Shown here: piece by piece, positions 1 to 64,000 of the stretch
Position numbering within the stretch: position 1 is the first letter of the stretch
Layout of the letters: every line of letters starts with the position of its first letter
From: Armatimonadota bacterium
GTDB lineage: Bacteria > Armatimonadota > HRBIN16
Assembly (NCBI GenBank): GCA_026003195.1
Contig: BPGU01000003.1
Coordinates: 310,001-374,000 of the forward strand
Direction: 5' to 3'
DNA length: 64,000 nucleotides
Translations under genes and position numbers: made by a program
Notes under the pieces: model-generated
Seen by the model: the letters and a program-made list of their open reading frames with translations, nothing else
What the model was told of the DNA's origin: nothing
Databases searched by the model: none

Positions 1-1
1 G

Positions 2-799
2 ACCAAGTTCTTTCTGAAGCAGAACGACCACATCACGGTAGAGACCACACGCGGCGAATGGTTGAATCGCCCCGCTCCGGTGACTCTGCACAGCGACGCC
101 AGTGAACCTTACTACCAAAACCTGAAGAACGTGGAACACCTGTTTATCGACAGCCTGTGGCATAAACGCTATGCAGAAGCCGCCTCCGCCCTGCTGCGGT
201 GGTATGCTACCCTGCTGGCTCGAGTGGTGCCTGAAGGCTACAACAACTCTAGCGAACAGTTTACAGAGTTTTGTGTGCAGAGGCTAGGACGCGCTCTGTA
301 CGTGCCAAACACCCAGTGGCTACTGGCAGATAGTCTGGACCTCACCCCCCGCAACTGTCTGTTGAATGAAATGACCGGTGAGGTTACGGTCATTGACCTC
401 GAGTGGGACGTGGGTCTGTTGCTTCCTCTAGACCTGGTGGTGGATAGAGGGATGCTGTATCTGGTGCAGAAGGTGAGCGATTTCTTCGGCACCGACCTGC
501 TCAACCGCCGCGGCGAATGGAACCTGCCACGTGCCCTGTTGAGTCGTCTGCCTCCTCAGCTGAGAAAAGGTAAGGTGGCGGATATTCATCTTTGGGAATA
601 CTGGTTCCAGATGGCGGTGCTACGCGGTGATTTCGGCTACCACCTTTCCGAACAAGACCATCGTGCTGCCGCCATCGGCGCCAATCTGAGCCGCCGCAGC
701 TGGTTCGCCCGCCTGTTGCGCCGACTGGGAGATGCCTCGCGCTCGCCGGGGCTGGTTGGTGCTTCCTTACGTCGCCTGCGTAAGATCACCGGGGTGTAG
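2..799 (+). CDS. C-terminal part of an unidentified protein (5' end outside window)
   Basis: The reading frame is open from the left edge, so the TTG at 62 is not the true start; at least 265 residues are present. No family is recognised with confidence. The stretch DLTPRNCLLN...VIDLEWDV has the spacing of the catalytic/metal loop of kinase-fold phosphotransferases (D-x-x-P-x-N then I-D-x-E), a motif also found in the tail of some polysaccharide-modifying methyltransferases and glycosyltransferases. The C-terminus is basic (RRLRKITGV). It is followed after 58 bases by a co-directional sugar isomerase-like gene. Function is left open; a role in envelope polysaccharide synthesis is only a guess. 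Confidence 0.55.
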   Translation, partial: TKFFLKQNDHITVETTRGEWLNRPAPVTLHSDASEPYYQNLKNVEHLFIDSLWHKRYAEAASALLRWYATLLARVVPEGYNNSSEQFTEFCVQRLGRALYVPNTQWLLADSLDLTPRNCLLNEMTGEVTVIDLEWDVGLLLPLDLVVDRGMLYLVQKVSDFFGTDLLNRRGEWNLPRALLSRLPPQLRKGKVADIHLWEYWFQMAVLRGDFGYHLSEQDHRAAAIGANLSRRSWFARLLRRLGDASRSPGLVGASLRRLRKITGV

Positions 800-857
800 A
801 GGAACCCCTCTACGCACGGCGAACATATCTTCCATACCAAACACAGGAGACCTTCCC

Positions 858-1637
858 ATGAGTGACGTCATCCTCGCCTGCAACGTATACAGCTACGGCA
901 GATACCGTTCGCGGGCGTTTGAGCACATGAGAGCCGTCGGTATCCGCTACGCTGAGGTCAGCATCGACAAACCCGAGGACGCTGACGAATGGCTGAGACA
1001 GATGGAACCGTTTGACCTGCGCGTTTCCAGTGTGATATGCCCCTGCGATGTCTCTTCGGACGAGGGTGCGGAGAGCTTTGCCAGCATCGCTCAAGCGGTG
1101 CAGAAGATGGGGGCAATCATCGCTTTCGTCAGCGTGCACGCAGGGGAAGTACCTCTGCCCGATGTGTACCGCCGCCTGCGACGTATGGGCGACATCGCCG
1201 GGGAACTGGGGGTAAAGGTGGCAATGGAGACGCATCCCGACCTCATCACCAACGGCGACGTGGCTTTGCAGACGATGCAGGCGGTTGCCCATCCGAATGT
1301 GGGCATTAACTTCGACACCGCCAATATCTACTACTACAACGAGGGCACGGATTCGGTGACCGAGCTGCGAAAGGTGCTTCCCCACGTCTTCAGCGTGCAT
1401 CTGAAAGATACCAACGGCAAGCCCCGCACGTGGTACTTTCCTACGTTGGGACAGGGGGTGGTGGACTTTCCGCAGATCTTCCGCCTGCTGCTGGAGCGAG
1501 GCTTCCGGGGACCCTTCACGATGGAGCTGGAGGGTATCGAGGGGGAGAACCTGACCGAAGAGCAGCAGATGGAGCGCGTGGCACAATCCTATGAGTATGT
1601 GCGCGGTATCTTGGAACGGTGGAAGCAAAACCGTTGA
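858..1637 (+). CDS. sugar phosphate isomerase/epimerase-like TIM-barrel protein
   Basis: A 259-residue protein starting at the ATG at 858, preceded by the ribosome site AGGAGA at 845-850; an upstream in-frame ATG at 732 lies inside the previous gene and has no such site. It fits the xylose isomerase-like/AP endonuclease 2 TIM barrel: METHPDL in the middle, NFDTANIYYYNEG, HVFSVHLKDTNG and MELEGIEGEN supply the Glu, Asp, His and Glu that normally bind a divalent metal. Family members isomerise or epimerise sugars, inositols or sugar phosphates; the substrate cannot be read from the sequence. It overlaps the next gene by 19 bases, so the two are probably translated together. Confidence 0.8.
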   Translation: MSDVILACNVYSYGRYRSRAFEHMRAVGIRYAEVSIDKPEDADEWLRQMEPFDLRVSSVICPCDVSSDEGAESFASIAQAVQKMGAIIAFVSVHAGEVPLPDVYRRLRRMGDIAGELGVKVAMETHPDLITNGDVALQTMQAVAHPNVGINFDTANIYYYNEGTDSVTELRKVLPHVFSVHLKDTNGKPRTWYFPTLGQGVVDFPQIFRLLLERGFRGPFTMELEGIEGENLTEEQQMERVAQSYEYVRGILERWKQNR

Positions 1638-2413
1638 CACCCTATCTGAGCTTTGACCGCGTTGCTGACGATTACGACGCGACCCGCTTCCTGCCGGAGG
1701 AGGTACGGGGGGTGGTGGTGGAGCAGATGGTCTCCACTGTTTCTCTCGCCTCTGGAGACTGGTTGCTGGATGCAGGGGTGGGCACGGGGCGTTTCGCGCT
1801 TCCGGTGGCACGGTGTGGGGTGAATGTGCTGGGGCTGGACGTATCGCTCCATATGATGCACCAGCTGCTGCAGAAACACCCCCCTGCCAACCTGCATCTG
1901 GCACAGGCAGACTTGAGGCGGATGCCCGTGCAGTCAGGCTCTGTCTCGGCGGTGCTGGTGGCGCATGTGTTACACCTGATTGCGGACTGGCGCGAGGTGC
2001 TGCTGGAATGCCGACGGGTGCTGCGACCGGGAGGCGTGCTGTTTCTGCTTTACGAGAGTGGCAAGCGTTTTCCGGCGCGAGAGTACTATCTGCAGCTGGC
2101 GGGCGAACGGGGCGTGCTGCGCCCGACGCTGGGAGCACACAGTGCCGATGAGGTGTTGCAGTTTGTGCAGGAGGTGGGAGGAACGGTTACGCTTGCCGAA
2201 CACCCATCCCTGCAGTGGCAAGCGCGACGTACTCACCGCGAAGTGCTGGAGGAACTGGAGAAACGCACCTATTCGCAGCTGTGGGACATCCCCGACGAGG
2301 CGCATCGGGAGCTGATAGAGCAGACGCTACGGTATGTGCGCGAGCAGTTCGGCAGCGAGGACGAAGTGTATACCGCCGAAGCAGTGGTGAAGTTGTATGC
2401 GGTGAGGTTCTGA
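1619..2413 (+). CDS. class I SAM-dependent methyltransferase
   Basis: 264 residues from a GTG start that overlaps the end of the preceding isomerase-like gene. The Rossmann methyltransferase signature is clear: motif I LLDAGVGTGRF (about residues 49-59), the acidic end of beta-2 at GLDVS, LAQADLRRMPV, then VLVAHVLHLIADW and ECRRVLRPGGVLFLLYE. This order is that of the UbiE/Methyltransf_11 family, which moves a methyl group from S-adenosylmethionine to small molecules. The acceptor is unknown. The C-terminal 90 residues, rich in charged residues, are probably the substrate-specific part. Confidence 0.85.
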   Translation: MEAKPLTPYLSFDRVADDYDATRFLPEEVRGVVVEQMVSTVSLASGDWLLDAGVGTGRFALPVARCGVNVLGLDVSLHMMHQLLQKHPPANLHLAQADLRRMPVQSGSVSAVLVAHVLHLIADWREVLLECRRVLRPGGVLFLLYESGKRFPAREYYLQLAGERGVLRPTLGAHSADEVLQFVQEVGGTVTLAEHPSLQWQARRTHREVLEELEKRTYSQLWDIPDEAHRELIEQTLRYVREQFGSEDEVYTAEAVVKLYAVRF

Positions 2414-2420
2414 GGTCACC

Positions 2421-2450
2421 TTGTGTTTCCTGACTACCGCAAGATATACT
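2421..2450 (+). promoter_or_regulatory. sigma-70-type promoter upstream of hflX
   Basis: TTGTGT at 2421-2426 and TATACT at 2445-2450 are separated by 18 bases. The -10 lies about 50 bases upstream of the hflX ATG, in the short gap after the methyltransferase gene, so hflX probably has its own transcript. Confidence 0.55.
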
Positions 2451-2500
2451 AATGGTGGAGAGTACCATTCTGAATCTCCGCTGAAGAGGTGCAGGCAACG

Positions 2501-3823
2501 ATGCCACAAAGGAGCTTTACTCCTTCACTGGAGACAACCGAAGTGCAGCATCCCGTACCACGCTTACACGTGGTGCAGGAGCGCGAGCGCGCTTTTCTCA
2601 TCTACGTCAACCCCGACCCCGAGCTGGACAGCTATGTGGAGGAGGAGTTGCGTGCCCTGTGCGACACCGCCGGTCTGGAAGTGGTTGGAGAGAGCCGACA
2701 GCGGCGTACTCGCCCAGACGCTGCCACCTTCATCGGCAGGGGCAAGGCAGAACTGCTCTTTCCACAGGTGCGTGAGGTCAATGCCGATGTGGTCATCGTG
2801 GACGATGACCTGACGCCCTTGCAACAGCGCAACCTGGAAGACATCCTGCAGACGCGCGTGATAGACCGCACCGAACTCATCCTGCAGATTTTCGCCCAGC
2901 GCGCCCACACCCGCGAGGGGAAACTGCAGGTGGAGCTGGCGCGATTAACCTACGAACTGCCCCGCCTGATGAGCGTCTACACCAAGTTCGAGCAGCAAGC
3001 GGGACATATCGGCGTGCGCGGTGGACCGGGCGAGACCAAGCTGGAGCAGGACCGGCGCAAGGTGCGCGAACGCATCGCCGACCTGCAGCGCGAGCTGGAA
3101 CAGGTCGCTCGCCAGCGCAGCCAACAGCGACAGGGCAGGCGCAGGTTGCCTTTCCCGTTCGGGGCGCTGGTGGGGTACACCAGCGCAGGCAAATCCACCC
3201 TGCTGAACACCTTGTCGGGCGCGCATATCTACACCGATGAGCATCTCTTCGCAACACTCGACCCCACCGTGCGTCGTATTGTGCTACCTGACGGCTGGGG
3301 TGTGTTGTTGTCGGATACGGTGGGTTTCATCCGTAATCTCCCTCATTCGCTGGTGGCTGCCTTTCGCGCCACGCTAGAAGAGGTGACCGAGGCGGACTTC
3401 TTGATTCACGTGGTGGACGCCAGCCATCCCCAGCTGGAGCTTCAGAGACAGGCAGTGATGAACGTGCTGGCGGAGCTGGGCGCGCACAACAAACCTATCA
3501 TCACCGCATACAACAAAGCGGACCTGGTGAAAGATACCTACCGCCTGCGCCAGCTGGTAGCGGAGACGCCTAACGCGGTGTACATCTCCGCGCTGAAAGC
3601 GGAGGGTATCCCTGAGCTCATGAACCACATCCTTGCCACCCTGCAGTCATTGCTGCAGCCGGTGAAAGTGCGCTTACCCTACACGCAGAGCAACCTGCTG
3701 GCTCAGTGCTACGATCTGGGGCGCGTACACAGCGCGGAGTATACGGCGGATGGCATTCTGGTAGTGGCAGAGGTCACTCACGACCTGGCGGAGCAGCTCA
3801 AGCCTTACCGCGTGCAAGACTGA
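2501..3823 (+). CDS. hflX: ribosome-associated GTPase HflX
   Basis: 440 residues. The ATG at 2501 is preferred over an in-frame GTG at 2489 because GAAGAGG at 2483-2489 is then a well-spaced ribosome site. HflX binds the large ribosomal subunit and helps split stalled or hibernating 70S ribosomes. The N-terminal HflX domain is followed by the glycine-rich linker with GGPGETKLEQDRR and a coiled coil. The G domain shows G1 GYTSAGKST (about residue 225), G3 DTVGF (about 271) and G4 NKAD (about 338). Length is normal for the family. It stands as a single gene with its own promoter. Confidence 0.97.
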   Translation: MPQRSFTPSLETTEVQHPVPRLHVVQERERAFLIYVNPDPELDSYVEEELRALCDTAGLEVVGESRQRRTRPDAATFIGRGKAELLFPQVREVNADVVIVDDDLTPLQQRNLEDILQTRVIDRTELILQIFAQRAHTREGKLQVELARLTYELPRLMSVYTKFEQQAGHIGVRGGPGETKLEQDRRKVRERIADLQRELEQVARQRSQQRQGRRRLPFPFGALVGYTSAGKSTLLNTLSGAHIYTDEHLFATLDPTVRRIVLPDGWGVLLSDTVGFIRNLPHSLVAAFRATLEEVTEADFLIHVVDASHPQLELQRQAVMNVLAELGAHNKPIITAYNKADLVKDTYRLRQLVAETPNAVYISALKAEGIPELMNHILATLQSLLQPVKVRLPYTQSNLLAQCYDLGRVHSAEYTADGILVVAEVTHDLAEQLKPYRVQD

Positions 3824-3900
3824 GCCCTTTGAACATTTCTCCTCCAGCGACGTCTACGCCAGACGGAAGACCAATCTACCTCGTGTGAGGAGGGATAACC

Positions 3901-4425
3901 ATGTTACGCAAGTGGCTCTGGTTAGGCGTTCTGGCGATAGCCACAACAGCGTTTGCGCAAACCTACACGGTGAAAGGCTCCGCCGGTTGGGGCACTGCGG
4001 TGAGCGAGAACGGCAAACCCGGTCTGTTCCGGTATGAGGTGAAGAAGATTATCCACAACGACACCCAGAGGGTAACGCTGCAGGGCTTTTTCCACTTCAC
4101 CGCGGTGAACCGTGAGGAGCGTACGGAAGCAACCGTAAGCCTGGTGAGACTGACCGCGTATGGCCAGCGGATCACCGCTACCGAAAAGGTCGCGGAGTTC
4201 AAAGGGCTGGCGGTGCTGTCGGTAGTGTCGCCCCGGGGTGGGAAAAGGATACGCGGAGAGGTAACGGTGGTCGCGAAGGATAACCGCGCTCCCAACGTGC
4301 AGGAGGGCACACCCGACGAGATTCTGGTGCGTTTCGTGGCTGGCGACCCAACGAAGCCATTTGTGTTTCGAGGGAAGGTCGTTAGCGGAAACATCGTGAT
4401 TTTCGAGAGGTACTTGCCTCGCTAG
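3901..4425 (+). CDS. small exported protein of unknown function
   Basis: 174 residues with a typical Sec signal peptide: MLRKWLWLGVLAIATTAFAQ, cleavage probably after AFAQ at residues 17-20. GAGGAGGGATAACC precedes the ATG. The mature part (about 155 residues) alternates hydrophobic and polar residues as in a beta-sandwich and has no cysteine. No family is recognised. It is monocistronic, with a hairpin repeat downstream. Probably periplasmic or surface-exposed. Confidence 0.7.
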   Translation: MLRKWLWLGVLAIATTAFAQTYTVKGSAGWGTAVSENGKPGLFRYEVKKIIHNDTQRVTLQGFFHFTAVNREERTEATVSLVRLTAYGQRITATEKVAEFKGLAVLSVVSPRGGKRIRGEVTVVAKDNRAPNVQEGTPDEILVRFVAGDPTKPFVFRGKVVSGNIVIFERYLPR

Positions 4426-4477
4426 CAGTCTGTCAAGGCTTCTATGGTAAATGCGCCAGACCAACCTCACCCCCGTC

Positions 4478-4500
4478 CCCCTCTCCTACGAGGAGAGGGG
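4478..4500. repeat. intergenic hairpin repeat, CCCCTCTCCT type (copy 1)
   Basis: CCCCTCTCCT / ACG / AGGAGAGGGG forms a perfect 10-bp stem with a 3-base loop. It sits between two convergent genes (ends at 4425 and 4610), where it could stop transcription from both sides. Similar stems occur at 20707-20729 and 56640-56662, each embedded in a CCTCACCCCC-like context. Confidence 0.75.
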
Positions 4501-4554
4501 TGTCTGCGCGTTCCCTCTTCGCTCGTAGGGAAGGGGTTGGGTTCAGACGCCGAC

Positions 4555-4578
4555 GGCTCGGCGGGAGCCTCGCTCTCC
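4555..4578 (+). repeat. dispersed GC-rich repeat (copy 1, plus orientation)
   Basis: GGCTCGGCGGGAGCCTCGCTCTCC. The core GGCGGGAGCCTCGCCCTCC recurs in intergenic DNA at about 9613, 12737, 56965 and 60570 in either orientation. GGCTC and GAGCC can pair, so the unit is REP-like. Confidence 0.75.
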
Positions 4579-4609
4579 ACAGGAGGAGGCAAGTATCGTG
4601 CTGGACAGA

Positions 4610-5452
4610 CTACTCATGCTCAGGCTGTTCGCCAGTGCGCTGCGGGTCCACCATCTCCACTACAGGCTTGCCATCCCGCTCTACCCACACGCCGCACGGA
4701 CCGCCTCCTTCGCTGATACCCAGTTCCACGACGGTGCCATCCATGCGCAGCACGGGGTGATAGAAGCGCGCGATTTTCTCGGCGTCGCCCACGGCGTAGT
4801 GCCCGATGAGCGCGCGGCGAAACCGATCCTGGGTGCGGTTGGGGTTGCTGCCGTGTATTAATGAGCCGTTGAAGAACAGCACATCGCCCGGTTCCATGAT
4901 CACAGGCACGATGGGCATATCTTTGGGCACGGGCACGGTGATGTCGGTAAAACTCTGTGTGGTATCGGCAGGGATGGTGCACAGGACGGGCAGGTCTTGA
5001 GTGCCCGGTACCACCATCAGGCAGCCGTTCTCCTCATCGCAATAGTCCAGAGCCATCCATGCGGCGATGCACGTGCCCGGCTGCACGCGCAGGTAGAAGT
5101 TGTCCTGGTGCAGTGCCTGTCCGCGCGCGCCCGGTGGCTTGAAGTACAGCATAGTTTGCACCGCATACGGTTCCTTGCCCAATAAAGTGGTCATGCACGC
5201 ATTCAGGCGTGGGTCGATCATCCACTTCAGGCTGACCTCGTCCCAGCGGTGCATGTGAATCATGCGAGGATAGCGTTTAAGCGGGTCGTTACTGGTGGGG
5301 TCTACCCCTTGAAAGTCACCCGGGTAGGAACCCGATTCGCGCAGGCGCATGTAATGGTCCATATAGAACTCTGCCTCCTGTCGGCTGAAGAGACCGCGCG
5401 CTACCGTATAGCCGTCACGATGATACTGTTCTACTTGCTCTGCTGTGAGCAT
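4610..5452 (-). CDS. phytanoyl-CoA dioxygenase (PhyH) family oxygenase
   Basis: 280 residues; the ATG is preceded on the minus strand by AAGGAGGG. The family are Fe(II)/2-oxoglutarate-dependent oxygenases that hydroxylate lipids, alkaloids or other small molecules. The metal triad is visible: H and D in ALHQDNFYL (about residues 115-117) and H in GSLIHGSNPN (about 200), with the 2-oxoglutarate-binding Arg likely in RFRRALIGHY. Length is normal. The substrate is not predictable. It follows glnB on the same strand, but a strong hairpin at 5546-5575 separates the two, so it is likely an independent unit. Confidence 0.85.
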   Translation of the reverse strand: MLTAEQVEQYHRDGYTVARGLFSRQEAEFYMDHYMRLRESGSYPGDFQGVDPTSNDPLKRYPRMIHMHRWDEVSLKWMIDPRLNACMTTLLGKEPYAVQTMLYFKPPGARGQALHQDNFYLRVQPGTCIAAWMALDYCDEENGCLMVVPGTQDLPVLCTIPADTTQSFTDITVPVPKDMPIVPVIMEPGDVLFFNGSLIHGSNPNRTQDRFRRALIGHYAVGDAEKIARFYHPVLRMDGTVVELGISEGGGPCGVWVERDGKPVVEMVDPQRTGEQPEHE

Positions 5453-5545
5453 CGTGCACTCCCTCCTTAGTGTTTAGCGTATAAAAATACTACCCTAAGC
5501 AGTGGGATGCTGTAAAGGGTGCCGCGACGGCTGTGTTGCGGTAAA

Positions 5546-5575
5546 CAGGCTCCACCCTGTGCAGGGTGGAGCCTG
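5546..5575 (-). terminator. terminator-like hairpin after glnB
   Basis: CAGGCTCCACCCTG and its complement CAGGGTGGAGCCTG form a stem of at least 13 bp just downstream of the glnB stop. On the minus strand it is followed by TTTACC, a weak U-tract. It marks the end of the porin-amtB-glnB unit. Confidence 0.65.
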
Positions 5576-5594
5576 CGTGGGAGAAGTCTCGCCC

Positions 5595-7464
<1,870 letters not shown>

Positions 7465-7476
7465 CGTAGCACCTCC

Positions 7477-8520
7477 CTAAAATCGGTACACCTGCGAGTA
7501 CATCACGGTGAACTGTTGCTTCTTGGTCGCGGCTCCAGCCTCGTCCAGGAAGAAGGGCTGATTGGATCTGTCCATGCGCACCTCGAAGCGGCTCACAGAG
7601 GAACCGAGGGGATACTCGTAGGTGATAGTGAATTCGCTGAGCTTTTGTGCGACACCCGTGCGAAAGCCGTCCTTATCGTCCATATAGGAGTAGCGCAGGG
7701 CAATCGCACGCCCTCTGGGCAGGGCACGCCGATAGTACACCGCGTAGCCCAGCCACTTCGCGCTTGCCGATCGATCCTCGCCGTAGTCGAAGTTCACCCC
7801 GACTTTATCCGCTCCCAGCGTGTAAAACAGCACGGTATCCCATACGGTGCGTGCGCCGCTGGCGGGGGCTATCGCCTCATCGCCGGTGATCACGTTCTGA
7901 ATGAAACTAAGGCGATCGCTAGAGTAGCTGGCAGCCAGGTGCAAGCTCTTTTTGCCGTTATTGTCCTCTGTGACGTCCCAACCGTTGACCAGCATCGCCT
8001 GCAATCCCCAGCCTGCGCCGAGACTGGTAGATGCGCGGATGCCTGTGTGGTAGAAGGGAATAGCGTACACGAAGGGCAGCGAGCGCGAGTAGTTGTCGTT
8101 CGCGCTGGATTCGATGACCTCGGCTCCCAGCGCAGTCACGAACTTGCCCACGTCTACCGTCCAGTTGCCGACGCTGGTGGTGAGGAAGGCTTGTTGCAAC
8201 AGTTTGAACCTGTCCTCGCCGGGGCTGTAGTGTACCAGGTCGGCGGTTTTGCCGGCGGTGAGAGTCAGCGTGAACCCAACAGGCTCGGGCTGACTCTTGA
8301 GTGTCACCTCCAGCAGGCTGAGGCTCAGCGAGCCGGAACGCTGGTCGAAAGCGCGCACCACATTCTGGTTGGTGCCGTTGGCATCGGATGGAGGGTTGTT
8401 CAAGTTGTAGCCTGCATACACGTCTAGCAGACCGCTGACCTCCACCTTGGGCGTGCCCTGTGTGTGCACTGCAACGGCACCCCACAGCACGCACATGACG
8501 CATAGAGAGAAACGTCGCAT
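7477..8520 (-). CDS. outer-membrane beta-barrel porin (OmpL/bbp2-like), first gene of amtB operon
   Basis: 347 residues. The start is the ATG at 8520 (MRRFSLCVMCV), which has GAGGAGG seven bases upstream; the frame extends further 5' but without coding character. A signal peptide is followed by a barrel of alternating strands starting VEVSGLLDVYAGYNLN and ending in the aromatic-terminal strand QQFTVMYSQVYRF, the usual Bam recognition end. Such porins are often linked to amtB-glnK in diderm phyla. It is inferred to admit ammonium or small nitrogen compounds through the outer membrane. It confirms a Gram-negative-type envelope. Confidence 0.82.
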   Translation of the reverse strand: MRRFSLCVMCVLWGAVAVHTQGTPKVEVSGLLDVYAGYNLNNPPSDANGTNQNVVRAFDQRSGSLSLSLLEVTLKSQPEPVGFTLTLTAGKTADLVHYSPGEDRFKLLQQAFLTTSVGNWTVDVGKFVTALGAEVIESSANDNYSRSLPFVYAIPFYHTGIRASTSLGAGWGLQAMLVNGWDVTEDNNGKKSLHLAASYSSDRLSFIQNVITGDEAIAPASGARTVWDTVLFYTLGADKVGVNFDYGEDRSASAKWLGYAVYYRRALPRGRAIALRYSYMDDKDGFRTGVAQKLSEFTITYEYPLGSSVSRFEVRMDRSNQPFFLDEAGAATKKQQFTVMYSQVYRF

Positions 8521-8744
8521 CCATGTACCTCCTCTGAAATGAGTTGTTGCTTGGTTGTTTTTGGGAAGTCTCGTGGAGTGGCGTAAAAGCCTCTCCGGTC
8601 GCGGCGTTGCGTGCAAAGTGGGATCGCTGCAGTGCGTGTCTAACGCCTTTGAGTAGCCGAATCCCAAAACGGCGGACACTCGCTGGCGACGCCTCTGTCT
8701 GCCGTTTCTGAGGGGGACAACCTTGTCACATCCTTGACGATACC

Positions 8745-8774
8745 ACTATACCACAGATACAGGCTGTTCGTCAA
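8745..8774 (-). promoter_or_regulatory. promoter of the porin-amtB-glnB operon
   Basis: Read on the minus strand, TTGACG (8774-8769), 18 bases, then TATAGT (8750-8745). Transcription would begin near 8738 and leave a leader of about 220 nt before the porin ATG. The -35 overlaps the 3' end of the upstream phosphorylase gene. Confidence 0.7.
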
Positions 8775-9532
8775 GCTATATTCGCGCACGTAGTGCACGC
8801 CCCTTGCGGAATCGCCTGAAACGCCCGGCTCAGCCATTGCAGCAGCACGGGGCGTCGGCTGGTCATCATGGCCACTACCTCTTCATGAGAAAGGCGCGAG
8901 GGGGCAATACCTGCTGCCCAGTTGGTGACGATTGCAACGGTTGCATAACACATCCGCAGCTCGTGGGCAAACACTACCTCCGGTACACCCGTCATCCCCA
9001 CCACATCCGCTCCCCATTGAGCGAACATGCGGATTTCGGCGGGGGTTTCGTAGCGCGGTCCATCGGCGCACAGATAGGTTCCACCGAAGTGCACCGGCAC
9101 GTCCAGCGATTCTGCAGTACGTTCCAGAATGTGTCTCAGCTCGGGGCAGTAGGCGTGTGTGAAATCGGTGTGCACCACCTCGCCCGGTCGGTCGAAGATG
9201 GTGAGTGGCCGTTCACGGGTGAAATCGATAAAGTCGCTCATCAACACGAAGTCGCCGGGCTTCATCGCCTGGTTGAGAGACCCCACCGCCGCAGTGGCGA
9301 TGATACGGGTCACACCACACTGTTGCAGTGCCAGCATGTTCGCGCGGTAGTTGATGCGGTGCGGGGGTAAGGTATGTCCTTCGCCGTGTCGCGGCAGGAA
9401 AACCAGCGGAATGTCATTCAGATGCCCTTCCAGCACCGTCGCCTCGCCGTAGCGGGTACATAACACGCGCTTGCGCTCTACCCGGAAACCCGGCAGGTCA
9501 CTCATACCGGTGCCGCCTATCAGCGCGAGCAT
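8771..9532 (-). CDS. mtnP: S-methyl-5'-thioadenosine/thioinosine phosphorylase
   Basis: 253 residues. Two in-frame ATGs lie six bases apart (9538, 9532); the second is at proper distance from AAGGAAGG and gives the usual family N-terminus MLALIGGTG. The enzyme cleaves methylthioadenosine or methylthioinosine with phosphate in methionine salvage and polyamine metabolism. Family marks are the phosphate-binding GGTG, RHGEGH followed by PHRINYRANMLAL, TAAVGSL, CADGPRYETPAEIRMF and GMTGVPE. The adenosine-versus-inosine preference cannot be settled by eye. It lies upstream of the nitrogen operon, whose promoter overlaps its end. Confidence 0.93.
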   Translation of the reverse strand: MLALIGGTGMSDLPGFRVERKRVLCTRYGEATVLEGHLNDIPLVFLPRHGEGHTLPPHRINYRANMLALQQCGVTRIIATAAVGSLNQAMKPGDFVLMSDFIDFTRERPLTIFDRPGEVVHTDFTHAYCPELRHILERTAESLDVPVHFGGTYLCADGPRYETPAEIRMFAQWGADVVGMTGVPEVVFAHELRMCYATVAIVTNWAAGIAPSRLSHEEVVAMMTSRRPVLLQWLSRAFQAIPQGACTTCANIA

Positions 9533-9612
9533 GTCCATCACCTTCCTTGCCTTGGGTACGTAGCCTCTTCGCGGCGCACGGTGCGTTTTCCTGTTTGGGT
9601 TCCCGGTCGAAT

Positions 9613-9667
9613 CGAGGGTAAGGCTCCTGCCGAGCCAATTGTGTCGGGAGGAGCCTCGCCCCTCGCA
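9613..9667. repeat. dispersed GC-rich repeat (copy 2, two facing halves)
   Basis: AGGCTCCTGCCGAGCC (about 9621-9636) faces GGGAGGAGCCTCGCCCC (about 9646-9662), so two diverged half-copies stand in inverted orientation and can fold on each other. It lies between mtnP and the PEP-CTERM gene. Confidence 0.6.
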
Positions 9668-9692
9668 AGGGGATATGCCCCTTTGAAACCTC

Positions 9693-10448
9693 TTACGCTC
9701 GTCGGCGCCGCAGGAGCAAGCCAGCCACACCCAGCCCGAGAATGCTGAAGGTGGCGGGCTCGGGTACTACCGCCAGGTTGTCCAGATAGAAGGTGTAAGG
9801 ACCGACCACACCGCTATCCGCAGGGGTAATCGCCAGACACTCCAGCACCACTTTACCCGTCGTGGTTTCGAGGATGCCGTTGCCCGTGAAGCCGACTTTC
9901 GGCTCATTGGGAATGTCGAAGACGACCTGTACCCACTGGTTCTTGGCGGTGATGAGCTTGCCCGCGGGAGCATTGCCCGATTTGGAGGGTGCGCCCACAA
10001 ACTCGATAGTGCCCGAGGTCCCACCGTTCTCGCCGATATTGCCCGGAGGGTTGGACTCGCGCAAGCCCAGCGTCAAGCGGAAATCGGGCGTGCTCGCGGG
10101 CACATATACCCACAGGCTAAACGGCTGAGTCGCTGAGATGATCGGATTGGGCAGGTTCGCGGTGTTGAAGGTGGTCAATCGCAGCCAGGGGTTGGTCTGG
10201 GCTGGTTTGAACTGGAAGGATACCTTCAACGACTGTGTGCCCGACAGAGCCTGTTCGTTGTTGATAGCAGACAGGTTCGGCGATGCCTCCAGGAATCCGC
10301 TGGTGGAGCCGGATACGTTCGGAGTGCGAAAAACCACCTGTCCGTTCGCGCCCAGCGGGTATCCCTCAAAATCGGTGAGGAGTTGTGCCAGAGTGGGCAT
10401 CGCACACAGGGTGAATGCCGCGATGAGCAGCGCATGCCATTTTCGCAT
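9693..10448 (-). CDS. PEP-CTERM sorting domain protein
   Basis: 251 residues. The N-terminal signal peptide (MRKWHALLIAAFTLCAMPTLAQ) and C-terminal VPEPATFSILGLGVAGLLLRRRRA define a PEP-CTERM substrate: a membrane-anchored protein recognised by exosortase, cut, and probably released to the surface or matrix. The body (about 200 residues) has carbohydrate-binding-like features: LTDFEGYPLGANG near the start, then FSLWVYVPAS, VQVVFDIPN and YTFYLDNLAVV, the layout of a jelly-roll CBM-type beta-sandwich. No exosortase is in the window. AAGGAGG precedes the ATG. Confidence 0.88.
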   Translation of the reverse strand: MRKWHALLIAAFTLCAMPTLAQLLTDFEGYPLGANGQVVFRTPNVSGSTSGFLEASPNLSAINNEQALSGTQSLKVSFQFKPAQTNPWLRLTTFNTANLPNPIISATQPFSLWVYVPASTPDFRLTLGLRESNPPGNIGENGGTSGTIEFVGAPSKSGNAPAGKLITAKNQWVQVVFDIPNEPKVGFTGNGILETTTGKVVLECLAITPADSGVVGPYTFYLDNLAVVPEPATFSILGLGVAGLLLRRRRA

Positions 10449-10523
10449 GGTATGGAACCTCCTTTCGCAAACTGAGATGGGAGCAAAGCGTGTTCGATGC
10501 GAGCTCGCCTTTGCGCCGCGAGC

Positions 10524-10552
10524 AATATAGCATGTCCAGCAAAAGCTGTCAA
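10524..10552 (-). promoter_or_regulatory. promoter of the PEP-CTERM gene
   Basis: On the minus strand, TTGACA (10552-10547), 17 bases, TATATT (10529-10524). It gives a leader of about 70 nt before the ATG at 10448. Confidence 0.7.
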
Positions 10553-10644
10553 TATAAAAGGCAAAACGAGAAAAGATTCACGTATTTTTAATGGTTTCGT
10601 ATGTAGATATACTGGTGCAATGTTCCTCCAGCGGCGGAATCGGG

Positions 10645-10650
10645 TATAAT
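10645..10650 (+). promoter_or_regulatory. -10 element upstream of mnmG
   Basis: A perfect TATAAT in CGGGTATAATACG, 32 bases upstream of the mnmG ATG. No good -35 is seen at the right distance (GTTCCT at 17). A second candidate TATACT stands at 10608-10613. Confidence 0.45.
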
Positions 10651-10682
10651 ACGCCTGCAATACTTTCCCAAAAGCAGACGGT

Positions 10683-12563
10683 ATGAGCAAAGACAGGTTC
10701 GATGTGATCGTTATCGGAGCGGGGCACGCGGGGTGCGAAGCCGCACTGGCGGCGGCGCGAATGGGTTGCTACACCGCCGTCATCACGCTGGACCCGCATC
10801 GAGTGGCGCATATGCCCTGCAACTGTTCCATCGGAGGACCTGCCAAAGGGCATCTGGTGCGTGAGATCGATGCCCTGGGCGGACAGATGGGCATCGCTAT
10901 AGACCTCAACCTGACCCATGTTCGCTTTGTGGGTACGGGAAAGGGACCCGCTATCCAGACCCTGCGTGCACATGCCGATAAGCAGCTCTATCCGCGCTAT
11001 ATGCGCGCTGTGCTGGAGACCCACCCAGGTATTGACCTGATACCGGGTGAGGCTGTCGACGTCGTGGTGCACGCAGGCAAGGTGGAGGGTGTACGCCTGA
11101 AGCAAGGGCAGGAGCTGCGAGCAAAGGCGGTGATTATCACCTCCGGCACGTTCTTGAACGGATTGATACACATCGGCGAGCAGCAGATACGTGCAGGACG
11201 GGCAGGCGAACCTCCGGCAGTAGGGCTTTCGGAATCTCTGCGACAGCTGGGGTTCCGTCTGGGGCGATTTAAAACGGGAACGACTGCCCGTGTGGCGAAG
11301 GAGAGCGTGGACTTTTCGCGCACGCAGGTCGTGCCATCCGATGTCGATGCACCACCCTTCTCGTTCGTGCATGACAGGCTCCACCCGCCACGAGCGTTGC
11401 TTCCCTGCTGGCAAACGCGCACCACGGAGGAGACGCACCGAATCATCCGCGAGAACCTGCACCGTTCCGCGCTGTACGGCGGCAGGATTACAGGGGTCGG
11501 TCCGCGCTACTGTCCTTCCATCGAGGATAAGATCGTGCGATTCCCCGACAAGGAGTCGCATCCGGTGTTTCTCGAGCAGGAGGGCTGGGATACCAACGAG
11601 TTGTATGTGCAGGGCATGAGCACCAGCCTGCCCGAGGAGGTGCAACTGGCTTTTCTGCGTACCCTGCCCGGTCTGGAAGAGGTAGTGATGATCCGCCCAG
11701 GTTACGCGGTGGAGTACGATATGGTATACCCCGACCAGCTGAAGCCTACTTTGATGACCCATGCGGTCGCAGGGCTGTTTCTCGCCGGGCAAATCAACGG
11801 TACTTCCGGTTATGAGGAGGCAGCCGCGCAGGGGCTGGTAGCGGGCATCAATGCCGCACTGTACGTGCAGGCACGCGAGCCGATGGTTCTGGAGCGGCAT
11901 ACCGGTTACATTGGTGTACTGATTGACGACCTTATCACCAAGGGAGTGCAGGACCCCTATCGGATGCTCACCGCGCGAGCGGAATTTCGCCTTGCCCTGC
12001 GCCACGATAATGCCGACCTGCGCCTGACCCCCATGGGCAGGCAGGTGGGGCTGGTGGATGATCTGCGCTGGAAGCGTTTCCTCGCGAAACGCGAGGCGAT
12101 AGAGCGTGAAACCCGCCGATTGCAAGAAACCCTGCTCACTGGCAAGCATAATCCGCTCCTGCAGGAACACGGTCTTGCGCCGGTGGACGGACCTACCAGT
12201 CTGTATGAGCTGCTGCGTCGCCCGGAGGTCACCTACGAGACCCTGTTGCGCCTGGTGCCTGTGGACGAACCTGCCTCGCGCGAGGTGGCGGAGCAGATAG
12301 AACTGCAGGCGAAGTACGAGGGTTTCCTGCGCCGCCAGCAACAGCAGGTGGCGGAACATCAGAGGCTGGAGGGACTGCTCATCCCTGAAGATACGGACTA
12401 CAACACGATACGCGGTCTCTCACATGAAGGACGCGAGAAGCTTTCGCGGGTGCGCCCGCGCAGTGTGGGACAAGCCTCCCGTATCCCAGGCGTGCGCCCC
12501 TCCGATATCGCCGCGCTGTTAATATACCTGAAGGGACGGCAAGCCGTCTTGCTCACCGGATAA
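10683..12563 (+). CDS. mnmG: tRNA uridine-5-carboxymethylaminomethyl synthesis enzyme MnmG (GidA)
   Basis: 626 residues, the full family length. With MnmE it installs the carboxymethylaminomethyl group on wobble uridine 34 of several tRNAs, using FAD, NADH and methylene-tetrahydrofolate. Seen: FAD-binding [19 protein letters not shown] near the start, [22 protein letters not shown] with the catalytic cysteine region, [25 protein letters not shown] and the C-terminal helical domain [28 protein letters not shown]-like region (positions about 12411-12490) that binds MnmE and tRNA. mnmE is not in the window. Confidence 0.97.
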
Positions 12564-12565
12564 CC

Positions 12566-12728
12566 TGTTCGCCGCTATTCACGGTGCCGGGCTCATGGTG
12601 TATATCTTCATATGGGCGCTGTTTCCGGCATGGTTGTTTCTGCGGTATCGTTCGCTTTACCCGTGTCTTCTCATGCACGCACTGAACAATGTGTTTGTGG
12701 ACATCGTGGTGCCGATGTTCCTCAGCAG
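12566..12728 (+). pseudogene. remnant of a CPBP-family intramembrane protease
   Basis: Directly after the mnmG stop an open frame reads LFAAIHGAGLMVYIFIWALF and goes on to FLRYRSLYPCLLMHALNNV. The pair H-x-x-x near the start and the H-A-x-x-N of the last conserved helix match the C-terminal two helices of CPBP (Abi/CaaX-like) membrane proteases. The first half, including the EE motif, is missing and the frame runs into a dispersed repeat at 12737. Most likely a decayed fragment left by a deletion or insertion next to mnmG; an ATG at 12595 could still be read. Confidence 0.6.
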
Positions 12729-12736
12729 ATCACCTC

Positions 12737-12767
12737 GGTGGAGGGCGAGGCTCCCGCCGAGCCGTTG
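12737..12767 (-). repeat. dispersed GC-rich repeat (copy 3, minus orientation)
   Basis: GGAGGGCGAGGCTCCCGCCG followed by AGCC, the reverse complement of the core at 4555-4578. It follows the CPBP remnant. The rest of the gap 12564-12914 holds that remnant, a purine/C-rich stretch and the promoter at 12822-12850. Confidence 0.75.
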
Positions 12768-12821
12768 GGGAGCGAGGTGGAATCTTCCGAAAAATTTTTC
12801 CCCGCTCCCCCGCCCAAATGC

Positions 12822-12850
12822 TTGACAACCATGTAGGGAGGTGATATAGT
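12822..12850 (+). promoter_or_regulatory. strong promoter in front of the Rhs cassette array
   Basis: TTGACA (12822-12827), exactly 17 bases, TATAGT (12845-12850): one mismatch to consensus overall. Transcription would start near 12857, about 55 bases ahead of the first cassette. No other promoter of this quality is seen within the array. Confidence 0.75.
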
Positions 12851-12914
12851 GTCACCAGTAGCGCAGCTCCCGTAGTGTGGCGAAAATCTCCAGAGGACGA
12901 CGAGTGCGCTGTAC

Positions 12915-13526
12915 TTGCAGGGCATTTCGCTGGTGCGCCGAAACAACGAGTGGCATCACTTTGACCCGTTAGGCACGGCAGGGGTGTTCACGAACGGCAG
13001 CGCATCGGTGGTCAGCAATAACCTGTATGATGTGTTCGGGGTGTTGCGGTACCAGCAGGGCAGCGCCGAGACGCCTGTGCTCCGTTGTGTGCTGCGAAAA
13101 GGCGAAGACGAGATTTCTTGGCTTGCTACTCGTGGGCTCCTTACCCACCGATTGCTATTTATCAGCAGACATCTGCGCCCGCTGTCGGGTGGGAGCGTAC
13201 CAAGTGTAGGCGAGCAGGACGATCGGCTAAAGTACTGCAAAGGTCTCTATGAAACCTGTATGGATATGGCAAGGAGCCAACATAAGTCTTGTGTTGAACT
13301 GTGCACCGTGAGTTTCCTGACATGCGCATCTCTCTGCTTCTTTGCTGGTCCTCTCGCGCCGGAATGCCATTTAGGCTGTCTCACCGCGTACGGCGCGTGT
13401 CGGATGGGGTGTGCAATTCTCAAATATGAGAAGGAGAGAGGGCGCGAACAGATATTCTGGTACTGTATGAGAGGAAAGCCGGGACTAGTTCCCATTCCTC
13501 CTTCAGCACCGCCTGCACTGCAGTAG
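12915..13526 (+). CDS. headless Rhs C-terminal cassette 1 with cysteine-rich tip
   Basis: 203 residues from TTG 12915; CTG 12909 is also possible, and AGAGG at 12892-12896 fits that start slightly better. Residues 1-50 are the end of an Rhs/YD core: QGISLVRRNNEWHHFDPLG, then YDVFGVLRYQQGSAETP. All upstream YD repeats of a normal Rhs protein are absent. The middle (about 55-90) does not match cassettes 2 and 3 and may be out of frame. The tip, from about residue 97, has some 15 cysteines with a hydrophobic core (CTVSFLTCASLCFFAG, then CHLGCLTAYGACRMGC). In Rhs systems this part is the toxin; here toxicity is only inferred. Confidence 0.7.
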   Translation: MQGISLVRRNNEWHHFDPLGTAGVFTNGSASVVSNNLYDVFGVLRYQQGSAETPVLRCVLRKGEDEISWLATRGLLTHRLLFISRHLRPLSGGSVPSVGEQDDRLKYCKGLYETCMDMARSQHKSCVELCTVSFLTCASLCFFAGPLAPECHLGCLTAYGACRMGCAILKYEKERGREQIFWYCMRGKPGLVPIPPSAPPALQ

Positions 13527-13628
13527 CAACCAATGCATTGAATCTTTCTAGCAAACTCTACGGGCTGGGCACCATGTCAAATCATGTGTCGCCTAGCCCA
13601 CTTTGACAGGCCTGAGGAGGTGTCGCAG

Positions 13629-14300
13629 ATGGCAGAGGTTTGGCAGTGGCTTGGTTCCCTGTTTAGCGCAGAGGGGCGCAGCCTCATGATTACTGTGATG
13701 CGCTGGATAATGGTGTATGTAATACCTTTGGTAGCTGCCTACATGGTCGGGGGTCATTTAGTAGATAGGAAAATACGGAGGCTTTCGAGTTTAGCTGGCG
13801 AGGCTGTGCGCGCAGGCAGGCATGAAGAGGCATTAAAAGGATACGCGCGCTGTGCATACCTTATTCATTTGTTCGAATCCCTGTATGGTAGGCGATGGAG
13901 CGTTGATGAATGGAACGAGCCCCTAGGTGACCTGTTTTCCAGTTTGGGCAAGCATTCAACTGCAGCCTACTTCTACACGCGCGAGGTTCTCAGGCAGCTA
14001 AAGAGAGATGACTTTCGGACATATTTAGAGCATCCTGCTGCGCTCACCCCAGGTACCGAGATTACTCTCCATGATGCGATCCTGTATGAAAAGCTGGGCA
14101 AGACTCTTTTAGAAGCTGACTGCGCAGAGGAGGCAATTGTCTGGTTGCGGCGAGCAGCATCTGCTTATGAACATAAGGCAAGCACGTGGGCCTTGTTAGG
14201 CGAAGCATACAAACGGACTGGCAATCAAAGGTTGGCTGAAGAAGCACAGGGACGGGCTGCGTCTTCTTCGGACGTCATCCCTAATGACACCACTGGTTAA
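13629..14300 (+). CDS. membrane-anchored TPR protein, candidate partner/immunity of cassette 1
   Basis: 223 residues from ATG 13629, which has GAGGAGG eight bases upstream; an earlier in-frame ATG at 13584 has none. One membrane helix (ITVMRWIMVYVIPLVAAYMV, about residues 20-40) is followed by a cytoplasmic helical part with TPR-like repeats (AGRHEEALKGYARCAYL, HSTAAYFYTREVLRQL, DCAEEAIVWLRRAASAY, ASTWALLGEAYKRTGNQRLAEEA). Its last 17 bases overlap the start of cassette 2. No family function is known; its position directly after a Rhs tip is where immunity genes sit. Confidence 0.65.
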   Translation: MAEVWQWLGSLFSAEGRSLMITVMRWIMVYVIPLVAAYMVGGHLVDRKIRRLSSLAGEAVRAGRHEEALKGYARCAYLIHLFESLYGRRWSVDEWNEPLGDLFSSLGKHSTAAYFYTREVLRQLKRDDFRTYLEHPAALTPGTEITLHDAILYEKLGKTLLEADCAEEAIVWLRRAASAYEHKASTWALLGEAYKRTGNQRLAEEAQGRAASSSDVIPNDTTG

Positions 14301-14823
14301 CGCAGCGGGCACAGCGGGGGTAATTACGAACGTGAGTGCACAGGTGATAAGCCACAACCTGTACGATGTATTCGGGGTGTTGCGGTATCAACAGGGCAAT
14401 GCGGAAACGCCGTGGAGGTGGGTTTGGATCCAAGCAAGTGAAGAGGGGCTGAGAATGGCTCTCCATGGACAGATCTACTTGCCGGAGCGGATGCTCATTC
14501 CGCTGTTTAGTAACGGCTACGACTCGCGCAAAGACTGTCCTTTTAGTCAAGGTGGACCTTACCCACGCTCTATGTGCGATCAGTGTGTTAAAGGCTGTAT
14601 CGCAGACGCTAACCGTTTACGTGAGCAGTGTGAGCGTAAACAAGATATCTTCTGCGATTCTGCACGCGTCATTTGTTTGCTTCTGCCTGGCCCTCTGTTC
14701 AAGGTTTTCTGCTTCACAACGGGGATGCTCTGCAGTCATGATGATACTTGTAACGCTAGATACTCTGGAATGGTAAGCTGGTGTATGGGCTGTTTTGACA
14801 CATGTGTTCGCAATAGCAGGTGA
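14284..14823 (+). CDS. headless Rhs C-terminal cassette 2 with cysteine-rich tip
   Basis: 179 residues; the ATG at 14284 overlaps the preceding TPR gene and there is no ribosome site, so translation is probably coupled. MTPLVNAAGTAGVITNVSAQ and the following YDVFGVLRYQQGNAETPWRW reproduce the Rhs core end, and the next 25 residues (EEGLRMALHGQIYLPERMLI) match the ARYYDPxxGRFLS-like step before a Rhs tip. The tip (from about residue 95) is cysteine-rich: CDQCVKGC, CERKQDIFCDSARVIC, CFTTGMLC, CMGCFDTC. Codon use here is more AT-rich than in the flanking housekeeping genes. Confidence 0.7.
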   Translation: MTPLVNAAGTAGVITNVSAQVISHNLYDVFGVLRYQQGNAETPWRWVWIQASEEGLRMALHGQIYLPERMLIPLFSNGYDSRKDCPFSQGGPYPRSMCDQCVKGCIADANRLREQCERKQDIFCDSARVICLLLPGPLFKVFCFTTGMLCSHDDTCNARYSGMVSWCMGCFDTCVRNSR

Positions 14824-14838
14824 GTGTGGAAGAGACAG

Positions 14839-15363
14839 ATGCTAGCGACGGGTGTAGCAATCTTCATACTTGCAGTGATAGCTCCGCCCCTTTTCCTGTA
14901 TTGCAGCCTTTTGGCTTATGTGCAGGCAAGGTCGGGATTAGGGGTAGGAACTCATCACCCGACGGATTACTTCCGGCGGGGTATAGTGCTTCCGTATCTC
15001 TTCGTGGGCGCGTGGTTCGCCGCTGGTTACCTTCTTGCGAGGTTGGGCCAGGCGAAGCTGGAAGAGATTGCCTTCCGTGCTGCGCACTGTCTGTTCACCC
15101 GAACGGGCAATTTCAGCGTTGTCGCGCAGTTCCCCCAGCAGGTGCCTCAAGAGACTGAAGGCTACTGGCTATTGTCCTTTGTCGTATTTTTAATCGTGTC
15201 CGAACTTGCCAGGCGGCGGCTTCTGCAAGGAGAGCCTGTGCGCTACGTTGATGTCACTCTTATCTGGTTATTGCCAGCAGTTACCTACTGGATAATCGCC
15301 GGATTATATGTTTACCATGCCCTTGTTCGCTTTATTCCTTTGTATGATCTCTGCAGTGGATAG
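14839..15363 (+). CDS. four-helix membrane protein, candidate partner/immunity of cassette 2
   Basis: 174 residues from ATG 14839 (GGAAGAG just upstream; a GTG at 14824 is an alternative). Four hydrophobic segments: IFILAVIAPPLFLYCSLLAY, LPYLFVGAWFAAGYLLA, YWLLSFVVFLIVSELA and VTLIWLLPAVTYWIIAGLYV. No known family. It follows cassette 2 within 16 bases and precedes cassette 3, so an immunity role against a membrane-acting tip is a reasonable inference, not shown. Confidence 0.6.
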   Translation: MLATGVAIFILAVIAPPLFLYCSLLAYVQARSGLGVGTHHPTDYFRRGIVLPYLFVGAWFAAGYLLARLGQAKLEEIAFRAAHCLFTRTGNFSVVAQFPQQVPQETEGYWLLSFVVFLIVSELARRRLLQGEPVRYVDVTLIWLLPAVTYWIIAGLYVYHALVRFIPLYDLCSG

Positions 15364-15377
15364 CAAAGATACGTCCT

Positions 15378-15944
15378 ATGAGGGAAGTACGTCGAGGTCG
15401 AAACCGTGAACGCCTGTTAGGCACGGCAGGGGTGATTACGAACGGCAGCGCATCGGTGGTCAGCAATAACCTGTATGATGTGTTCGGGGTGTTGCGGTAT
15501 CAGCAGGGCAGTGCGGAAACGCCGTGGAGGTGGAAGTATAAAAAAACAGGTGAGGAAGGTTTTCAAATTGCACGTAACAGGATGATACTTCCGGAGCGCA
15601 ACCTGGTCCCGTTGTGGGAGGTGATACTGCCTCCTCCACCTCCAAGCGAGGACCCTGGTTACTGGCAGTGTGTCTATCAGTGTGTTCGCCCAATGTGGAA
15701 AAACAGAAGATTCCCAGAGGTCGATTGGGCTTGCCTCGCCGCAGCAGTGTGCTGTGCGGCAGACCCTGAACCGGTGACCAAATCTATCTGCTGTGGCATC
15801 TCCACAGCCTGCCTGGGGGTACGGGCGACCGAAATGGCTTGTATCGTCTCGTTCTGCCTTCTCAAGTGCCAGGTCGACCGTAAGCCGGTTCCGCCAGTAG
15901 CCACCAAAGCAATACCATGCGTGCAGGAGGTCGTTGAACAATGA
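15378..15944 (+). CDS. headless Rhs C-terminal cassette 3 with cysteine-rich tip
   Basis: 188 residues. The N-terminus MREVRRGRNRERLLGTAGVI joins a short basic lead directly to the Rhs core end at LGTAG; the following 100 bases are nearly identical to cassette 1 (15417-15520 against 12963-13066). Then comes EEGFQIARNRMILPERNLV, as in cassette 2, a proline-rich hinge (LPPPPPSEDP) and a cysteine-rich tip: CVYQCVRPM, CLAAAVCCAADP, CCGISTAC, CIVSFCLLKC. The stop overlaps the next start as ATGA. A recent duplication of the conserved part with replacement of the tip best explains the pattern. Confidence 0.72.
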   Translation: MREVRRGRNRERLLGTAGVITNGSASVVSNNLYDVFGVLRYQQGSAETPWRWKYKKTGEEGFQIARNRMILPERNLVPLWEVILPPPPPSEDPGYWQCVYQCVRPMWKNRRFPEVDWACLAAAVCCAADPEPVTKSICCGISTACLGVRATEMACIVSFCLLKCQVDRKPVPPVATKAIPCVQEVVEQ

Positions 15945-16303
15945 ACAAGCAGTACCTCATCAGCTGGCTGTTGATCGGGCTCCTAGTGGGGTTAGGCTTT
16001 GGCACGCGCGCGGTAGCCTTAGTCTCCTCTATGACCCCCGAGGTCGCTCGATGGAGTATCCTGTTGACACTGTCCGCAGCAAGTTTGCTACTTGCTACAC
16101 TTTGGCGCCCCTTCGAACCGTATCCCTTGTGGGCGCGTCTTGCCAGCCTACTGGCAATCAGCGGGTGGGTCGCACTGGTAGCAGGATACCCGTTGTGGGG
16201 GGGCGGAGAGTCCTACGGTCTCGGATGGACGTTCTCTGTATACCTGGTCATCGCGGGGATAGTGTTTGAGTTCTACCGCCAGGCCAGAAAGCGAACGGCT
16301 TGA
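15941..16303 (+). CDS. four-helix membrane protein, candidate partner/immunity of cassette 3
   Basis: 120 residues; ATG overlaps the cassette 3 stop (ATGA) and has AGGAGG ten bases upstream. Four predicted helices: ISWLLIGLLVGLGFGTRAVA, WSILLTLSAASLLLATLW, LASLLAISGWVALVAGY and WTFSVYLVIAGIVFEFY. No family recognised. The translational coupling to the cysteine-rich cassette is what is expected of a toxin-immunity pair. It is the last gene of the array. Confidence 0.62.
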   Translation: MNKQYLISWLLIGLLVGLGFGTRAVALVSSMTPEVARWSILLTLSAASLLLATLWRPFEPYPLWARLASLLAISGWVALVAGYPLWGGGESYGLGWTFSVYLVIAGIVFEFYRQARKRTA

Positions 16304-16371
16304 GCCATGCACGCTCTTGGGGGAACGGACAGTACCTGTCCCCCGCAGGCGTGGCGCCGATAGTCAAAAAT

Positions 16372-17199
16372 CTACCCCTTCAACGCGCCAGCCACCATCG
16401 TCTCGTGGATGCGGTCGCGGAACAGCCAGTACACCAGCAGCACAGGTAGCATGACAATGACCAGCCCCGCAAACAGCGCGCCCCAGTCGCTCTGGTACTG
16501 CTCTACCATCAGCAGGTTGGCGATGCCCAGTGGCAGAGTACGTCGTTCGTCACTGCTCATGATGACCAGTGCCAGCGGATACTCGTTCCATAGCCCGATA
16601 GCGTTGAATACCCCTACCACGATGATGCCCGGCTTCGCCAGTGGCAACATCACTTTCCAGAACGCCCGCGCGTGACCGCAACCGTCGATCAGCGCAGCCT
16701 CGAGCATCTCCTGAGGCAGGGTCTGGAAAAATCCCGTGAGCACGAACACCGTGAAGGGCAGGGAGTACGCCACATACACCAGCGTTAAACCGTGCAGAGT
16801 ATCCAGTAACCCCAGACGCGCCAGCAGCAGGAACAGCGGCACGATGGTGAGGAAGAGGGGGAACATCATCCCACCCAGAAACGCGCCGAACAACCAGTTT
16901 GCGCCGCGAAACGGGTAACGGGCGAAGATGTATGCCGCCATCGCACCGACGGGCAGCAGGATCGCCAGAGCTGCCAGCGTCACGATCAGGCTGTTCATGA
17001 AGTAGCGCGCGATACCCGCTTCCTGCCACGCTCGTACGAAGTTCTGCCACTGTAGGGTGTGCGGCAGCCCCCAGGGCGCAGTGAATATCTCCGCCCCTGT
17101 TTTGAAAGAGGTCATCAGCACCCAGAGCAGGGGCACCACCACAGAGAGCGCAAAGAGCGCCAGACATATATTGATCAGCCATCTATAGAGCGTGCTCAC
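16372..17199 (-). CDS. carbohydrate ABC transporter permease, MalG type
   Basis: 275 residues from a GTG start overlapping the preceding permease stop (GTGA). Six membrane helices and the cytoplasmic EAA loop EAALIDGCGHARAFWKVMLPLAKPGI-like region (about residues 185-210) that contacts the ATPase. It is the third gene of a binding protein-permease-permease operon of the CUT1 type, which imports mono- to oligosaccharides. C-terminus MVAGALKG is typical. No ATPase gene is adjacent. Confidence 0.93.
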   Translation of the reverse strand: MSTLYRWLINICLALFALSVVVPLLWVLMTSFKTGAEIFTAPWGLPHTLQWQNFVRAWQEAGIARYFMNSLIVTLAALAILLPVGAMAAYIFARYPFRGANWLFGAFLGGMMFPLFLTIVPLFLLLARLGLLDTLHGLTLVYVAYSLPFTVFVLTGFFQTLPQEMLEAALIDGCGHARAFWKVMLPLAKPGIIVVGVFNAIGLWNEYPLALVIMSSDERRTLPLGIANLLMVEQYQSDWGALFAGLVIVMLPVLLVYWLFRDRIHETMVAGALKG

Positions 17200-18083
17200 G
17201 CTCTGCCCTCCTGCGGGTTGTGGCGAAACAGCGCGAGGATCGCTCCGCTCAACGCCATCACCAGCACGAAGTTCACCACTGCCAGGGCGGTGGCGTAGCC
17301 GAATTCACTGTGCTTGAATGCCTGCTCGTATAGATAGGTGAGCATCACTTCGGTAGCGCGATCGGGTCCCCCCTGCGTCATCAGGAACACCAGTGAGAAG
17401 ATGTTCATCGTGCCTATCGCCATATACACCAGCGCGATGCGCAACACTGCCCACAGCATGGGCAAGGTCACATAGCGCAGTCGGGTTAGCCCCATGGCTC
17501 CGTCCAGCGTTGCCGCTTCCATCACATCGGGGGGGATGGTGCGCAGGGCGGCGGCGAACAGCATGATGTAAAACCCCAGTGCGTGCCACACATGCGCCAC
17601 ACCGATAGAAGCCAGCGCGGTGGACCTCTCACCCAGCCACGCAATCGCCCATCGCTCCAGCCCTGCCGCTTTCAAGGTGGCGTTCAGGATACCAAAAGAG
17701 GGGTTCAGGATAAACATCCACAGGATGGCGACTACCACCAGTGAAATCACCTGCGGAAACAGGTAGACCGCACGCAAAAAACGCGCCGTGCCCGTCTCGT
17801 GCCCGATGGCGTGCGCCAGCGCAATCGCCATCGCCAGGATGACGACACTCGTGCCCACGAACAGCAACAGGTTGTGACGTATCGCCAGCCACACGATGGG
17901 GTCCGCAAAAAGCTGGCGAAAGTTCTCCAGCCCGACGAAGGTGCGGTTGGCGGAGATGCCTCGCCAGCGGTATAGCGAGAAGGCAAACGCCTGCACCACC
18001 GGCATCACCACAAACAGGGCGTACAGCACGGTTGCCGGTAGCAGAAAACCCGCCATGAACGCTGACCGCGCCTGGGATGTCAT
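17196..18083 (-). CDS. carbohydrate ABC transporter permease, MalF type
   Basis: 295 residues, six helices, starting LLPATVLYALFVVMPVVQAF as usual for sugar permeases. The EAA loop is EAATLDGAMGLTRLRYVTLP (about residues 195-214). Its ATG overlaps the end of the binding-protein gene by four bases and its end overlaps the next permease by four, so all three are translationally coupled. Confidence 0.93.
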   Translation of the reverse strand: MTSQARSAFMAGFLLPATVLYALFVVMPVVQAFAFSLYRWRGISANRTFVGLENFRQLFADPIVWLAIRHNLLLFVGTSVVILAMAIALAHAIGHETGTARFLRAVYLFPQVISLVVVAILWMFILNPSFGILNATLKAAGLERWAIAWLGERSTALASIGVAHVWHALGFYIMLFAAALRTIPPDVMEAATLDGAMGLTRLRYVTLPMLWAVLRIALVYMAIGTMNIFSLVFLMTQGGPDRATEVMLTYLYEQAFKHSEFGYATALAVVNFVLVMALSGAILALFRHNPQEGRA

Positions 18084-19414
18084 CGTGCTTGACCGCGTGT
18101 GTCAGTGTGCTTGGGGATGTTCTTGTCCTGGCGAGTGGCTTCGGCGGCTCGCTCCAACCGCTCCACGAACTGCTCCGGCGTGATGTTCCCTGCCAGCAAG
18201 GCTGCCGTCGCGTCCTCTACCTCCTTACCCAGCCTGGGGTACCACTGCCGATACTCCACCGACCACACCGTCTTCGCTCGACGGAACACCTCCACCGGCT
18301 CTTTCAGGTGTTCCGGGAAGTTCGCCTGGTCGCTGCCACGGATGGACATCAAAGTCCCTTTTTGTTCCACGAACTGCTTCGCCTTCTCCAGCGAGGTCAT
18401 ATACTTATAGAAGTCGATCGCCAGCTCACGGTTCTTGCCTTTGGTGGGCACCATCCACGGCTCGATGCCGATGCCGACAGCAGTGGGGTCGCCCTTGCCC
18501 TCGTCCAAGACGGGTGGCAGGAAGAAGCCCATACGGAAGTCTTTAGGCATCACATTGCGCATCTCGGAGTGCAGCCATGTACCGCAGGGTATCATCGCCG
18601 CACGTCCGGAGAGAAACTCCATCTGCGCACCCGTATGGTCCATGCCGTTGGCACCTTCCTGGAAGTAACCGCGTCGACGCAGTTCATCCATCATCTGCGC
18701 TGCCTTCAGGAAAGCGGGGGATTTCCATGCACCGGGTACCAGGTTCTGTGCGTTGTCGAACGCCTCGATGCCCCCTGCGCTGATGACCCAAGGGATGAGG
18801 AAGCCGCTGACCGCATAGGCGGGGTAGATGCCCTGATAGGTGATGGGGGCGATGCCCTTGGCTTTAATCTTCTCGCACAGAGCGAGTAGTTCGCTCCAGG
18901 TACGCGGTGGCTTCCAGCCGTTCTTCTCAAACATGTCTTTGTTGTACCACCAGCCCAACATGCTGAAGAAGTAGGGAAGCATGTAGGTCTTGCCCTGATA
19001 CTGGCACAGCTCCAGCAGAGAAGGCTCGAAGGTATCGCGCCATCTGCCCTCTGTCTTGCCATAGGGTGGGCTGTCCAGGTACTCATCCAGAGGAATCACC
19101 TGTCCCTCATACACCAGTGCCCAGTGGTCCATGCCCCATCCGGGATAGGTCAGATCAGGCGGGTTGCCAGCGATGAAACGCGGGCGGAGCTGCTCCCACA
19201 CGCGCGGGTTGCCCCATACCTTGATTTTGACGCCGGGGTGTGCTTTCTCATACTCGCGAGCTGCCTGTTCGAAGAAGTCGATGCCGTAGCCTCCCTTGAA
19301 GCAAGCGACCTCCAGCTCTTTGGTGGCGGTGGGGGATTGTTTCCCACAAGAGACAACCACCACCACAGTCAGCGCAACAGCGATTCCCAGTAGCGCATAC
19401 TTCGTGCGTTTCAT
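18080..19414 (-). CDS. sugar ABC transporter substrate-binding lipoprotein
   Basis: 444 residues from ATG 19414; the longer open frame upstream is non-coding in character. The signal peptide ends in a lipobox-like VVVVSCGKQ, so the mature protein is lipid-anchored at Cys23. The body follows the SBP_bac_1/MalE pattern: EYEKAHPGVKIKVWG, NPPDLTYPGWG, YNKDMFEKNGWKPPRTWSEL, FLSGRAAMIPCGTWLHSEM. It binds an unidentified sugar and passes it to the two permeases. The upstream 270 bases hold a hairpin repeat and no regulator gene. Confidence 0.93.
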   Translation of the reverse strand: MKRTKYALLGIAVALTVVVVVSCGKQSPTATKELEVACFKGGYGIDFFEQAAREYEKAHPGVKIKVWGNPRVWEQLRPRFIAGNPPDLTYPGWGMDHWALVYEGQVIPLDEYLDSPPYGKTEGRWRDTFEPSLLELCQYQGKTYMLPYFFSMLGWWYNKDMFEKNGWKPPRTWSELLALCEKIKAKGIAPITYQGIYPAYAVSGFLIPWVISAGGIEAFDNAQNLVPGAWKSPAFLKAAQMMDELRRRGYFQEGANGMDHTGAQMEFLSGRAAMIPCGTWLHSEMRNVMPKDFRMGFFLPPVLDEGKGDPTAVGIGIEPWMVPTKGKNRELAIDFYKYMTSLEKAKQFVEQKGTLMSIRGSDQANFPEHLKEPVEVFRRAKTVWSVEYRQWYPRLGKEVEDATAALLAGNITPEQFVERLERAAEATRQDKNIPKHTDTRGQAR

Positions 19415-19636
19415 CTTCCCTGTCACTCCTGTGCGGATATATGGTTCAGCACCAGCCGGGTTCAGTGCCCCGGTCATATGGAGCGTCGGCGTGGAACAGG
19501 CTGCCGTTCTCCCTAAGACGAGAGAAGGCAAACTGTCTTTGGTAAGATTCGCCAGAGAGGGAAGAGCTTCCTGCGAAAACGGATGAGCGCACGCCGCTGT
19601 TGAGAAAGGGGTGTCTTTCACGGGTAATACCTGCAA

Positions 19637-19659
19637 GGACGGGGTGGTAAACCCCGTCC
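19637..19659 (-). terminator. hairpin after the dockerin-tailed gene
   Basis: GGACGGGG / TGGTAAA / CCCCGTCC is an 8-bp GC stem with a 7-base loop, 24 bases after the stop at 19683. It lacks a U-run, so it may be a repeat (the sequence has the look of a common intergenic palindrome) that also stops transcription. Confidence 0.5.
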
Positions 19660-19682
19660 CTACAGGCTGGAAGCAGGGGTCC

Positions 19683-20660
19683 CTACTCCTCAGCAAACCG
19701 TCCGAAGTTCCTGACCAGAATGCCGAAGTCGAACAGGGTCACTTCTCCGTCGCCGTCGATATCGCCGAAGAAGACATCGAAGAAGCTCAGTCGGACACTG
19801 CCATCTCCAAACACCACGTTCTTTTGCACGGCGGGCAACGCGCTGCCGATTCGGAGCACGACGTCGTATCTGCCATTGGGGACGTCCAAATCCGTTTCGA
19901 AGTCGCCGTCGTCGTCTATCTGTACGTGCACCATGTCGGCAACATTGCCGTCGCGCGTGCGCAGTTCGAGGATGGCATTGCGTTTGCCCTGAAAATCTGC
20001 CAGGTTCACGTGCCCGATGATGCATCGCCTGTACAGGCGGAACGCCAGGTCGTCGGGTTGCTCATCGCAGGCATCTAGAATAGGCTGGGTGAAAGGGGGT
20101 GCTTGCGCGGCAGGGCAGAGATTGATCGAGCGGTGTGCCGACCAGCGGAAGTCCTCCACGCCCACGCGCGCACTCTCCTTGTCCGCTTCCGATATCTGGA
20201 GCCAGTAATGCTGATCTACCTCCTGCGTAAAAGGCGTTGGCAGAGGGGCGGAGAAGTAGAAGACCCTCTGTTGTTTACAGTCCCATCTGCCAGTGTAACG
20301 CAGCACGTCGGGTCTGACGCACGCGCGGTAGACAGGTTCTGGCTCCGGTTCACAGGTTCCCGGTTTGTTACGGTAGATGGCGATATAGTAGCTCCACTGC
20401 TTGCTGTATTGCACGCCGGTCAGCAGTACTCCCCACCAGCTCACGCGCACGATAGGACCGGTTCGGGTGCAAATCCAGTCGTCCATCGCGATTTTGTCCA
20501 GCGGGCGAGGTATCTCGCAACTGAACACACGCGATTCGTGCGAAGCGAGGGGCCAGGTGTAGGGTTGGTTCCACTTGAAGCTCCAGTACGCTGCAGGAAA
20601 CTGCGCCCACGCGCTCATCGTCAGGAAGAGCAGCGTTGTCACGGACATCAGGCGTTTCAT
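19683..20660 (-). CDS. exported protein with dockerin-like C-terminal repeat
   Basis: 325 residues from ATG 20660 (GGAGGTAACACC upstream), signal peptide MKRLMSVTTLLFLTMSAWAQ. The central 250 residues are rich in Trp and Tyr (QFPAAYWSFKWNQPYTWPLA, VSWWGVLLTGVQYSKQWSYY) and contain about ten cysteines; no family is recognised. The tail GDIDGDGEVTLFDFGILVRN is one Ca-binding dockerin/EF-hand-like loop, almost identical to the tail of the neighbouring protease. It may act as a surface attachment or assembly tag. An ORF extending upstream to 20933 is not coding. Confidence 0.72.
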   Translation of the reverse strand: MKRLMSVTTLLFLTMSAWAQFPAAYWSFKWNQPYTWPLASHESRVFSCEIPRPLDKIAMDDWICTRTGPIVRVSWWGVLLTGVQYSKQWSYYIAIYRNKPGTCEPEPEPVYRACVRPDVLRYTGRWDCKQQRVFYFSAPLPTPFTQEVDQHYWLQISEADKESARVGVEDFRWSAHRSINLCPAAQAPPFTQPILDACDEQPDDLAFRLYRRCIIGHVNLADFQGKRNAILELRTRDGNVADMVHVQIDDDGDFETDLDVPNGRYDVVLRIGSALPAVQKNVVFGDGSVRLSFFDVFFGDIDGDGEVTLFDFGILVRNFGRFAEE

Positions 20661-20706
20661 GGTGTTACCTCCTTTTATGTTGGGGCTATTGCCCTCACCC
20701 CCCTGT

Positions 20707-20729
20707 CCCTCTCCCGGAACGGGAGAGGG
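20707..20729. repeat. intergenic hairpin repeat, CCCCTCTCC type (copy 2)
   Basis: CCCTCTCCCG / GAA / CGGGAGAGGG: a 10-bp stem with a 3-base loop in a CCCTCACCCCCCTGTC context, between the protease stop (20752) and the next gene (20660). Confidence 0.75.
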
Positions 20730-20751
20730 GTACAGGAGGTGGGGGAATGGG

Positions 20752-23700
20752 TTAATCGTCCCCGATCGCGCCGAAGTTGCGCACGAGAATGCCGAAGTCA
20801 AACAGCGTGACCTCGTCATCCCCGTCCAGGTCGGCGTTGGGGTTCCAGTTGCTATCGCCCAGCATCGAGCCAAAAGCCGCGACCAGTGCACCGAAGTCGA
20901 ACAGGGTGACCTCGTTATCTCCGTCCACGTCACCGTTGACCAGGCTGAAGTTCACCGTCACGTTGGTGGTGATGGAGATACTGCCCCTTGTTTGCCTCAG
21001 CCAGTGCGATGCTTTCGCAGCCACATCGAACGTGCCGCTCAGCGCGGTGTCGAAGGAGTACTGACTACTGCCGTCTAGCGTCACCACGTGTGTCTCCAGC
21101 GCGGAAGTGCTACCCGGGTTGCGGATTTCGATGGATACCGACTGCGTCGTGGGGTCACCGCCGAAGTCCTGCAGGTCTACGGTTCCTGCCACCCGGCGGG
21201 TATTGGCAGAGACGTTGAGCGTGCCCGTACCGCTACCGGCATGAAGCGGGTCGTCTCCAGCGAAGTCCACCCGAATAGTATGTGCTCCTAACGACGCACC
21301 TGCAGGGATGGTGTAGTTGAGGCTGGCGACGCCGCTGGAGTTGGTCACCGCGCTGCCGACGGACGAGCCATCTACCCGGAAAACGAGGGTGCGTCCGCCG
21401 ATTAACGCGCCATCGTGTGCGCGCTTGAGGGTAGCGCTGAGCACTACCGTGTCGCCCCGACGTCCGCTGGTGTTTGCCACATCCACGGTGGTGTTCGCGT
21501 AGCGACGGAAGACCGCTCCATCGGAGGAGGCATGGTACTCCGAGTCTCCGCCGAAGGATGCACTCATGGAACGGTCGCCCAGTGCACCAGATGTCACCGT
21601 CCACGAGCGCGTGGCAACGCCAGAAGCGTTCGTGTTCGCCGCGCCCGCGTTCGTGCCGTCCACGTTGAAGCTCACCGATTTACCGCTCAGCAGTGCCCCG
21701 TCCGACACGCGACGCAGGGTAGCTCTCAGTGTGGCGGACTGCCCGATGGTGCCCGAAGCGTTGTCCAGCTCCAGCATGGTGGTGTATTTGGTGGCGACCG
21801 TATAAGCCGGGCTGTAGTCCCAGGTTCCTGCCAAATCGCTCACCGCGAACTGGATTCTGTTGGCAGACGCGCTCTGCTGGTTGAAAGGCACATCGCTGGC
21901 GGTGATGGTTTGGAAGGCTGTGGTGCCATCGGAGCCAGTCACGCTGCCCAGGAACCAGCTGCTCCAGGTGGTGCCTCCGTCGGTGGAGTAGCGGTACCAT
22001 CCTCCGTTGGAGATGTTCAATCCGGACAGCACATCCCGCGCCTGTACGGTGCAGGTAGGCGTCAAGCCGGCACTGCCCACGCCGGTGACGGTGAAGTTCT
22101 GCCAGTCCTGCGGGGCGGTGAGGTCTATCTTCACCACCTGCCAGCCGCTGTCGCTGTAGTTACCCGCACGGTCGTAGGCACGGAAATAGACCTGGTTCTG
22201 GCCGCTACCGCCTTCCTGATTGAAGGGCACGCTGGCGGCGTTAATCCACTCCAGCGCGGTGCTGCCGTTGGAGGCAGTGGTACCACAGGCGAACGGTCCC
22301 TGCGTGCCTGTGCCCGAGGTCCAGTACCAGTAATACAGTGCACTGGTATTCAAGCCGGAGAGGGTATCCTGCACCTTGATCCAGCACGAGGGCGTGGCGC
22401 TGCTCGTCCAGTCGGGCCAGAAGCTCTGCCAGTTGGCAGGGGCTGTGCCGTCTACGATAATCGTATTCGTCACCGTGGCCGTGCCTCCGTTGATGGAACG
22501 CACGCGGTAGCGTACACTCTTGCTGCCTTCGGAGGTGCCGCGCAGGTTCCACACCAGCCGGCGCCAGTAGCCTGCAGGGATGTTGCCCTGGTTCATGCCA
22601 GAGGTGCCCGAAAAGGTGAAGCTCTCTTCGGCGCCGTCGGGTGCGTAGCGCACGTAGGTCATGTTGTTGAGGCTGATGCCGGAGGTGAGCAGAGAGATGT
22701 CCCCGTACACTCCGGACGCCACAAAGGAGTCGGCACGCGCCCAGCCGGTCACGTCGAAGTTCACATTTGGCTTCACTGCCACAGGCGTCTGGAAGACCTG
22801 TGTGATGTTGGGGTTGACCGGTCCGTACACCACACGCACCGCCACTGACCATGCCTGCGAGGAACCTTCGTTCTGGGCGTAGGTGTATACCTTGATGCGG
22901 TAGTCGCCTGCGGTAGCGTTATACACCGTGATGACCTCTACATTGTCTCTGGCGGAAAGAGACCACCACTCGCCGCTGGCTCCGCCAGAGAACGGCGCCC
23001 TGTCGAGATAGAGGTCCAGGTCATTCTTGAGCGCGATGCTTCCGCCAGAGGGAGCCGGAGCATCGGGATACACCAGCACCACGCGCAGCATGGAGGCGTT
23101 CTGTGGCAGGTTGAAGTCCACCGTGCGCAGGTCGCCCGTTCCACCGTTGCCCCACCACAAGGTGTACCACCAGCCGTCCGTGTTGTAGTGGGAGAGGAAA
23201 GCATCCACCTTGCCTCGTCCTTGATTGGCGGAGGAGTCCCCGAGATTGATAGTGTTGGCAAGGATGACCGCTTTGGTCGCCCAGGCGGGGAAGTTGTAGC
23301 GACCTATCATCCCCGCCACCAGCCCAGCCACATGAGGAGCCGCCATCGAGGTGCCGCTCCAACCGTAGGCGTAGCCTGAGCTGTTAGTGTTGCTCAGCGA
23401 GTCGATCCACGAGCCGGGCGCCACCACATCGGGCTTCACGCGACTGTCGCCTGTGGGACCACGTGAGGAGTAGTCGGTCACCTGGTCTAGGTATCCGATA
23501 GCGTCATCATATATGGCACCCACAGTGAAGGCTCCTTTTGCCACGCCGGGGCTGCCGATGGTGCTTCCACCCGGTCCATCGTTTCCAGCGGAAATCACCG
23601 GCACGATGTTCTGCTGGAAAATCTCGTCCACCTTGCGAGACAGGGCGTCCGTACCGACCAGGTTGGTACCGCTGGAGCCGCCGCTGAAATTAAACACCTG

Positions 23701-25032
23701 GCGGCTGTACCTTGCCTCGCGCCCCTGCATGTCCAGCAGCCCCTCATACACCGAGTTGCCCTCCGAGACGCCTCTTCCATCAGCGGCGCGACGGAACACC
23801 TTGCTGATGAGCAGGTCATAACCGTCTACATTCGTATCGCGCAGACCCTGTGCCGTGCCGCGATAGCGCGCCTGAATGTTGCCTTCGCCCATAAAGGTGC
23901 CCGTGACGTGTGTGCCGTGACCGTGCACATCATCCCACCAGTTGGCTTCGGTCGTGCGGTTGTAACCCGCCGTGCCTCCCCAGATGTTGTTCAGGTCCCA
24001 GTGGAAGCTCAGTCCAGTGTCCATCACACCCACCTTGATGGAACGCCCACCTTCAGGACGACCATCGTGCTGGTAATACCACAAGAGGTCGGCGTTGATG
24101 GACGCCTGCGACTCGGTGTGCATCGTGTGTGACTGACGTATCGGCTCCACAAAGAGCACCGCGTCCATGTCTAACAAGCGGTTGACCGTAGAGGCATCCG
24201 CCACTATCGCGAACACACCCAGCGAGGGGTCGTACACACCCGTCTCCGCCGCCATGCTCTCGATAGCTGCCTTCGCGCCTTCATCCGCACCGAACAGGTT
24301 CACATACAGCCCGATGCGCTCCCCTGTCCCGTCGCCCATGAAGTAGAGCAACTCGGGGTCTAACTTCTGCACCGGGTTGGGTTGTCCCACCCAGCGCACC
24401 TGCGGATGAGAAGCCACTGCGTTCAGCGCATCCACCGGTATGCGCGCCTGATAGGCACTGTAGGGGTAGAAGCCGAGCAGCTCCACCCCGCGCTCCTGAA
24501 GCCATGTCTGCAAGCCCTCGTTCAGCCTGCCGTTCAGCAGGATGAGCGCATACACCGCAGGTTTGGTGCCGGAGGCTTGTGCGGAGAGTTGTGCTGCCCG
24601 CTGTTGCGCCAGCCGCGCCAGTGCAGGCTGCAGCTTTTCGCCTGGCGGGGGGATATACTCTCCGCTGAGGAACGCCAGTGCGACCTTCTCGCCCTTGGTG
24701 CCGAAGGGGAGCGGGAAGCGACCAGCGTCCACCACGCCCTCATTGCCCAGAGCCCGTCCTTCCTGCAGGTACTGGGGTCCCACAGGCAGTTGCTGATTCG
24801 CCAGCTCGGGTCGGGTGTGCGCTACGGAAGACTCGTACTGCATAGGGGGTGTCGCTCCGGGAGCTGCCAGCAGAAGGTCTAAGGGGCTGCTCGGGAGGAG
24901 CAGGAAAGGTGCCCCGGAAGCGGGGAGGGGTTTGCGTGCCTGCTGTGCCGGTGCAAGCGGTGCCAGAGCAGTGACGAGCAGCATCGCTATCGCCCACACG
25001 GCAGGCAAATGCCTGATAGGGTTCGGTCTCAT
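20752..25032 (-). CDS. large secreted subtilisin-like serine protease with Ig-like and dockerin-like repeats
   Basis: 1426 residues, signal peptide to about residue 29. After a propeptide-like region of some 300 residues comes an S8 domain with the full triad: Asp in VGVMDTG (about 338), His in HGHGTHVTG (about 373) and Ser in GWSGTSMAAPHVAG (about 560). A P-domain-like region (LYLDRAPFSGG, about 690) is followed by repeated beta-sandwich segments, two with the Big_3-type phrase GQSATLRATLRRVSDGALL and GDTVVLSATLKRAHDGALI. The end carries two Ca-binding loops (DVDGDNEVTLFDFG, DLDGDDEVTLFDFG), the dockerin type I pattern. GGAGG precedes the ATG. Likely an extracellular or surface protease. Confidence 0.9.
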   Translation of the reverse strand: MRPNPIRHLPAVWAIAMLLVTALAPLAPAQQARKPLPASGAPFLLLPSSPLDLLLAAPGATPPMQYESSVAHTRPELANQQLPVGPQYLQEGRALGNEGVVDAGRFPLPFGTKGEKVALAFLSGEYIPPPGEKLQPALARLAQQRAAQLSAQASGTKPAVYALILLNGRLNEGLQTWLQERGVELLGFYPYSAYQARIPVDALNAVASHPQVRWVGQPNPVQKLDPELLYFMGDGTGERIGLYVNLFGADEGAKAAIESMAAETGVYDPSLGVFAIVADASTVNRLLDMDAVLFVEPIRQSHTMHTESQASINADLLWYYQHDGRPEGGRSIKVGVMDTGLSFHWDLNNIWGGTAGYNRTTEANWWDDVHGHGTHVTGTFMGEGNIQARYRGTAQGLRDTNVDGYDLLISKVFRRAADGRGVSEGNSVYEGLLDMQGREARYSRQVFNFSGGSSGTNLVGTDALSRKVDEIFQQNIVPVISAGNDGPGGSTIGSPGVAKGAFTVGAIYDDAIGYLDQVTDYSSRGPTGDSRVKPDVVAPGSWIDSLSNTNSSGYAYGWSGTSMAAPHVAGLVAGMIGRYNFPAWATKAVILANTINLGDSSANQGRGKVDAFLSHYNTDGWWYTLWWGNGGTGDLRTVDFNLPQNASMLRVVLVYPDAPAPSGGSIALKNDLDLYLDRAPFSGGASGEWWSLSARDNVEVITVYNATAGDYRIKVYTYAQNEGSSQAWSVAVRVVYGPVNPNITQVFQTPVAVKPNVNFDVTGWARADSFVASGVYGDISLLTSGISLNNMTYVRYAPDGAEESFTFSGTSGMNQGNIPAGYWRRLVWNLRGTSEGSKSVRYRVRSINGGTATVTNTIIVDGTAPANWQSFWPDWTSSATPSCWIKVQDTLSGLNTSALYYWYWTSGTGTQGPFACGTTASNGSTALEWINAASVPFNQEGGSGQNQVYFRAYDRAGNYSDSGWQVVKIDLTAPQDWQNFTVTGVGSAGLTPTCTVQARDVLSGLNISNGGWYRYSTDGGTTWSSWFLGSVTGSDGTTAFQTITASDVPFNQQSASANRIQFAVSDLAGTWDYSPAYTVATKYTTMLELDNASGTIGQSATLRATLRRVSDGALLSGKSVSFNVDGTNAGAANTNASGVATRSWTVTSGALGDRSMSASFGGDSEYHASSDGAVFRRYANTTVDVANTSGRRGDTVVLSATLKRAHDGALIGGRTLVFRVDGSSVGSAVTNSSGVASLNYTIPAGASLGAHTIRVDFAGDDPLHAGSGTGTLNVSANTRRVAGTVDLQDFGGDPTTQSVSIEIRNPGSTSALETHVVTLDGSSQYSFDTALSGTFDVAAKASHWLRQTRGSISITTNVTVNFSLVNGDVDGDNEVTLFDFGALVAAFGSMLGDSNWNPNADLDGDDEVTLFDFGILVRNFGAIGDD

Positions 25033-25266
25033 CGAGATACCTCCGTTTTTTCAGGGCGTACCTGCCGCTCTGTCCGGCACCGGCAAAAACAGCGTGGTTT
25101 GCCCTGTCGCCTCGTGGCTGTTTTCTCGTACAAAAATTTGGCGTAGCTCATTATAACACATTCCCGATACAAAAGCGCGTATTGGAGCGGGGGAATCCAG
25201 TTTTTTTAGAAAAAATAGAAGGAGTGGCTCAGCGGGGGGATGGCAGGGATCATGCGTGACAGACTA

Positions 25267-26451
25267 TTACCTTCTCACCTGTTGTGCTCGGACTGCGTCG
25301 CCAAAAGCCCAACCGCAAAGCACCCCGAACCAGAGCAGATTCGGTGCGAACAGAACGACCTGCTCCCGACCGGGCACATAGCTGAGCAGGAAGCCCAGCG
25401 TCAACCCCACGACCACGCCTACCGCCCGGTTCAGCGTGCGATGGAAAGCGTTCTGGGTAGATGCTATCAGCAGGTACAGGAACGCCGCCGCGTAGAAGGC
25501 GAACAGCCCCAGAACTCCCAGCAATCCCGCCACTGCCAGACGAGCCTGCGGCACCCCCTGCCGATGGGGCCACCACACGACCTGCGCTATCGGCTCCACC
25601 GCTCCACCTAACGCCATCAGTGCACCCGAAAGCATTCCCGCCGTCAGCATCAACAGCACCAGCGCCATACTCCACCGGCTGATAAAGCCGATTCCCTGAA
25701 ACACGCCGTCCGTCTCTAACCCCAGATACCAGGGAGCCAGCACCAGCATCGCCACCACCGCCCAGCCCAGCACCAGCCCGTAGCGTGCCCACAGGATACC
25801 GGCGGGAGAGGCGTATGGGGGTTGCGTGCCGGCGAAATACTGTTGACGCAGTAACGCATCTAGCTTGGACTGTGCGCTGGCGGAACGCGGGTTACACTGC
25901 AAGGCGCAGGTGAACATGGCGATGGCTTCTTCGATGCGTCGTTCCTGTCGATAGACATCGCCCAGAATCTCGTACGCTTGCGCGTTGTGACGCTGCAGGC
26001 GCAGTACCTTTTTCGCCAGCGAGGCGGCTTCGCGCAGGTTGCCGCGTGCGTACGAAAGCATCGCCTGCTGGAGCAGCTGCTGCGCCTCAATCTCTGCACT
26101 GCGGGCAGAGGCGTACGCCGATGAAGAACCGGATGGGCGTTGCTGACGCTCGCGCGAATGTGTGGTCGGGCGTGAGCGAGGCGGTGGAGTAGTACCCGCG
26201 CCGCCTGTGCCCGTTCGTGCCTGCTGGGCGCTGCGACGCATCAGGTCATAGTCCGCTCGCAGGGAGGGACTGGACAACACCCGATACGCCTCGGTAATCT
26301 CCTTGAAGCGGTGCTCTGCGTCTGGCGAGCGGTTCACGTCCGGGTGGTATTTGCGGGCGAGCTCGCGGAACCGACGGCGGATCTGCTCCTCGGTGGCATG
26401 AGGGGGAACCCCCAGCACCTCATAGTAGTCTCTATCGGGCATCCGCAACAT
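25267..26451 (-). CDS. membrane J-domain protein with TPR
   Basis: 394 residues from ATG 26451, just after the preceding stop. The J domain occupies about residues 4-70 with the DnaK-activating HPD in [11 protein letters not shown] Ser/Arg/Pro-rich linker leads to two TPR-like repeats ([40 protein letters not shown]), then about five membrane helices ([19 protein letters not shown] onward). The chaperone partner would be DnaK at the membrane. It is transcribed with two GspF-like genes, so a link to pilus or secretion assembly is possible but unproven. Confidence 0.8.
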
Positions 26452-26453
26452 GC

Positions 26454-27641
26454 TTATTCTCCCAGAAGCGCGCCTCCACCACCGGCGTATCCCTGCCAAA
26501 AGCCGATAATCATGCTGGCAATCCACAGGGCAATCAGCAGGTACACGCCGACGCTCAGCACAATCACCGCCTGACCGCTTTTCACATCGGTTTCCTGTTC
26601 ATAATATTCGGCAACTTTGTCCATCATGGCATCCACGTTGCCTGTGCTCTCGCCCGTGTGCAGCATATCCAGCACCAGCGGTGGCATCACGCCCGTGCGG
26701 CGGAAGGCTTCCGAGATGGGTTGTCCGTTCTCAACGTCCACAATAGCCCCGCGCAGGCGTTTGTTCAGGTAGTAGTTGTCGGCGGCAAGGGCGGAAATCG
26801 CTATCGCCCGGGGCAGGGACACGCCTGCCGCATACAGCGCCGCCATCGCCCGGCTGAAGCGTGCCATCGCCAGCTGGCGCACCAGCCCCCCGATGCCCGG
26901 TATCATCAGCTTCAGCGAGTCATACGCCTCTCGAAGCGGCTCTATTTGCAACAGGATGCGTACCGCAGCCACCACAGCCAGCACCGCCAGCAGAATCGGT
27001 CCTGCCCAGCCCACGGTCTCCCGCAAATAAGGTATCAGCCCGCCCCCCACGACCAGTATCGGCACTTTGGGGATAAAGATGCCCGCTACCAGCAACACTT
27101 TAGGGTAGAAGGTGCCTGCGCGGATTTTGAGGCGCAGCTTATAGTCGCGCTCCAGATAGTCGGCGAGGCGTTCCAGCATGTTCTCTAAGAGACCTCCCTC
27201 TTCGCCCGCCTGAATCAGCGCGAGCTGCAGCTCGTCAAAGATGTGGGGATGGCGGCTCATGGCTCTGGACAGTGGTTTGCCCTGCAGGAGGTCATTGACC
27301 ACCGCCTGCACCACCCGTCGCAAGCGCGGTTTGCCCGTGTTCTCCGCCACCGAAAGCAATGCGCGATGGATCGGAATGCCCGCCCGCACCGCCGTTGCCA
27401 GCTGGCGATAGAAGATGGCGAGGTCGCGCACCGAGACGCCTGAGTAGACGGGGTACACTACCTTCTGCATCACCATCTGCTCCGCCTGCTGTGCGTTCAT
27501 TGTTCGCTCGGGGCGCACATCCAGCAACAACAATCCCATCTCGCGCACGATTCCGGCGGCGCGGCGGGTGTCCTCCGCCTCCACCAGACCGGTGACCGTA
27601 CTTCCCTGCTGATTCTTTGCGGTGTACCGATACACAGGCAT
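26454..27641 (-). CDS. type II secretion/type IV pilus platform protein, GspF/PilC family
   Basis: 395 residues. GspF/PilC proteins are the inner-membrane platform that the assembly ATPase turns to polymerise pilins. Seen: N-terminal [20 protein letters not shown], two T2SSF domains of about 120 residues each ([20 protein letters not shown] and [21 protein letters not shown]) and three membrane helices, the last near the C-terminus ([20 protein letters not shown]). It overlaps nothing and lies 12 bases from its paralogue. Confidence 0.88.
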
Positions 27642-27653
27642 GGCTTTTCACCC

Positions 27654-28883
27654 CTAGGGCGTCTTGAAGAACTCGTCCACAAAGCGGAACATACCGTGAA
27701 AGTAGGTATACACCATCCCTATCAGCGCTGCGCCGCCCAGAACCAGCATGCCCAGACAGCCCAGCCGAATCAGTGCGAAGGATGCCCGCTGGTAACGCTC
27801 GCGCAGGGTCTCCTCGTGGTAACCTGCCGCGCGATCCAGCATCCCGGCGAGTTCACCGCTTTGCTGCCCCGCCGCCATGAGGCTAATGGTCTCCCAGTCA
27901 AATAGTCCTGTGGCTTGCAGGGCACGGTCTATGCCCTGACCGTTGCGAATCACCGGCAGCGCCTCTATCAGCTTCTCCCGCACGAACACGTTCCCTGCCG
28001 ATGGCGCCGCCGCTTCCCACGCGCTGATGGCGGGAACTCCCGCAGCGAACATACGGTGCAGGGTACGCAGGAAGGCAGCCAGCGCACGCTGTCGGTTGAG
28101 CGCACCGAACACCGGCAGGCGCATCACCACGGCGTCTTTCCAGCGACGGTTCGCCGGAAGGTCTAAAAACCACCACGCCGCCCATACCAGAGCCGCCAGC
28201 AGCAGGAAAGCGGGCAAGGAGCGGGTCAGCAGCAGTTGCACATACCGCCCGTAGAACAGCGCAGCATCCCCCCGCGCCATACCGTAGTAGAAGGCAGGGA
28301 AGAGGGGTAACACCAGCATCAACATGCCGATGCCGTTGAGTATCAGCAGGCGCGGTATCCACAGTTTGCGCCACAGGGCGTGCTCCTGCTCGTAGTGAGT
28401 GGCGATTTCATCGCAGATAACGTCCAGTGAGCCTCCCAGTTCTCCCGCTCGAAACATGCCCACCACATGCGGTGCAAACAGGCGAGGGAACATTTCCATC
28501 GCCTGCGAGAGGGGCTGACCCAGATGGGCGTTCGCCAGCATCGCACGCGCCGCCGCCTGCAGGGATTCGGGCATGGAAGGCTGGTTGGAAATCTGCGTGA
28601 GCGCGCTGACGGGGTTATTGCCCGCCCGAAGCAGCGACGCCAGCTGTCGGAAGAAGACGGCACGCGCGAGCAGGCTGGCGGTAGCACGTTCGGCACGACG
28701 GTCGGTGCGCTGAGGGGGGGCTTGCGTCTGCGCCGGCGTGTCGGTGGCAGAAACAATGCGCTTGACCACAAACCCGCGCGACTGCAGCAGGCTCTGCAAA
28801 CTCTGTTCATCGCTTGCTTGCAGAGTGCCTACTACCGGTCGCCCGGTGGTTTCGTCCACCGCCTCAAAGCGATAGGTCGGCAT
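27654..28883 (-). CDS. second GspF/PilC-type platform protein
   Basis: 409 residues, paralogous to the next gene downstream. N-terminus MPTYRFEAVDETTGRPVVGT; two T2SSF repeats (FFRQLASLLRAGNNPVSALT and AAFLRTLHRMFAAGVPAISA) with membrane helices after each and at the end. It overlaps folK by 20 bases. Two tandem platform genes are unusual, since one machine needs one GspF; they may form a heteromer or serve two pilus types, in keeping with the many pseudopilins downstream. Confidence 0.85.
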   Translation of the reverse strand: MPTYRFEAVDETTGRPVVGTLQASDEQSLQSLLQSRGFVVKRIVSATDTPAQTQAPPQRTDRRAERATASLLARAVFFRQLASLLRAGNNPVSALTQISNQPSMPESLQAAARAMLANAHLGQPLSQAMEMFPRLFAPHVVGMFRAGELGGSLDVICDEIATHYEQEHALWRKLWIPRLLILNGIGMLMLVLPLFPAFYYGMARGDAALFYGRYVQLLLTRSLPAFLLLAALVWAAWWFLDLPANRRWKDAVVMRLPVFGALNRQRALAAFLRTLHRMFAAGVPAISAWEAAAPSAGNVFVREKLIEALPVIRNGQGIDRALQATGLFDWETISLMAAGQQSGELAGMLDRAAGYHEETLRERYQRASFALIRLGCLGMLVLGGAALIGMVYTYFHGMFRFVDEFFKTP

Positions 28884-29370
28884 CGTGAATCTTCCACACC
28901 TTCTGCGCCCGTACTTCCGGTTGTTCCAGCAGGCGACGAATCGGCGTGCCGTCGGGCAGAGTGAGCTCCGGCGCGATTTCCAGCAGAGGTATCAGCACAA
29001 AGGCACGCTCGTGCATGCGCGGATGCGGCAAGGTCAGCCTTTCCGTTTGCATCTGCACCCCCTCATACAGCACGATATCGATATCAATCGTGCGCGGATT
29101 GCCATAGTACGTACGCACCCGTCCACCTGCCTGCTCCGTTGCCATCACATATTCTAACAGAGCCAGAGGCTCCAGCGTGGTGAACACCTGCACTGCCGTA
29201 TTCAGGTAGAAGGGCTGTGGGGTGTCATATCCCACCGGCTCGGTTTCGTACACGCTAGCACAGCGTATCACCTGCACCTGCGGCGTATGCAGGCGACGAA
29301 TCGCCTCGCGCAGGTTGCTCAGGCGATTGCCCTGATTCGAGCCAAGACTCAGCCAGGCATTCGCGCTCAT
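28864..29370 (-). CDS. folK: 2-amino-4-hydroxy-6-hydroxymethyldihydropteridine pyrophosphokinase
   Basis: 168 residues from ATG 29370 (MSANAWLSLGSNQGNR). HPPK transfers pyrophosphate from ATP to the pterin alcohol in folate synthesis, just before FolP, which is encoded at 57.9 kb. Conserved: LGSNQGNR at the start, YETEPVG, TLEPLALLEYV, the signature RTIDIDIVLYEG and LPHPRMHERAFVLIPL. Length is normal. It is separate from folP and folB here, so there is no folate operon. Confidence 0.96.
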   Translation of the reverse strand: MSANAWLSLGSNQGNRLSNLREAIRRLHTPQVQVIRCASVYETEPVGYDTPQPFYLNTAVQVFTTLEPLALLEYVMATEQAGGRVRTYYGNPRTIDIDIVLYEGVQMQTERLTLPHPRMHERAFVLIPLLEIAPELTLPDGTPIRRLLEQPEVRAQKVWKIHDADLSL

Positions 29371-29386
29371 CGTACCTTTGATGGTA

Positions 29387-29887
29387 TCAAAAACCGGAGA
29401 ACGGTGGCACTCTCTTGCGCAAAAGGCTGAACAGGGAAGCAAGCATGTTTGCGCGCTCCATCTGCTCCTGGTGTTCTATCTGGTACTGCGCCACCGCAAG
29501 GCGATGCTTTTCCAGTTCGGAAGGGCTTTGTTGTGCGCGCAAAGCCTCATGCATCTTGTGCAGCTCGCTGTCCTCTACCCAGATACCATGACACTGGCCA
29601 CAGCGGTCCAGTTCCACTGGAGAGTCGTAAAGGTAGCGGTATGGCTGCAGCAATACCGCACATCGGGGGCAGCGTCGGTTGACGGTTTCTTCAGGGGTAT
29701 ACTGCACGTCGGGCAGGGCGCGATCGTCCAGACTCAACAGGATGAGCGGGTCTATCTCCATCAGCAACCGCAACTCGCTTTCGTCGAACCAGACGCCTGC
29801 GCACGCCGGACAGATGTCCACAGTGACCCCATAGTAACGCTGCGCCTGCATCTCGATACGGCAATCGGGGCACAGTAGCACGCTCAT
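29387..29887 (-). CDS. double zinc-ribbon (zf-TFIIB) protein
   Basis: 166 residues from ATG 29887 (GGAGG upstream). Two zf-TFIIB ribbons: CPDC at residues 5-8 with CPACAGVWFDESEL, and CPRC (about 75) with CGQCHGIWVEDSEL. Each gives four zinc-binding cysteines and the characteristic W-[FV]-[DE]-x-[SG]-E-L. The C-terminus is a charged helix. Such proteins are widespread; the role is unknown. Confidence 0.85.
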   Translation of the reverse strand: MSVLLCPDCRIEMQAQRYYGVTVDICPACAGVWFDESELRLLMEIDPLILLSLDDRALPDVQYTPEETVNRRCPRCAVLLQPYRYLYDSPVELDRCGQCHGIWVEDSELHKMHEALRAQQSPSELEKHRLAVAQYQIEHQEQMERANMLASLFSLLRKRVPPFSGF

Positions 29888-29929
29888 GGCAAGCCTCCGC
29901 ACGAAGTGTACGCCATCTATTGTACCTCA

Positions 29930-30700
29930 CTACTCGCGCTGGCAAAACCAGCTGTATCGGCTCGATTCGGCGTCCGAGATGGGTATTTTCCAGCAAAACA
30001 CCTCGTCAGGCACGCTCTGGGGACAGTTCCACAGCACGGGCGGTTTCGCAGCTTTGAGCCACTTCGCATGACCGTCGAAGAACAGAAATGTCGCGCCGCC
30101 GTTGTGCACCACAGATGGGCAGTCTGCGTTGACGGGATGATACGCACCATCGTTCAGCGTGATTTGCTCGTCGATCAGCAGGGCGAGCCGGGCGGGGCGT
30201 TCTACCGCCGTTTCCGGGATGAAGGCGAGACCGGCGTTCATCGAATAGCTCAGCAGTTTCTCCTCGCGCGGGTCGGATGGGCAAACATACAGCCCGGCGT
30301 TTTTCACGTAGGGGTACAAAACGCCGCTCACCGGTCCCTTCGCCGCGAGCCACTCGGGATTGACCGGTGCGGTGGTCTCCTCTCCTACCGGAACCGCATA
30401 GATACAGGGTACCCACTGCGCCCCGGAGTTCCAGGGAAAGTCGCGCATCCATGCGGGCCACTCGTTGCCCACCCAGCCGCCCATACAGTTGCCGTCGCCG
30501 TTGCCAGCGTTGCGCCCGTCGTAGTCCGTGCGGTACATCACGAACGCCAGCCCCAGCTGGCGCAGATGCGCCAGGCAGGTGGTTTGTCGTGCCTTCTCGC
30601 GAGCCTGTGCGAACACGGGAAACAGGATGGCTGCGAGGATAGCGATAATGGCAATCACGACAAGCAGCTCGATCAAGGTGAAAGCGCCAGAGCGAGACAT
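29930..30700 (-). CDS. DUF1559/SBP_bac_10 pseudopilin (unpaired)
   Basis: 256 residues. The type III prepilin signal is [18 protein letters not shown]; cleavage is expected before Phe7, leaving Glu5 of the mature protein (F-T-L-I-E). The helix continues into [12 protein letters not shown], the lineage-typical stretch, and the C-terminal globular part shows VCPSDPR and [11 protein letters not shown], hallmarks of DUF1559. Such proteins are exported by type II secretion/pilus-like machinery and are thought to be surface adhesins or binding proteins. Unlike three others in the window it has no mini membrane protein beside it. A -10 TATAAT lies at 30740-30735. Confidence 0.88.
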
Positions 30701-30820
30701 GATAGAATACCTCCCTTCTGGGCAATGCTACCCTATTATAGCAAAGTATCGCGAAGGAGTCAGCAAGACAAGTAGGGAAGAGCAAGGGTTGAGAAGAAAA
30801 CCTCCATCCGACCGTTTACC

Positions 30821-30905
30821 GTGTCCTTGCGAGGCATGGGGTGCCGAAGCCATTCCCACATTGCTGGGAGAGATTGCTTCGCGGCTACGCCGCTCGCAAG
30901 GACAC
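30821..30905. repeat. MITE-like palindromic element
   Basis: TGTCCTTGCGAG at 30822-30833 and CTCGCAAGGACA at 30893-30904 are perfect 12-bp terminal inverted repeats around a core with further symmetry (GCTTCGCGGCTACGCCGC). No coding content. It lies between a pseudopilin promoter and a mini membrane protein gene. Confidence 0.7.
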
Positions 30906-30991
30906 AAAGTCAACGCTCACGACGGAACATATCCCTCTGCGTTTGTCTCCCGCAGGGATACGCTCCGTCGCATGCACCGATCAGTCCGCCG

Positions 30992-31198
30992 TTATCGTCC
31001 GTAGCCGGGCGGAGGCGGTGACGCCATTGGCATCTGGGACTGACCTGGCGGGGGTGGTGCCAGATTGATGCCGGGTGGTGGCGTACCCGAGATGCGCTTT
31101 GGTCCCGAAAACCAGTGGCGCACGTAGAAGAAGCCCGCAACTACCAGAGCGATGACGATCACCGCTATCGCCAAGCCAGGCGGAATCTCGCGTTTCAT
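30992..31198 (-). CDS. mini membrane protein paired with pseudopilin (copy A)
   Basis: 68 residues from ATG 31198 (GGAGGTGC upstream). One N-terminal membrane helix (LAIAVIVIALVVAGFFYV) after MKREIPPG, then a proline/glycine-rich tail ending PPPPGYGR. The same plan (K-x-x-I-P, helix, Pro-rich tail) is seen at 34321 and 38621, always next to a pseudopilin. It is downstream of the pilin at 31252-32034, beyond a hairpin. Function unknown. Confidence 0.75.
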   Translation of the reverse strand: MKREIPPGLAIAVIVIALVVAGFFYVRHWFSGPKRISGTPPPGINLAPPPPGQSQMPMASPPPPGYGR

Positions 31199-31215
31199 CA
31201 GCGCACCTCCAGAAA

Positions 31216-31240
31216 GCCCTCCGGTGTAGAACCGGAGGGC
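31216..31240 (-). terminator. hairpin between pseudopilin and mini membrane protein
   Basis: GCCCTCCGGT / GTAGA / ACCGGAGGGC, a perfect 10-bp stem. It sits inside the two-gene unit, so it may be an attenuator or an mRNA-stabilising 3' end that keeps pilin output above that of the small protein. Confidence 0.6.
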
Positions 31241-31251
31241 GAGTTTGGGGA

Positions 31252-32034
31252 CTACGGATTCAACACAGGGTCTGCCTCGCGGTCTGCCTGCACCGTCCAC
31301 TCATGGGGGTAGGTGTGCCCCCACTTGCGGGGGGAGACGTGACCGTCCGTCCAGATGATGTTCTGCATACTGTTGAAGAAGCCCTGCACGTTGGGGTCTC
31401 GCGAACTCCAGTCGGTACCGGTGCAGGTCCAGGTGTTCCAGCCCAGGCGCAGCGGGTAGTCGAGATGCCCATCCTGCCAGGAGTCGGGGCAGTGTCCGTT
31501 GACGACGTAGATGGTCCCGGCTGGCTCCTGCAACGCCGCCTGGCTCAGGAAGCGGTCCCAGACGATGCCGTAGTGAGCACCTGGGTTGTTGTCTTTCCAC
31601 GGAGTATAATTCCACGTGCCTACCCCGTTCAGCATGTAGGAGAAGTACAGGGTGTTGCCGTCAGGGCTGAGGTTGATGTTCAGTGCTTTGCAGACCCAAG
31701 ACTGATTGGCGTCGTATGCCGCCTCCAGCTGAGGCGAGAGGAACACGCGCGTGTTCTTCACGTACGGCTGCAACAGGGCGGGCCAGTATACCCAGGGACC
31801 CGGCGAACAGCGAGGATCGCCATCGTACGGAAGCCCAAAACCCAACAGCTTCTCATCGTAGTCCTGCGAGTACATCATTAGCGCCAGCCCCTGCTGCTTC
31901 ATGTTGCTGATGTCTGACGCCTGACGCGCTTTGGTGCGCGCTTGCGAGAACACAGGGAACAGGATCGCTGCCAGTATCGCGATAATCGCGATAACCACTA
32001 ACAGCTCGATCAGCGTAAAAGCGTTTCGTTTCAT
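31252..32034 (-). CDS. DUF1559/SBP_bac_10 pseudopilin (copy A)
   Basis: 260 residues from ATG 32034 with AAGGAGG upstream. Prepilin signal [17 protein letters not shown], then [26 protein letters not shown]. The globular part has YDEKLLGFG, a VFLSPQLE segment, and [18 protein letters not shown] near the end, the H-x-SP-x-x-W variant also found in the 37793 copy but not in the others. It is divergent from nothing; the lacI gene upstream runs in the same direction 120 bases away. Confidence 0.88.
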
Positions 32035-32077
32035 TTTTGGGAGACCTCCTTTTTGTTGATTGTTAGTCGTTGGCAGT

Positions 32078-32094
32078 CGCAGGCTCAGCCTGCG
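32078..32094. repeat. short palindrome CGCAGGCT-AGCCTGCG (copy 1)
   Basis: CGCAGGCTCAGCCTGCG, an 8-bp inverted repeat with one central base, between lacI and the pseudopilin. The same palindrome, with TT in the centre, stands inside the signal region of the lipoprotein gene at 42073-42090. Confidence 0.65.
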
Positions 32095-32154
32095 CAAGAC
32101 GGAAACAGCCTGGGCTTTGCAACGGCAAGCAAGAAAGTTCCCTACGGTCTGCTC

Positions 32155-33141
32155 TCACCCCCTTTGCGTGGACGCCCTTACCACCAGTGTGGGCTGCAGC
32201 AAAGCGCTTTGCCGTTCGGTGTGAGGTTCAGCAATGCGCTTTTGCAGAAACTGCACCGCTATCTGACACATCTCCTCCAGCGGCTGGCGAATAGTGGTGA
32301 TGGGCACGTCCAGATATTCCGTGTCCTCGATGCCGTCACAACCCACAAGAGCCACCTCATCGGGTATGTGCACCCCCAGTAAACGCAAGCCGTGATACGC
32401 GCCGATAGCCATCTCGTCGTTGTGGCAGAAGATGCCGTCGGGCAAACCACACTCCTGCACATAGCGGCGTACAGCCATGCTGGACGCCGCCCGCGACTGG
32501 TCGGTGGCGACGATGTACTCCGCGCTCATCCCTGCTTCGCTCACCACGCGGTGATAGCCATCGCGGCGCGGTTCCCCGACATAGCGTGACTCGGCGTTGA
32601 CCAGATAGGCTATCCGCCGGCAACCTGCCTCCAGCAGATGCTGTGTCGCCTGGATCGCCCCGCTGTAGAGGTCTATACGCACATGGTCGGTTTCAGTGAG
32701 CACATACGCACCCATACTTACCAGAGGCACTCCGCGTCGTTGCAGGGGTTTCCACATTTTCTGGAGATACACCGCACCTTCGTGCGCCAGGATGCCGTCT
32801 ACACGCCCCGTGCCATGCCATGCACTGCCCGACAGGTGGGAAATGCACCGAATCAGTGTGTCGTAGCCCTGCTGGCGAAGGTTGTCTTCCACCAGGTACA
32901 CCACGCGCGCGTGGAAGCTGGTAAACAGCTCGTTCATCCATAGCGCAACAATGCCGGTACGCCCAGTCACAAGCGAACGCGCCGCGAGGTTGGGATGGTA
33001 GCCCAGCTCCCGTGCAGCCTGCCAGACACGCTGGCGCGTGGCTTCGGAGATAAGATGCGCTCCGCGCCCGCTCAGCACCCGGGAGACGGTTGCAGGCGAC
33101 ACGCCGAGGTGTTCAGCAATCTGCTTGATGGTTACCGACAT
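32155..33141 (-). CDS. LacI-family transcriptional repressor
   Basis: 328 residues from ATG 33141 (MSVTIKQIAEHLGVSPATVS); an upstream start at 33162 would lie within the operator. The N-terminal helix-turn-helix and hinge (VSRVLSGRGAHLISEATRQRV, NLAARSLVTGRTG) are followed by a periplasmic-binding-protein-like sugar-sensing domain with IFCHNDEMAIGAYHGLR and PDEVALVGCDGIEDTEYLDVPITTI-like sequence (about residues 225-280). LacI proteins release DNA on binding a sugar or nucleoside. Two matching palindromes lie in the adjoining divergent promoter region, so it most likely controls itself and the rightward island. Confidence 0.94.
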   Translation of the reverse strand: MSVTIKQIAEHLGVSPATVSRVLSGRGAHLISEATRQRVWQAARELGYHPNLAARSLVTGRTGIVALWMNELFTSFHARVVYLVEDNLRQQGYDTLIRCISHLSGSAWHGTGRVDGILAHEGAVYLQKMWKPLQRRGVPLVSMGAYVLTETDHVRIDLYSGAIQATQHLLEAGCRRIAYLVNAESRYVGEPRRDGYHRVVSEAGMSAEYIVATDQSRAASSMAVRRYVQECGLPDGIFCHNDEMAIGAYHGLRLLGVHIPDEVALVGCDGIEDTEYLDVPITTIRQPLEEMCQIAVQFLQKRIAEPHTERQSALLQPTLVVRASTQRG

Positions 33142-33154
33142 CGGGTAGTCACAC

Positions 33155-33174
33155 TTATGCAAACGTTTGCATAA
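33155..33174. promoter_or_regulatory. LacI-type operator O1
   Basis: TTATGCAAACGTTTGCATAA is a perfect 20-bp palindrome with the central CG typical of LacI-family sites. It abuts the lacI -10 (33175-33180) and covers the expected transcription start, 14 bases before the lacI ATG: a textbook place for autorepression. Confidence 0.88.
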
Positions 33175-33203
33175 AGTATATCACAGAGATTCCATGGTGT
33201 CAA
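33175..33203 (-). promoter_or_regulatory. lacI promoter
   Basis: On the minus strand TTGACA (33203-33198), 17 bases, TATACT (33180-33175), a near-consensus sigma-70 promoter directly next to operator O1. Confidence 0.82.
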
Positions 33204-33272
33204 CACTTTTGGGGCAAAAAATGTGAAAAACTCGTAAACACACTGTTTTTTTGCTCTGCCTCGCAAAAAAAC

Positions 33273-33290
33273 TATGCAAACTCTTGCATA
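33273..33290. promoter_or_regulatory. LacI-type operator O2
   Basis: TATGCAAACTCTTGCATA: the same TATGCAA half-sites as O1 with a changed centre. It overlaps the -35 (33284-33289) of the rightward promoter, so a bound repressor would block RNA polymerase. O1 and O2 are 118 bases apart centre to centre, about eleven helical turns. Confidence 0.82.
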
Positions 33291-33312
33291 ATCATAGACG
33301 AAGAGTTATAAT
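33284..33312 (+). promoter_or_regulatory. rightward promoter of the carbohydrate island
   Basis: TTGCAT (33284-33289), 17 bases, TATAAT (33307-33312). It drives the ArsR-like regulator, mini protein, pseudopilin and GH43 genes. The expected start near 33319 rules out the first in-frame ATG at 33328 and favours 33346. Confidence 0.8.
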
Positions 33313-33345
33313 AATAGTCGTCATGTTATGTTTTTGAGGTGTGTC

Positions 33346-34324
33346 ATGCGGGCGCATATTCTGGAAGTGCACGGCTCCGAAAGCGTGGATCTGTTTAAAG
33401 CGCTGGCTTCGGAAACGAGGGTGCGGATACTGGAGCTGCTCGCGCAGGGCGAGAGGAACATCAACGAGCTCGCTCAAGCGCTGAATACCTCCCAGCCCAC
33501 CATCACCAAGCACGCTCAGTTACTGGAAGCGATTGGGCTCATCAAAACGGAGTACAAGCCGGGCGTACAGGGCATGCAGAAGCGTTGTCGTCTGGCATAT
33601 GACCGTTTTATTGTCTCCTTCGAACCGACCAATCCCCCGGAAGACCGCGTGGAAGAGATTGAGATGCCTGTTGGCTTGTACACCCTGGTGAACCCAACCC
33701 CGACCTGCGGTCTGGCAAATCGCGAGCGGATTATCGGCTTTTTAGACGACCCACAATCCTTTTTCGAACCGGAGAGGGCTACCGCGCAGCTGTTGTGGAT
33801 GGCAGAAGGGTTTGTAGAGTACGTTTTCCCTTGCACGCTGGGAACCGATGTGGAGATACGGCGCCTCGAGCTCCTGATGGAGGTCTGCTCCGAAGCACCC
33901 AACTACGACAACGACTATCCCTCCGACATCACCGTCTGGATCAACGGTGTGGAGATTGGTACGTGGACCTCGCCAGGTGACTTTGGGGGTAGGCGCGGAC
34001 GGCTGAACCCACCCTGGTGGAACGACTACATGACGCAGTACGGCATGTTGAAAATCTGGTCGGTGGATGCTGAGGGCAGCTACGTGGACGGTACCCCCCG
34101 TTTCCGAAACCACCATCGCCGACCTGATGCTGGCACCTCATCACCCCATTATCGTGCGGATCGGGGTCAAGCCCGACGCTCAGCATATCGGGGGCTTTAA
34201 CCTGTTCGGGCGGGGGTTCGGTAACTACGAACAAGACCTGGTGCTGCGTCTGCACTATGCTGTCAGGGGACGGGGTAGCCGCACTGAAGCAGCTGTGGCA
34301 CAGGAAGGAGGTGAGAACAGGTGA
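33346..34324 (+). CDS. ArsR-like regulator with large C-terminal domain, frameshifted (copy 1)
   Basis: ATG 33346 has TTGAGGTG upstream. The winged-helix part (LFKALASETRVRILELLAQG, INELAQALNTSQPTITKHAQ) is followed by a conserved domain with NPTPTCGLANRERIIGFLDD, QLLWMAEGFVEYVFP, SEAPNYDNDYPSDITVWING and LNPPWWNDY. At the six-C run 34094-34099 the frame breaks and would end at 34200; the next frame supplies SETTIADLMLAPHHPIIVRI and FNLFGRGFGNYEQDLVLRLH, matching the paralogue at 36767 to its end, and stops at 34324, overlapping the next start. So either a sequencing/indel error or a real mutation. The C-terminal domain is probably a sugar-type ligand sensor. Confidence 0.75.
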
Positions 34325-34533
34325 GCTCATCCGGTCTCAAACGGGAAATCCCCGGCTGGGTGGGGGTTGTGGTCATTGTGGTGATACTGGCAGTGCTGGC
34401 AATAGCCGGTTATCGGTATTTCACCGCCGGTGCTGCGCGCAAACCGGGTGAATACCCGCCGGAGGCGTATCGTCCGCCAGGGTATGTGCAACCCTCACAG
34501 ACGCCCGGCGCCGCAGCCGGCGGAGGGCGGTAA
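34321..34533 (+). CDS. mini membrane protein paired with pseudopilin (copy B)
   Basis: 70 residues from a GTG that overlaps the (frame-corrected) regulator stop as GTGA, with GGAGG upstream. [20 protein letters not shown] starts a single helix, then a Pro/Gly-rich tail ([18 protein letters not shown]). Same design as the genes at 30992 and 38621. The overlap supports the frame-corrected reading of the regulator. Confidence 0.75.
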
Positions 34534-34560
34534 CGGTCGCACGGAGATATGGCACCAATG

Positions 34561-34580
34561 CGCGACCACTGCTGGTCGCG
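34561..34580 (+). terminator. hairpin between mini membrane protein and pseudopilin
   Basis: CGCGACCACTGCTGGTCGCG, an 8-bp perfect stem with a 4-base loop, no U-run. It lies within the transcription unit, as does the hairpin at 31216 in the other pair. Confidence 0.5.
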
Positions 34581-34618
34581 TCGACGAACATCACGAGAAC
34601 CAAAGGAGGTTACCTGAA

Positions 34619-35452
34619 ATGTCCAAGCGCAAAGCGTTTACGCTGATCGAGTTGCTCGTCGTTATCGCCATTATCGCGATACTGGCGGCGATCCTGTTCC
34701 CGGTGTTCGCCCAGGCTCGCGAGAAGGCACGAGCAGCATCCTGTCTGTCCAACATGAAGCAGCTGGGTCTAGCTCTGCAGATGTTTGCCCAGGACCACGA
34801 CGAGTATCTGCCGAAGGCGTGGTTCAACGACGAGCCCGACACCTCGTGTCCGCAGTGCTGGGGCTACAAAGACCCGATGTGGGGCTGGGACTACGTGCTT
34901 CTGCCCTACGTCAAGAACAAGCAGATTTACCAGTGCCCCTCGGATAGCGAGAGCTGGCCGCGCGGGCTGTGGAACGACACATGGAGCAACCTGCCCGACA
35001 AGCCCGATGCGGACAACATCCCCGGCTCGTACCGCATCAACATCAGCGACTACCCGAACGGACCCTGGAACGCGCTGAAGCTGGCGGCACTGGAGAAGCC
35101 CGCTGAAGCGATCCAGATTGTGGAAAGCGTGCCGGGCATCAACAACGCGCAGTGGCACCAGGTGGCTACTTGGGAGGCTGACGAAGGCTATGTGTGCATC
35201 GACTTCACCGCCAACGTCGCCTACGGTCGCCACAACAAGACCACCGGCAACACCATCTCGCAGCGCAACCAGGGCGGTTCCAACTACGTGTTCGCCGATG
35301 GACACGCCAAGTACATGACCTGGGGACAGACCTGGCGGCGCATCGGCGACGATGTGCAGAAAGGCGGTCAAACGGTCACGCCCACCATGTGGCGACAGAA
35401 CTTCAGCGGCTGGAACGACCGCTGCAACTATCAAGAGGGACAGAACAGGTAA
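34619..35452 (+). CDS. DUF1559/SBP_bac_10 pseudopilin (copy B)
   Basis: 277 residues from ATG 34619 with AAAGGAGG upstream. [18 protein letters not shown] prepilin signal, [20 protein letters not shown], then [27 protein letters not shown] and the C-terminal [18 protein letters not shown]. The paired cysteines CPQCW are a feature of this copy. Placed between an ArsR-like regulator and a GH43 enzyme, it may help capture or bind the polysaccharide that the enzymes attack (inference from context and from the SBP_bac_10 name of the domain). Confidence 0.88.
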
Positions 35453-35570
35453 GAACGCTGTACGCTGGAGGGATACGCTCCGTCTGCTGAAGCAACCTCG
35501 CCATGACACAGGGGAAGCCACGGCGAAGCGTAACCCTCCCTCTGCAACCATTCCATCTGCGGAGGTGACG

Positions 35571-36479
35571 ATGGCAACCTACACCAACCCGGTGTACGCA
35601 CGCGACTTCCCCGACCCACATGTGCTCTTCTACCGGGGTAAGTTCTACGCATACGCCACACACTCGTCTGGTCACGACTTTCAGGTGATGGAATCGCCCG
35701 ACCTGGTGCACTGGACACACAAAGGCAGTGCGTTTCGCCCCCCATGGTCGCGGGAGCACCTGTGGGCGCCGGAGGTGATAGCATATCGTGGGCAGCTGTA
35801 TATGACCTACTCTGCGCGTAACCCGCAGACGGGCAAACACGACATCGGCATCGCCACCTCCAACAACCCGCTTGGACCGTTTAGCCATCGGGCGATACTG
35901 GTGCGCGGCGACGATAACCGTGTGGGCGTGATTGACGCCACCATCTTCTTTGACAGAGACAGAACCCCTTACCTGATATACTCGGAAGAGGATCCGCGAG
36001 CCATCGTGATGCGCCGCATGAGCGCCGACCTGCTGAGCGTGAGCGAGGAGAAAACAGTGCTGCTGCGTCCTGACCAAGACTGGGAGAAGGGCATTGTGGA
36101 AGCGCCCACCATGCTCTACCGCAACCGCACCTACTACCTGTTCTACTCCGGCGGATGGTTCCAGAGCTACAAACGGGATGCCTGCTATGCGGTAGCGTAT
36201 GCCACCGCCGCCTCGCTGAAGGGACCCTACACCAAAGCCGAGCGCATCCTGCAAACCGTGCCGGGCAAGGTATACAGCCCGGGACACCAGTGCATCGTGA
36301 GCCTACCGTCGGGTGAGATGTGGATGCTCTATCACGCCTGGGACGACCAGAATGAGCCCTTGTATGGTTCCAACCCGTTGGGGCGCACGCTGCGGCTAGA
36401 TAGATTGTTGTGGAAGGAAGGCAAGCCGTCTGTCGACGGTCCCAGCACCGAACCCAAGCCCGCGCCCCAAATACGATGA
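35571..36479 (+). CDS. glycoside hydrolase family 43 enzyme
   Basis: 302 residues from ATG 35571 (GGAGGTGACG upstream). Five-bladed beta-propeller of GH43, acting on arabinose/xylose/galactose linkages. The three catalytic acids are visible: Asp in ARDFPDPHVLFY (about residue 14), the pKa-setting Asp in VGVIDATIFFD (about 121) and the acid Glu in GIVEAPTMLYR (about 177). LWAPEVIAYRGQLYMTYSAR and GHQCIV complete the pattern. There is no signal peptide, so it would act in the cytoplasm on imported oligosaccharides. Confidence 0.93.
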   Translation: MATYTNPVYARDFPDPHVLFYRGKFYAYATHSSGHDFQVMESPDLVHWTHKGSAFRPPWSREHLWAPEVIAYRGQLYMTYSARNPQTGKHDIGIATSNNPLGPFSHRAILVRGDDNRVGVIDATIFFDRDRTPYLIYSEEDPRAIVMRRMSADLLSVSEEKTVLLRPDQDWEKGIVEAPTMLYRNRTYYLFYSGGWFQSYKRDACYAVAYATAASLKGPYTKAERILQTVPGKVYSPGHQCIVSLPSGEMWMLYHAWDDQNEPLYGSNPLGRTLRLDRLLWKEGKPSVDGPSTEPKPAPQIR

Positions 36480-36530
36480 CAGACCTTCGCAGACTGGCGG
36501 TGCGTTAACGCTCCATCGCGTGAACGGTCG

Positions 36531-36604
36531 TGCTCCCTTGCGACCATGGTGTCGTGGCAAGCCCCGCAGAGGCAAAGCAATCTCCTGCGCCCACGAGGAG
36601 GCTT
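36531..36604. repeat. degenerate palindromic repeat related to the 30821 element
   Basis: CCCTTGCGACC ... GGCAAAGCAATCTCCTGCGC ... CACGAGGAGGC shares the TTGCGA and AAGCAATCTC blocks of the 30821-30905 element but its ends no longer match. It fills most of the gap between the GH43 stop and the next promoter. Confidence 0.4.
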
Positions 36605-36695
36605 CAGATGCTGATGCATGCTCAAGGGACACGAACGGCTCCACGGGAACCTTGTTCTCCAAACATTTTTTTACTCTTCGAGATGCTCTTCCCTC

Positions 36696-36724
36696 TTGAC
36701 AAAACATTTCCGTTATAGTATTAT
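36696..36724 (+). promoter_or_regulatory. promoter of the second ArsR-like regulator
   Basis: TTGACA (36696-36701), 17 bases, TATTAT (36719-36724); an overlapping TATAAT at 36722-36727 would give 20. It is strong and AT-rich, and has no copy of the LacI operator, so this unit is probably regulated separately. Confidence 0.75.
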
Positions 36725-36766
36725 AATTTCCAGAATAGCGAATTTATCTCTTTAAGAGGAAAGATA

Positions 36767-37750
36767 ATGGCTCAGACCATTCTGGAACGTAGCGTGTTCG
36801 CTTGTGAGGAGATATTCCGTGCTCTCGCCTCGCCAACACGGTTGCGTATCCTGAAGCTGCTCACCGAACGCGACCTCAACGTCAACGAAATCGCCCGCGC
36901 CCTGGACCTGAACTATCCTACGGCGTCCAAACATATTCAGGTGCTGGAGCAGGCGGGGTTGATCCTCTGTGAGTACATGCCCGGTAGTCAGGGGGCACAA
37001 AAGCGATGTCGCTTGCGCTGGGACAAGATAATCTTCTCCCTGGAAACCGGTGGTCTCGCTGAGCAGGTGGAAGAGATGGAGATGGCTATCGGGATGTATA
37101 CCCTTGCCAACCCCTCGCCGACATGTGGGCTCGCCAGCCGTGACGGCTACATTGGATTGATGGACGACCCTCAATCCTTCTTGCTTCCAGAGCGAGCGAA
37201 CGCACAGTTGCTGTGGATGGGCAGCGGCTTTGTGGAATATGTGTTCCCGAACTTCTTGCCAACCTCGGTGCAGATTACGCAGGTAGAGGTTGTGATGGAA
37301 ATCTGTTCTGAGGCTCCAGACTATAACAACGATTACCCCTCAGACATTACTCTCTGGATCAACGGTGTAGAAGTGGGTACGTGGACATGCCCGGGAGACT
37401 TCGGAGGCAAGAGGGGCAGACTAAACCCACCCTGGTGGAACGACCATGGTACGCAATTCGGAGTATTGAAGGTCTGGTCGGTCGGAGAAGATGGCTCATA
37501 TATCGACGGAATGCGCCTCTCGGATGTGACCGTCGAGGACATCATGGTCGTCCCTCAGCAACCGGTGACCGTGCGCATCGGAAACAAGCCGGACGCGAGA
37601 CATGTTGGAGGGTTCAACCTGTTCGGCAAGGAGTTTGGCAACTATGAGCAAGACCTGCTGCTACGTCTGCACTATGCACCTCTCCGCCATGCTGGCGAGA
37701 CTGTGGAGGCGCAAGAAACTGCTCAACACGGAGCCTGGCCGGACGAATAA
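36767..37750 (+). CDS. ArsR-like regulator with large C-terminal domain (copy 2, intact)
   Basis: 327 residues from ATG 36767 (AGAGGAAAG upstream). The winged helix occupies about residues 12-95 (FRALASPTRLRILKLLTERD, LDLNYPTASKHIQVLEQAGL). The C-terminal 220 residues match the frameshifted paralogue closely: NPSPTCGLASRDGYIGLMDD, DPQSFLLPERANAQLLWMGS, NNDYPSDITLWINGVEVG, GRLNPPWWNDHGTQFGVLKV, GGFNLFGKEFGNYEQDLLL. This WING/PPWWND domain is also known in regulators of other phyla beside sugar genes; a beta-sandwich ligand sensor is likely. It precedes another pseudopilin pair. Confidence 0.85.
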   Translation: MAQTILERSVFACEEIFRALASPTRLRILKLLTERDLNVNEIARALDLNYPTASKHIQVLEQAGLILCEYMPGSQGAQKRCRLRWDKIIFSLETGGLAEQVEEMEMAIGMYTLANPSPTCGLASRDGYIGLMDDPQSFLLPERANAQLLWMGSGFVEYVFPNFLPTSVQITQVEVVMEICSEAPDYNNDYPSDITLWINGVEVGTWTCPGDFGGKRGRLNPPWWNDHGTQFGVLKVWSVGEDGSYIDGMRLSDVTVEDIMVVPQQPVTVRIGNKPDARHVGGFNLFGKEFGNYEQDLLLRLHYAPLRHAGETVEAQETAQHGAWPDE

Positions 37751-37792
37751 TCCGCCCGGTGTACATAATACGTGACTAAGGAGGAGCGAAAG

Positions 37793-38614
37793 ATGAGAAG
37801 GTTCACGGCGTTCACACTCATCGAGTTGCTCGTTGTGATCGCGATCATCGCGATACTGGCGGCGATTCTGTTCCCCGTGTTCTCCCAGGCGAGAACGAAG
37901 GCGCGTCAAGCGTCGGACATGAGCAACCTCAAGCAGATTGGGCTGGCGCTGGCACAGTATTCCCAGGACTACGATGAGACCATGACCCCATGGGACATTA
38001 TCGGCACTCCGGGCACAGGTTGCCCGAATGGCGGGCTTATCTATTGGCCCAAGTTGCTCCAGCCCTATGTCAAGAATACCCAGATCTTCCTCTCCCCGGG
38101 TTACGTGTTCGAGTATGACCTCGACGCGGAACCGAATCGTACGCCCTGGGTATGTCGTGAGCAGAACATCAACATCTTTTCCAATCGCTACATGCGCGTG
38201 TCGTATCTGATGAACAACATCGAACCGGAGATTTGGGACGGCACGCCATGGAAAGATTCCCCGTTGAACCACTGGGGCATTCGTACCTACTGGTGCGGCA
38301 ACCAGATTTGCGTCACCCACATGTCGGAGATTCAACTGCCTGCGAATACCCTGCACGTGGTCAACGGTCACTCCTACGGGGAGTCGTGGGGAGCTCGCTT
38401 TACCGACTTCCTGCACGCGCGAGGGCTGTGGCCATGGACGGCGGTCGGCAAAGAGTGGTCCGGTGGCAAACCCGAGATACACGGCATCTTCAACAACAGG
38501 GTCAACATCCTTTGGGTGGATGGGCATGTCAGCAGCCGTGTGTGGGGCACCACCTATCCCTGCGAGTGGTCGGTACAGGATGACTGCAGCATGGACCCCT
38601 GGTGGCAAGGGTGA
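37793..38614 (+). CDS. DUF1559/SBP_bac_10 pseudopilin (copy C)
   Basis: 273 residues from ATG 37793 (AAGGAGGAGCG upstream). Prepilin signal [63 protein letters not shown] and [20 protein letters not shown]. Closest to copy A (same VF..SP and GHVS..W variants), suggesting these two bind similar ligands or share descent. It follows regulator copy 2 and is followed after six bases by its mini membrane protein. Confidence 0.88.
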
Positions 38615-38620
38615 TGCCCT

Positions 38621-38785
38621 ATGAAAAAGGACATCCCGACAGCATGGGTCATCGCTGCTATTGTGGTGGTGCTCGTCGCTATAGCGGCGTTCTACTATAG
38701 TCGGCTGAGTGGACCGATAGTAGAGAGGACACCACCACCGCCCGGCTATTACGGTCCCACTACCACACCAGCTGCGCCGCGATAG
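38621..38785 (+). CDS. mini membrane protein paired with pseudopilin (copy C)
   Basis: A 54-residue gene: MKKDIPTAWVIAAIVVVLVA starts a single helix, followed by a short Pro-rich tail (TPPPPGYYGPTTTPAAPR). The N-terminal K-x-[DE]-I-P and the tail mirror copies A and B. Six bases after the pilin stop, so co-translated. No ribosome site is obvious beyond the pilin end. Confidence 0.7.
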   Translation: MKKDIPTAWVIAAIVVVLVAIAAFYYSRLSGPIVERTPPPPGYYGPTTTPAAPR

Positions 38786-38824
38786 CAGGACTGGCTTGCT
38801 CGTTCGAATAAAACCTACTCTGCA

Positions 38825-38845
38825 GGGCGAGGACACTCCTCGCCC
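38825..38845 (+). terminator. hairpin after mini membrane protein copy C
   Basis: GGGCGAGGA / CAC / TCCTCGCCC: 9-bp stem with a 3-base loop just ahead of the sialidase-like gene. No U-run. May separate the regulator-pilin unit from the enzyme genes or act as an RNA-processing end. Confidence 0.5.
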
Positions 38846-38850
38846 TCAGT

Positions 38851-39966
38851 ATGCAAGACGTAGCAGGCATGATACACATTCAGTGGTCCACCGAGATACA
38901 CCGCGCGGAAGGGGCAAAAGGCTTCCTCGTACTACCAAATGGCGAGGTGCTTGCCACACGCACCGAAGCACGCTCCGATGGGGTGCATGTTCTCCTGTCG
39001 CGTAGTGCGGATGGAGGACGGTCGTGGCAGTGCGTCGGAACCATCGTTTCCGACCCCAACCCCACTACCGACCTCGGCGACGGCAACCTGTGCCTGCGGC
39101 GCAACGGCGAGCTGCTCTACGTATATCGCCACAATCTCTATCGTGGCGAGCACGCGCCAAAACCGTATTACTCCGTCAAAGTGGCTGCGAGCAAAGACGG
39201 CGGCAAGTCGTGGACCGCTCATTCTACCGTGTTCGAAGCGCATCCTGTCGGAGAGGGACCCAGTCGCGGCTTGTGGGCGCCGTTCCTGTTCGAGACCAGG
39301 CGCGGAATGCTGCAATGCTACTATGACGATGAGTATACCCCCTGGCGCGAAGGGTTCTCCGGACACCAGTGGGTGCGGATGCACACGTGGAACCCCCGAA
39401 CGCACCGGTGGGAGAACCCTGTCACCGTCAGTCGCGCACACAACCCGGCACACCTCTCGCGCGACGGCATGCCCAGTGTCGTGGAACTTTCCGATGGGCG
39501 TTTGCTGTGCGTGCTGGAGAGCGTTCAAACCTTCCCCCCTCATGCGGGCGTGATACGCTGCGTGGAGTCGCGCGACGGCGGGCGCACCTGGAGCTGGCAG
39601 CGCGAAGAGCGGCGCATCGTGTACCAACCTCGCGATACCCGCTTTATGGCGCTGGCGCCCTGGGTGACGAAGATACTGGACGACCATTTACTGTGCGTCT
39701 TCATCACCGACGAGGATAGAGACACCCCCGACAAGCCGGGCACCCCGCCGCCTCAGCTCAATATGGACGTTAAATGCGTCTGGAGCGCCGACGGCGGCAA
39801 GACGTGGAGCCTGCCCGCACAAACCGTGTACGCCGAAACGCACAAGTGCTATATGCCCGGTGTGGGTGTGCTGAAACAGAGGGGCAGGGAGGCAGAGATT
39901 CTGGTGCTGTTTCTCGAAACACAAAGAGGCTTTTTCAGCCGAAGAGGCGTTGTGCGGAGGGGATAG
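38851..39966 (+). CDS. sialidase-fold (BNR/Asp-box) exo-glycosidase-like protein
   Basis: 371 residues from ATG 38851; ATG 38869 is an equally possible start and neither has a strong ribosome site. Four Asp boxes mark a six-bladed propeller: SADGGRSW (about 50), SKDGGKSW (about 114), SRDGGRTW (about 241) and SADGGKTW (about 314). No signal peptide. Proteins of this kind remove sialic acid or act on other acidic or unusual sugars; the arginine triad of true sialidases cannot be assigned by eye. It is followed directly by the GHL6-like gene. Confidence 0.8.
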   Translation: MQDVAGMIHIQWSTEIHRAEGAKGFLVLPNGEVLATRTEARSDGVHVLLSRSADGGRSWQCVGTIVSDPNPTTDLGDGNLCLRRNGELLYVYRHNLYRGEHAPKPYYSVKVAASKDGGKSWTAHSTVFEAHPVGEGPSRGLWAPFLFETRRGMLQCYYDDEYTPWREGFSGHQWVRMHTWNPRTHRWENPVTVSRAHNPAHLSRDGMPSVVELSDGRLLCVLESVQTFPPHAGVIRCVESRDGGRTWSWQREERRIVYQPRDTRFMALAPWVTKILDDHLLCVFITDEDRDTPDKPGTPPPQLNMDVKCVWSADGGKTWSLPAQTVYAETHKCYMPGVGVLKQRGREAEILVLFLETQRGFFSRRGVVRRG

Positions 39967-42033
39967 ATGCACCAGACCGGTTCCCGATGGTACGAGAAAG
40001 CATGGCGGCGGGCAGTGATAGACATGCACATCCCGGACTGGGACCCGCGCTTTCTCTCACAGTTCAGCCCGGACGACTACGCGGACGCGCTGGCGCGAGC
40101 ACGAGTGCAGTCAGTGGTGCTGTATGTGCAGTCGCATACGGGGTTGTTCAACTACCCCACGAAAGTGGGCAAACAGCACGCCAATCTCAAAGGGCGCGAC
40201 CTCGTGGCGGAGATGATAGAAAAATGTCGCCGAAAGGGTATCGCCGTCGTGTTGTACGTCAGCCTCATCTTTGACTGCTGGGCGTTCGACAACCATCCGG
40301 AATGGCGGGGGCGGGATGCTGACGGCAACGAATTCGGTAGAAACAGCCGCTACGGGGTGGTATGTCCCCATTCGCCCTATCGCGAATACGTGCGGGCATG
40401 GGTCGAAGAGATGTGCGAACGGTACGACTTTGACGGTGTGCGCTTTGACATGACCTTCTGGCCCGGAGTTTGTTACTGCGAGCACTGCCAGCGGCGGTGG
40501 AGGGAAGAGGTGGGAGGCGAAATGCCTCGCATGGTGGACTGGACGGACGAGCGATGGGTGTTGTTTCAGCGCAAGCGAGAGCAGTGGCTGGCGGATTTCG
40601 CCCAGATTGCGACCAGCACGGTGAAACGCATTCGCCCAGACGCCTCTGTAGAACATCAGGCATCCACGTACCCCGCAGGCTGGCAGCTGGGGGTATCGTA
40701 TCCGCTGGTGGCACACAACGATTTTCTGGAGGGCGACTTCTATGGAGACGCCGTTCAGGGTTCCTTCGTGCGTAAACTGCTCGATGAACTCACCCCGAAT
40801 CGCCCCTGCGGCTTTGAAACAAGCCTTGCCACCTCGCTGAGCGATCACACGGGCAGGAAGTCGGATGCCCTTCTGGAGGCGAAAGCGAGCGCAGCCATTG
40901 CGGACAGCGCGGCGTTCATCTTTATCGACGGGATAGACCCCATCGGCACGTTGAACCGGGAAGTGTACGACCGCATGGGGCGTCTTTTCGATCGTCTGAT
41001 GCCGTATTACCGTGAACTGGGCGGAGAGCGTGTGGCGGATGTGGCTGTCTACTACTCGCTCTACTCCAAGTTCGACATGCGGGGCAACGGACGCCCTGTC
41101 ACGCAGGCGAGCGGCAAAGACACTCATACTGCGGCGGCGGTGGAGGCGGTGCGCGCCCTCTTGCGACATCATCTGCCTTGCACGGTGATTACCGCCAGGC
41201 AGAGCGAGCAACTGCATCGCTTCCCGGTGGTCGTTCTGCCGAACGTGCATCATCTCTCGCCCGGCGAGTGCAACGCGCTTCGCGAGTACGTGCGGCAGGG
41301 AGGCGCGCTTTACGCCAGCGGTGGTACATCACTGGTAACCTCGGAGGGCAAAAGACACACCGATTTTCTGCTGGCAGACGTGTTTGGCGTATCACTGGTG
41401 AAGGCGGACTGGTCCGATGACGTGCACTATATCGCTCCCACCCGTGCGGGCGCAGACCTCTTCGAGGGATGGAGTGCCAAGTATCCGCCGATGGTACGGT
41501 GCTATGGTTTTCAGGTACGCTCCCACCCGCGTGCCGAGATACTGGCGACCACTACCCTGCCGTGGCGTAGCTCTGAGCCGACGCAGTTTGCTTCTATCCA
41601 CAGCGACCCGCCCTGGCAACCCACAGACAACCCGGAGATAGTGTTCCACAGGTTCGGGAAGGGATGTGTCGTTTACTGTGCCACCCCTATCGAGATGGAG
41701 GAGAACCTGCAGGGGGTGTTTATCCATCTCCTGCGCAGGCTTCTTCCACGACCAACGCTGGAGGTAGATGCTCACCCGGCGGTAGAGGTGACACTGTTCC
41801 ATCAGCCGGAGCGAAAGCGCTATCTGTTGAGCATGGTCAACTTCCAGCACGACCTGCCGAATATCCCGATAGACGGCATCCGAATACGTCTGCGTCTGCC
41901 CTGTTTGGTTACAAGAGCTCTCCTCCTGCCGGAAGGCAAACCCCTGCGCTTCCAGCAACGTCAGGGCGAAGTCACCTTCACCGCCCCCAGGCTGCACACG
42001 CTGGCGATGTTTGGGGTGAAGTATGAAGGGTAG
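39967..42033 (+). CDS. GHL6-type glycosyl hydrolase with beta-galactosidase trimerisation-like domain
   Basis: 688 residues; ATG immediately follows the previous stop. The N-terminal TIM barrel has the pattern of hypothetical glycosyl hydrolase 6 / alpha-L-fucosidase-like proteins: YVQSHTGLFNYPTKVGKQH, YVSLIFDCWAFDNHPEW, YDFDGVRFDMTFWPGVCYCE (nucleophile candidate Asp in RFDMTF, about residue 159) and FLEGDFYGD. From about residue 390 a Rossmann-like GH42M domain follows (FPVVVLPNVHHLSPGECNAL, YVRQGGALYASGG). The C-terminus is a beta-sandwich. No signal peptide, so intracellular. The sugar specificity is unknown. Confidence 0.82.
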   Translation: MHQTGSRWYEKAWRRAVIDMHIPDWDPRFLSQFSPDDYADALARARVQSVVLYVQSHTGLFNYPTKVGKQHANLKGRDLVAEMIEKCRRKGIAVVLYVSLIFDCWAFDNHPEWRGRDADGNEFGRNSRYGVVCPHSPYREYVRAWVEEMCERYDFDGVRFDMTFWPGVCYCEHCQRRWREEVGGEMPRMVDWTDERWVLFQRKREQWLADFAQIATSTVKRIRPDASVEHQASTYPAGWQLGVSYPLVAHNDFLEGDFYGDAVQGSFVRKLLDELTPNRPCGFETSLATSLSDHTGRKSDALLEAKASAAIADSAAFIFIDGIDPIGTLNREVYDRMGRLFDRLMPYYRELGGERVADVAVYYSLYSKFDMRGNGRPVTQASGKDTHTAAAVEAVRALLRHHLPCTVITARQSEQLHRFPVVVLPNVHHLSPGECNALREYVRQGGALYASGGTSLVTSEGKRHTDFLLADVFGVSLVKADWSDDVHYIAPTRAGADLFEGWSAKYPPMVRCYGFQVRSHPRAEILATTTLPWRSSEPTQFASIHSDPPWQPTDNPEIVFHRFGKGCVVYCATPIEMEENLQGVFIHLLRRLLPRPTLEVDAHPAVEVTLFHQPERKRYLLSMVNFQHDLPNIPIDGIRIRLRLPCLVTRALLLPEGKPLRFQQRQGEVTFTAPRLHTLAMFGVKYEG

Positions 42034-43351
42034 TCTACTTCATCCCTATAAAGAGGGCAAAAGCACAGTAGCCGCAGGCTTTAGCCTGCGCACGATGGCT
42101 CTGCTTGCGCTGTTCTGTGTTGCCAGCCTGTGGCTCGCAGGCTGTTCGTCCAGCGAGCACTCCAGCAACGCTGTCGGCACCGAGATACGCTTCTGGAACG
42201 GCTTCACCGGTCCCGATGGGGCAACCATGGAGAGGATCGTCAAGCAGTTCGAGCGTGAAACGGGTATCCGCGTGAAGATGCAGATTATCCCGTGGGGCAC
42301 CTATTACGACAAGCTGGTGCTCAGCCTCGCTTACGGGGGTGCGCCCGACGTGTTCATCTGCCATGCCAACCGCATCGCCGAGTTCGCCCGATATGGCGTC
42401 TTCCGCCCACTGGACGACCTGATAGATGCCGACAAGGGGTTCCCTGTGCAGGACTTCTTGCCCAACATCTGGCAGGCAGGCAGATATGAGGGCAGGCAGG
42501 TAGGATTGCCGCTGGACTGCCATCCGCAGGGGCTGTACTACAACCGGAAGCTGTTCCGCGAGGCGGGCATCGTGGATACGCAGGGCAACCCCAAGCCGCC
42601 TGAAACGTGGGAAGAGTTTCTGGAAGCCGCCCGCCGCCTCACCAGAGATAAAGATGGTGACGGACGCCCCGACCAGTGGGGCTTCGCCTTCACCTGGCTG
42701 CGCACCAACTGGATAACCTTCATCAGTCAGCATGGGGGTTCTATTCTTTCTCCCGACCTGAAACGCGCCGCGCTCGCCGAACCGCCTGCGGTCCGAGCTA
42801 CCCAGCAGATGTGCGACCTCATCTACAAGTATCGTGTCGCTCCCAAACCCGAGGGCTTCGACTCGTGGATGGGCTTCCGGCAGGGGCGTGTGGCGATGGC
42901 GATAGAGGGTATCTATATGCTCTCCAGTGTGGAGGAGCAAAAGGGGCTGGAGTACGCCGGCGCACCCGTGCCCTCCTTCGATGTCCATCGAGCGGTGTGG
43001 GGTGGTTCGCACATGCTCTGTATGCCCAAAGACCTTCCGCCCGAACGAGTGCAGCTCGTGTGGCGGTTCATGCGCTACCTTTCCGACCATAGCCTGGACT
43101 GGGCGGAGGGAGGGCAAATACCTGTGCGACGCTCGCTGCTGAAACAGCCCCGTTTCCGGCAGATGCGCGTGCAGTACCAGTTCGCAAAGCAGCTGCCCTA
43201 CGTGGTGTTTGAACCTGCTTCGTACAAATCCACCGAAATCATGCCGTTCTACGACGCCGCCATCGAAGCCGCCCTGCTGGGTATCAAGACGCCACAGGAC
43301 GCGCTGAACGAGGCGGCACGACGAATCCAGCAGGTACTGGACCGACCATGA
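42023..43351 (+). CDS. sugar ABC transporter substrate-binding lipoprotein
   Basis: 442 residues from ATG 42023, overlapping the upstream gene by 11 bases. The lipobox LAGC is at residues 38-41, unusually far from the start, because a 30-bp stretch with the palindrome CGCAGGCT-TT-AGCCTGCG (42073-42090) has been placed in frame in the n-region. The mature part is SBP_bac_1: FWNGFTGPDGATMERIVKQF, MQIIPWGTYYDKLVLSLAYG, PDVFICHANRIAEFA, YYNRKLFREAGIVD. It delivers an unidentified sugar to the two permeases that follow. Confidence 0.92.
   Translation: MKGSLLHPYKEGKSTVAAGFSLRTMALLALFCVASLWLAGCSSSEHSSNAVGTEIRFWNGFTGPDGATMERIVKQFERETGIRVKMQIIPWGTYYDKLVLSLAYGGAPDVFICHANRIAEFARYGVFRPLDDLIDADKGFPVQDFLPNIWQAGRYEGRQVGLPLDCHPQGLYYNRKLFREAGIVDTQGNPKPPETWEEFLEAARRLTRDKDGDGRPDQWGFAFTWLRTNWITFISQHGGSILSPDLKRAALAEPPAVRATQQMCDLIYKYRVAPKPEGFDSWMGFRQGRVAMAIEGIYMLSSVEEQKGLEYAGAPVPSFDVHRAVWGGSHMLCMPKDLPPERVQLVWRFMRYLSDHSLDWAEGGQIPVRRSLLKQPRFRQMRVQYQFAKQLPYVVFEPASYKSTEIMPFYDAAIEAALLGIKTPQDALNEAARRIQQVLDRP
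42073..42090. repeat. short palindrome CGCAGGCT-AGCCTGCG (copy 2, inside a coding region)
   Basis: CGCAGGCTTTAGCCTGCG reads AGFSLR in the signal-peptide n-region of the binding protein. It is the same palindrome as in the gap at 32078-32094. Confidence 0.65.
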
Positions 43352-44265
43352 AAAGGATGGCTTTTCCTGCACATCAAAGGCACGAGGCACTGGTGGGCTA
43401 TCTATTCATCGCGCCCTATCTGGTGCTGTTTGTGCTGTTCGTACTGGTGCCCGTGGTGTGGGGCTTCTTCATCAGCCTGCACAACTGGCACGTGCTGGGC
43501 GAGCAGAAGCCGTTCGTCGGTTTTGCCAACTACCGCGCCTTGCTCCGGGACGACCTGTTCGGCATTGCCCTGCTCAACACGGGCTATTTCGCCCTGCTGA
43601 CGGTGGTACCGGGCAATGTCGTGTCGCTACTGCTCGCGCTGGGGTTGAACGCCCGCATTCGCGGAGAGGACGTATATAAAGCCATCTTCTACCTGCCCGT
43701 CATCCTGTCGGTGGCGGTGGTGGCGATTATCTGGCGCTGGATGTACAGCACCGAGTTCGGGTTGCTGAACTACTACCTGAAAGTGCTGTGGCAGTTCCTG
43801 CACCTGCCCGGCGAGTTCCAGCCCGTACCCTGGCTCAACAGCCCGCAGACCGCCATGCCTTCGCTCGCGCTGATGAGCATCTGGTGGGGCGCGGGGGGCA
43901 GTATGCTCATCTATCTGGCGGGCTTGCGCGCGATCCCCGAGGAGTACTACGAGGCGGCACGCATCGACGGGGCAAGCACGTGGGGACGTTTCTGGCACAT
44001 CACCCTGCCCCTGCTGAAACCATCGTTACTGTTCTGTCTGGTGATGTCGCTGATTGGCTCGTCGCAGGTGTTCGGGCAGAGCTACATCCTGACGGGCGGC
44101 GGTCCGCACTACAGCACGCTGACGGTGGTGTTGTACATGTACCAGACAGGCTTCAGCCTGTATCGCATGGGTTACGCCTGCGCGGTGGCGTACGTGATGT
44201 TTCTCATTGTGCTGGGCTTCACGCTGTTGCAGTTTCGACTACTCTCGGCGAGGGGGGAGGAATAG
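43348..44265 (+). CDS. carbohydrate ABC transporter permease, MalF type
   Basis: 305 residues; ATGA overlap with the binding-protein stop. Six helices (LVGYLFIAPYLVLFVLFVLV at the start) and the EAA loop EAARIDGASTWGRFWHITLP (about residues 208-227). Second gene of a CUT1-type importer. Confidence 0.94.
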   Translation: MKRMAFPAHQRHEALVGYLFIAPYLVLFVLFVLVPVVWGFFISLHNWHVLGEQKPFVGFANYRALLRDDLFGIALLNTGYFALLTVVPGNVVSLLLALGLNARIRGEDVYKAIFYLPVILSVAVVAIIWRWMYSTEFGLLNYYLKVLWQFLHLPGEFQPVPWLNSPQTAMPSLALMSIWWGAGGSMLIYLAGLRAIPEEYYEAARIDGASTWGRFWHITLPLLKPSLLFCLVMSLIGSSQVFGQSYILTGGGPHYSTLTVVLYMYQTGFSLYRMGYACAVAYVMFLIVLGFTLLQFRLLSARGEE

Positions 44266-44268
44266 GAG

Positions 44269-45099
44269 ATGCGCTTCTCGCTGGCGCGTGTGGTGCTCTA
44301 TCTTCTGATGACGGTAGCTGCCGTTCTCTTCCTGATGCCGGTGGCGTGGATGCTGGTGATGTCCATCCTGCCCGAGCACGAGATTTTCCAGCCGGTTCCA
44401 CACTGGATACCGCAGGAGCCAACGTTGCAGAACTTTCAGGAGCTGTTCCAACGGGCGGAAGAGGCTCCGGTAATGCGCTGGTTCTGGAACAGCCTGTTCG
44501 TGGCGGGCACGGGTACCGTTGCCTATCTGTTGCTCAGCTCTATGGCGGCGTACGCCTTCTCACGGCTGGAGTTTCCAGGCAGGAACGTGCTCTTCTTCAT
44601 CGTGCTCTCCACGCTTATCATCCCCGGGCAGGTGACCATCATCCCTGTCTTCTTGATCCTGCAGAAGCTGGGATGGTTCAACACCTATTATGCATTGATT
44701 GTGCCCGGTCTGGCAGGAGCTTTCGGGGTGTTTCTATTGCGACAGTTTTTCCTCACCATCCCCCGCGAGATAGAGGAAGCCGCGCTGATTGACGGCTGCG
44801 GCAGAGCGGGCATCTACTGGCGCATTATCCTGCCCTTGAGCAAACCCGCGCTGGCAACGCTGGCGATTTTCTCCTTCCTGGGCGGCTGGAACGACTTCAT
44901 GCTGCCCCTCATCGCCACCAACGAGATCGAGATGCGCACCCTGCCGGTGGGGTTAACCATCTTTTTGGGGCGCTACAGTATGCAGTACGGTCTGGTGATG
45001 GCGACGGCAGTCATCGCCACATTGCCCGTGCTGGTGGTGTTCCTGCTCTTCCAGCGACATATCATCCGCGGCGTGGTGTTGACAGGACTGAAGGGATAG
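44269..45099 (+). CDS. carbohydrate ABC transporter permease, MalG type
   Basis: 276 residues, three bases after the MalF-type gene, with GGGGAGGAATAGG upstream. Six helices, EAA loop EAALIDGCGRAGIYWRIILP (about residues 170-189), C-terminus VLTGLKG. It ends the island; no ATP-binding subunit follows, so an MsmX/UgpC-like ATPase from elsewhere must energise this importer as well as the one at 16-19 kb. Confidence 0.94.
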   Translation: MRFSLARVVLYLLMTVAAVLFLMPVAWMLVMSILPEHEIFQPVPHWIPQEPTLQNFQELFQRAEEAPVMRWFWNSLFVAGTGTVAYLLLSSMAAYAFSRLEFPGRNVLFFIVLSTLIIPGQVTIIPVFLILQKLGWFNTYYALIVPGLAGAFGVFLLRQFFLTIPREIEEAALIDGCGRAGIYWRIILPLSKPALATLAIFSFLGGWNDFMLPLIATNEIEMRTLPVGLTIFLGRYSMQYGLVMATAVIATLPVLVVFLLFQRHIIRGVVLTGLKG

Positions 45100-45129
45100 G
45101 CACAGGGGATCCATCTGCAGTGGCGGATG

Positions 45130-46221
45130 TTATGCAGCTTCTTTGAGAGCGTTGTCAGCGAGGGAGACTTTAGCCTCCTCGGAGGGGAACGTCCACACGG
45201 ATGGTTTCTGGTTCTGTATCAAAGTTTCCCACACGCTGAGGGGAATGCTGAAAAACGCTTCCACAACCTGAGGGTCAAACTGCGTGCCGGCGCACCGCTC
45301 CAGCTCTGCAGATGCTTCTTGCACGGAAAGCGCCTTGCGATAGGGACGGTCGGAGGTCATGGCATCGAGGGTGTCTGCGACGGCGAAGATGCGTGCGCCA
45401 AGGGGGATCTCCTCCCCACGCAACCCCTGCGGGTAGCCGCTGCCATCCCACTGCTCATGGTGACAGAGCACGATTTCGCTTGCCGCCTTCTGCAGCGAGC
45501 GCACCTTCATGCACATTCGGTAGCCGATGATGGGATGCTGGCGCATGATCTCCCATTCAGCGGCATTCAGCGGTCCGTTCTTAAACAGTATCCTGTCGGG
45601 GATGCCGATTTTGCCCACGTCGTGCAGCAGTGCGCCGCGTTCGATGTCCGGGTGCTTCTCATGGGGAACGCCCATGGCTTCAGCGAGTATCATGGTGTAG
45701 GTCGTGACGCGCTCGCAGTGCCCTTCTATCTCTCGTTCGCGTGTTTCGAGTACGCTCAACAGTGCTTCCAGCACGTCCGAGTGCGCTTCGTTCAATTTGC
45801 AGAGGTAGCGTTTCTGCTCCTCTATCCAGATTTGGTGGCGGCGCAGGTTGCGCTCTATCACAATGGGCAGTTCGTGGGGGCGCCAGGGTTTGACCACATA
45901 GTCGCTAGCGCCACAATCCAGAACCTCCCGCAGCATCTGCAGGGAATCATCCCCTGTCATGATGACGACGGGAATATCGGGATATTGCTGGCGCATCTGT
46001 CGGACGAGTGTTTTTCCTCCGATTCCCGGTATATGCAGGTCGGACAGACACAGGTTCACAGGTTGTTGTGCCAGGATGTGTAGAGCCTCCTGACCGCTAT
46101 GAGCGCTGCAAACGGTGTAACCATAAGAGCGCAAAGTGCGCCCGATTGCTTCCGCTACCAGTGGCTCGTCATCGACAACTAGTATGCAGGCGCGGGATAG
46201 CATAGTGTCACTCGTTGTCAT
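45130..46221 (-). CDS. response regulator with HD-GYP phosphodiesterase domain
   Basis: 363 residues from ATG 46221 (ATG 46203 is an alternative; neither has a strong ribosome site). A receiver domain (ILVVDDEPLVAEAIGRTLRS, phospho-acceptor Asp in CLSDLHIPGIGG, KPWRPHEL) is joined by a helix to an HD-GYP domain: HCERVTTYTMILAEAMGVP, HDVGKIGIPDRI, HPIIGYRM, HHEQWDGSGYPQGLRGEEIP and ADTLDAMTSDRPYR. These enzymes hydrolyse cyclic di-GMP. All motif residues are present, so it is probably active. No sensor kinase is adjacent. Confidence 0.93.
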   Translation of the reverse strand: MTTSDTMLSRACILVVDDEPLVAEAIGRTLRSYGYTVCSAHSGQEALHILAQQPVNLCLSDLHIPGIGGKTLVRQMRQQYPDIPVVIMTGDDSLQMLREVLDCGASDYVVKPWRPHELPIVIERNLRRHQIWIEEQKRYLCKLNEAHSDVLEALLSVLETREREIEGHCERVTTYTMILAEAMGVPHEKHPDIERGALLHDVGKIGIPDRILFKNGPLNAAEWEIMRQHPIIGYRMCMKVRSLQKAASEIVLCHHEQWDGSGYPQGLRGEEIPLGARIFAVADTLDAMTSDRPYRKALSVQEASAELERCAGTQFDPQVVEAFFSIPLSVWETLIQNQKPSVWTFPSEEAKVSLADNALKEAA

Positions 46222-46289
46222 ATCTGGATAGCCGCTGCTGTAAACGGTTACGCGCGACCTTTTACATTGTCGGCAGAGGGACAATCCTT

Positions 46290-46625
46290 TTACAGGGCAC
46301 TGCCAAATCGCTCCACATATTCCCGTAACATGACGAGGCAACGCCGCAGGCAGTAGCGTGTGATAGCCTGCAGATTGAAGCGACCGTCCAGCGCCGCCTC
46401 GCGGATGTTTTGAGGGACCACGTCCAGGTAGGGCAGGTAGGGAGGGAGGGGAACGGAGATGCGATCGGGCATCTTCAGCAGGCGTACCCGGCTTTCGTAA
46501 TAGGGTGACCACTGTACGAAGATATCCATCAGCCACTGACTACCGTCTGTGGCAGTATAGAACTCCTGGTAGCTGACCGGTTCAGGAAGGAGCGTTCCTG
46601 AACCGGCGGTTACTTCGTGAGCCAT
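46290..46625 (-). CDS. small hypothetical protein downstream of sdhB
   Basis: The frame allows up to 111 residues from an ATG at 46625 inside sdhB, but its first codons would cross a strong hairpin; a shorter start at the Met of WLMDIFVQW (about 79 residues) is plausible. The tail DVVPQNIREAALDGRFNLQA and RRCLVMLREYVERF looks helical and coding. No family recognised. Cytoplasmic by composition. Confidence 0.4.
   Translation of the reverse strand: MAHEVTAGSGTLLPEPVSYQEFYTATDGSQWLMDIFVQWSPYYESRVRLLKMPDRISVPLPPYLPYLDVVPQNIREAALDGRFNLQAITRYCLRRCLVMLREYVERFGSAL
46577..46606 (-). terminator. strong hairpin after sdhB
   Basis: CCGGTTCAGGAA / GGAGCG / TTCCTGAACCGG, a perfect 12-bp stem four bases past the sdhB stop. 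It has no U-tract, but its place and strength make it the likely end of the sdhCAB message. Confidence 0.65.
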
Positions 46626-47380
46626 TTCCGCAGTCTGTTGAGGGTGATGTCGCGGTTCAGCTCGGCGATAGCGCGTGTCAAGGGGATATCTTTGGGACAA
46701 ACCTGCACGCAGTTTTGTGCGTTGCCGCATCCTGTGAGGCCGTCGGGTCCAGCCAGTACGTCCAGCCTATCGTCCTCGAGAGTGGCTCCAACAGGATGCA
46801 GGTTAAAGAGTTTCACCTGCCCCAGCGCGGCGGGACCGATGAAGTTAGAGTGCGGGTTCACATTGGGACAGGCTTCCAGACAGCATCCGCAGGTCATGCA
46901 TCGGGCGAATTCGTAGCGCAGTTCGCGAATGCTATCGGGGATGCGAGGACCAGGTCCCAGGTCGTGCGTGCCATCGATGGGTACCCATGCCTTGATGCGC
47001 TTGAGCGTTTCGAACATCTCGCTGCGGTCTACGACCAAATCGCGCACGACGGGGAATTTGCTCATGGGTTCCAGAGTGATTTCGAGGTGCTCGCCAACGC
47101 GCTTCCCTACCTCGTCCACCAGTGCAGAACATGTCTGACGTACCCTGCCATTGACCACCATCGTGCAGGTTCCGCACACCTCTTCCAGGCAGGCGGCTTC
47201 CCACACGGGGGCAGTGGTCGGGTTGCCCTGGCGGTTGACCGGGTTGCGCTGAATATGCATCAGGCAGATGATGACGTTCATTCGAGGTTTGTAGGGTACC
47301 TCGAACTCCTCCCAATAAGGCGTGCTCTGAGGGTTCGCCTGTCGCTTGACCTTCAATATCACGCTCTGAATGCCGTCCAT
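46610..47380 (-). CDS. sdhB: succinate dehydrogenase/fumarate reductase iron-sulfur subunit
   Basis: 256 residues, GGGAGAG before the ATG. Carries the three clusters of complex II: the 2Fe-2S ligands in CLEEVCGTCTMVVNG and RQTC (about residues 60-85), and the 4Fe-4S and 3Fe-4S ligands in CMTCGCCLEACPN and CGNAQNCVQVCPKDIP. The long insertion and the VDRSEMFETLKRIKAWVPID segment are of the Bacillus/Gram-positive type. It follows sdhA by three bases. Confidence 0.96.
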   Translation of the reverse strand: MDGIQSVILKVKRQANPQSTPYWEEFEVPYKPRMNVIICLMHIQRNPVNRQGNPTTAPVWEAACLEEVCGTCTMVVNGRVRQTCSALVDEVGKRVGEHLEITLEPMSKFPVVRDLVVDRSEMFETLKRIKAWVPIDGTHDLGPGPRIPDSIRELRYEFARCMTCGCCLEACPNVNPHSNFIGPAALGQVKLFNLHPVGATLEDDRLDVLAGPDGLTGCGNAQNCVQVCPKDIPLTRAIAELNRDITLNRLRKWLTK

Positions 47381-47383
47381 ACG

Positions 47384-49273
47384 CTACTCTCCCTTATCGT
47401 CCTTTGCGCCGACGAGAGCGGCGGGTGGAGTTGCGGTCGTGAGGGTCGCTTTCTTGTCCACATCGTACTTGCGGATACGCGGCGGGATCAACGATGTATC
47501 CACCGGTTCATAGAAGATGCGCGGACCTTCCGGTGTGTAGCTGGCCATGGTGGTTTTCAGCCATTCCGCATCGTTGCGCTCAGGGTATTCGGGCTTGTAG
47601 TGTGCGCCGCGGCTTTCGTTGCGCAGCAGTGCGCCGCGAGTGATCACCTGCGCCAGTATCAGCATGTTGCGGAGAGCACGGGTAAACGGAACAATCTGAT
47701 TCTTCCACAGCGACGAGTCGTTGATGTTGATACGCTTCCACCGCTCCATCAGCTCCAGAATCTTCTCTTCGGTTTGGAGGAGCCTGTCGTTGTAGCGTAC
47801 CACGGTGACGTTGTTGGTCATCCAGTCACCCAGCTCCTGATGCAGCCTGTAGGGGTTTTCGTCACCTGTCATTTTCAGCAGTTGCTGATAGTCCTGCTCG
47901 TGGCGCTGGCGCTCGCTCTCGTACAGGGAGGCAGGCAGGCTGTCTGCCGTACTCTGGAGCCCCTGCACGTAGCGCACCACCGCGTTGCCTGCTGTTTCGC
48001 CACCAAAGATACAAGCCAGCAGCGCGTTTGCCCCCAAGCGGTTCGCGCCGTGATACTGATACTCACACTCTCCGGCTGCATACAGCCCGGGGATGTTCGT
48101 CATTTGGTTACGGGTGCTTTCCGGGTGCAGGAAGCCGTCGGGTGTGCGTTCGTAGTCCACCCACAGGCCGCCCATCGAGTAGTGCACCGCCGGGAACACG
48201 CGCATCGGCACCTCACGCGGGTCGTCGCCCACAAACTTGAGATAGATTTCCAGAATGCCGCCCAGCTTGCGCTCAATCACCTCGCGCGGCAGGTGAGTGA
48301 TGTCCAGATACACCTCGTTGCGCCCCATAATGCCGCGCTTCTGGGTAACGCACACCTCGAAAATCTCGCGCGTGGCGATGTCGCGAGGCACCAGGTTGCC
48401 GTAAGCCGGGTACTTCTCTTCCAGGAAGTACCAGCGGTCGCTCTCGGGGATTTCGCGGGGAGGTCGTTTGTCGTAAGGGTCTCGCGGAACCCAAACGCGC
48501 CCTCCTTCGCCACGGATCGCCTCCGACATCAGGCGTAGTTTATCTTCACCCGGGATGGCGGTGGGGTGCACCTGAATGAATTCACCGTTCGCATAGTATG
48601 CCCCCTGCTGGTAGCAGATGCTCGCTGCGGAACCGGTGTTGATGATCGAGTTTGTAGATTTGCCGAAAAGATATCCAGGACCGCCTGTTGCCATCACCAC
48701 TGCATCGGCGCGGAAGGCGCGAATCTCCATCGTGTGCAGATTCTGAGCTACAATACCCCGGCACCTGCCCTCCTCGTCACGCACGATGCCCAGAAAGTCC
48801 CAGCCTTCGTATTTGTTTACCAGCCCTTCCACCTCGAAGCGGCGCACCTGTTCGTCCAGGGCGTACAAGAGCTGCTGACCGGTGGTGGAGCCGGCGAAGG
48901 CGGTACGATGGTGCTTGGTTCCCCCGAACCGACGGAAGTCCAGAAAGCCTTCCGGTGTGCGGTTAAAAGGCACGCCCATGCGATCCAGCAGATAGATGAT
49001 GCCGGGAGCACGGTAGCACATGCTTTTGACCGGCGGCTGCTGTGCGAGGAAGTCTCCCCCATACACCGTATCGTCAAAGTGCTCGTCTGGGCTGTCGCCT
49101 TCGCCCTTGGTGTTCACAGCGCCGTTAATGCCGCCCTGTGCGCACACGGAGTGACTGCGCTTCACAGGCACCAGTGAGAACAGGTCTACCGGTAGCCCTT
49201 GCTCGGCGATTTTGATGACCGTCATCAGCCCGGCGAGCCCACCGCCAACGACGATTACACGTTGCTTTGCCAC
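47384..49273 (-). CDS. sdhA: succinate dehydrogenase/fumarate reductase flavoprotein subunit
   Basis: 629 residues. Oxidises succinate to fumarate (or the reverse) at the cytoplasmic face. Seen: FAD-binding VVGGGLAGLMTVIKIAEQG, covalent FAD histidine in KRSHSVCAQGGING (about residue 42), ATGGPGYLFGKSTNS, substrate-site QVHPTAIPGEDKLRLMSEAI with active-site R in EAIRGEGGRVW, and GECEYQYHGANRLGANALLA. Second gene of sdhCAB. Confidence 0.97.
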   Translation of the reverse strand: MAKQRVIVVGGGLAGLMTVIKIAEQGLPVDLFSLVPVKRSHSVCAQGGINGAVNTKGEGDSPDEHFDDTVYGGDFLAQQPPVKSMCYRAPGIIYLLDRMGVPFNRTPEGFLDFRRFGGTKHHRTAFAGSTTGQQLLYALDEQVRRFEVEGLVNKYEGWDFLGIVRDEEGRCRGIVAQNLHTMEIRAFRADAVVMATGGPGYLFGKSTNSIINTGSAASICYQQGAYYANGEFIQVHPTAIPGEDKLRLMSEAIRGEGGRVWVPRDPYDKRPPREIPESDRWYFLEEKYPAYGNLVPRDIATREIFEVCVTQKRGIMGRNEVYLDITHLPREVIERKLGGILEIYLKFVGDDPREVPMRVFPAVHYSMGGLWVDYERTPDGFLHPESTRNQMTNIPGLYAAGECEYQYHGANRLGANALLACIFGGETAGNAVVRYVQGLQSTADSLPASLYESERQRHEQDYQQLLKMTGDENPYRLHQELGDWMTNNVTVVRYNDRLLQTEEKILELMERWKRININDSSLWKNQIVPFTRALRNMLILAQVITRGALLRNESRGAHYKPEYPERNDAEWLKTTMASYTPEGPRIFYEPVDTSLIPPRIRKYDVDKKATLTTATPPAALVGAKDDKGE

Positions 49274-49295
49274 CGTCCATCACCTCTTTGTATCC

Positions 49296-49946
49296 TTAGC
49301 GAAATGCGAACAGCGCCGACCATCCCAGCGCGGTCAGCGCCACAAAAAGCACTGCACACACCTTTGCGCACCCTCGCTGTGCCCGCTCGCTGATTGTAAT
49401 GCCCCAGCGGATGCAGAAGTTCCAGATGCCGTTGGACAGGTGGAAGGTGGCAGAGGTGATACCCAGCAAGTAGAAAGCCACTACCCAGGGGCTCTCGAAG
49501 TACTGTACCATGCCATCGTAGTAAATGTTGGTACCGAACAGCCGATGGCTGATCGTGGTGCCCCACACGTGCACCGCGATGTAAAGCACCAGGATAATGC
49601 CCGTGATGCGTTGCCACAGGTACATCCAGTTACGCCAGTAGCCGTATCGCCCCACGTTCACCTGCCCATGTGCGGTAATCACTAGCCCGTACAGAGCATG
49701 GAACAGAAGAGGGATAAAGATGAAACCCCATTCCAGCGCATGCAGGATATGGCGCGGCATCGTTTTGTTGAAGAAGTCAATCACCGCGTTAAAGTGGTTT
49801 GGACCGGCGAGCGCGAAGGAGTTCAGAGTAAGGTGTTGTACCAGAAAGATACCAATGGGCACGATACCGGAAAGCGAATGTAGCTTATGTAACACATGAT
49901 GATCTGCCGCAATCCAGGAACGGCGATGCGCTGCTACAGACGCCAT
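49296..49946 (-). CDS. sdhC: succinate dehydrogenase cytochrome b subunit (b558 type)
   Basis: 216 residues from ATG 49946, with GGAGGTC upstream; an earlier ATG at 49967 lacks one. Five membrane helices with well-placed haem-ligand histidines (HKLHSLSGIVPIGIFLVQHL, ILHALEWGFIFIPLLFHALYG, VLYIAVHVWGTTISHRLFG, SATFHLSNGIWNF). This single large anchor binding two haems is the type used by Bacillus and epsilon-proteobacterial enzymes, in place of separate SdhC and SdhD. It anchors SdhAB and reacts with menaquinone. Confidence 0.94.
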   Translation of the reverse strand: MASVAAHRRSWIAADHHVLHKLHSLSGIVPIGIFLVQHLTLNSFALAGPNHFNAVIDFFNKTMPRHILHALEWGFIFIPLLFHALYGLVITAHGQVNVGRYGYWRNWMYLWQRITGIILVLYIAVHVWGTTISHRLFGTNIYYDGMVQYFESPWVVAFYLLGITSATFHLSNGIWNFCIRWGITISERAQRGCAKVCAVLFVALTALGWSALFAFR

Positions 49947-49987
49947 GGATGACCTCCAGATTTTCACTGCTAAGGATTATCTGCCTC

Positions 49988-50017
49988 AGTATACCCGATT
50001 ATCTTGTGAAGTGTAAA
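49988..50017 (-). promoter_or_regulatory. sdhCAB promoter
   Basis: On the minus strand TTTACA (50017-50012), 18 bases, TATACT (49993-49988), about 40 bases upstream of the sdhC ATG. Confidence 0.68.
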
Positions 50018-50109
50018 TAGGTATGCGGGTACCAGCGGACAGGATGCGTGCGTCTGTTTTTATCTCCAGCTGGGCAGGACTGGTTTTGCGAGAGGAGAGT
50101 GGGCAGGGA

Positions 50110-51006
50110 TCACTCTCTACCCACCGCTATCGCTTCTTGCAACAGGCTCTCCTCTACCTTGCGCTGCAACAGTTCGATATTCCTCTGCAGGTTCTCCGCG
50201 CGGCGCGTACCGATAAGCACGGAGCTGATACCCGGATGTCGGTGCAGGAAGTGCAAAGCGAGTGCGTGTAGCAGTTCTGCATCGCCCTCGCACAGTTCCA
50301 GCAGCTTCCGCACCTTCAGAGGGCGTTGCTCAGCTGGCACGGTCAACGCGCGCGGAGTGAGCCATCCCGCCGCCAGCCCGCTGCGGATCAGCACGCCGAT
50401 GCCTCTTTCATGGGCGCGGGTGATGAGGTCGTGTGCGCTCTGATCCAGCAGGCTGTAGCCGATTTGCAACACCTGAAAGTGGCCCGATTCGATACACCGT
50501 TCCAGCACATCCATCCCCGGTGACGCCCCCAGGAAGCGCACCTTGCCTGCCTCTTGTGCCTCGCGCATGGCACGCAGAGTCTCACCTTCATCCAGAACCT
50601 TCTGGGAGTCGGGCCCGAAGTGAATCTGCATCACGTCGATCACGTCGGTGCGCAGCAGGCGCAAGCTGAGGTCTATGGAATCTCGCACAGCCTGATAGGA
50701 GAAGTCGTAGTAGGTGCGGGGGTCATCGCTATGCTCGCCGCACTTACTGCACAGCACGTATTCCGACCGTCGGCGCGAGATGTACTTGCCGATGCGCGCC
50801 TCACTCTCGTGGTAAGCGCGAGCAGTGTCTATCAGGTTGATGCCCATATCCAGCACCGCGTTCAGTGTCTTGCCCGCTTCCTCTTCAGCGGGGCGGCGGC
50901 GTTGCTCGGCGTCGCCCAGTCCCCAGTCGCGCCCAATTTCCAGCGCACCAAAGCCGATGAAGGTGACCTGCAAGCCGGTGTTGCCCAAAGCACGTTTTTC
51001 CAGCAT
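50110..51006 (-). CDS. aldo/keto reductase family protein
   Basis: 298 residues. NAD(P)H-dependent reductase fold with the tetrad: Asp and Tyr in INLIDTARAYHESE (about residues 56-62), Lys missing from its usual place (CSKCGEHS, about 84-91, supplies Lys86) and His in DVMQIHFGPD (about 125). GNTGLQVTFIGFGALEIGRD at the start and SSVLIGTRRAENLQRNIE at the end are typical of the AKR12/13-like group. Substrate unknown. It is the last gene of the tlyA-to-purN run and lies 16 bases after purN. Confidence 0.9.
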   Translation of the reverse strand: MLEKRALGNTGLQVTFIGFGALEIGRDWGLGDAEQRRRPAEEEAGKTLNAVLDMGINLIDTARAYHESEARIGKYISRRRSEYVLCSKCGEHSDDPRTYYDFSYQAVRDSIDLSLRLLRTDVIDVMQIHFGPDSQKVLDEGETLRAMREAQEAGKVRFLGASPGMDVLERCIESGHFQVLQIGYSLLDQSAHDLITRAHERGIGVLIRSGLAAGWLTPRALTVPAEQRPLKVRKLLELCEGDAELLHALALHFLHRHPGISSVLIGTRRAENLQRNIELLQRKVEESLLQEAIAVGRE

Positions 51007-51021
51007 GACCGTTCTCCTTCT

Positions 51022-51660
51022 CTATGAGCATACTGACGGCAGGATGCGCACCCTTCTCCCCTCGATGCGCAACCGCCCCTCGGCGAACAGCTTCACCGCC
51101 TGCACGTACGCCTGATGCTCTTGCACCAGCACGCGCGCGGCAAGCGTCTCCCACGTATCGTCCTCTTCCACCGGCACGCATCGCTGCACGATGATTGGTC
51201 CGGTATCATAGTGCTCGTCCACAAAATGCACCGTGCATCCCGATACCTTCATGCCCGATTCCAGCACCGCGCGGTGCACATGTTCACCGTACATGCCCTT
51301 GCCTCCGAAGAGGGGCAGAAGGGCGGGATGGATGTTCATCACCCTGCCCGCATATACCTGCACCACCGGCACAGGCAGCAGGCGCATATATCCCGCGAGG
51401 CACACCAGGTCTGCCTGTGCTTCTGACAGCGCCTGCAGCAAGCGCTGGGCGTATTCCTCTTCACTGAGAAGGCGTGGCGAGATGACGCGCGTGGGCACTC
51501 CTTTTTCGGCAGCGCGTTGCAGGGCAGGGGCTTCACTGCGCGTGCCGATGACCAGCACGACCTGACCGTCTATCTCTCCTCGCTGGCAGGCGTCGATAAT
51601 CGCCGCCATATTGGAGCCGCGCCCGTGCCCCGACACAAGGATGGCGATACGGATGGACAT
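51022..51660 (-). CDS. purN: phosphoribosylglycinamide formyltransferase
   Basis: 212 residues; ATG 51660 overlaps the acpS stop (TGATG) and is preferred over the TTG one codon earlier. PurN moves the formyl group of 10-formyl-tetrahydrofolate to GAR, third step of purine synthesis. Seen: LVSGHGRGSNMAAIIDAC, LAGYMRLLPVPVVQVYAGRV, the catalytic NIHPALLPLFGGKGMYGEHV (Asn and His) and VHFVDEHYDTGPIIVQ with the active Asp. Length normal. Confidence 0.96.
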   Translation of the reverse strand: MSIRIAILVSGHGRGSNMAAIIDACQRGEIDGQVVLVIGTRSEAPALQRAAEKGVPTRVISPRLLSEEEYAQRLLQALSEAQADLVCLAGYMRLLPVPVVQVYAGRVMNIHPALLPLFGGKGMYGEHVHRAVLESGMKVSGCTVHFVDEHYDTGPIIVQRCVPVEEDDTWETLAARVLVQEHQAYVQAVKLFAEGRLRIEGRRVRILPSVCS

Positions 51661-52037
51661 CAATCCCCCTCCCAGATGGCTATCGCGATGGCGAAAGTGG
51701 GTTCATGCGCGATGCTCACATGTATCTTTCCCCCTTGGGCGCGTTCCGCCGCCTCGCCGGTGAGGTTCACGTAGGGTTGACCGGAGGGGTGATTCAGTAT
51801 CTCCATATCCCGCCAGGGAACTTTGTGTCCCAGCGCTTTGATGATGGCCTCTTTGGCGGCGAAGCGTCCGGCGAGATGTTGCAGAAAGCTCTTCTTGCCT
51901 TGCTGGCAGTAGGCGTACTCCGCGTCGGTGAGGATACGATGCGGAAAGCGTGGGTGCCTCTCGCACACTTCAGCGATTCGCTGGAGCGCCACGATGTCGG
52001 TACCCACGCCTTTGACTCGACCGGTAAGGTGCAGCAT
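51660..52037 (-). CDS. acpS: holo-[acyl-carrier-protein] synthase
   Basis: 125 residues. Attaches the phosphopantetheine arm of CoA to acyl carrier protein. The Mg-binding Asp is in VGTDIVALQRI (about residue 14) and the Glu in HLAGRFAAKEAIIKALG (about 62); HVSIAHEPTFAIA is the usual C-terminal strand. Nine bases after jag. Confidence 0.95.
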   Translation of the reverse strand: MLHLTGRVKGVGTDIVALQRIAEVCERHPRFPHRILTDAEYAYCQQGKKSFLQHLAGRFAAKEAIIKALGHKVPWRDMEILNHPSGQPYVNLTGEAAERAQGGKIHVSIAHEPTFAIAIAIWEGD

Positions 52038-52046
52038 TGCCTGTTT

Positions 52047-52718
52047 TCACTGTTTACGCGGAGAGATGACCACGCGCCTTTCAGGTTCTTCTCCTTCGCT
52101 GTAGGTATAGACGTCCGGGTCGTTCATCAGTGTATGGTGGATAATACGCCGTTCTATGGCGTTGAGCGGGTCCAGCACCGCTTCTTCGCCCCGTTCCTTC
52201 ACCTGTTGGGCGATTTCCAGAGCCATTCGCCGCAGTTTCTCCGCACGCTGTTTGCGGTAATCCCCCACATCCAGGAGCACGCGAGTAGTCGGATCATAGC
52301 GTTTGTTGATGATGATATTCAGCACGTATTGCAGGGCATCCAGTTGCGGACCGGCAAACCGCTGGGCATCTCGCCCTACCAGCTCCAGTTCCACGTAGCA
52401 GTCGTAGCTATCGCGCTTGATGGCTTTCACCGCCAGCCCGCTGGCTCGCAGCGCGGCGTTGACCACCGCCATCACTTTGCGTTCCGACTCCTCAGAGGGA
52501 GCCTGTTTGATGACTGTTTTCAGGGTTGCGCGTACGCGCGCCGGAGTAGACCCCAGCACTCCAAAAATGCCACGAGAGCCTTCATCCAGTATCTCCCACT
52601 CCACCTGTTCCTCGGTGGCGCCAAGCATTTGCAAGGCTCGTTCCTTTGCCTCTTCTACCGTGCGCCCTGTGGCTTCTACACTCTGCACGGGTGCGTTATC
52701 GGTCATCGATTCCGCCAT
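52047..52718 (-). CDS. jag: RNA-binding protein Jag/KhpB
   Basis: 223 residues. Three domains in order: Jag_N (EATGRTVEEAKERALQMLGA, about residues 16-65), a KH-II domain (VELELVGRDAQRFAGPQLDA and IIINKRYDP) and R3H (ERRIIHHTLMNDPDVYTYSE). It binds RNA and, with KhpA, influences cell division and envelope homeostasis. The position next to yidC is conserved in many bacteria. Confidence 0.95.
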   Translation of the reverse strand: MAESMTDNAPVQSVEATGRTVEEAKERALQMLGATEEQVEWEILDEGSRGIFGVLGSTPARVRATLKTVIKQAPSEESERKVMAVVNAALRASGLAVKAIKRDSYDCYVELELVGRDAQRFAGPQLDALQYVLNIIINKRYDPTTRVLLDVGDYRKQRAEKLRRMALEIAQQVKERGEEAVLDPLNAIERRIIHHTLMNDPDVYTYSEGEEPERRVVISPRKQ

Positions 52719-52736
52719 CCTCCTTTTCCTCCTGGT

Positions 52737-54017
52737 TTACTTCCTGCGGCGCGGCTTGCGTGTGTGGTGATTTTTACCCGGGTTGCCAGCAGCAGTCGCT
52801 GCCGGGACGGGCTCTGGCGCTTGTGCCTTCTCTTCGGCAGGCGTCGCGATAGCTGGTTCCGCCTTCATGTAGTGCAGCTGCTGGGCGGTCATCAGGATGT
52901 TCGAAAGGAACCAGTATAGCACGAACGCCGATGGAAAGTGCCAGGTGTACATCATGTACAGCATGAAAATGGTCATGAACAGTGAGGTGACCTTCATCTG
53001 TTCCGCCTGCGCGGGGTCGCTCACCGGAGTGAGCCGCTGCGTGATGTACAGGCTGATAGCGTAGAGGATGAGCAAGGGCAGGTCGTGCTGTCCCAGATTG
53101 GCTCCCACAATGCCCGGAAACTTCTCTGCCATCCACGGATTAATCCACAGGAAGTAGCCTTTGCTGAACTGGTACTCGTACATGCGGATAGTGTAATACA
53201 GGTAAATGAGGATAGGCATCTGGATGAGCATCGGCAGGCAACCGGCGGCGGGGTTCACCTGGTGCTGCTTGTACAGCTCCATGATTTTTTCATTCAGCTC
53301 CTGCCCTTTATACCGCTCGCGCAGTCGCTTGATTTCGGGCTCCAGCTTCTTCATCTCGCGGAAGGAGCGAAACCACGCCAGTCGTAACGGCGTCAGCAGC
53401 GCCATCACGATGAGCGTGAACAGTACAATCGCCACCCAGTAGCTGATCCACGGTTGCCTGCCCGTCAGCGCGACCAGAATGTCCCAGAAGCGGTAGGCGG
53501 GATGGTTGCGGTTGCGCTCATCGATGCGACGGAGCAGGGCATCCAGCCGTTGTTTGCCCTCGCCCTTCGCCACAGAGGTATCCCGAAACTCGTTCTCCAG
53601 CCGACGGTAGTAGGTCAGCGCTTTCTGCTCGAAATCGTTGCGCTCTTTGTCGCTGGTCGCCTTTTGCATGCGCAGTTCGTACAGCTCGCCGATGCGCAAC
53701 ACCGCCTCGGCGGCGATTTCGCCGGTGCGGTACTGCTTGATCAGCTCCTCGTAGATTTTCAGCGCGTCGTCGTAACGTTCCATCTTGCGCATGTACAGCG
53801 CAGCGAGGCGCAGATTCGCCTCTGCAGCCAGCGGGCTGGAGCCTGCCTGCTGAATCGCCTGTCGGTAAAGCTTTTCCGCTTCAGGAAATCGGCCTTGCTG
53901 CTCCTTCTGTTGCGCTTGCAGAAGCACAACATCGGGCGGGGGTTGCGGGGTTTGCGCCAGAACCGGCACCGCGAGCCACGACAGCAGAAGTAGTAGTGCT
54001 ATCGATAACGTTCTCAA
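52737..54017 (-). CDS. yidC: membrane protein insertase YidC with N-terminal TPR domain
   Basis: 426 residues. The start is a TTG at 54017, nine bases after AGGAGAGG, giving a signal segment (RTLSIALLLLLSWLAVPVLAQ). The open frame upstream to 54491 is antisense noise over rnpA/yidD. Residues about 30-170 form TPR-like repeats (GRFPEAEKLYRQAIQQA, AALYMRKMERYDDALKIYEE, AVLRIGELYELR) where Gram-negative YidC has a beta-sandwich. From about 205 comes the YidC/Oxa1 core with WFRSFREMKKLEPEIKRLRE, the hydrophilic loop, PMLIQMPILIYLYYTI and WFLSNILMTAQQL. The tail is basic, as in ribosome-binding YidC. Confidence 0.93.
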   Translation of the reverse strand: MRTLSIALLLLLSWLAVPVLAQTPQPPPDVVLLQAQQKEQQGRFPEAEKLYRQAIQQAGSSPLAAEANLRLAALYMRKMERYDDALKIYEELIKQYRTGEIAAEAVLRIGELYELRMQKATSDKERNDFEQKALTYYRRLENEFRDTSVAKGEGKQRLDALLRRIDERNRNHPAYRFWDILVALTGRQPWISYWVAIVLFTLIVMALLTPLRLAWFRSFREMKKLEPEIKRLRERYKGQELNEKIMELYKQHQVNPAAGCLPMLIQMPILIYLYYTIRMYEYQFSKGYFLWINPWMAEKFPGIVGANLGQHDLPLLILYAISLYITQRLTPVSDPAQAEQMKVTSLFMTIFMLYMMYTWHFPSAFVLYWFLSNILMTAQQLHYMKAEPAIATPAEEKAQAPEPVPAATAAGNPGKNHHTRKPRRRK

Positions 54018-54127
54018 CGGAACTGACCTCTCCTGTAAGACTGTTTTTTTACCGGATGTCGCCAGTAGTGACGACACCTCCGGCGTGATAAAAGTTCGAA
54101 ACCCGTGCCTGAATCCAGCTGGTGTTT

Positions 54128-54379
54128 TCAGCGATCTCCATGCTGGCGCGGAGGGACCGGGTCGTACCCACCCGGCGAGAAGGGATGACAACGCAGGATA
54201 CGCCTCGCTCCCAACCACAGTCCGCGCACCACACCGTGTTCCAGTATCGCCTGTGCAGTGTATTCCGAGCAGGTCGGGGTGAAGCGACACACCGGCGGGG
54301 TGAAGCGCGATACACGTTGATAGAGCCGAATCATACCGACGAAAGCCTTCTGCCACAGCGTAGGATGTGGCTCGGTCAT
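54128..54379 (-). CDS. yidD: membrane protein insertion efficiency factor
   Basis: 83 residues overlapping the rnpA end by four bases. YidD assists YidC/Sec insertion of inner-membrane proteins. The family pattern is complete: [54 protein letters not shown] and DPVP. The amphipathic N-terminus anchors it to the membrane. Confidence 0.96.
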
Positions 54380-54726
54380 GGCTCCACACTCTCTTTCCAG
54401 ACCTTCGCGCTACGAAAGAGATTCTGCATCTCCTGCAGCAGCTGGTGATAGTTTGCCTCGCCGGCGTTTTTGCGGGCGACGAACACGGCATCCAAGCCGT
54501 CTACCAGATGAGGCAGGCATTCCCGACATGCCGCCCGCAATCGTCGCTTGACCCGGTTGCGCACCACCGCTTTCCCGACCTTCTTGCCCACCACAAAGCC
54601 AAATCTGCGCCCGCTTGGCTGCGGGCGCACGTACAGCACTAAATGCGCCTGAGCGTACGCCTTGCCCTCATTATAGCACGCAAGGAAGTCCTTGCGTCGG
54701 CGAAGACGCTCATGGCGGGGAAGCAC
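54376..54726 (-). CDS. rnpA: ribonuclease P protein component
   Basis: 116 residues. Protein partner of RNase P RNA in maturing tRNA 5' ends. Seen: [42 protein letters not shown] and the RNR signature [17 protein letters not shown]. It follows rpmH after 12 bases, the conserved arrangement. Confidence 0.96.
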
Positions 54727-54738
54727 AGGCTCTCCTCG

Positions 54739-54909
54739 TTAAGAGTGTTCCGGACCGAAATGGCGGCAGGTATCCGATACCGTCAGCCGATGACGACCCT
54801 TCAAACGGCGTCGCTTCAGCACGTTACGCCCGTCTTTCGTGCGCATGCGGGCGCGAAAACCGTGCACTTTGCGCCGATGACGATTATTCGGTTGATAGGT
54901 ACGTTTCAT
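54739..54909 (-). CDS. rpmH: 50S ribosomal protein L34
   Basis: 56 residues, found by reading the minus strand: [20 protein letters not shown], then [20 protein letters not shown] and RLTVSD. This is the canonical L34 with a C-terminal extension of about ten residues ([10 protein letters not shown]) beyond the usual 44-46. GGAGGAAAGC lies upstream of the ATG. It heads rpmH-rnpA-yidD-yidC-jag. In many genomes dnaA precedes this cluster; here tlyA does. Confidence 0.97.
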
Positions 54910-54943
54910 GCCTCTTGCTTTCCTCCGTCAACAGGGAATTATA

Positions 54944-55663
54944 TCACAAACGCCTTCCCTGACGCAAGCGCAGCCAGTACTCGCGGTTGCCTTCCTCGCC
55001 TGCCAGCGGGCATTCGAAGGCGTCCCGCACCCTCCAGCCCTGCTGCTGACACCACTGCACCAACTCCTGCAAGATTCGCTCGCGCGCCTGCGCCGAGCGC
55101 ATCACCCCCTTCTTCGTCCAGTGCGGAGCTTCGAACTGCGGTTTCAGCAACGCCCACACCTCGCCGTCTTCATCCAGCCAGCGAAACAGCGCGGGCAGTA
55201 CCTGCTTGAGGGAAATGAAGGAGACATCCACCACAACCAGATTCACCGGTTCCGGCAGTGTGCTGAGAGTGCGAGCGTCGGTGTTTTCGAGCGATACCAC
55301 CCGTGCGTCCTCGCGCAGGCGAGGGTGCAACTGTCCGTGTCCCGCTTCGATAGCGTACACCTTCGCTGCACCGTGTTGCAGCAGGCAGTCGGTGAATCCC
55401 CCCGTGCACGCGCCGACGTCCGCGCACACCATCCCCTGCACATCGCCATGCCATCGCTGCAGCGCCGCTTCCAGTTTTTCACCCCCGCGTCCCACATACC
55501 TCGGCTGGCGCAGCAAAGTCATCACGCTTTGCGGGTGAACCGGTGCGGCAGGTTTGGTCACCACCTGCCCATCCACCAGCACCTCACCCGCGCGAATCAG
55601 CTCCTGTGCCTTCTCGCGGCTCTCCACCAGCCCCCGTTCTACCAGACACTTGTCTAGGCGCAT
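54944..55663 (-). CDS. tlyA: TlyA-family rRNA 2'-O-methyltransferase (S4 and FtsJ domains)
   Basis: 239 residues from ATG 55663 (MRLDKCLVERGLVESREKAQ). The N-terminal S4 RNA-binding domain (LVERGLVESREKAQELIRAG) is followed by an FtsJ/RrmJ Rossmann methyltransferase with VCADVGACTGGFTDCLLQHG, VYAIEAGHGQL, VVVDVSFISLKQVL and LLKPQFEAPHW. The catalytic K-D-K-E set is represented by Lys in YVGRGGEKLE, Asp in VVVDVSF, Lys in LLKPQFE and Glu in FECPL. Often called hemolysin A, but methylates rRNA. Confidence 0.93.
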   Translation of the reverse strand: MRLDKCLVERGLVESREKAQELIRAGEVLVDGQVVTKPAAPVHPQSVMTLLRQPRYVGRGGEKLEAALQRWHGDVQGMVCADVGACTGGFTDCLLQHGAAKVYAIEAGHGQLHPRLREDARVVSLENTDARTLSTLPEPVNLVVVDVSFISLKQVLPALFRWLDEDGEVWALLKPQFEAPHWTKKGVMRSAQARERILQELVQWCQQQGWRVRDAFECPLAGEEGNREYWLRLRQGRRL

Positions 55664-55668
55664 CCGTT

Positions 55669-56445
55669 CTACTGAGCATGGAAGGTGGCATTCACCTGTA
55701 TGTATATCCGCAGGGGCTGCCATTTGATACTACCGGGGGTGTATCCCATACTGGCTTGCCACAGGCTGGTGCCCGGGTCGTTGATGTTCAGACGCACCAT
55801 CTTCACCTGTCGCTTGCCCATCTGTTTCGCGGCGGTCTCCGCCATCTTGCGCGCTTTTGCCACACCATCCTGCACCGCCTGTTGCTTGAGACGCTCCATA
55901 TCCTGCACGCGAAACTCTACGTAGATGTTCTGGTAGGCAGGCGTGGCACCGATGCCGCCAAAGCCACCGCCGTAACTTCCCGTGCCGGCCACCGTGCCCG
56001 GGCGAGTGGTGTACTCGCTTAGCGCGTCCAGTATTTGGAACAGCCGGTCCAGTCTCTCCTCGCTGACGGGCATCTGCAGGCTATAGCTGATGGAAGCCTC
56101 GTAGTGTCGCTGAGAGGCGACAGGCGTCTCTTCTACCGTCACCGAGCCAGCCTGTACCGAGGGAACCAGTTCCGATACCTCCTCTTTTAGCAACCGCTTG
56201 TCTACGCCAAAGGAAGCCAGTCGCGCCGTGACCTGCTGCAGAAGGTTGCGTACCGCCTGACGTGCTTCGACGAGGGTCTGCCCCTGCCCATACAGGGTGA
56301 AGTAGACGGTGACACGGTCTGGCGAAGCTTTGGCTTCGCCTACCGCCGATGCGGTGATCGGCGTGCCCGCCTGGGGGAAAGAGGGCTGCTGGACGATGCC
56401 GAGTAGCAGGGCAATGCCCACCGCAAGCATGACCGTATGCCTCAT
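55669..56445 (-). CDS. SIMPL-domain (DUF541) exported protein
   Basis: 258 residues from ATG 56445 with GGAGG upstream. Signal peptide MRHTVMLAVGIALLLGIVQQ. SIMPL/DUF541 marks: ITASAVGEAKASPDRVTVYF at the mature start, DKRLLKEEVSELVP, YEASISYSLQMP, DRLFQILDAL and the long helix VAKARKMAETAAKQMGKRQV. The family is periplasmic or surface-bound with obscure roles, some in oxidative-stress or cell-wall contexts. It precedes tlyA by five bases and may share its transcript. Confidence 0.88.
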   Translation of the reverse strand: MRHTVMLAVGIALLLGIVQQPSFPQAGTPITASAVGEAKASPDRVTVYFTLYGQGQTLVEARQAVRNLLQQVTARLASFGVDKRLLKEEVSELVPSVQAGSVTVEETPVASQRHYEASISYSLQMPVSEERLDRLFQILDALSEYTTRPGTVAGTGSYGGGFGGIGATPAYQNIYVEFRVQDMERLKQQAVQDGVAKARKMAETAAKQMGKRQVKMVRLNINDPGTSLWQASMGYTPGSIKWQPLRIYIQVNATFHAQ

Positions 56446-56578
56446 CGCGTGCCTCCTGACTCCTCCATTGGGAAGTAACGGTGTGAAGGGGTTCTCTCCT
56501 TGCTTAGTGTAGCATATATCGGCAAGTACTTCAAGATAAGCTGATTGCTCGGATGGTAGCAAACTGTCTCACCAAAAT

Positions 56579-56610
56579 GTCATTCTGAGCGAAGCGAAGA
56601 ATCTCCGAGA
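56579..56610. repeat. intergenic repeat CATTCTGAGCGAAGCG type
   Basis: TCATTCTGAGCGAAGCGAAG AATCTC matches a short sequence found between genes in many unrelated bacteria. It belongs to the 710-base gap 56446-57155, which otherwise holds the hairpin at 56640, the Rhs scrap at 56684, a GC-rich repeat at 56965 and a weak promoter (TACAAT at 57045). Confidence 0.5.
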
Positions 56611-56639
56611 TGCACCCCTTCGTTCAGCACGTCGGACGC

Positions 56640-56662
56640 CCCCTTCCCTTGTAGGGAAGGGG
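56640..56662. repeat. intergenic hairpin repeat, CCCCTTCCC type (copy 3)
   Basis: CCCCTTCCCT / TGT / AGGGAAGGGG: 10-bp stem and 3-base loop, followed by GGCAGGGGGGTTAGG, the mirror of the CCTCACCCCC context of copies 1 and 2. Confidence 0.75.
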
Positions 56663-56683
56663 GCAGGGGGGTTAGGTTTCTCT

Positions 56684-56757
56684 GCCTAACGGGTCAAAGT
56701 GATGCCATTCACTGTTTCGACGTACCAAAGAGATGCCCTGCAAGTACAGGGCACTGG
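56684..56757 (-). pseudogene. Rhs core scrap
   Basis: On the minus strand the frame reads ALYLQGISLVRRNSEWHHFD followed by PLGRET and a stop. It matches the junction just before cassette 1 (12906-12971) at both protein and DNA level, about 55 of 67 bases. Upstream sequence on this strand is not recognisably Rhs and no start is evident. A dead fragment of a Rhs gene, 44 kb from the array. Confidence 0.7.
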
Positions 56758-56964
56758 TCGTCCAGCTGCCCCCTCCAGCGGCTTCTGCTGCTCTACCAAT
56801 TCACCCGCACCGCACGCCACGCCACACGGATAGCGCGCCCAGACACCGTTCAGGTAGTCCTTGCGCCACCGCATGGGGATTTCGTCACACGACGAGAGTT
56901 GCACTACCGCTTACACCATAGGACATCTCTGTGTCGTTGTCAAGCAGCAGTCAACGACACCACC

Positions 56965-56990
56965 GGATCGGCGGGAGCCTCGCCCTCCGC
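56965..56990 (+). repeat. dispersed GC-rich repeat (copy 4, plus orientation)
   Basis: GGATCGGCGGGAGCCTCGCC followed by CTCCGC, the same core as at 4555-4578. Confidence 0.75.
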
Positions 56991-57155
56991 AAGGGGGTGG
57001 CAAGAGAGCTGGGGAGACTGCGAGTATTTTGCGCAGCGGTCGGGTACAATAGTTACGGTTTAGTTACGGTTTTGCACGCCACAAGGAACAGGAAAACCAA
57101 CGCCAACGTCGAAAAGGTATCTGCGCTCTTCAGGTGCGCCTCAGGGAGGAAATAG

Positions 57156-57941
57156 ATGAGACCGACGGAACGTTCCGCCGGACAATCCGATAATGTCAGA
57201 ATATTGCTGCGACAGGCACAGCAACTGGCGCAACAGGGAGACTATACTGCCGCCCTTGCCACCATCCAGCGCGCGATGAAAAACGGGGCGGATGAATATA
57301 CCTGCTATATGCACATTGCTGCGCTGGAATGGCAACGCCAGCGCACCGACGCGGCGATGCTGGCACTGCAACACGCTATCGAACTGCAACCGCATCGCAC
57401 CGACGCTCTTGAGAAGATGGCAGAGCTGTATCTGGAAGCGGGCAACGTGGATGCTGCCATCGAGCAAGCCTCGCAGGTGTTGCGTCGCGACCCGGACAAC
57501 GTGACCGTGCGCCCTCTGCTGGTCGCGGCGCACCTGGAAAAGGGTGATTGGGAATCTGCCCTGCGCGTGCTGGACGAGCTGATTGCGCGTGCACCCAATG
57601 AGCCGATTTACCACTTCCATCAGGCACAGGTGTTTCAGGAGCTGGGGCAGTGGGGGCTTGCGCTTATCGCGTACGACCGCGTGGTGGAAATCGGCACCGA
57701 CCGCGAACTGGCTGACCGCGCGCTGGAGGCAATAGCGATGCTGGACCGTATCCAGATAGACCACATTCTGACCCTTGTGCTGGAAGACCCGCAGTTTCGT
57801 CGACAGGTTCAGGAAGACCTGGAAGGCGCGCTGATAGACCGCCAGTTCGCGCTGAGCCGAACGGGTATGGTCGCTTTGCGCATCATTCTGAGCCAGATGC
57901 AAGATAACAATCTCCCATGGAAACCGGTGCTGTACCACTGA
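57156..57941 (+). CDS. TPR protein
   Basis: 261 residues; ATG 57156 with GGGAGGA upstream. At least four tetratricopeptide repeats: LAQQGDYTAALATIQRAMKN, AALEWQRQRTDAAMLALQHA, AELYLEAGNVDAAIEQASQV, AAHLEKGDWESALRVLDELI, QVFQELGQWGLALIAYDRVV. No signal peptide or membrane helix; a cytoplasmic scaffold. It overlaps folP by 25 bases, so is co-translated with it, but no functional link is known. Confidence 0.85.
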   Translation: MRPTERSAGQSDNVRILLRQAQQLAQQGDYTAALATIQRAMKNGADEYTCYMHIAALEWQRQRTDAAMLALQHAIELQPHRTDALEKMAELYLEAGNVDAAIEQASQVLRRDPDNVTVRPLLVAAHLEKGDWESALRVLDELIARAPNEPIYHFHQAQVFQELGQWGLALIAYDRVVEIGTDRELADRALEAIAMLDRIQIDHILTLVLEDPQFRRQVQEDLEGALIDRQFALSRTGMVALRIILSQMQDNNLPWKPVLYH

Positions 57942-58774
57942 ACCACATCCATCGCCTCCGGCAGACCGTTCGTCAGCGCACCGTCGTGATGGGAATATTG
58001 AATGTGACTCCCGACTCTTTCTACGACGGCGGTCGGTACGCTCAGGTAGAGGCAGCGGTGCAACGAGCTCTGCAGATGGTCGAAGAGGGGGCGGATATCC
58101 TCGATATCGGTGGTGAAAGCACCCGCCCGGGCAGTCAGCCTGTCCCTGAAGAGGAGGAACTGCACCGGGTGTTGCCCGTTATCGAAGCGGTGCGCGAACG
58201 AACGGATACGCCCATCTCTATCGATACCACTAAATCGCGTGTGGCGGAGCGGGCGTTGCAGGCGGGGGCGTGCATGGTAAACGACATCTCTGGTCTGGGC
58301 TTTGACCCGCGTATGGCGGAGGTGGTCGCACAGCACGGCGCACTGTGCTGCATCATGCATATTCAGGGCACGCCGCAGACCATGCAACAAAACCCACAGT
58401 ACGAAGATGTAGTGCGCGACATCAGCCGCTACTTCGAGCAACGCCTTGCGATGGCGGAACGAGCAGGCATCCCGCGCGAGCACATCTGGCTGGACCCGGG
58501 CATCGGTTTCGGCAAGAGGGTGGAACACAATCTGGAAATCCTGCGACGTCTGCGCGAGTTCACCGTCTTCGGACTCCCTCTGTTGATTGGCACCTCGCGC
58601 AAATCGTTCATCGGCAAGGTGCTGGGCGACCTGCCTCCCGAAGAGCGTCTGGAGGGCACCGCTGCGACGGTGGCTATCGCTATTATGAACGGCGCGAACG
58701 CCGTGCGTGTACATGACGTGCGCGCGATGGTGCGGGTGGCGCGAATGACCGACGCAGTGTGCCGGGGCATCTAG
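57917..58774 (+). CDS. folP: dihydropteroate synthase
   Basis: 285 residues. Joins para-aminobenzoate to the pterin pyrophosphate made by FolK (encoded at 28.9 kb). All motifs are intact: MGILNVTPDSFYDGGRY, ADILDIGGESTRPGS, ISIDTTKSRVAERAL, MVNDISGLGFD, HIWLDPGIGFGK and PLLIGTSRKSFIGKV. The ATG lies inside the TPR gene; the first 20 residues before VVMGILN vary in this family. Confidence 0.96.
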   Translation: METGAVPLNHIHRLRQTVRQRTVVMGILNVTPDSFYDGGRYAQVEAAVQRALQMVEEGADILDIGGESTRPGSQPVPEEEELHRVLPVIEAVRERTDTPISIDTTKSRVAERALQAGACMVNDISGLGFDPRMAEVVAQHGALCCIMHIQGTPQTMQQNPQYEDVVRDISRYFEQRLAMAERAGIPREHIWLDPGIGFGKRVEHNLEILRRLREFTVFGLPLLIGTSRKSFIGKVLGDLPPEERLEGTAATVAIAIMNGANAVRVHDVRAMVRVARMTDAVCRGI

Positions 58775-59331
58775 GAGTTCCCCCTGCCGACACGTTTTCC
58801 CAGCACCTGTCGGTACGCCTCCAGGTGCGCCTGATCCCAGCAGGCGATGAGCGCGGTGTGCAGCTTCTTCTCGTTGCGTTCTATCGCCTGAAGGATAGCG
58901 TGCGCACACTCCTCGGCGTTCCATCCCACCAGCTGGTCGGTGAAGTCCGGGAAAATCACGCGGCGTGCGCCCAGCTCTTCGCATCGTTTTAGCGCGTTGT
59001 CCAGTGCGGCTGCCAGCAGTTCCGGTGTGGCAATCAGCTGCTCGTTCAACGGGTTCGCGTGCACGATGTAGCGCACGCGCAGCATGCCGGCACCCGTGTG
59101 TACTGCCTCACCCGGCGGCAGAGGGGCGTGACGGCGGGCTTCTTCCTCTACCAGATCACCCGCCTCGTCGCGAATGCGCTTGCTCACCCGTGCTCCCATC
59201 CACAACAGGCGATTGGAGAGCAGAATCAATGCATCAGCCCTCAGGCGGCGCAGGTAAAGCACCTGGTACAGCTCCACCGTGCATTGCCCCACCCGTTCAC
59301 GCCAGACAGGCTTCGGCGATAAACCGAACAT
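58771..59331 (-). CDS. macro-domain-like protein
   Basis: 186 residues. The order DALILLSNRLLWMGARVSKR, AGDLVEEEARRHAPLPPGEA, MLRVRYIVHANPLNEQLIAT, ALDNALKRCEELGARRVIFP and LHTALIACWDQAHLEAYRQV follows macro (ADP-ribose-binding) domains, whose loop 1 N is replaced here by S in LSNRLL. It may bind ADP-ribose or O-acetyl-ADP-ribose. Its stop overlaps the convergent folP end by four bases; it follows the M55 peptidase by 11. Confidence 0.75.
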   Translation of the reverse strand: MFGLSPKPVWRERVGQCTVELYQVLYLRRLRADALILLSNRLLWMGARVSKRIRDEAGDLVEEEARRHAPLPPGEAVHTGAGMLRVRYIVHANPLNEQLIATPELLAAALDNALKRCEELGARRVIFPDFTDQLVGWNAEECAHAILQAIERNEKKLHTALIACWDQAHLEAYRQVLGKRVGRGNS

Positions 59332-59342
59332 CTGCCACCTCC

Positions 59343-60125
59343 TTATAGCCAGTCTGAGAGACGTTCAAAAACCGCCTCCGTGGTGTAGGCATCGACGCGC
59401 CGCCAGCGAGTGTCCGCCAGAGATTGGCGCTCGGCATCCTCCATGCGCTTATAATGGAGGCGTATGGTGACAGGACTGTCCACCCGGAAGGGGCGCATCT
59501 CCGGTAGGCGTGCCACCGCTCGCGTCACCGCCTCGTATATCTCTTGCTCCACCCGTTTGGGGTGTTTGCTCAGCGCGGCATTCCAGCCAAAGCTCTGCTT
59601 GGTGACTGCCGTCTCCACCCAGGGCAAGAACCGCTTCGCCTCGGCAACGCACTGGTCATCGCTGCTGACGAAGATAACCGGCACGCCCATCTCGCCCGCG
59701 ATAGCGGCGTCTATCTCCACTTCGCCCATCTGCACGCCGTTGACCTCTATCCACTGATAGGCTTTGGAGCTGTAGGAATGTGCCAGCACCGCGTTCGGTG
59801 TATTGTCCATCGCGTGATAACCGATGAACAGCACGCCGTCGAAGCTCTCATCCACACCCGGATAACGACGACCAAACCCCACTCCCAGTGCGATTTCCAC
59901 CCGCTCGTCCAGCTGCTCGTAATCAAGGTTGACGCCGCCTCCATGGCTGTCGGAGACGATGACCCGTTCTGCACCCGCATCGAACAGAGCGCGTGCTGCC
60001 GCATTGGCTTCCCGCACCGCCTGCTGGCAGGCGAAGGCGTAGTTGCGCGAGTCGGTCAGTGTGCCTCCGGGCGCGCCTACCACACAAGCTAATCCCTCGC
60101 AGTCTACCGAAACGAAGAAACGCAT
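59343..60125 (-). CDS. M55 family peptidase (DppA-like D-aminopeptidase)
   Basis: 260 residues. M55 enzymes are zinc-dependent decameric aminopeptidases that release D-amino acids from peptides, as DppA in Bacillus. Metal and active-site residues are in place: SVDCEGLACV (Asp8, Glu10), VIVSDSHGGGVNL (about residue 60) and FIGYHAMDNTPNAVLAHSYS (about 101). GEMGVPVIFVSSDDQCV and the Lys/Arg tail complete it. No peptide transporter is adjacent. No signal peptide. Confidence 0.93.
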   Translation of the reverse strand: MRFFVSVDCEGLACVVGAPGGTLTDSRNYAFACQQAVREANAAARALFDAGAERVIVSDSHGGGVNLDYEQLDERVEIALGVGFGRRYPGVDESFDGVLFIGYHAMDNTPNAVLAHSYSSKAYQWIEVNGVQMGEVEIDAAIAGEMGVPVIFVSSDDQCVAEAKRFLPWVETAVTKQSFGWNAALSKHPKRVEQEIYEAVTRAVARLPEMRPFRVDSPVTIRLHYKRMEDAERQSLADTRWRRVDAYTTEAVFERLSDWL

Positions 60126-60263
60126 TACTTTCTACTCTCCTCCCTGCAGGAAAAACTCTTCCACCACCGAATCTATTTTTCACCGCACAGAGCGGCACAA
60201 ACCTGCTGGAAATACGACACCTGCTGTCCAGAGAACAAAAATACCATGAGGGAGGGACTTCCG

Positions 60264-60542
60264 ATGCTCGTCATCAAGAGACTCGGCTGGTTGTCGGTGG
60301 GACTGGTGTTCGGTGCGATGTATGTGATCTTCGGTCTCATCGCTGGGGTCATCTTCTTCATTCTGTCGCTTGTCAACCCCGAGAATACCGCCATTGGTGG
60401 ACTGGCAGCACTGGTGCTGTTACCGGTGCTCTACGGGGTGCTCGGCTTCATCGGAGGCATCCTTATTGCCGCTGTTTACAATCTGATTGCCCCACGGTTG
60501 GGAGGTATCCGTATCGAGACAGAGCCTGTCGACCACTTGTAG
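60264..60542 (+). CDS. DUF3566-like small membrane protein
   Basis: 92 residues. ATG 60264 has GGGAGGGACTTCCG in front and is preferred over ATG 60246. Two membrane helices: VGLVFGAMYVIFGLIAGVIF and GGLAALVLLPVLYGVLGFIG, the second with the Gly-rich small-residue face and ending AAVYNLIAPRLGGIRIE, the usual signature of DUF3566-type proteins. Function unknown; stands alone. Confidence 0.75.
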   Translation: MLVIKRLGWLSVGLVFGAMYVIFGLIAGVIFFILSLVNPENTAIGGLAALVLLPVLYGVLGFIGGILIAAVYNLIAPRLGGIRIETEPVDHL

Positions 60543-60569
60543 GCTTCCCCAATCACCTGTTCTGAGCAG

Positions 60570-60595
60570 GGGGAGGGCGAGGCTCCCGCTGAGCC
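60570..60595 (-). repeat. dispersed GC-rich repeat (copy 5, minus orientation)
   Basis: GGGGAGGGCGAGGCTCCCGC followed by TGAGCC, reverse complement of the common core, in the gap before arsR. Confidence 0.72.
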
Positions 60596-60621
60596 CGCTC
60601 ACGTCCTGAGGATCGTTTCTC

Positions 60622-61023
60622 CTATAGCACTCGCAACAGGCTGCACTTCTTGCGTGCGTTCAGCGCAGCTTGCACGGTCTCGATGCGGAACTCGCGCATG
60701 AACTCGGCGAGACGCCGATCCTCTGCCAGGTGGGGGCTATCCTGGAGCGCATCCAGCACTGCCCGTACCACCGTACTCACCAGCGGCGAAGAGAAATCGT
60801 CTGACAGGGCGTAGAAGGTACGCTTCCCCCGTTGTTGCTCCATCAGCAACCCCGCCTCTTTGAGTATCGCCAGGTGCTTGCTGACTGTAGACTGGCTCAA
60901 GCCCAGGATACCCATCAGCTGACACACACACAGCTCGCCCCACTGCAACACAGCGAGTATCCGCAGGCGGTTGCTGTCTGCCAGCGCTTTGAAGAGTTGT
61001 TCCATCTGGGAAGGTGTGCTCAT
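60622..61023 (-). CDS. arsR: ArsR-family metalloregulator
   Basis: 133 residues. Winged helix: LFKALADSNRLRILAVLQWG, ELCVCQLMGILGLSQSTVSK, HLAILKEAGLLMEQQRGKRT. ELCVCxL is the As(III)/Sb(III)-binding cysteine pair (about residues 31-33) of classic ArsR; a further Cys in ARKKCSLLRVL could be the third ligand. It is divergent from arsF with a palindrome between them, so it most likely represses both. Confidence 0.92.
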   Translation of the reverse strand: MSTPSQMEQLFKALADSNRLRILAVLQWGELCVCQLMGILGLSQSTVSKHLAILKEAGLLMEQQRGKRTFYALSDDFSSPLVSTVVRAVLDALQDSPHLAEDRRLAEFMREFRIETVQAALNARKKCSLLRVL

Positions 61024-61088
61024 TTTCTATCACTCCGCACGAAATTATACCCCAGAAACTGGATTATTTTCAAATTTTATGATACAAT

Positions 61089-61110
61089 CATATCGTCAAA
61101 TAACGATATG
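61089..61110. promoter_or_regulatory. ArsR operator candidate
   Basis: CATATCGT and ACGATATG are perfect 8-bp inverted repeats with a 6-base spacer, next to a -10-like TACAAT (61083-61088). It lies in the 117-base divergent gap, 31 bases before arsF. Confidence 0.78.
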
Positions 61111-61140
61111 AAATGATTCATCCAGAGAGGTTATCGAGGA

Positions 61141-61656
61141 ATGACTACAAAGAAGTGGATCGGTGCCGCGTTGTTGCTGTTCGTTGTGCTGGCTCTCTGG
61201 CAAGCGATGAGTGAGCAGAGCGCCGTTGTCTCCTCCGGGCGGGAAGAAGAGGGCACCTCCGCCTCGCAAAGCTCTGCCCAAACCGCAGCCATCCAGATAC
61301 CCTCCCAGGGCAAGCATGTCGTGCTCTACTACTTTCACACCACGTTCCGCTGTGCTTCCTGCCTGACCATCGAGAAAACCGTCCGGCAAGTGCTGAGCGA
61401 ACAGTTCCAAAAGCAGATAGACGACGGCTTGTTGCAGTTTGACACCGTAGATGTAGAAAATCCTCAGAATCGCCACTATATTGAGGACTACAAGCTCTAC
61501 TCTAAGTCACTGGTGCTGGTAGAGTATCAGGATGGTAAAGAGGTTCGTCACAAGAACCTGGAGGGGATATGGCAGCAAACCTCTCTCGAGGGTCTACGCG
61601 ACTACATCGCGCAGGAGATATCCGCTTTTCTGGAAGGAGCCAGCAAGAATGGATGA
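61141..61656 (+). CDS. arsF: ArsF-family thioredoxin-like protein
   Basis: 171 residues with an N-terminal signal anchor (WIGAALLLFVVLALWQAM), then a linker and a thioredoxin-like domain: VVLYYFHTTFRCASCLTIEK with the CxxC at residues 71-74, FDTVDVENPQNRHYI, LVLVEYQDGKEV. This is the ArsF/nitroreductase-subunit family, linked to organoarsenical resistance together with ArsE and ArsG in known loci. Membrane-anchored on the outside. It overlaps arsG by eight bases. Confidence 0.86.
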   Translation: MTTKKWIGAALLLFVVLALWQAMSEQSAVVSSGREEEGTSASQSSAQTAAIQIPSQGKHVVLYYFHTTFRCASCLTIEKTVRQVLSEQFQKQIDDGLLQFDTVDVENPQNRHYIEDYKLYSKSLVLVEYQDGKEVRHKNLEGIWQQTSLEGLRDYIAQEISAFLEGASKNG

Positions 61657-62341
61657 GGTGCGGTCGGTTCCCATAGTGGCTGCCTTGTGGTTGGGGCTGT
61701 TGACCTCTATCAGCCCGTGTCCTTTGGCGACCAATCTGGCAGCGCTGGGGATCGTCTTGCGACAGGTAAAAGCTCCCGGCAGGGTGATGCTTTCAGGGAT
61801 TGTGTACACGCTGGGGCGTGCCCTTGCCTATTTGCTGATAGCGGTGGCGGTGGTTTCAGGGCTGCTAGCGATTCCCGCTACGTCCTACTTCTTGCAGCAT
61901 CATCTGCACAGGCTACTGGGTCCCTTGCTGGTAGTGGTCGGCGCAGTGGTGCTGGAGCTGGTGCCGCTGCCTGTGCCGTCTAATCGGCTGGGGGGCTGGA
62001 CCGCTGAGCGGGCGGAACGATGGGGCGACTGGTCTGCGCTGATACTGGGCTTCGTGTTTGCGCTCTCTTTCTGTCCGGTATCTGCCGCGCTGTATTTTGG
62101 CGCGCTGATCCCCTTGTGTGCAAGGGGCGGTTTCTACTTCCACTACCCGTTGCTGTTCGGCATTGGCACGGCGATACCGGTTGTCATCCTTGCCGTTGCG
62201 CTGGCACGTGGCGTACACGCTGCTGGGGCGTGGCTCAACCGGCTCTCCCAGATGGAGAAAGTGTTTCGAATGGGAACGGGTGTGCTGCTGATAGGATTGG
62301 GCATCTATCTATCGGGATCGGTGATCTTTCACTTATGGTGA
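61649..62341 (+). CDS. arsG: ArsG-family CcdA-like membrane protein
   Basis: 230 residues from ATG 61649 (GGAAGGAGC upstream). Six helices with the two cysteine-proline motifs of the CcdA/DsbD family: LTSISPCPLATNLAAL in helix 1 and ALSFCPVSAALYFG in helix 4. In ArsEFG loci the partner permease exports aminobenzyl-type arsenicals; alternatively it could pass electrons to ArsF as CcdA does. Context favours an arsenic role. Confidence 0.84.
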   Translation: MDEVRSVPIVAALWLGLLTSISPCPLATNLAALGIVLRQVKAPGRVMLSGIVYTLGRALAYLLIAVAVVSGLLAIPATSYFLQHHLHRLLGPLLVVVGAVVLELVPLPVPSNRLGGWTAERAERWGDWSALILGFVFALSFCPVSAALYFGALIPLCARGGFYFHYPLLFGIGTAIPVVILAVALARGVHAAGAWLNRLSQMEKVFRMGTGVLLIGLGIYLSGSVIFHLW

Positions 62342-62370
62342 GAAATACACTCTTTTGACAGGGGGGGCCC

Positions 62371-63111
62371 ATGTCGCGTGAGGTGATTCTTGTTGGAGGA
62401 TTGGGCATCCTGTCTTTTCTCTCCGGGATGCTCGGACTGGGAGTGGCATTCGCCGCCATTCCGTTCCTGGGCTTGTTCATGAACGATCTGGTGCATCAGG
62501 TGCAACCGCTCAGCCTCACACTCAACGGGGTCACTGCGCTGTTCGCCACTTTCGGTTTCGCCCGGTCGGGATATATTGACTGGAAAAAGGCGATTATTCT
62601 GGCTGTGGTCACTACTCTCAGCGCGCCCGTAGGTGCGTTGCTGGCGCAACATATCGAGCAGAAGGTCATCTGGGTGATTTACTTTGCGTCGGTGGCATAT
62701 CTGGCATATCGTTTGTTCCAGCCGGTGAAGGGGGAAGCCTGGGCTGAACCTCGCTTTGCCCTTGCGCTGGCGCTGGCAGTGCCGATTTCCATCTTGAGTG
62801 GGCTACTGGGAGTGGGACCGGGCTTTTTGCTGATGCCCACGCTGATTCTGGTGGGGTTCGAGCCCAAAATGGCGGCTGGCATCAACGCCTTTGCGGTTAC
62901 ACCGCCTTCCTTCTCCGCGCTCTTGCCGCACCTGCATACGGCACAGTGGGAACCGGGCATCACCCTGTGGTGCATTGTGGTGGGCATCCTTTTCTCTTAC
63001 ATGGGCGCGAAAGTGACAAGCGTCTATGTGCCGGATCAGCGGTTAAAGCAGCTGTTTGGGGTGCTGATTGTGGTGATGACTCTCTATAAAATCACCACAC
63101 TGCTACACTAA
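62371..63111 (+). CDS. TauE/SafE family exporter
   Basis: 246 residues, about eight helices. Two related halves: LGILSFLSGMLGLGVAFAAI and PISILSGLLGVGPGFLLMPT, with GINAFAVTPPSFSALLPHL and the C-terminal FGVLIVVMTLYKI, the TauE/SafE pattern. The family moves sulfite, sulfoacetate or other anions. In this operon an arsenic-thiol or sulfur anion is possible. Confidence 0.9.
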   Translation: MSREVILVGGLGILSFLSGMLGLGVAFAAIPFLGLFMNDLVHQVQPLSLTLNGVTALFATFGFARSGYIDWKKAIILAVVTTLSAPVGALLAQHIEQKVIWVIYFASVAYLAYRLFQPVKGEAWAEPRFALALALAVPISILSGLLGVGPGFLLMPTLILVGFEPKMAAGINAFAVTPPSFSALLPHLHTAQWEPGITLWCIVVGILFSYMGAKVTSVYVPDQRLKQLFGVLIVVMTLYKITTLLH

Positions 63112-63126
63112 TCCAGGAGGCGAACC

Positions 63127-63507
63127 ATGCAAGTCAAAGTCGCTCTGTGCAACTGTAAGGGGTTGTGTCCCTCCTTTCGGGAGACGGACATGGACACCTT
63201 GCTGTTTGAGATTGAGTCCGAGATAGACGCCAAGTACGCCGTTCTGCATGCCCAGTTGTGCGGGCAGGGAGGCAACGAAATACTTCGCGACGTGTTGCGA
63301 AACTCCGACGAGGATACCTACGTGGTGGTAGGGGCATGCGCTCCGGAAGCTCAGCAAAAGCTGTTCAAGAAACTGCTTCGCGAGACGGGCTTTGAGGGGA
63401 AACGCTTCATACCGGTAGACGTCCGCAACACCACGAACGAGGGAGTGATCGAGCGTCTGCGCCCGGCGATGGAGCAGATAGTAACTGCCCGACCATCAGA
63501 CACATAG
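63127..63507 (+). CDS. HdrA-like N-terminal domain protein (Cys-rich)
   Basis: 126 residues with CAGGAGGCGAACC in front. VALCNCKGLCPSFRE (Cys8, Cys10, Cys14), LHAQLCGQGG and VVGACAPEAQQKLFKKLLRE, then FIPVDVRNTTNEGV, correspond to the N-terminal domain of heterodisulfide reductase A (there: C-SP-x-x-H ... N-x-R). The flavin domain that normally follows is absent. It may carry an iron-sulfur centre or bind arsenic through cysteines. Found between two transport genes in an arsenic locus. Confidence 0.65.
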   Translation: MQVKVALCNCKGLCPSFRETDMDTLLFEIESEIDAKYAVLHAQLCGQGGNEILRDVLRNSDEDTYVVVGACAPEAQQKLFKKLLRETGFEGKRFIPVDVRNTTNEGVIERLRPAMEQIVTARPSDT

Positions 63508-63519
63508 GGGAGGTGAGAG

Positions 63520-64000
63520 ATGCTGGTGGAAGCGATTCGAGGGGGATTGCTGGCTTTACAAGACTACGTGGTATACCACGTGCTCACCTGCCTGATACCG
63601 GCGTTTCTGCTGGCGGGAGGGATGGTGGCGTTTGTGCCCAAGGAGGCGGTGCTGCGTTATCTGGGCATCGCCTCCCATCGCCTCGTCACCTATTTGAGCG
63701 CAGCGTTCGCCAGCTTCTTCGTGGCGGCGTGCTCCTGCACGGTGATTCCGGTGTCGGCGGGTGTGTACTTCGCCGGGGCAAGTATCGGTGCAGCGTTCAT
63801 CATCCTGTGGGTGGCGCCTGCTACCAACGTGCTAGCCCTCACCTATACTGGCGCGATTATCGGCTGGGATATGGCGGTCGTGCGCATCGTCAGCGCGTTC
63901 CTGATGGCGATCGTCGTGGGCACGGTGATGACGGCTGCCTTCCGCCATGAAGAGATGGAGAGGCTCAGCGCGGCACAGGCAGCAGACGATGGTGCCTCCT
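63520..64000 (+). CDS. ArsP/UPF0718-type permease (3' end outside window)
   Basis: 160 residues are visible before the window ends. ATG 63520 follows GGGGAGGTGAG. The start CLIPAFLLAGGMVAFVPKEA, AACSCTVIPVSAGVYFAGAS (the diagnostic Cys-x-Cys in a helix) and APATNVLALTYTGAIIGWDM match DUF318 permeases, which include ArsP, exporter of trivalent organoarsenicals. With arsR-arsF-arsG this supports an organoarsenical or arsenite efflux locus. Confidence 0.82.
   Translation, partial: MLVEAIRGGLLALQDYVVYHVLTCLIPAFLLAGGMVAFVPKEAVLRYLGIASHRLVTYLSAAFASFFVAACSCTVIPVSAGVYFAGASIGAAFIILWVAPATNVLALTYTGAIIGWDMAVVRIVSAFLMAIVVGTVMTAAFRHEEMERLSAAQAADDGAS

Follow-up and report, generated by a model that had tools for sequence, protein, structure and literature searches.

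Orphan rhs-CT/rhsI modules of Enterobacteriaceae are displaced C-terminal fragments that keep part of the conserved core, are accompanied by an immunity gene and mostly have no translation start; they come to be expressed when they recombine with that gene's full-length copy (Koskiniemi et al., 2014, PMC3967940; Poole et al., 2011, PMC3150448). Orphan cdiA-CT/cdiI arrays belong to CdiA/CdiB two-partner systems and not to Rhs. They are transcribed from an upstream promoter with the main cdiA present, and in E. coli EC93 the orphan cdiI is produced but cdiA-CT is not (PMC3150448). The silent MafB-CT cassettes of Neisseria lack an initiation codon and are each followed by an immunity gene, on an unrelated carrier whose full-length mafB is present (PMC4287609). 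In polyimmunity loci (PMC3482391) and the orphan immunity arrays of the Vibrio cholerae T6SS (PMC5361080), immunity banks outlast the displaced toxin.

The array described here lies in a 64,000-nucleotide stretch of the genome of an Armatimonadota bacterium (hereafter the window). It is a headless variant of known orphan Rhs/CDI module arrays, new in its tip families and in its phylum, and a literature search found no paper on Armatimonadota Rhs tip arrays. As in the enterobacterial modules, its C-terminal fragments with partial core are each paired with a putative immunity gene. However, the main gene has disappeared, leaving its promoter immediately in front of the orphans; the family's lead genes have signal peptides, a search for a T6SS sheath gene found none, and the tips are cysteine-rich and without DPxGL. 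With the cdi arrays it would share transcription from an upstream promoter that yields immunity protein and no toxin fragment, and with the MafB-CT cassettes the immunity gene behind each tip. Membership of the polyimmunity loci was rejected, since those have no interleaved toxin tips (PMC3482391), whereas here tips remain between the partner genes and interrupt them. Probably the array has lost its lead gene by deletion and is now an orphan Rhs tip/immunity array, from which immunity proteins are made while silent tips are stored until recombination places them on a full-length head. Comparison with related sequences shows its structure and history; its function we infer.

Layout of the array and its Rhs family

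Below, G000 is the source genome, G001, G002, G004, G005 and G009 are other genomes compared, and L numbers denote fetched loci. The array is flanked on the left by mnmG (gidA; 10683..12563, forward) and on the right by an ABC transporter permease (16372..17199, reverse); all features between them are on the forward strand. Six ORFs were verified (12915-13526, 13584-14300, 14284-14823, 14824-15363, 15378-15944 and 15941-16303), and the reported 17-base overlap (14284) and ATGA (15941) are also present. Two partner genes likely start further downstream, at ATG 13629 (GAGGAGGTG site) instead of 13584 for partner 1 and at ATG 14839 instead of 14824 for partner 2. All three tip genes share the phrase YDVFGVLRYQQGxAETP reported for them and each retains the 45-55 C-terminal residues of an Rhs core, the core tails lying at 12909..13076 (LYLQGISLVRRNNEWHHFDPLGTAG...AETP), 14308..14421 and 15417..15533. 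To the left lies a fragment of a CPBP-like membrane protein (12595..12825, assigned by eye), a 94% identical piece of which adjoins an Rhs tail fragment in G005 (L101).

The window was said to hold no full-length Rhs gene, and none is present, but it does contain a further tail fragment and the genome has many Rhs loci elsewhere. This lone fragment of the array's core tail (56683-56904, reverse strand, with the tail stretch at 56683-56763) is far from the array and has unrelated genes on either side.

TIGR03696 (Rhs-associated core end) matched 51 places in the genome, this array not among them, and the DPxGL boundary is absent from the array's cores, which end in AETPWRW...YLPER. The tail consensus is 88-95% identical to the C-terminal core of the proteins L108 and L107, which match RHS_repeat at E 1.9e-94 and 5.2e-97, the core homology expected of an Rhs orphan module. 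The array's family is a divergent Rhs branch. Elsewhere in its genome, array DNA finds 26 matches, made up of arrays at C1:164k, C1:190-197k, C2:839-849k, C3:78-81k and C4:279-282k, single places at C1:1323k and C4:44k, and the window fragment at 56683. The tail, carried by at least seven other loci, is present 26 times in this genome and occurs in 8 of 9 other genomes of the genus; named records with it belong to Armatimonadota/Chthonomonadia, including bacterium HRbin16, to whose genus the window probably belongs. A second, canonical Rhs family contributes about 50 more core ends, located in cassette arrays on G000:C1, C2, C3, C4, C9, C12 and C21, one such array being near-duplicated between C1:1-12k and C9.

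Promoter retention and loss of the head

The promoter predicted upstream of the array, a sigma-70-type TTGACA-N17-TATAGT, was confirmed at 12822..12850, with 11 of 12 consensus positions and a spacer of 17. At the scan threshold, 2 promoter-like sites were found against 2.5 expected in shuffles, which means that a match of this grade is in itself nothing rare. The same promoter is kept at 16 loci in 6 genomes (the window and 15 other lead-gene loci), with a -35 of TTGACA (once TTGACT) and a -10 that starts with TAT, 17-18 apart; since this holds despite diverged spacers, the conservation is not due to chance. On this comparative evidence the array promoter is real. At L012:6743-8806 and L151:6516-8384, this promoter and signal peptide stand in front of another large protein, whose end looks M15-peptidase-like by eye; one leader is thus common to heads of unrelated type.

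Alignment with L010, L012 and L013 identifies 12851..12896 as a remnant of the 5' untranslated region of a lead gene. Comparison with head-bearing loci places a deletion junction at 12895..12898, where this remnant meets the Rhs core tail (CTCCAGAGG/ACGACGAG) with a GG overlap as microhomology. Query positions 1-75 (promoter and leader) and 74-254 (tail) of the array are about 1.5, 0.9, 0.1 and 3.2 kb apart at four loci of the same genome, and contiguous in the window array and at C1:164k. Missing from the array relative to head-bearing loci are the ribosome site, the signal peptide (MLRRFPSLRTLATVCILSLTVQVAAPLFAS) and the RHS body; the heads that remain in this genome are short, with signal peptide and body out of frame. 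The identical 20-bp junction occurs twice in the genome, in the window and at C1:164482, whose 238-bp surroundings share just 79% identity, and was found in none of the other species searched. At C1:164k the tip has been lost and an immunity-like ORF follows in frame. At L177 and L180 of G001 a different junction links promoter and leader to the core, and a third type, at G000:C4, has the leader running into the core at RRWRKDY. Since several distinct junction types occur at different loci, head loss with promoter retention is recurrent. The suggestion of a free-standing array was not upheld: the promoter and leader alignment points to a lead gene with its head deleted. The headless condition is best explained by a deletion that brought this gene's promoter, along with some of the 5' leader, directly against the Rhs core tail, rather than by a purpose-built free-standing array.

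Tips, partners and competing explanations

Tips 1 to 3 (T1, 13077..13526, 149 aa; T2, 14422..14823, 133 aa; T3, 15534..15944, 136 aa) contain 12, 13 and 12 cysteines, respectively. They had been described as cysteine-rich and unrelated; the first holds, but T2 and T3 are distantly alike, with about 25% identity and cysteine columns in common. T1 is not detectably related to these two (hhalign probability 2.6%). Homologs were found in G009:C6 for T1 (61%), at G005:C1:194k, in G002:C21 and in a longer core-bearing ORF of G001:C5 for T2, and in G009:C126, G001:C22 and G001:C81 (an RHS-repeat fusion) for T3, which is frameshifted in G005. None of the three window tips matched a Pfam/NCBIfam family or known toxin family, and a T2/T3 profile had no match among PDB sequences. 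AlphaFold2 models of T3, made from 6-8 sequences, are mostly helical and of low confidence (pLDDT 51 and 64) and a Foldseek search with the model found nothing (best E 2.4), so no fold is claimed. Halocin C8-like toxins (TIGR04449) were rejected as a family for the tips, with 1 of 36 tips from the genus and phylum matching at E 0.0055 and T1 not at all. One member of the tip set has a weak match to Phospholip_A2_4 (E 0.021). By eye, a phospholipase A2-like motif, CGPGHPGSG...CCMAHDTCYD, was seen in the Rhs tip L182:3-980 (G001:C22), suggesting that some tips of the set may be membrane-lipid enzymes.

Proteins that work outside the cytoplasm tend to be cysteine-rich. Taken with the membrane location of the partners, the cysteine-rich tips suggest that the putative toxins have their target in the envelope, be it membrane or periplasm, and not in nucleic acids. 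Delivery as a T6SS Rhs effector was rejected, since a search of the genome for the VipA/TssB sheath gene (PF05591) gave no match.

A different membrane protein had been predicted behind each tip. A membrane-type gene does follow each, but partner 1 (I1, 13629..14300) is not multi-spanning, having one membrane helix and a TPR region; partner 2 (I2, 14839..15363) has about three TM helices. Across the set, hydropathy predicts a TM or signal helix in 43 of 48 partners. Partner 3 (I3, 15941..16303) lacks the last ~62 residues of its G005 version, and because of this C-terminal truncation one pair may be dead. As in Rhs orphan modules, a variable tip is linked to its downstream gene: all three pairs recur in the same order in other species, T1-I1 in G009, T2-I2 in G005 and G002, and T3-I3 in G005, G009 and G001. 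The dN/dS ratios of tip and partner are 0.14 and 0.14 for T1/I1 (where dS is high, near saturation), 0.40 and 0.45 for T2/I2, and 0.25 and 0.22 for T3/I3, against 0.05-0.07 for the controls mnmG and ABC permease. By these ratios, tips and partners are under purifying selection.

The original prediction allowed for an expressed short-toxin system with its own starts. In such a system the short tip proteins would work headless, as toxins or bacteriocins. The upstream promoter, the start codons of the tip ORFs and, in T2, an internal GTG at 14332 whose ribosome site is good (-10.0) are consistent with this, but no ribosome site was found for T1 or T3 (best -3.4 kcal/mol), none of the three tip sequences has a signal peptide, and cysteine-rich proteins would require export. 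In the window, strong Shine-Dalgarno sites, as judged by anti-Shine-Dalgarno energy, precede I1 (13614..13622) and I3 (15925..15931), with a moderate one (-6.7) for I2. The median best energy is -11.6 kcal/mol for 48 partners, including partners behind lead genes, against -6.9 kcal/mol for 38 orphan tips, with a P of 6e-11 that overstates independence because the pairs are partly homologous. Sites better than the background of random start codons belong to 60% of the partners but 3% of the orphan tips, which as a set stand at background level. Short toxins expressed from the array are thus very improbable, and its expected products are immunity proteins.

Two further rival explanations were weighed. 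An assembly artefact might have removed a long rhs gene, and repetitive RHS heads do break contigs in relatives; yet the exact junction is repeated at a second, diverged locus, the headless leads of G001 carry another junction, and the order of mnmG and ABC permease flanks is the same in G002 and G004, making such an error scarcely credible. Decay, in which a broken Rhs locus with no present role is heading for loss, would account for the deleted head, the truncated I3, the frameshift of T3 in G005, the missing tip at C1:164k and the many tail fragments in the genome. It fits poorly with five of the six array genes being intact, dN/dS of 0.14-0.45 in tips and partners, the retention of promoter and partner ribosome sites, and the recurrence of headless leads with differing junctions, and is an unlikely account. 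In the preferred reading, an orphan tip/immunity array, the promoter would give one transcript translated mainly into partner (immunity) proteins, and because it is mainly these that are made, the cell would be protected against siblings and relatives using the array's tips. The tips would form a silent stock, becoming a weapon only once recombined onto a full-length, secreted Rhs head elsewhere.

Full-length heads, tip exchange and implications

Full-length heads exist among relatives. L107 (G002, 1049 aa) and L108 (G001, 1035 aa) have 11-13 RHS repeats and DUF6531, followed by the array-type tail and cysteine-rich tips, and the tip of L107 is homologous to an orphan tip in G000 (L012). A related 1074-aa protein of G047, from another family of the phylum, ends in a cysteine-rich tip with two small hydrophobic ORFs downstream. 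That the window's tip types occur on Rhs heads is clearest for T3. A T3-like tip is borne by an RHS-repeat ORF in G001:C81, which is cut by the contig end; a T2-like tip on a longer core in G001:C5 is a weaker case, the ORF being itself a headless lead; and for T1 the sole match, of 27%, is to a 1086-aa frame in G047, with no close homolog seen on a full-length Rhs among the relatives searched.

The proposal that the conserved tail serves for tip exchange is borne out by G005:C6 and G000:C1:190k. The G005:C6 lead gene ends in the tip of the second, orphan cassette at G000:C1:190k, the alignment switching from lead to orphan inside a 115-bp tail stretch, and this switch explains the absence of one tip/partner pair in G005:C6. 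Recombination of this kind has been shown in Salmonella (PMC3967940). Here tail-mediated recombination is seen, in aligned sequences, between species (G005 and G000), and tips of the family change from orphan to lead position, or back, by way of this ~115-bp tail. Against G005, dS is 0.07 for I3, about 0.3 for T2/I2 and 1.1 for mnmG; the lower values of I3 and T2/I2 hint at more recent exchange between lineages, which is suggestive only, because the ABC permease control is itself low (0.40).

At G005:C1:50-66k (L102), T3-I3 stands between the left flank of the G000 C1:190k array and the right flank of the window array. mnmG and the ABC permease are adjacent in G004 (121 bp gap), 1.4 kb apart without Rhs in G002 and far apart in G005. 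This separation and the mixed flanks in G005 indicate that Rhs arrays act as rearrangement sites. When L102 is compared with window 15450-17211 and L010, the breakpoint of a chromosomal rearrangement that separates the two species falls within these Rhs arrays.

In many lead genes of the genus, both Rhs and neighboring heads, poly-G tracts of 6 to 18 G were observed where signal peptide and body meet or close to that point (L107:11185-11292, L118, L119, L120 (G000:C2:839k), L121, L122, L124, L126, L045:11576, L048:16997, L049:15449, L056:11868 and L057:8718). In the MLRRF family a tract length divisible by 3 is needed to keep the body in frame, and lengths differ between orthologs (7 vs 8, 10 vs 13). 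These tracts are candidates for phase variation, with transcription slippage as the alternative; a literature search found no report of Rhs phase variation by homopolymers. A tentative and rather doubtful extension is that promoter-retaining head deletion is a selected, recurring state in the genus, by which a locus for an Rhs weapon becomes an immunity bank driven by the promoter, while poly-G tracts at the signal-peptide junction switch full-length heads elsewhere on and off. If this were true, cells would split defense from offense, the former always on and the latter phase-variable and re-tipped by recombination.

Orphan Rhs/CDI modules are usually seen behind an intact toxin gene, which leaves undecided whether they are kept as spare weapons or as shields. 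With headless arrays that carry a promoter, and no weapon at the locus, this can be put to the test. Dozens of undescribed candidate toxin/immunity pairs with cysteine-rich tips are also available in this genus of a little-studied phylum, together with a natural record of how tips are exchanged and how arrays rearrange with one another.

Follow-up and report, generated by a model that had tools for sequence, protein, structure and literature searches.

The operator of the E. coli purine repressor PurR has the core GCAAACGTTTGC, which is also that of the site described below, and in E. coli LacI a C-terminal helix serves tetramerisation. LacI-family regulators mostly bind even palindromes centred on CG, and of about 1300 members of the family that have been studied, 72% are autoregulated (PMC4052901). 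The half-site of CytR reads TGCAA...TTGCA (PMC3454398). Large families of pilin-like proteins have been described separately: in the passages that deal with them, the DUF1559 (PF07596) family is given 74 genes in R. baltica (Planctomycetes; PMC2754498) and 68 paralogues of unknown function in P. limnophila (PMC10632474), and 79 PulG-type pseudopilin genes are reported in Fimbriimonas (PMC4072686).

Here we analyze a lacI gene, its promoter and its neighbors in a 64-kb stretch of DNA from an Armatimonadota bacterium (hereafter the window; GCA_026003195.1, contig BPGU01000003.1). A first-pass annotation had described the locus as a two-operator, looping LacI switch that governs a divergent sugar island and defines a regulon motif. 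We find nothing out of the ordinary for LacI biology in the operator pair, and an unexpected link between a sugar-type regulator and DUF1559 pseudopilins that merits further study.

Results

The lacI gene (32155-33141, minus strand) encodes a 328-aa LacI-family repressor with a helix-turn-helix domain (PF00356, 58.9 bits for a cut-off of 27) and a Peripla_BP_3 domain (PF13377, 128.7 bits for a cut-off of 26.5). None of the curated NCBIfam LacI subfamilies reaches its cut-off on this protein. Its nearest solved structures by sequence are those of PurR (E ~1e-35): the alignment pairs residues 4-325 with positions 2-330 of the 340-aa PurR and leaves no C-terminal segment over. The gene has a strong predicted promoter, TTGACA-17-TATACT (33175-33203, minus strand), which matches 11 of the 12 consensus positions and carries an extended TG. 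This promoter abuts a site that we call O1 (33155-33174, no strand), so that the predicted transcription start falls inside it. O1, TTATGCAAACGTTTGCATAA, is palindromic across all 20 bp, as the first-pass annotation had said, and no other perfect palindrome of this length occurs in the window; O1 is even and has the central CG typical of the family.

Eight congeners hold an orthologue of this LacI at 62-86% identity, giving with the present genome (G000) a set of nine (G000-G004 and G006-G009). The O1 core ATGCAAACGTTTGCA(T) lies between the -10 box and the start codon in all nine (62-100% identical), while the flanks have diverged, and no orthologue has a different palindrome in its place. 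O1 also travels with lacI into other neighborhoods, for example in G001, G002, G003 and G007; in G002 the gene is divergent to an argininosuccinate-synthase-like gene, as read from its translated start. Because all nine orthologues keep O1 in this position, self-repression through O1 is well supported, and the proposal that O1 is the autoregulatory operator of LacI is, as far as sequence can speak to it, strongly supported. A LacI paralogue of the same genus (54-56% identical) has a similar site, ATGCAATCGTTTGCAG, at its own start, and three distant LacIs of family f14 have ATGCAA(T/C)CGTTT(C/T)CAT. Most congeners have O1 as their sole site of this kind, or nearly so.

A candidate second operator, O2 (33272-33291, no strand), has the sequence CTATGCAAACTCTTGCATAA. 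It differs from O1 at 3 of 20 positions, keeps both ATGCAA/TTGCAT half-sites exactly and overlaps the -35 box of the rightward promoter, as proposed; its centre is ACTC, without the CG. The two sites lie 117 bp apart from centre to centre (11.1 helical turns), rather than the 118 bases given previously. The half-site itself, TGCAAACG, had been thought uncommon for the family; it is PurR/CytR-like, TGCAA being the published CytR half-site and O1 having the usual architecture of LacI-family sites (PMC3454398, PMC4052901). Nor does it mark a regulon across the genome: with up to 3 mismatches, O1 and O2 are the only sites in the 4.58 Mb. The reversed control pattern gave no match in the whole genome, and shuffled windows gave none to the O1/O2 pattern. 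A looser search, TATGCAAN4TTGCATA with 2 mismatches, returned 3 extra places in the genome against 7 for its reversed control, which is chance level. By sequence, this LacI is thus predicted to be a local, self-repressing regulator, like most LacI-family regulators studied (PMC4052901).

The rightward promoter, TTGCAT-17-TATAAT (33284-33312, plus strand), precedes arsR1. Its -35 box (33284-33289), identical with the right-hand half of O2, matches the consensus at only 3 of 6 positions, and its -10 box (33307-33312) is perfect. The earlier description of two promoters with 17-base spacers and good hexamers therefore holds for both spacers, for the lacI hexamers and for this -10 box, and is generous for the rightward -35. 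A consensus promoter scan did not return the arsR1 promoter among its matches. Spanning the -35 and -10 boxes is a 12-bp direct repeat, ATAATNATAGNC, present twice 20 bp apart (33288-33319, plus strand) and found as a single occurrence in the genome; we speculate that it is a site for another regulator, perhaps ArsR1. A repeated promoter class of the form TTGCATAATNATAGAC...TATAAT was considered and ruled out, the arsR1 promoter element being single-copy in the genome. Upstream of the -35 box, a GAAAACACCGTTTTTT-like block (33236-33253) has been kept by most of the nine congeners compared, G008 not among them, and is possibly the site of yet another regulator.

The promoter leads into a long plus-strand series of genes. 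arsR1 (33346-34200) encodes an ArsR-type helix-turn-helix with a beta-sandwich domain; relative to the congeners, whose proteins have 325-331 aa, a C run near 34094 contains one additional base, which disrupts the frame past about codon 250 and may be either genuine or a sequencing artifact. The rest of the arsR1 cassette consists of a small single-pass membrane protein (34321-34533) and a DUF1559 pseudopilin (34619-35452). A GH43 glycoside hydrolase (35598-36479) precedes a second cassette (36767-38785) made of arsR2 (36767-37750), a DUF1559 pseudopilin (37772-38614) and a small membrane protein (38621-38785), and the series ends with a BNR-repeat protein, a GHL6-type glycosidase and a sugar ABC transporter with a binding protein and two permeases (38851-45099). 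ArsR1 and ArsR2 are two paralogues in one island, each an ArsR-type helix-turn-helix fused to a strongly conserved beta-sandwich. Sugar binding by ArsR2 was considered from fold matches to beta-sandwich proteins, among them cellulose-synthase BcsB and plant lectins, and set aside, since the TM scores of 0.2-0.3 are too weak.

This island is conserved on its own, in the order arsR1, small membrane protein, pseudopilin, GH43, BNR, GHL6, ABC transporter, with the arsR2 cassette forming part of it in some genomes. With the exception of G007, a genome 77% complete, the congeners have an arsR1 that is 83-96% identical. lacI adjoins the island in only three of nine genomes (G000, G006 and G004); the island occurs without an adjacent lacI in the other six (G001, G002, G003, G005, G008 and G009).

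What does stay with lacI lies behind it. On the minus strand follow a DUF1559-type pseudopilin (31252-32034), with a type IV pilin N-terminus and an AlphaFold model at pLDDT 82, and a small single-pass membrane protein that begins MKREIPP and has a P/G-rich tail (30992-31198). The pseudopilin carries the N-terminal cleavage/methylation segment of type IV pilins (TIGR02532, 30.8 bits for a cut-off of 16.3, for 31255-32034). It was not among the matches of a genome search with PF07596; its paralogue at 37772-38614 does match this family. A fold search with the predicted model suggests that only the N-terminal helix is pilin-like, the C-terminal domain having no solved relative. The pseudopilin follows lacI in eight of the nine genomes that hold the gene, and none was found behind lacI in G008; the small membrane protein comes next in all six genomes with enough sequence (G000, G001, G002, G004, G006 and G007). 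In full-length comparisons the pseudopilin is 92-96% identical in the genomes where LacI is only 62-68% identical (G001, G002, G004 and G007). Being far better conserved than LacI, it may have LacI-independent roles. By gene order, then, the conserved passenger of O1 would be the pseudopilin gene and not the sugar island. The idea of a LacI switch on the divergent island is thus supported in part, well as self-control of lacI and less surely as control of the island; the unit that the first-pass annotation overlooked, lacI-pseudopilin-small membrane protein, is the predicted conserved target.

Between the lacI stop and the FTLIELL motif of the pseudopilin lie 108-205 nt, which may accommodate a processing signal or an independent promoter; this counts against the explanation that we favor below. 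Hairpins in this gap were considered as a clear terminator and rejected, as they have no T run and look like dispersed repeats. Three CGCAGGCTGAAGCCTGCG-type hairpin repeats lie between lacI and the pseudopilin in G009 (L010/L096), and the window has a related copy at ~32075-32095.

The same pairing recurs across the genome. There are 16 LacI genes and 73 DUF1559 genes, the one in the lacI cassette bringing the pseudopilins to 74 places. A pseudopilin lies directly downstream on the same strand of 14 of the 16 LacI genes, in one case within the same open frame and in some with a small membrane protein gene between. It also lies directly behind 8 of 11 GntR matches and behind both long ArsR genes. 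Almost every LacI and most GntR regulators in this genome thus head a pseudopilin unit; assuming ~4300 genes, the chance of 22 such pairs among 27 LacI and GntR genes is ~1e-34. A KKEVSP-type small membrane protein is found beside 12 of 24 regulator-linked pseudopilins versus 3 of 50 others (Fisher p = 3e-5); the filter was strict and passed over no fewer than two genuine cases, that of the lacI unit among them. These MKREIPP.../KKEVSP... small single-pass proteins with Pro/Gly-rich tails are seen in the window at 30992-31198, 34321-34533 and 38621-38785, beside regulator-linked pseudopilins. At L118:2417-4306 (G000:C1 ~319900-321800), a single uninterrupted frame of 629 aa runs through LacI and a DUF1559 pseudopilin, although the pseudopilin keeps its own ATG.

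LacI and GntR were counted in this one genome, and the phylum was sampled. Across Armatimonadota, 12 of the 30 best-scoring LacI loci (six outside the genus) are followed by a pseudopilin at a distance of no more than 500 bp, and none of 30 TetR control loci has any pilin motif nearby. In a set of 80 LacI homologues, all from named genomes, nine are paired: seven carry the label Armatimonadota or fall in the window's genus, and two are labelled only 'bacterium'; no locus labelled as another phylum in this set has a pseudopilin within 1200 bp behind it.

Discussion

We favor, with a probability of roughly 0.7, a joint explanation in which O1 would autoregulate the lacI unit and O2 would be a second, weaker site damping arsR1 in this strain. 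A local PurR-like LacI, probably a dimer, would bind O1, cover the lacI transcription start and thereby shut off lacI, the DUF1559 pseudopilin and the small membrane protein, until an effector, probably a sugar, releases it. At O2, most likely the weaker site, LacI would block the -35 box and dampen the divergent arsR1 promoter, from which the ArsR-type pseudopilin cassette and then the GH43, BNR, GHL6 and sugar ABC transporter genes may be transcribed. We are less sure of LacI control over these neighboring sugar genes, and of DNA looping, than of the autoregulation.

The part of this explanation that concerns O2 has a serious competitor, to which we give slightly less than even odds: O1 would be the sole LacI operator, and O2 a by-product of an arsR1 -35 box, TTGCAT, that happens to coincide with a half-site, the left half being mostly neutral and the island being under ArsR1/ArsR2 rather than LacI. 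In the nine arsR1 promoters compared (G000-G006, G008 and G009), the -10 box and the -35 box, hence the right half of O2, are invariant. In an ungapped comparison the left half is exact in three (G000, G003 and G005), one off in G006 and G009, two off in G004 and G008 and further off in G001 and G002, so that it decays in six of nine. G005 keeps O2 intact and has no LacI orthologue, its best LacI match being a 48% paralogue. The divergent arrangement itself occurs in a third of the genomes, and the direct repeat over the -35 and -10 boxes is better conserved than O2. On the other side, O1 and O2 occupy one intergenic region, and with the right half fixed, at least 9 of the 12 remaining positions would match at one place by chance with a frequency of only ~0.0004-0.002. 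Moreover, a gapped alignment shows the left half to be no less conserved (7.3/9 per column) than the surrounding -35/-10 spacer (7.2). The claim that O2 is an operator on the divergent promoter is thus borne out here by exact half-sites and weakened by its poor conservation with lacI; given the left-half losses and G005, we regard O2 as plausible in the G000 strain and not as a conserved operator.

The switch first suggested, with LacI occupying O1 and O2 at once, the intervening 117 bp drawn into a loop and the two promoters repressed cooperatively, has in its favor that two matching sites stand 11.1 helical turns apart, each on a promoter; we nevertheless consider it improbable. The 328-aa protein ends, by sequence, where dimeric PurR ends and aligns end to end with dimeric PurR/RbsR; looping is unsupported because LacI lacks a tail that could form a tetramerisation helix. 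O2 is inexact in both other genomes that share this arrangement, its left half reading ATGCAG in G006 and TTGCAG in G004. Equally doubtful is the view that the palindromes have nothing to do with the neighboring LacI and serve instead as operators of a different regulator or as RNA or terminator elements. A conserved palindrome beside a regulator gene is not always its own site, and the related LacI paralogue has a very similar one; yet O1 stays with lacI when the neighborhood changes, and an Rfam search of the 64-kb window gave no match.

The favored explanation, autoregulation of a pseudopilin unit through O1, invites a broader and more tentative proposal, which we think somewhat more likely to be wrong than right: Armatimonadota may carry dozens of self-regulated cassettes, each with a LacI, GntR or ArsR-beta-sandwich regulator, a DUF1559 pseudopilin and often a small membrane protein, and each displaying one pilin-like protein at the surface only when the matching glycan is sensed. 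If true, this would amount to a repertoire of condition-specific glycan-binding or glycan-sensing filaments and would provide a first function for the DUF1559 family. The pairing connects an orphan family with regulators of the carbohydrate type and offers testable sensor-target pairs, of which O1 is the cleanest starting point. In a search of the openly available literature, we found no published description of a regulator-DUF1559 pairing.

The DUF1559 families of Planctomycetes and the PulG-type family of Fimbriimonas are the same kind of large paralogous expansion, and the Armatimonadota members have a type IV pilin N-terminus. Unlike here, the passages on these families in PMC2754498, PMC10632474 and PMC4072686 make no link to LacI, GntR or ArsR regulators or to small membrane proteins. 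AglR and ThuR resemble the present LacI in being autoregulated, local and next to a divergent ABC transporter and hydrolase operon (PMC4052901), but here the divergent operon comes with ArsR-type regulators of its own and is adjacent in only 3/9 congeners. E. coli CytR has the same half-site letters as O1 and O2; its sites have variable spacing and involve CRP, whereas the spacing here is fixed and the centre of O1 is CG. E. coli PurR shares overall length and domains with the LacI described here, but PurR is a global purine regulator, whereas this LacI has only two genomic sites, one of them at the gene that encodes it, and stands at the head of a pseudopilin unit.
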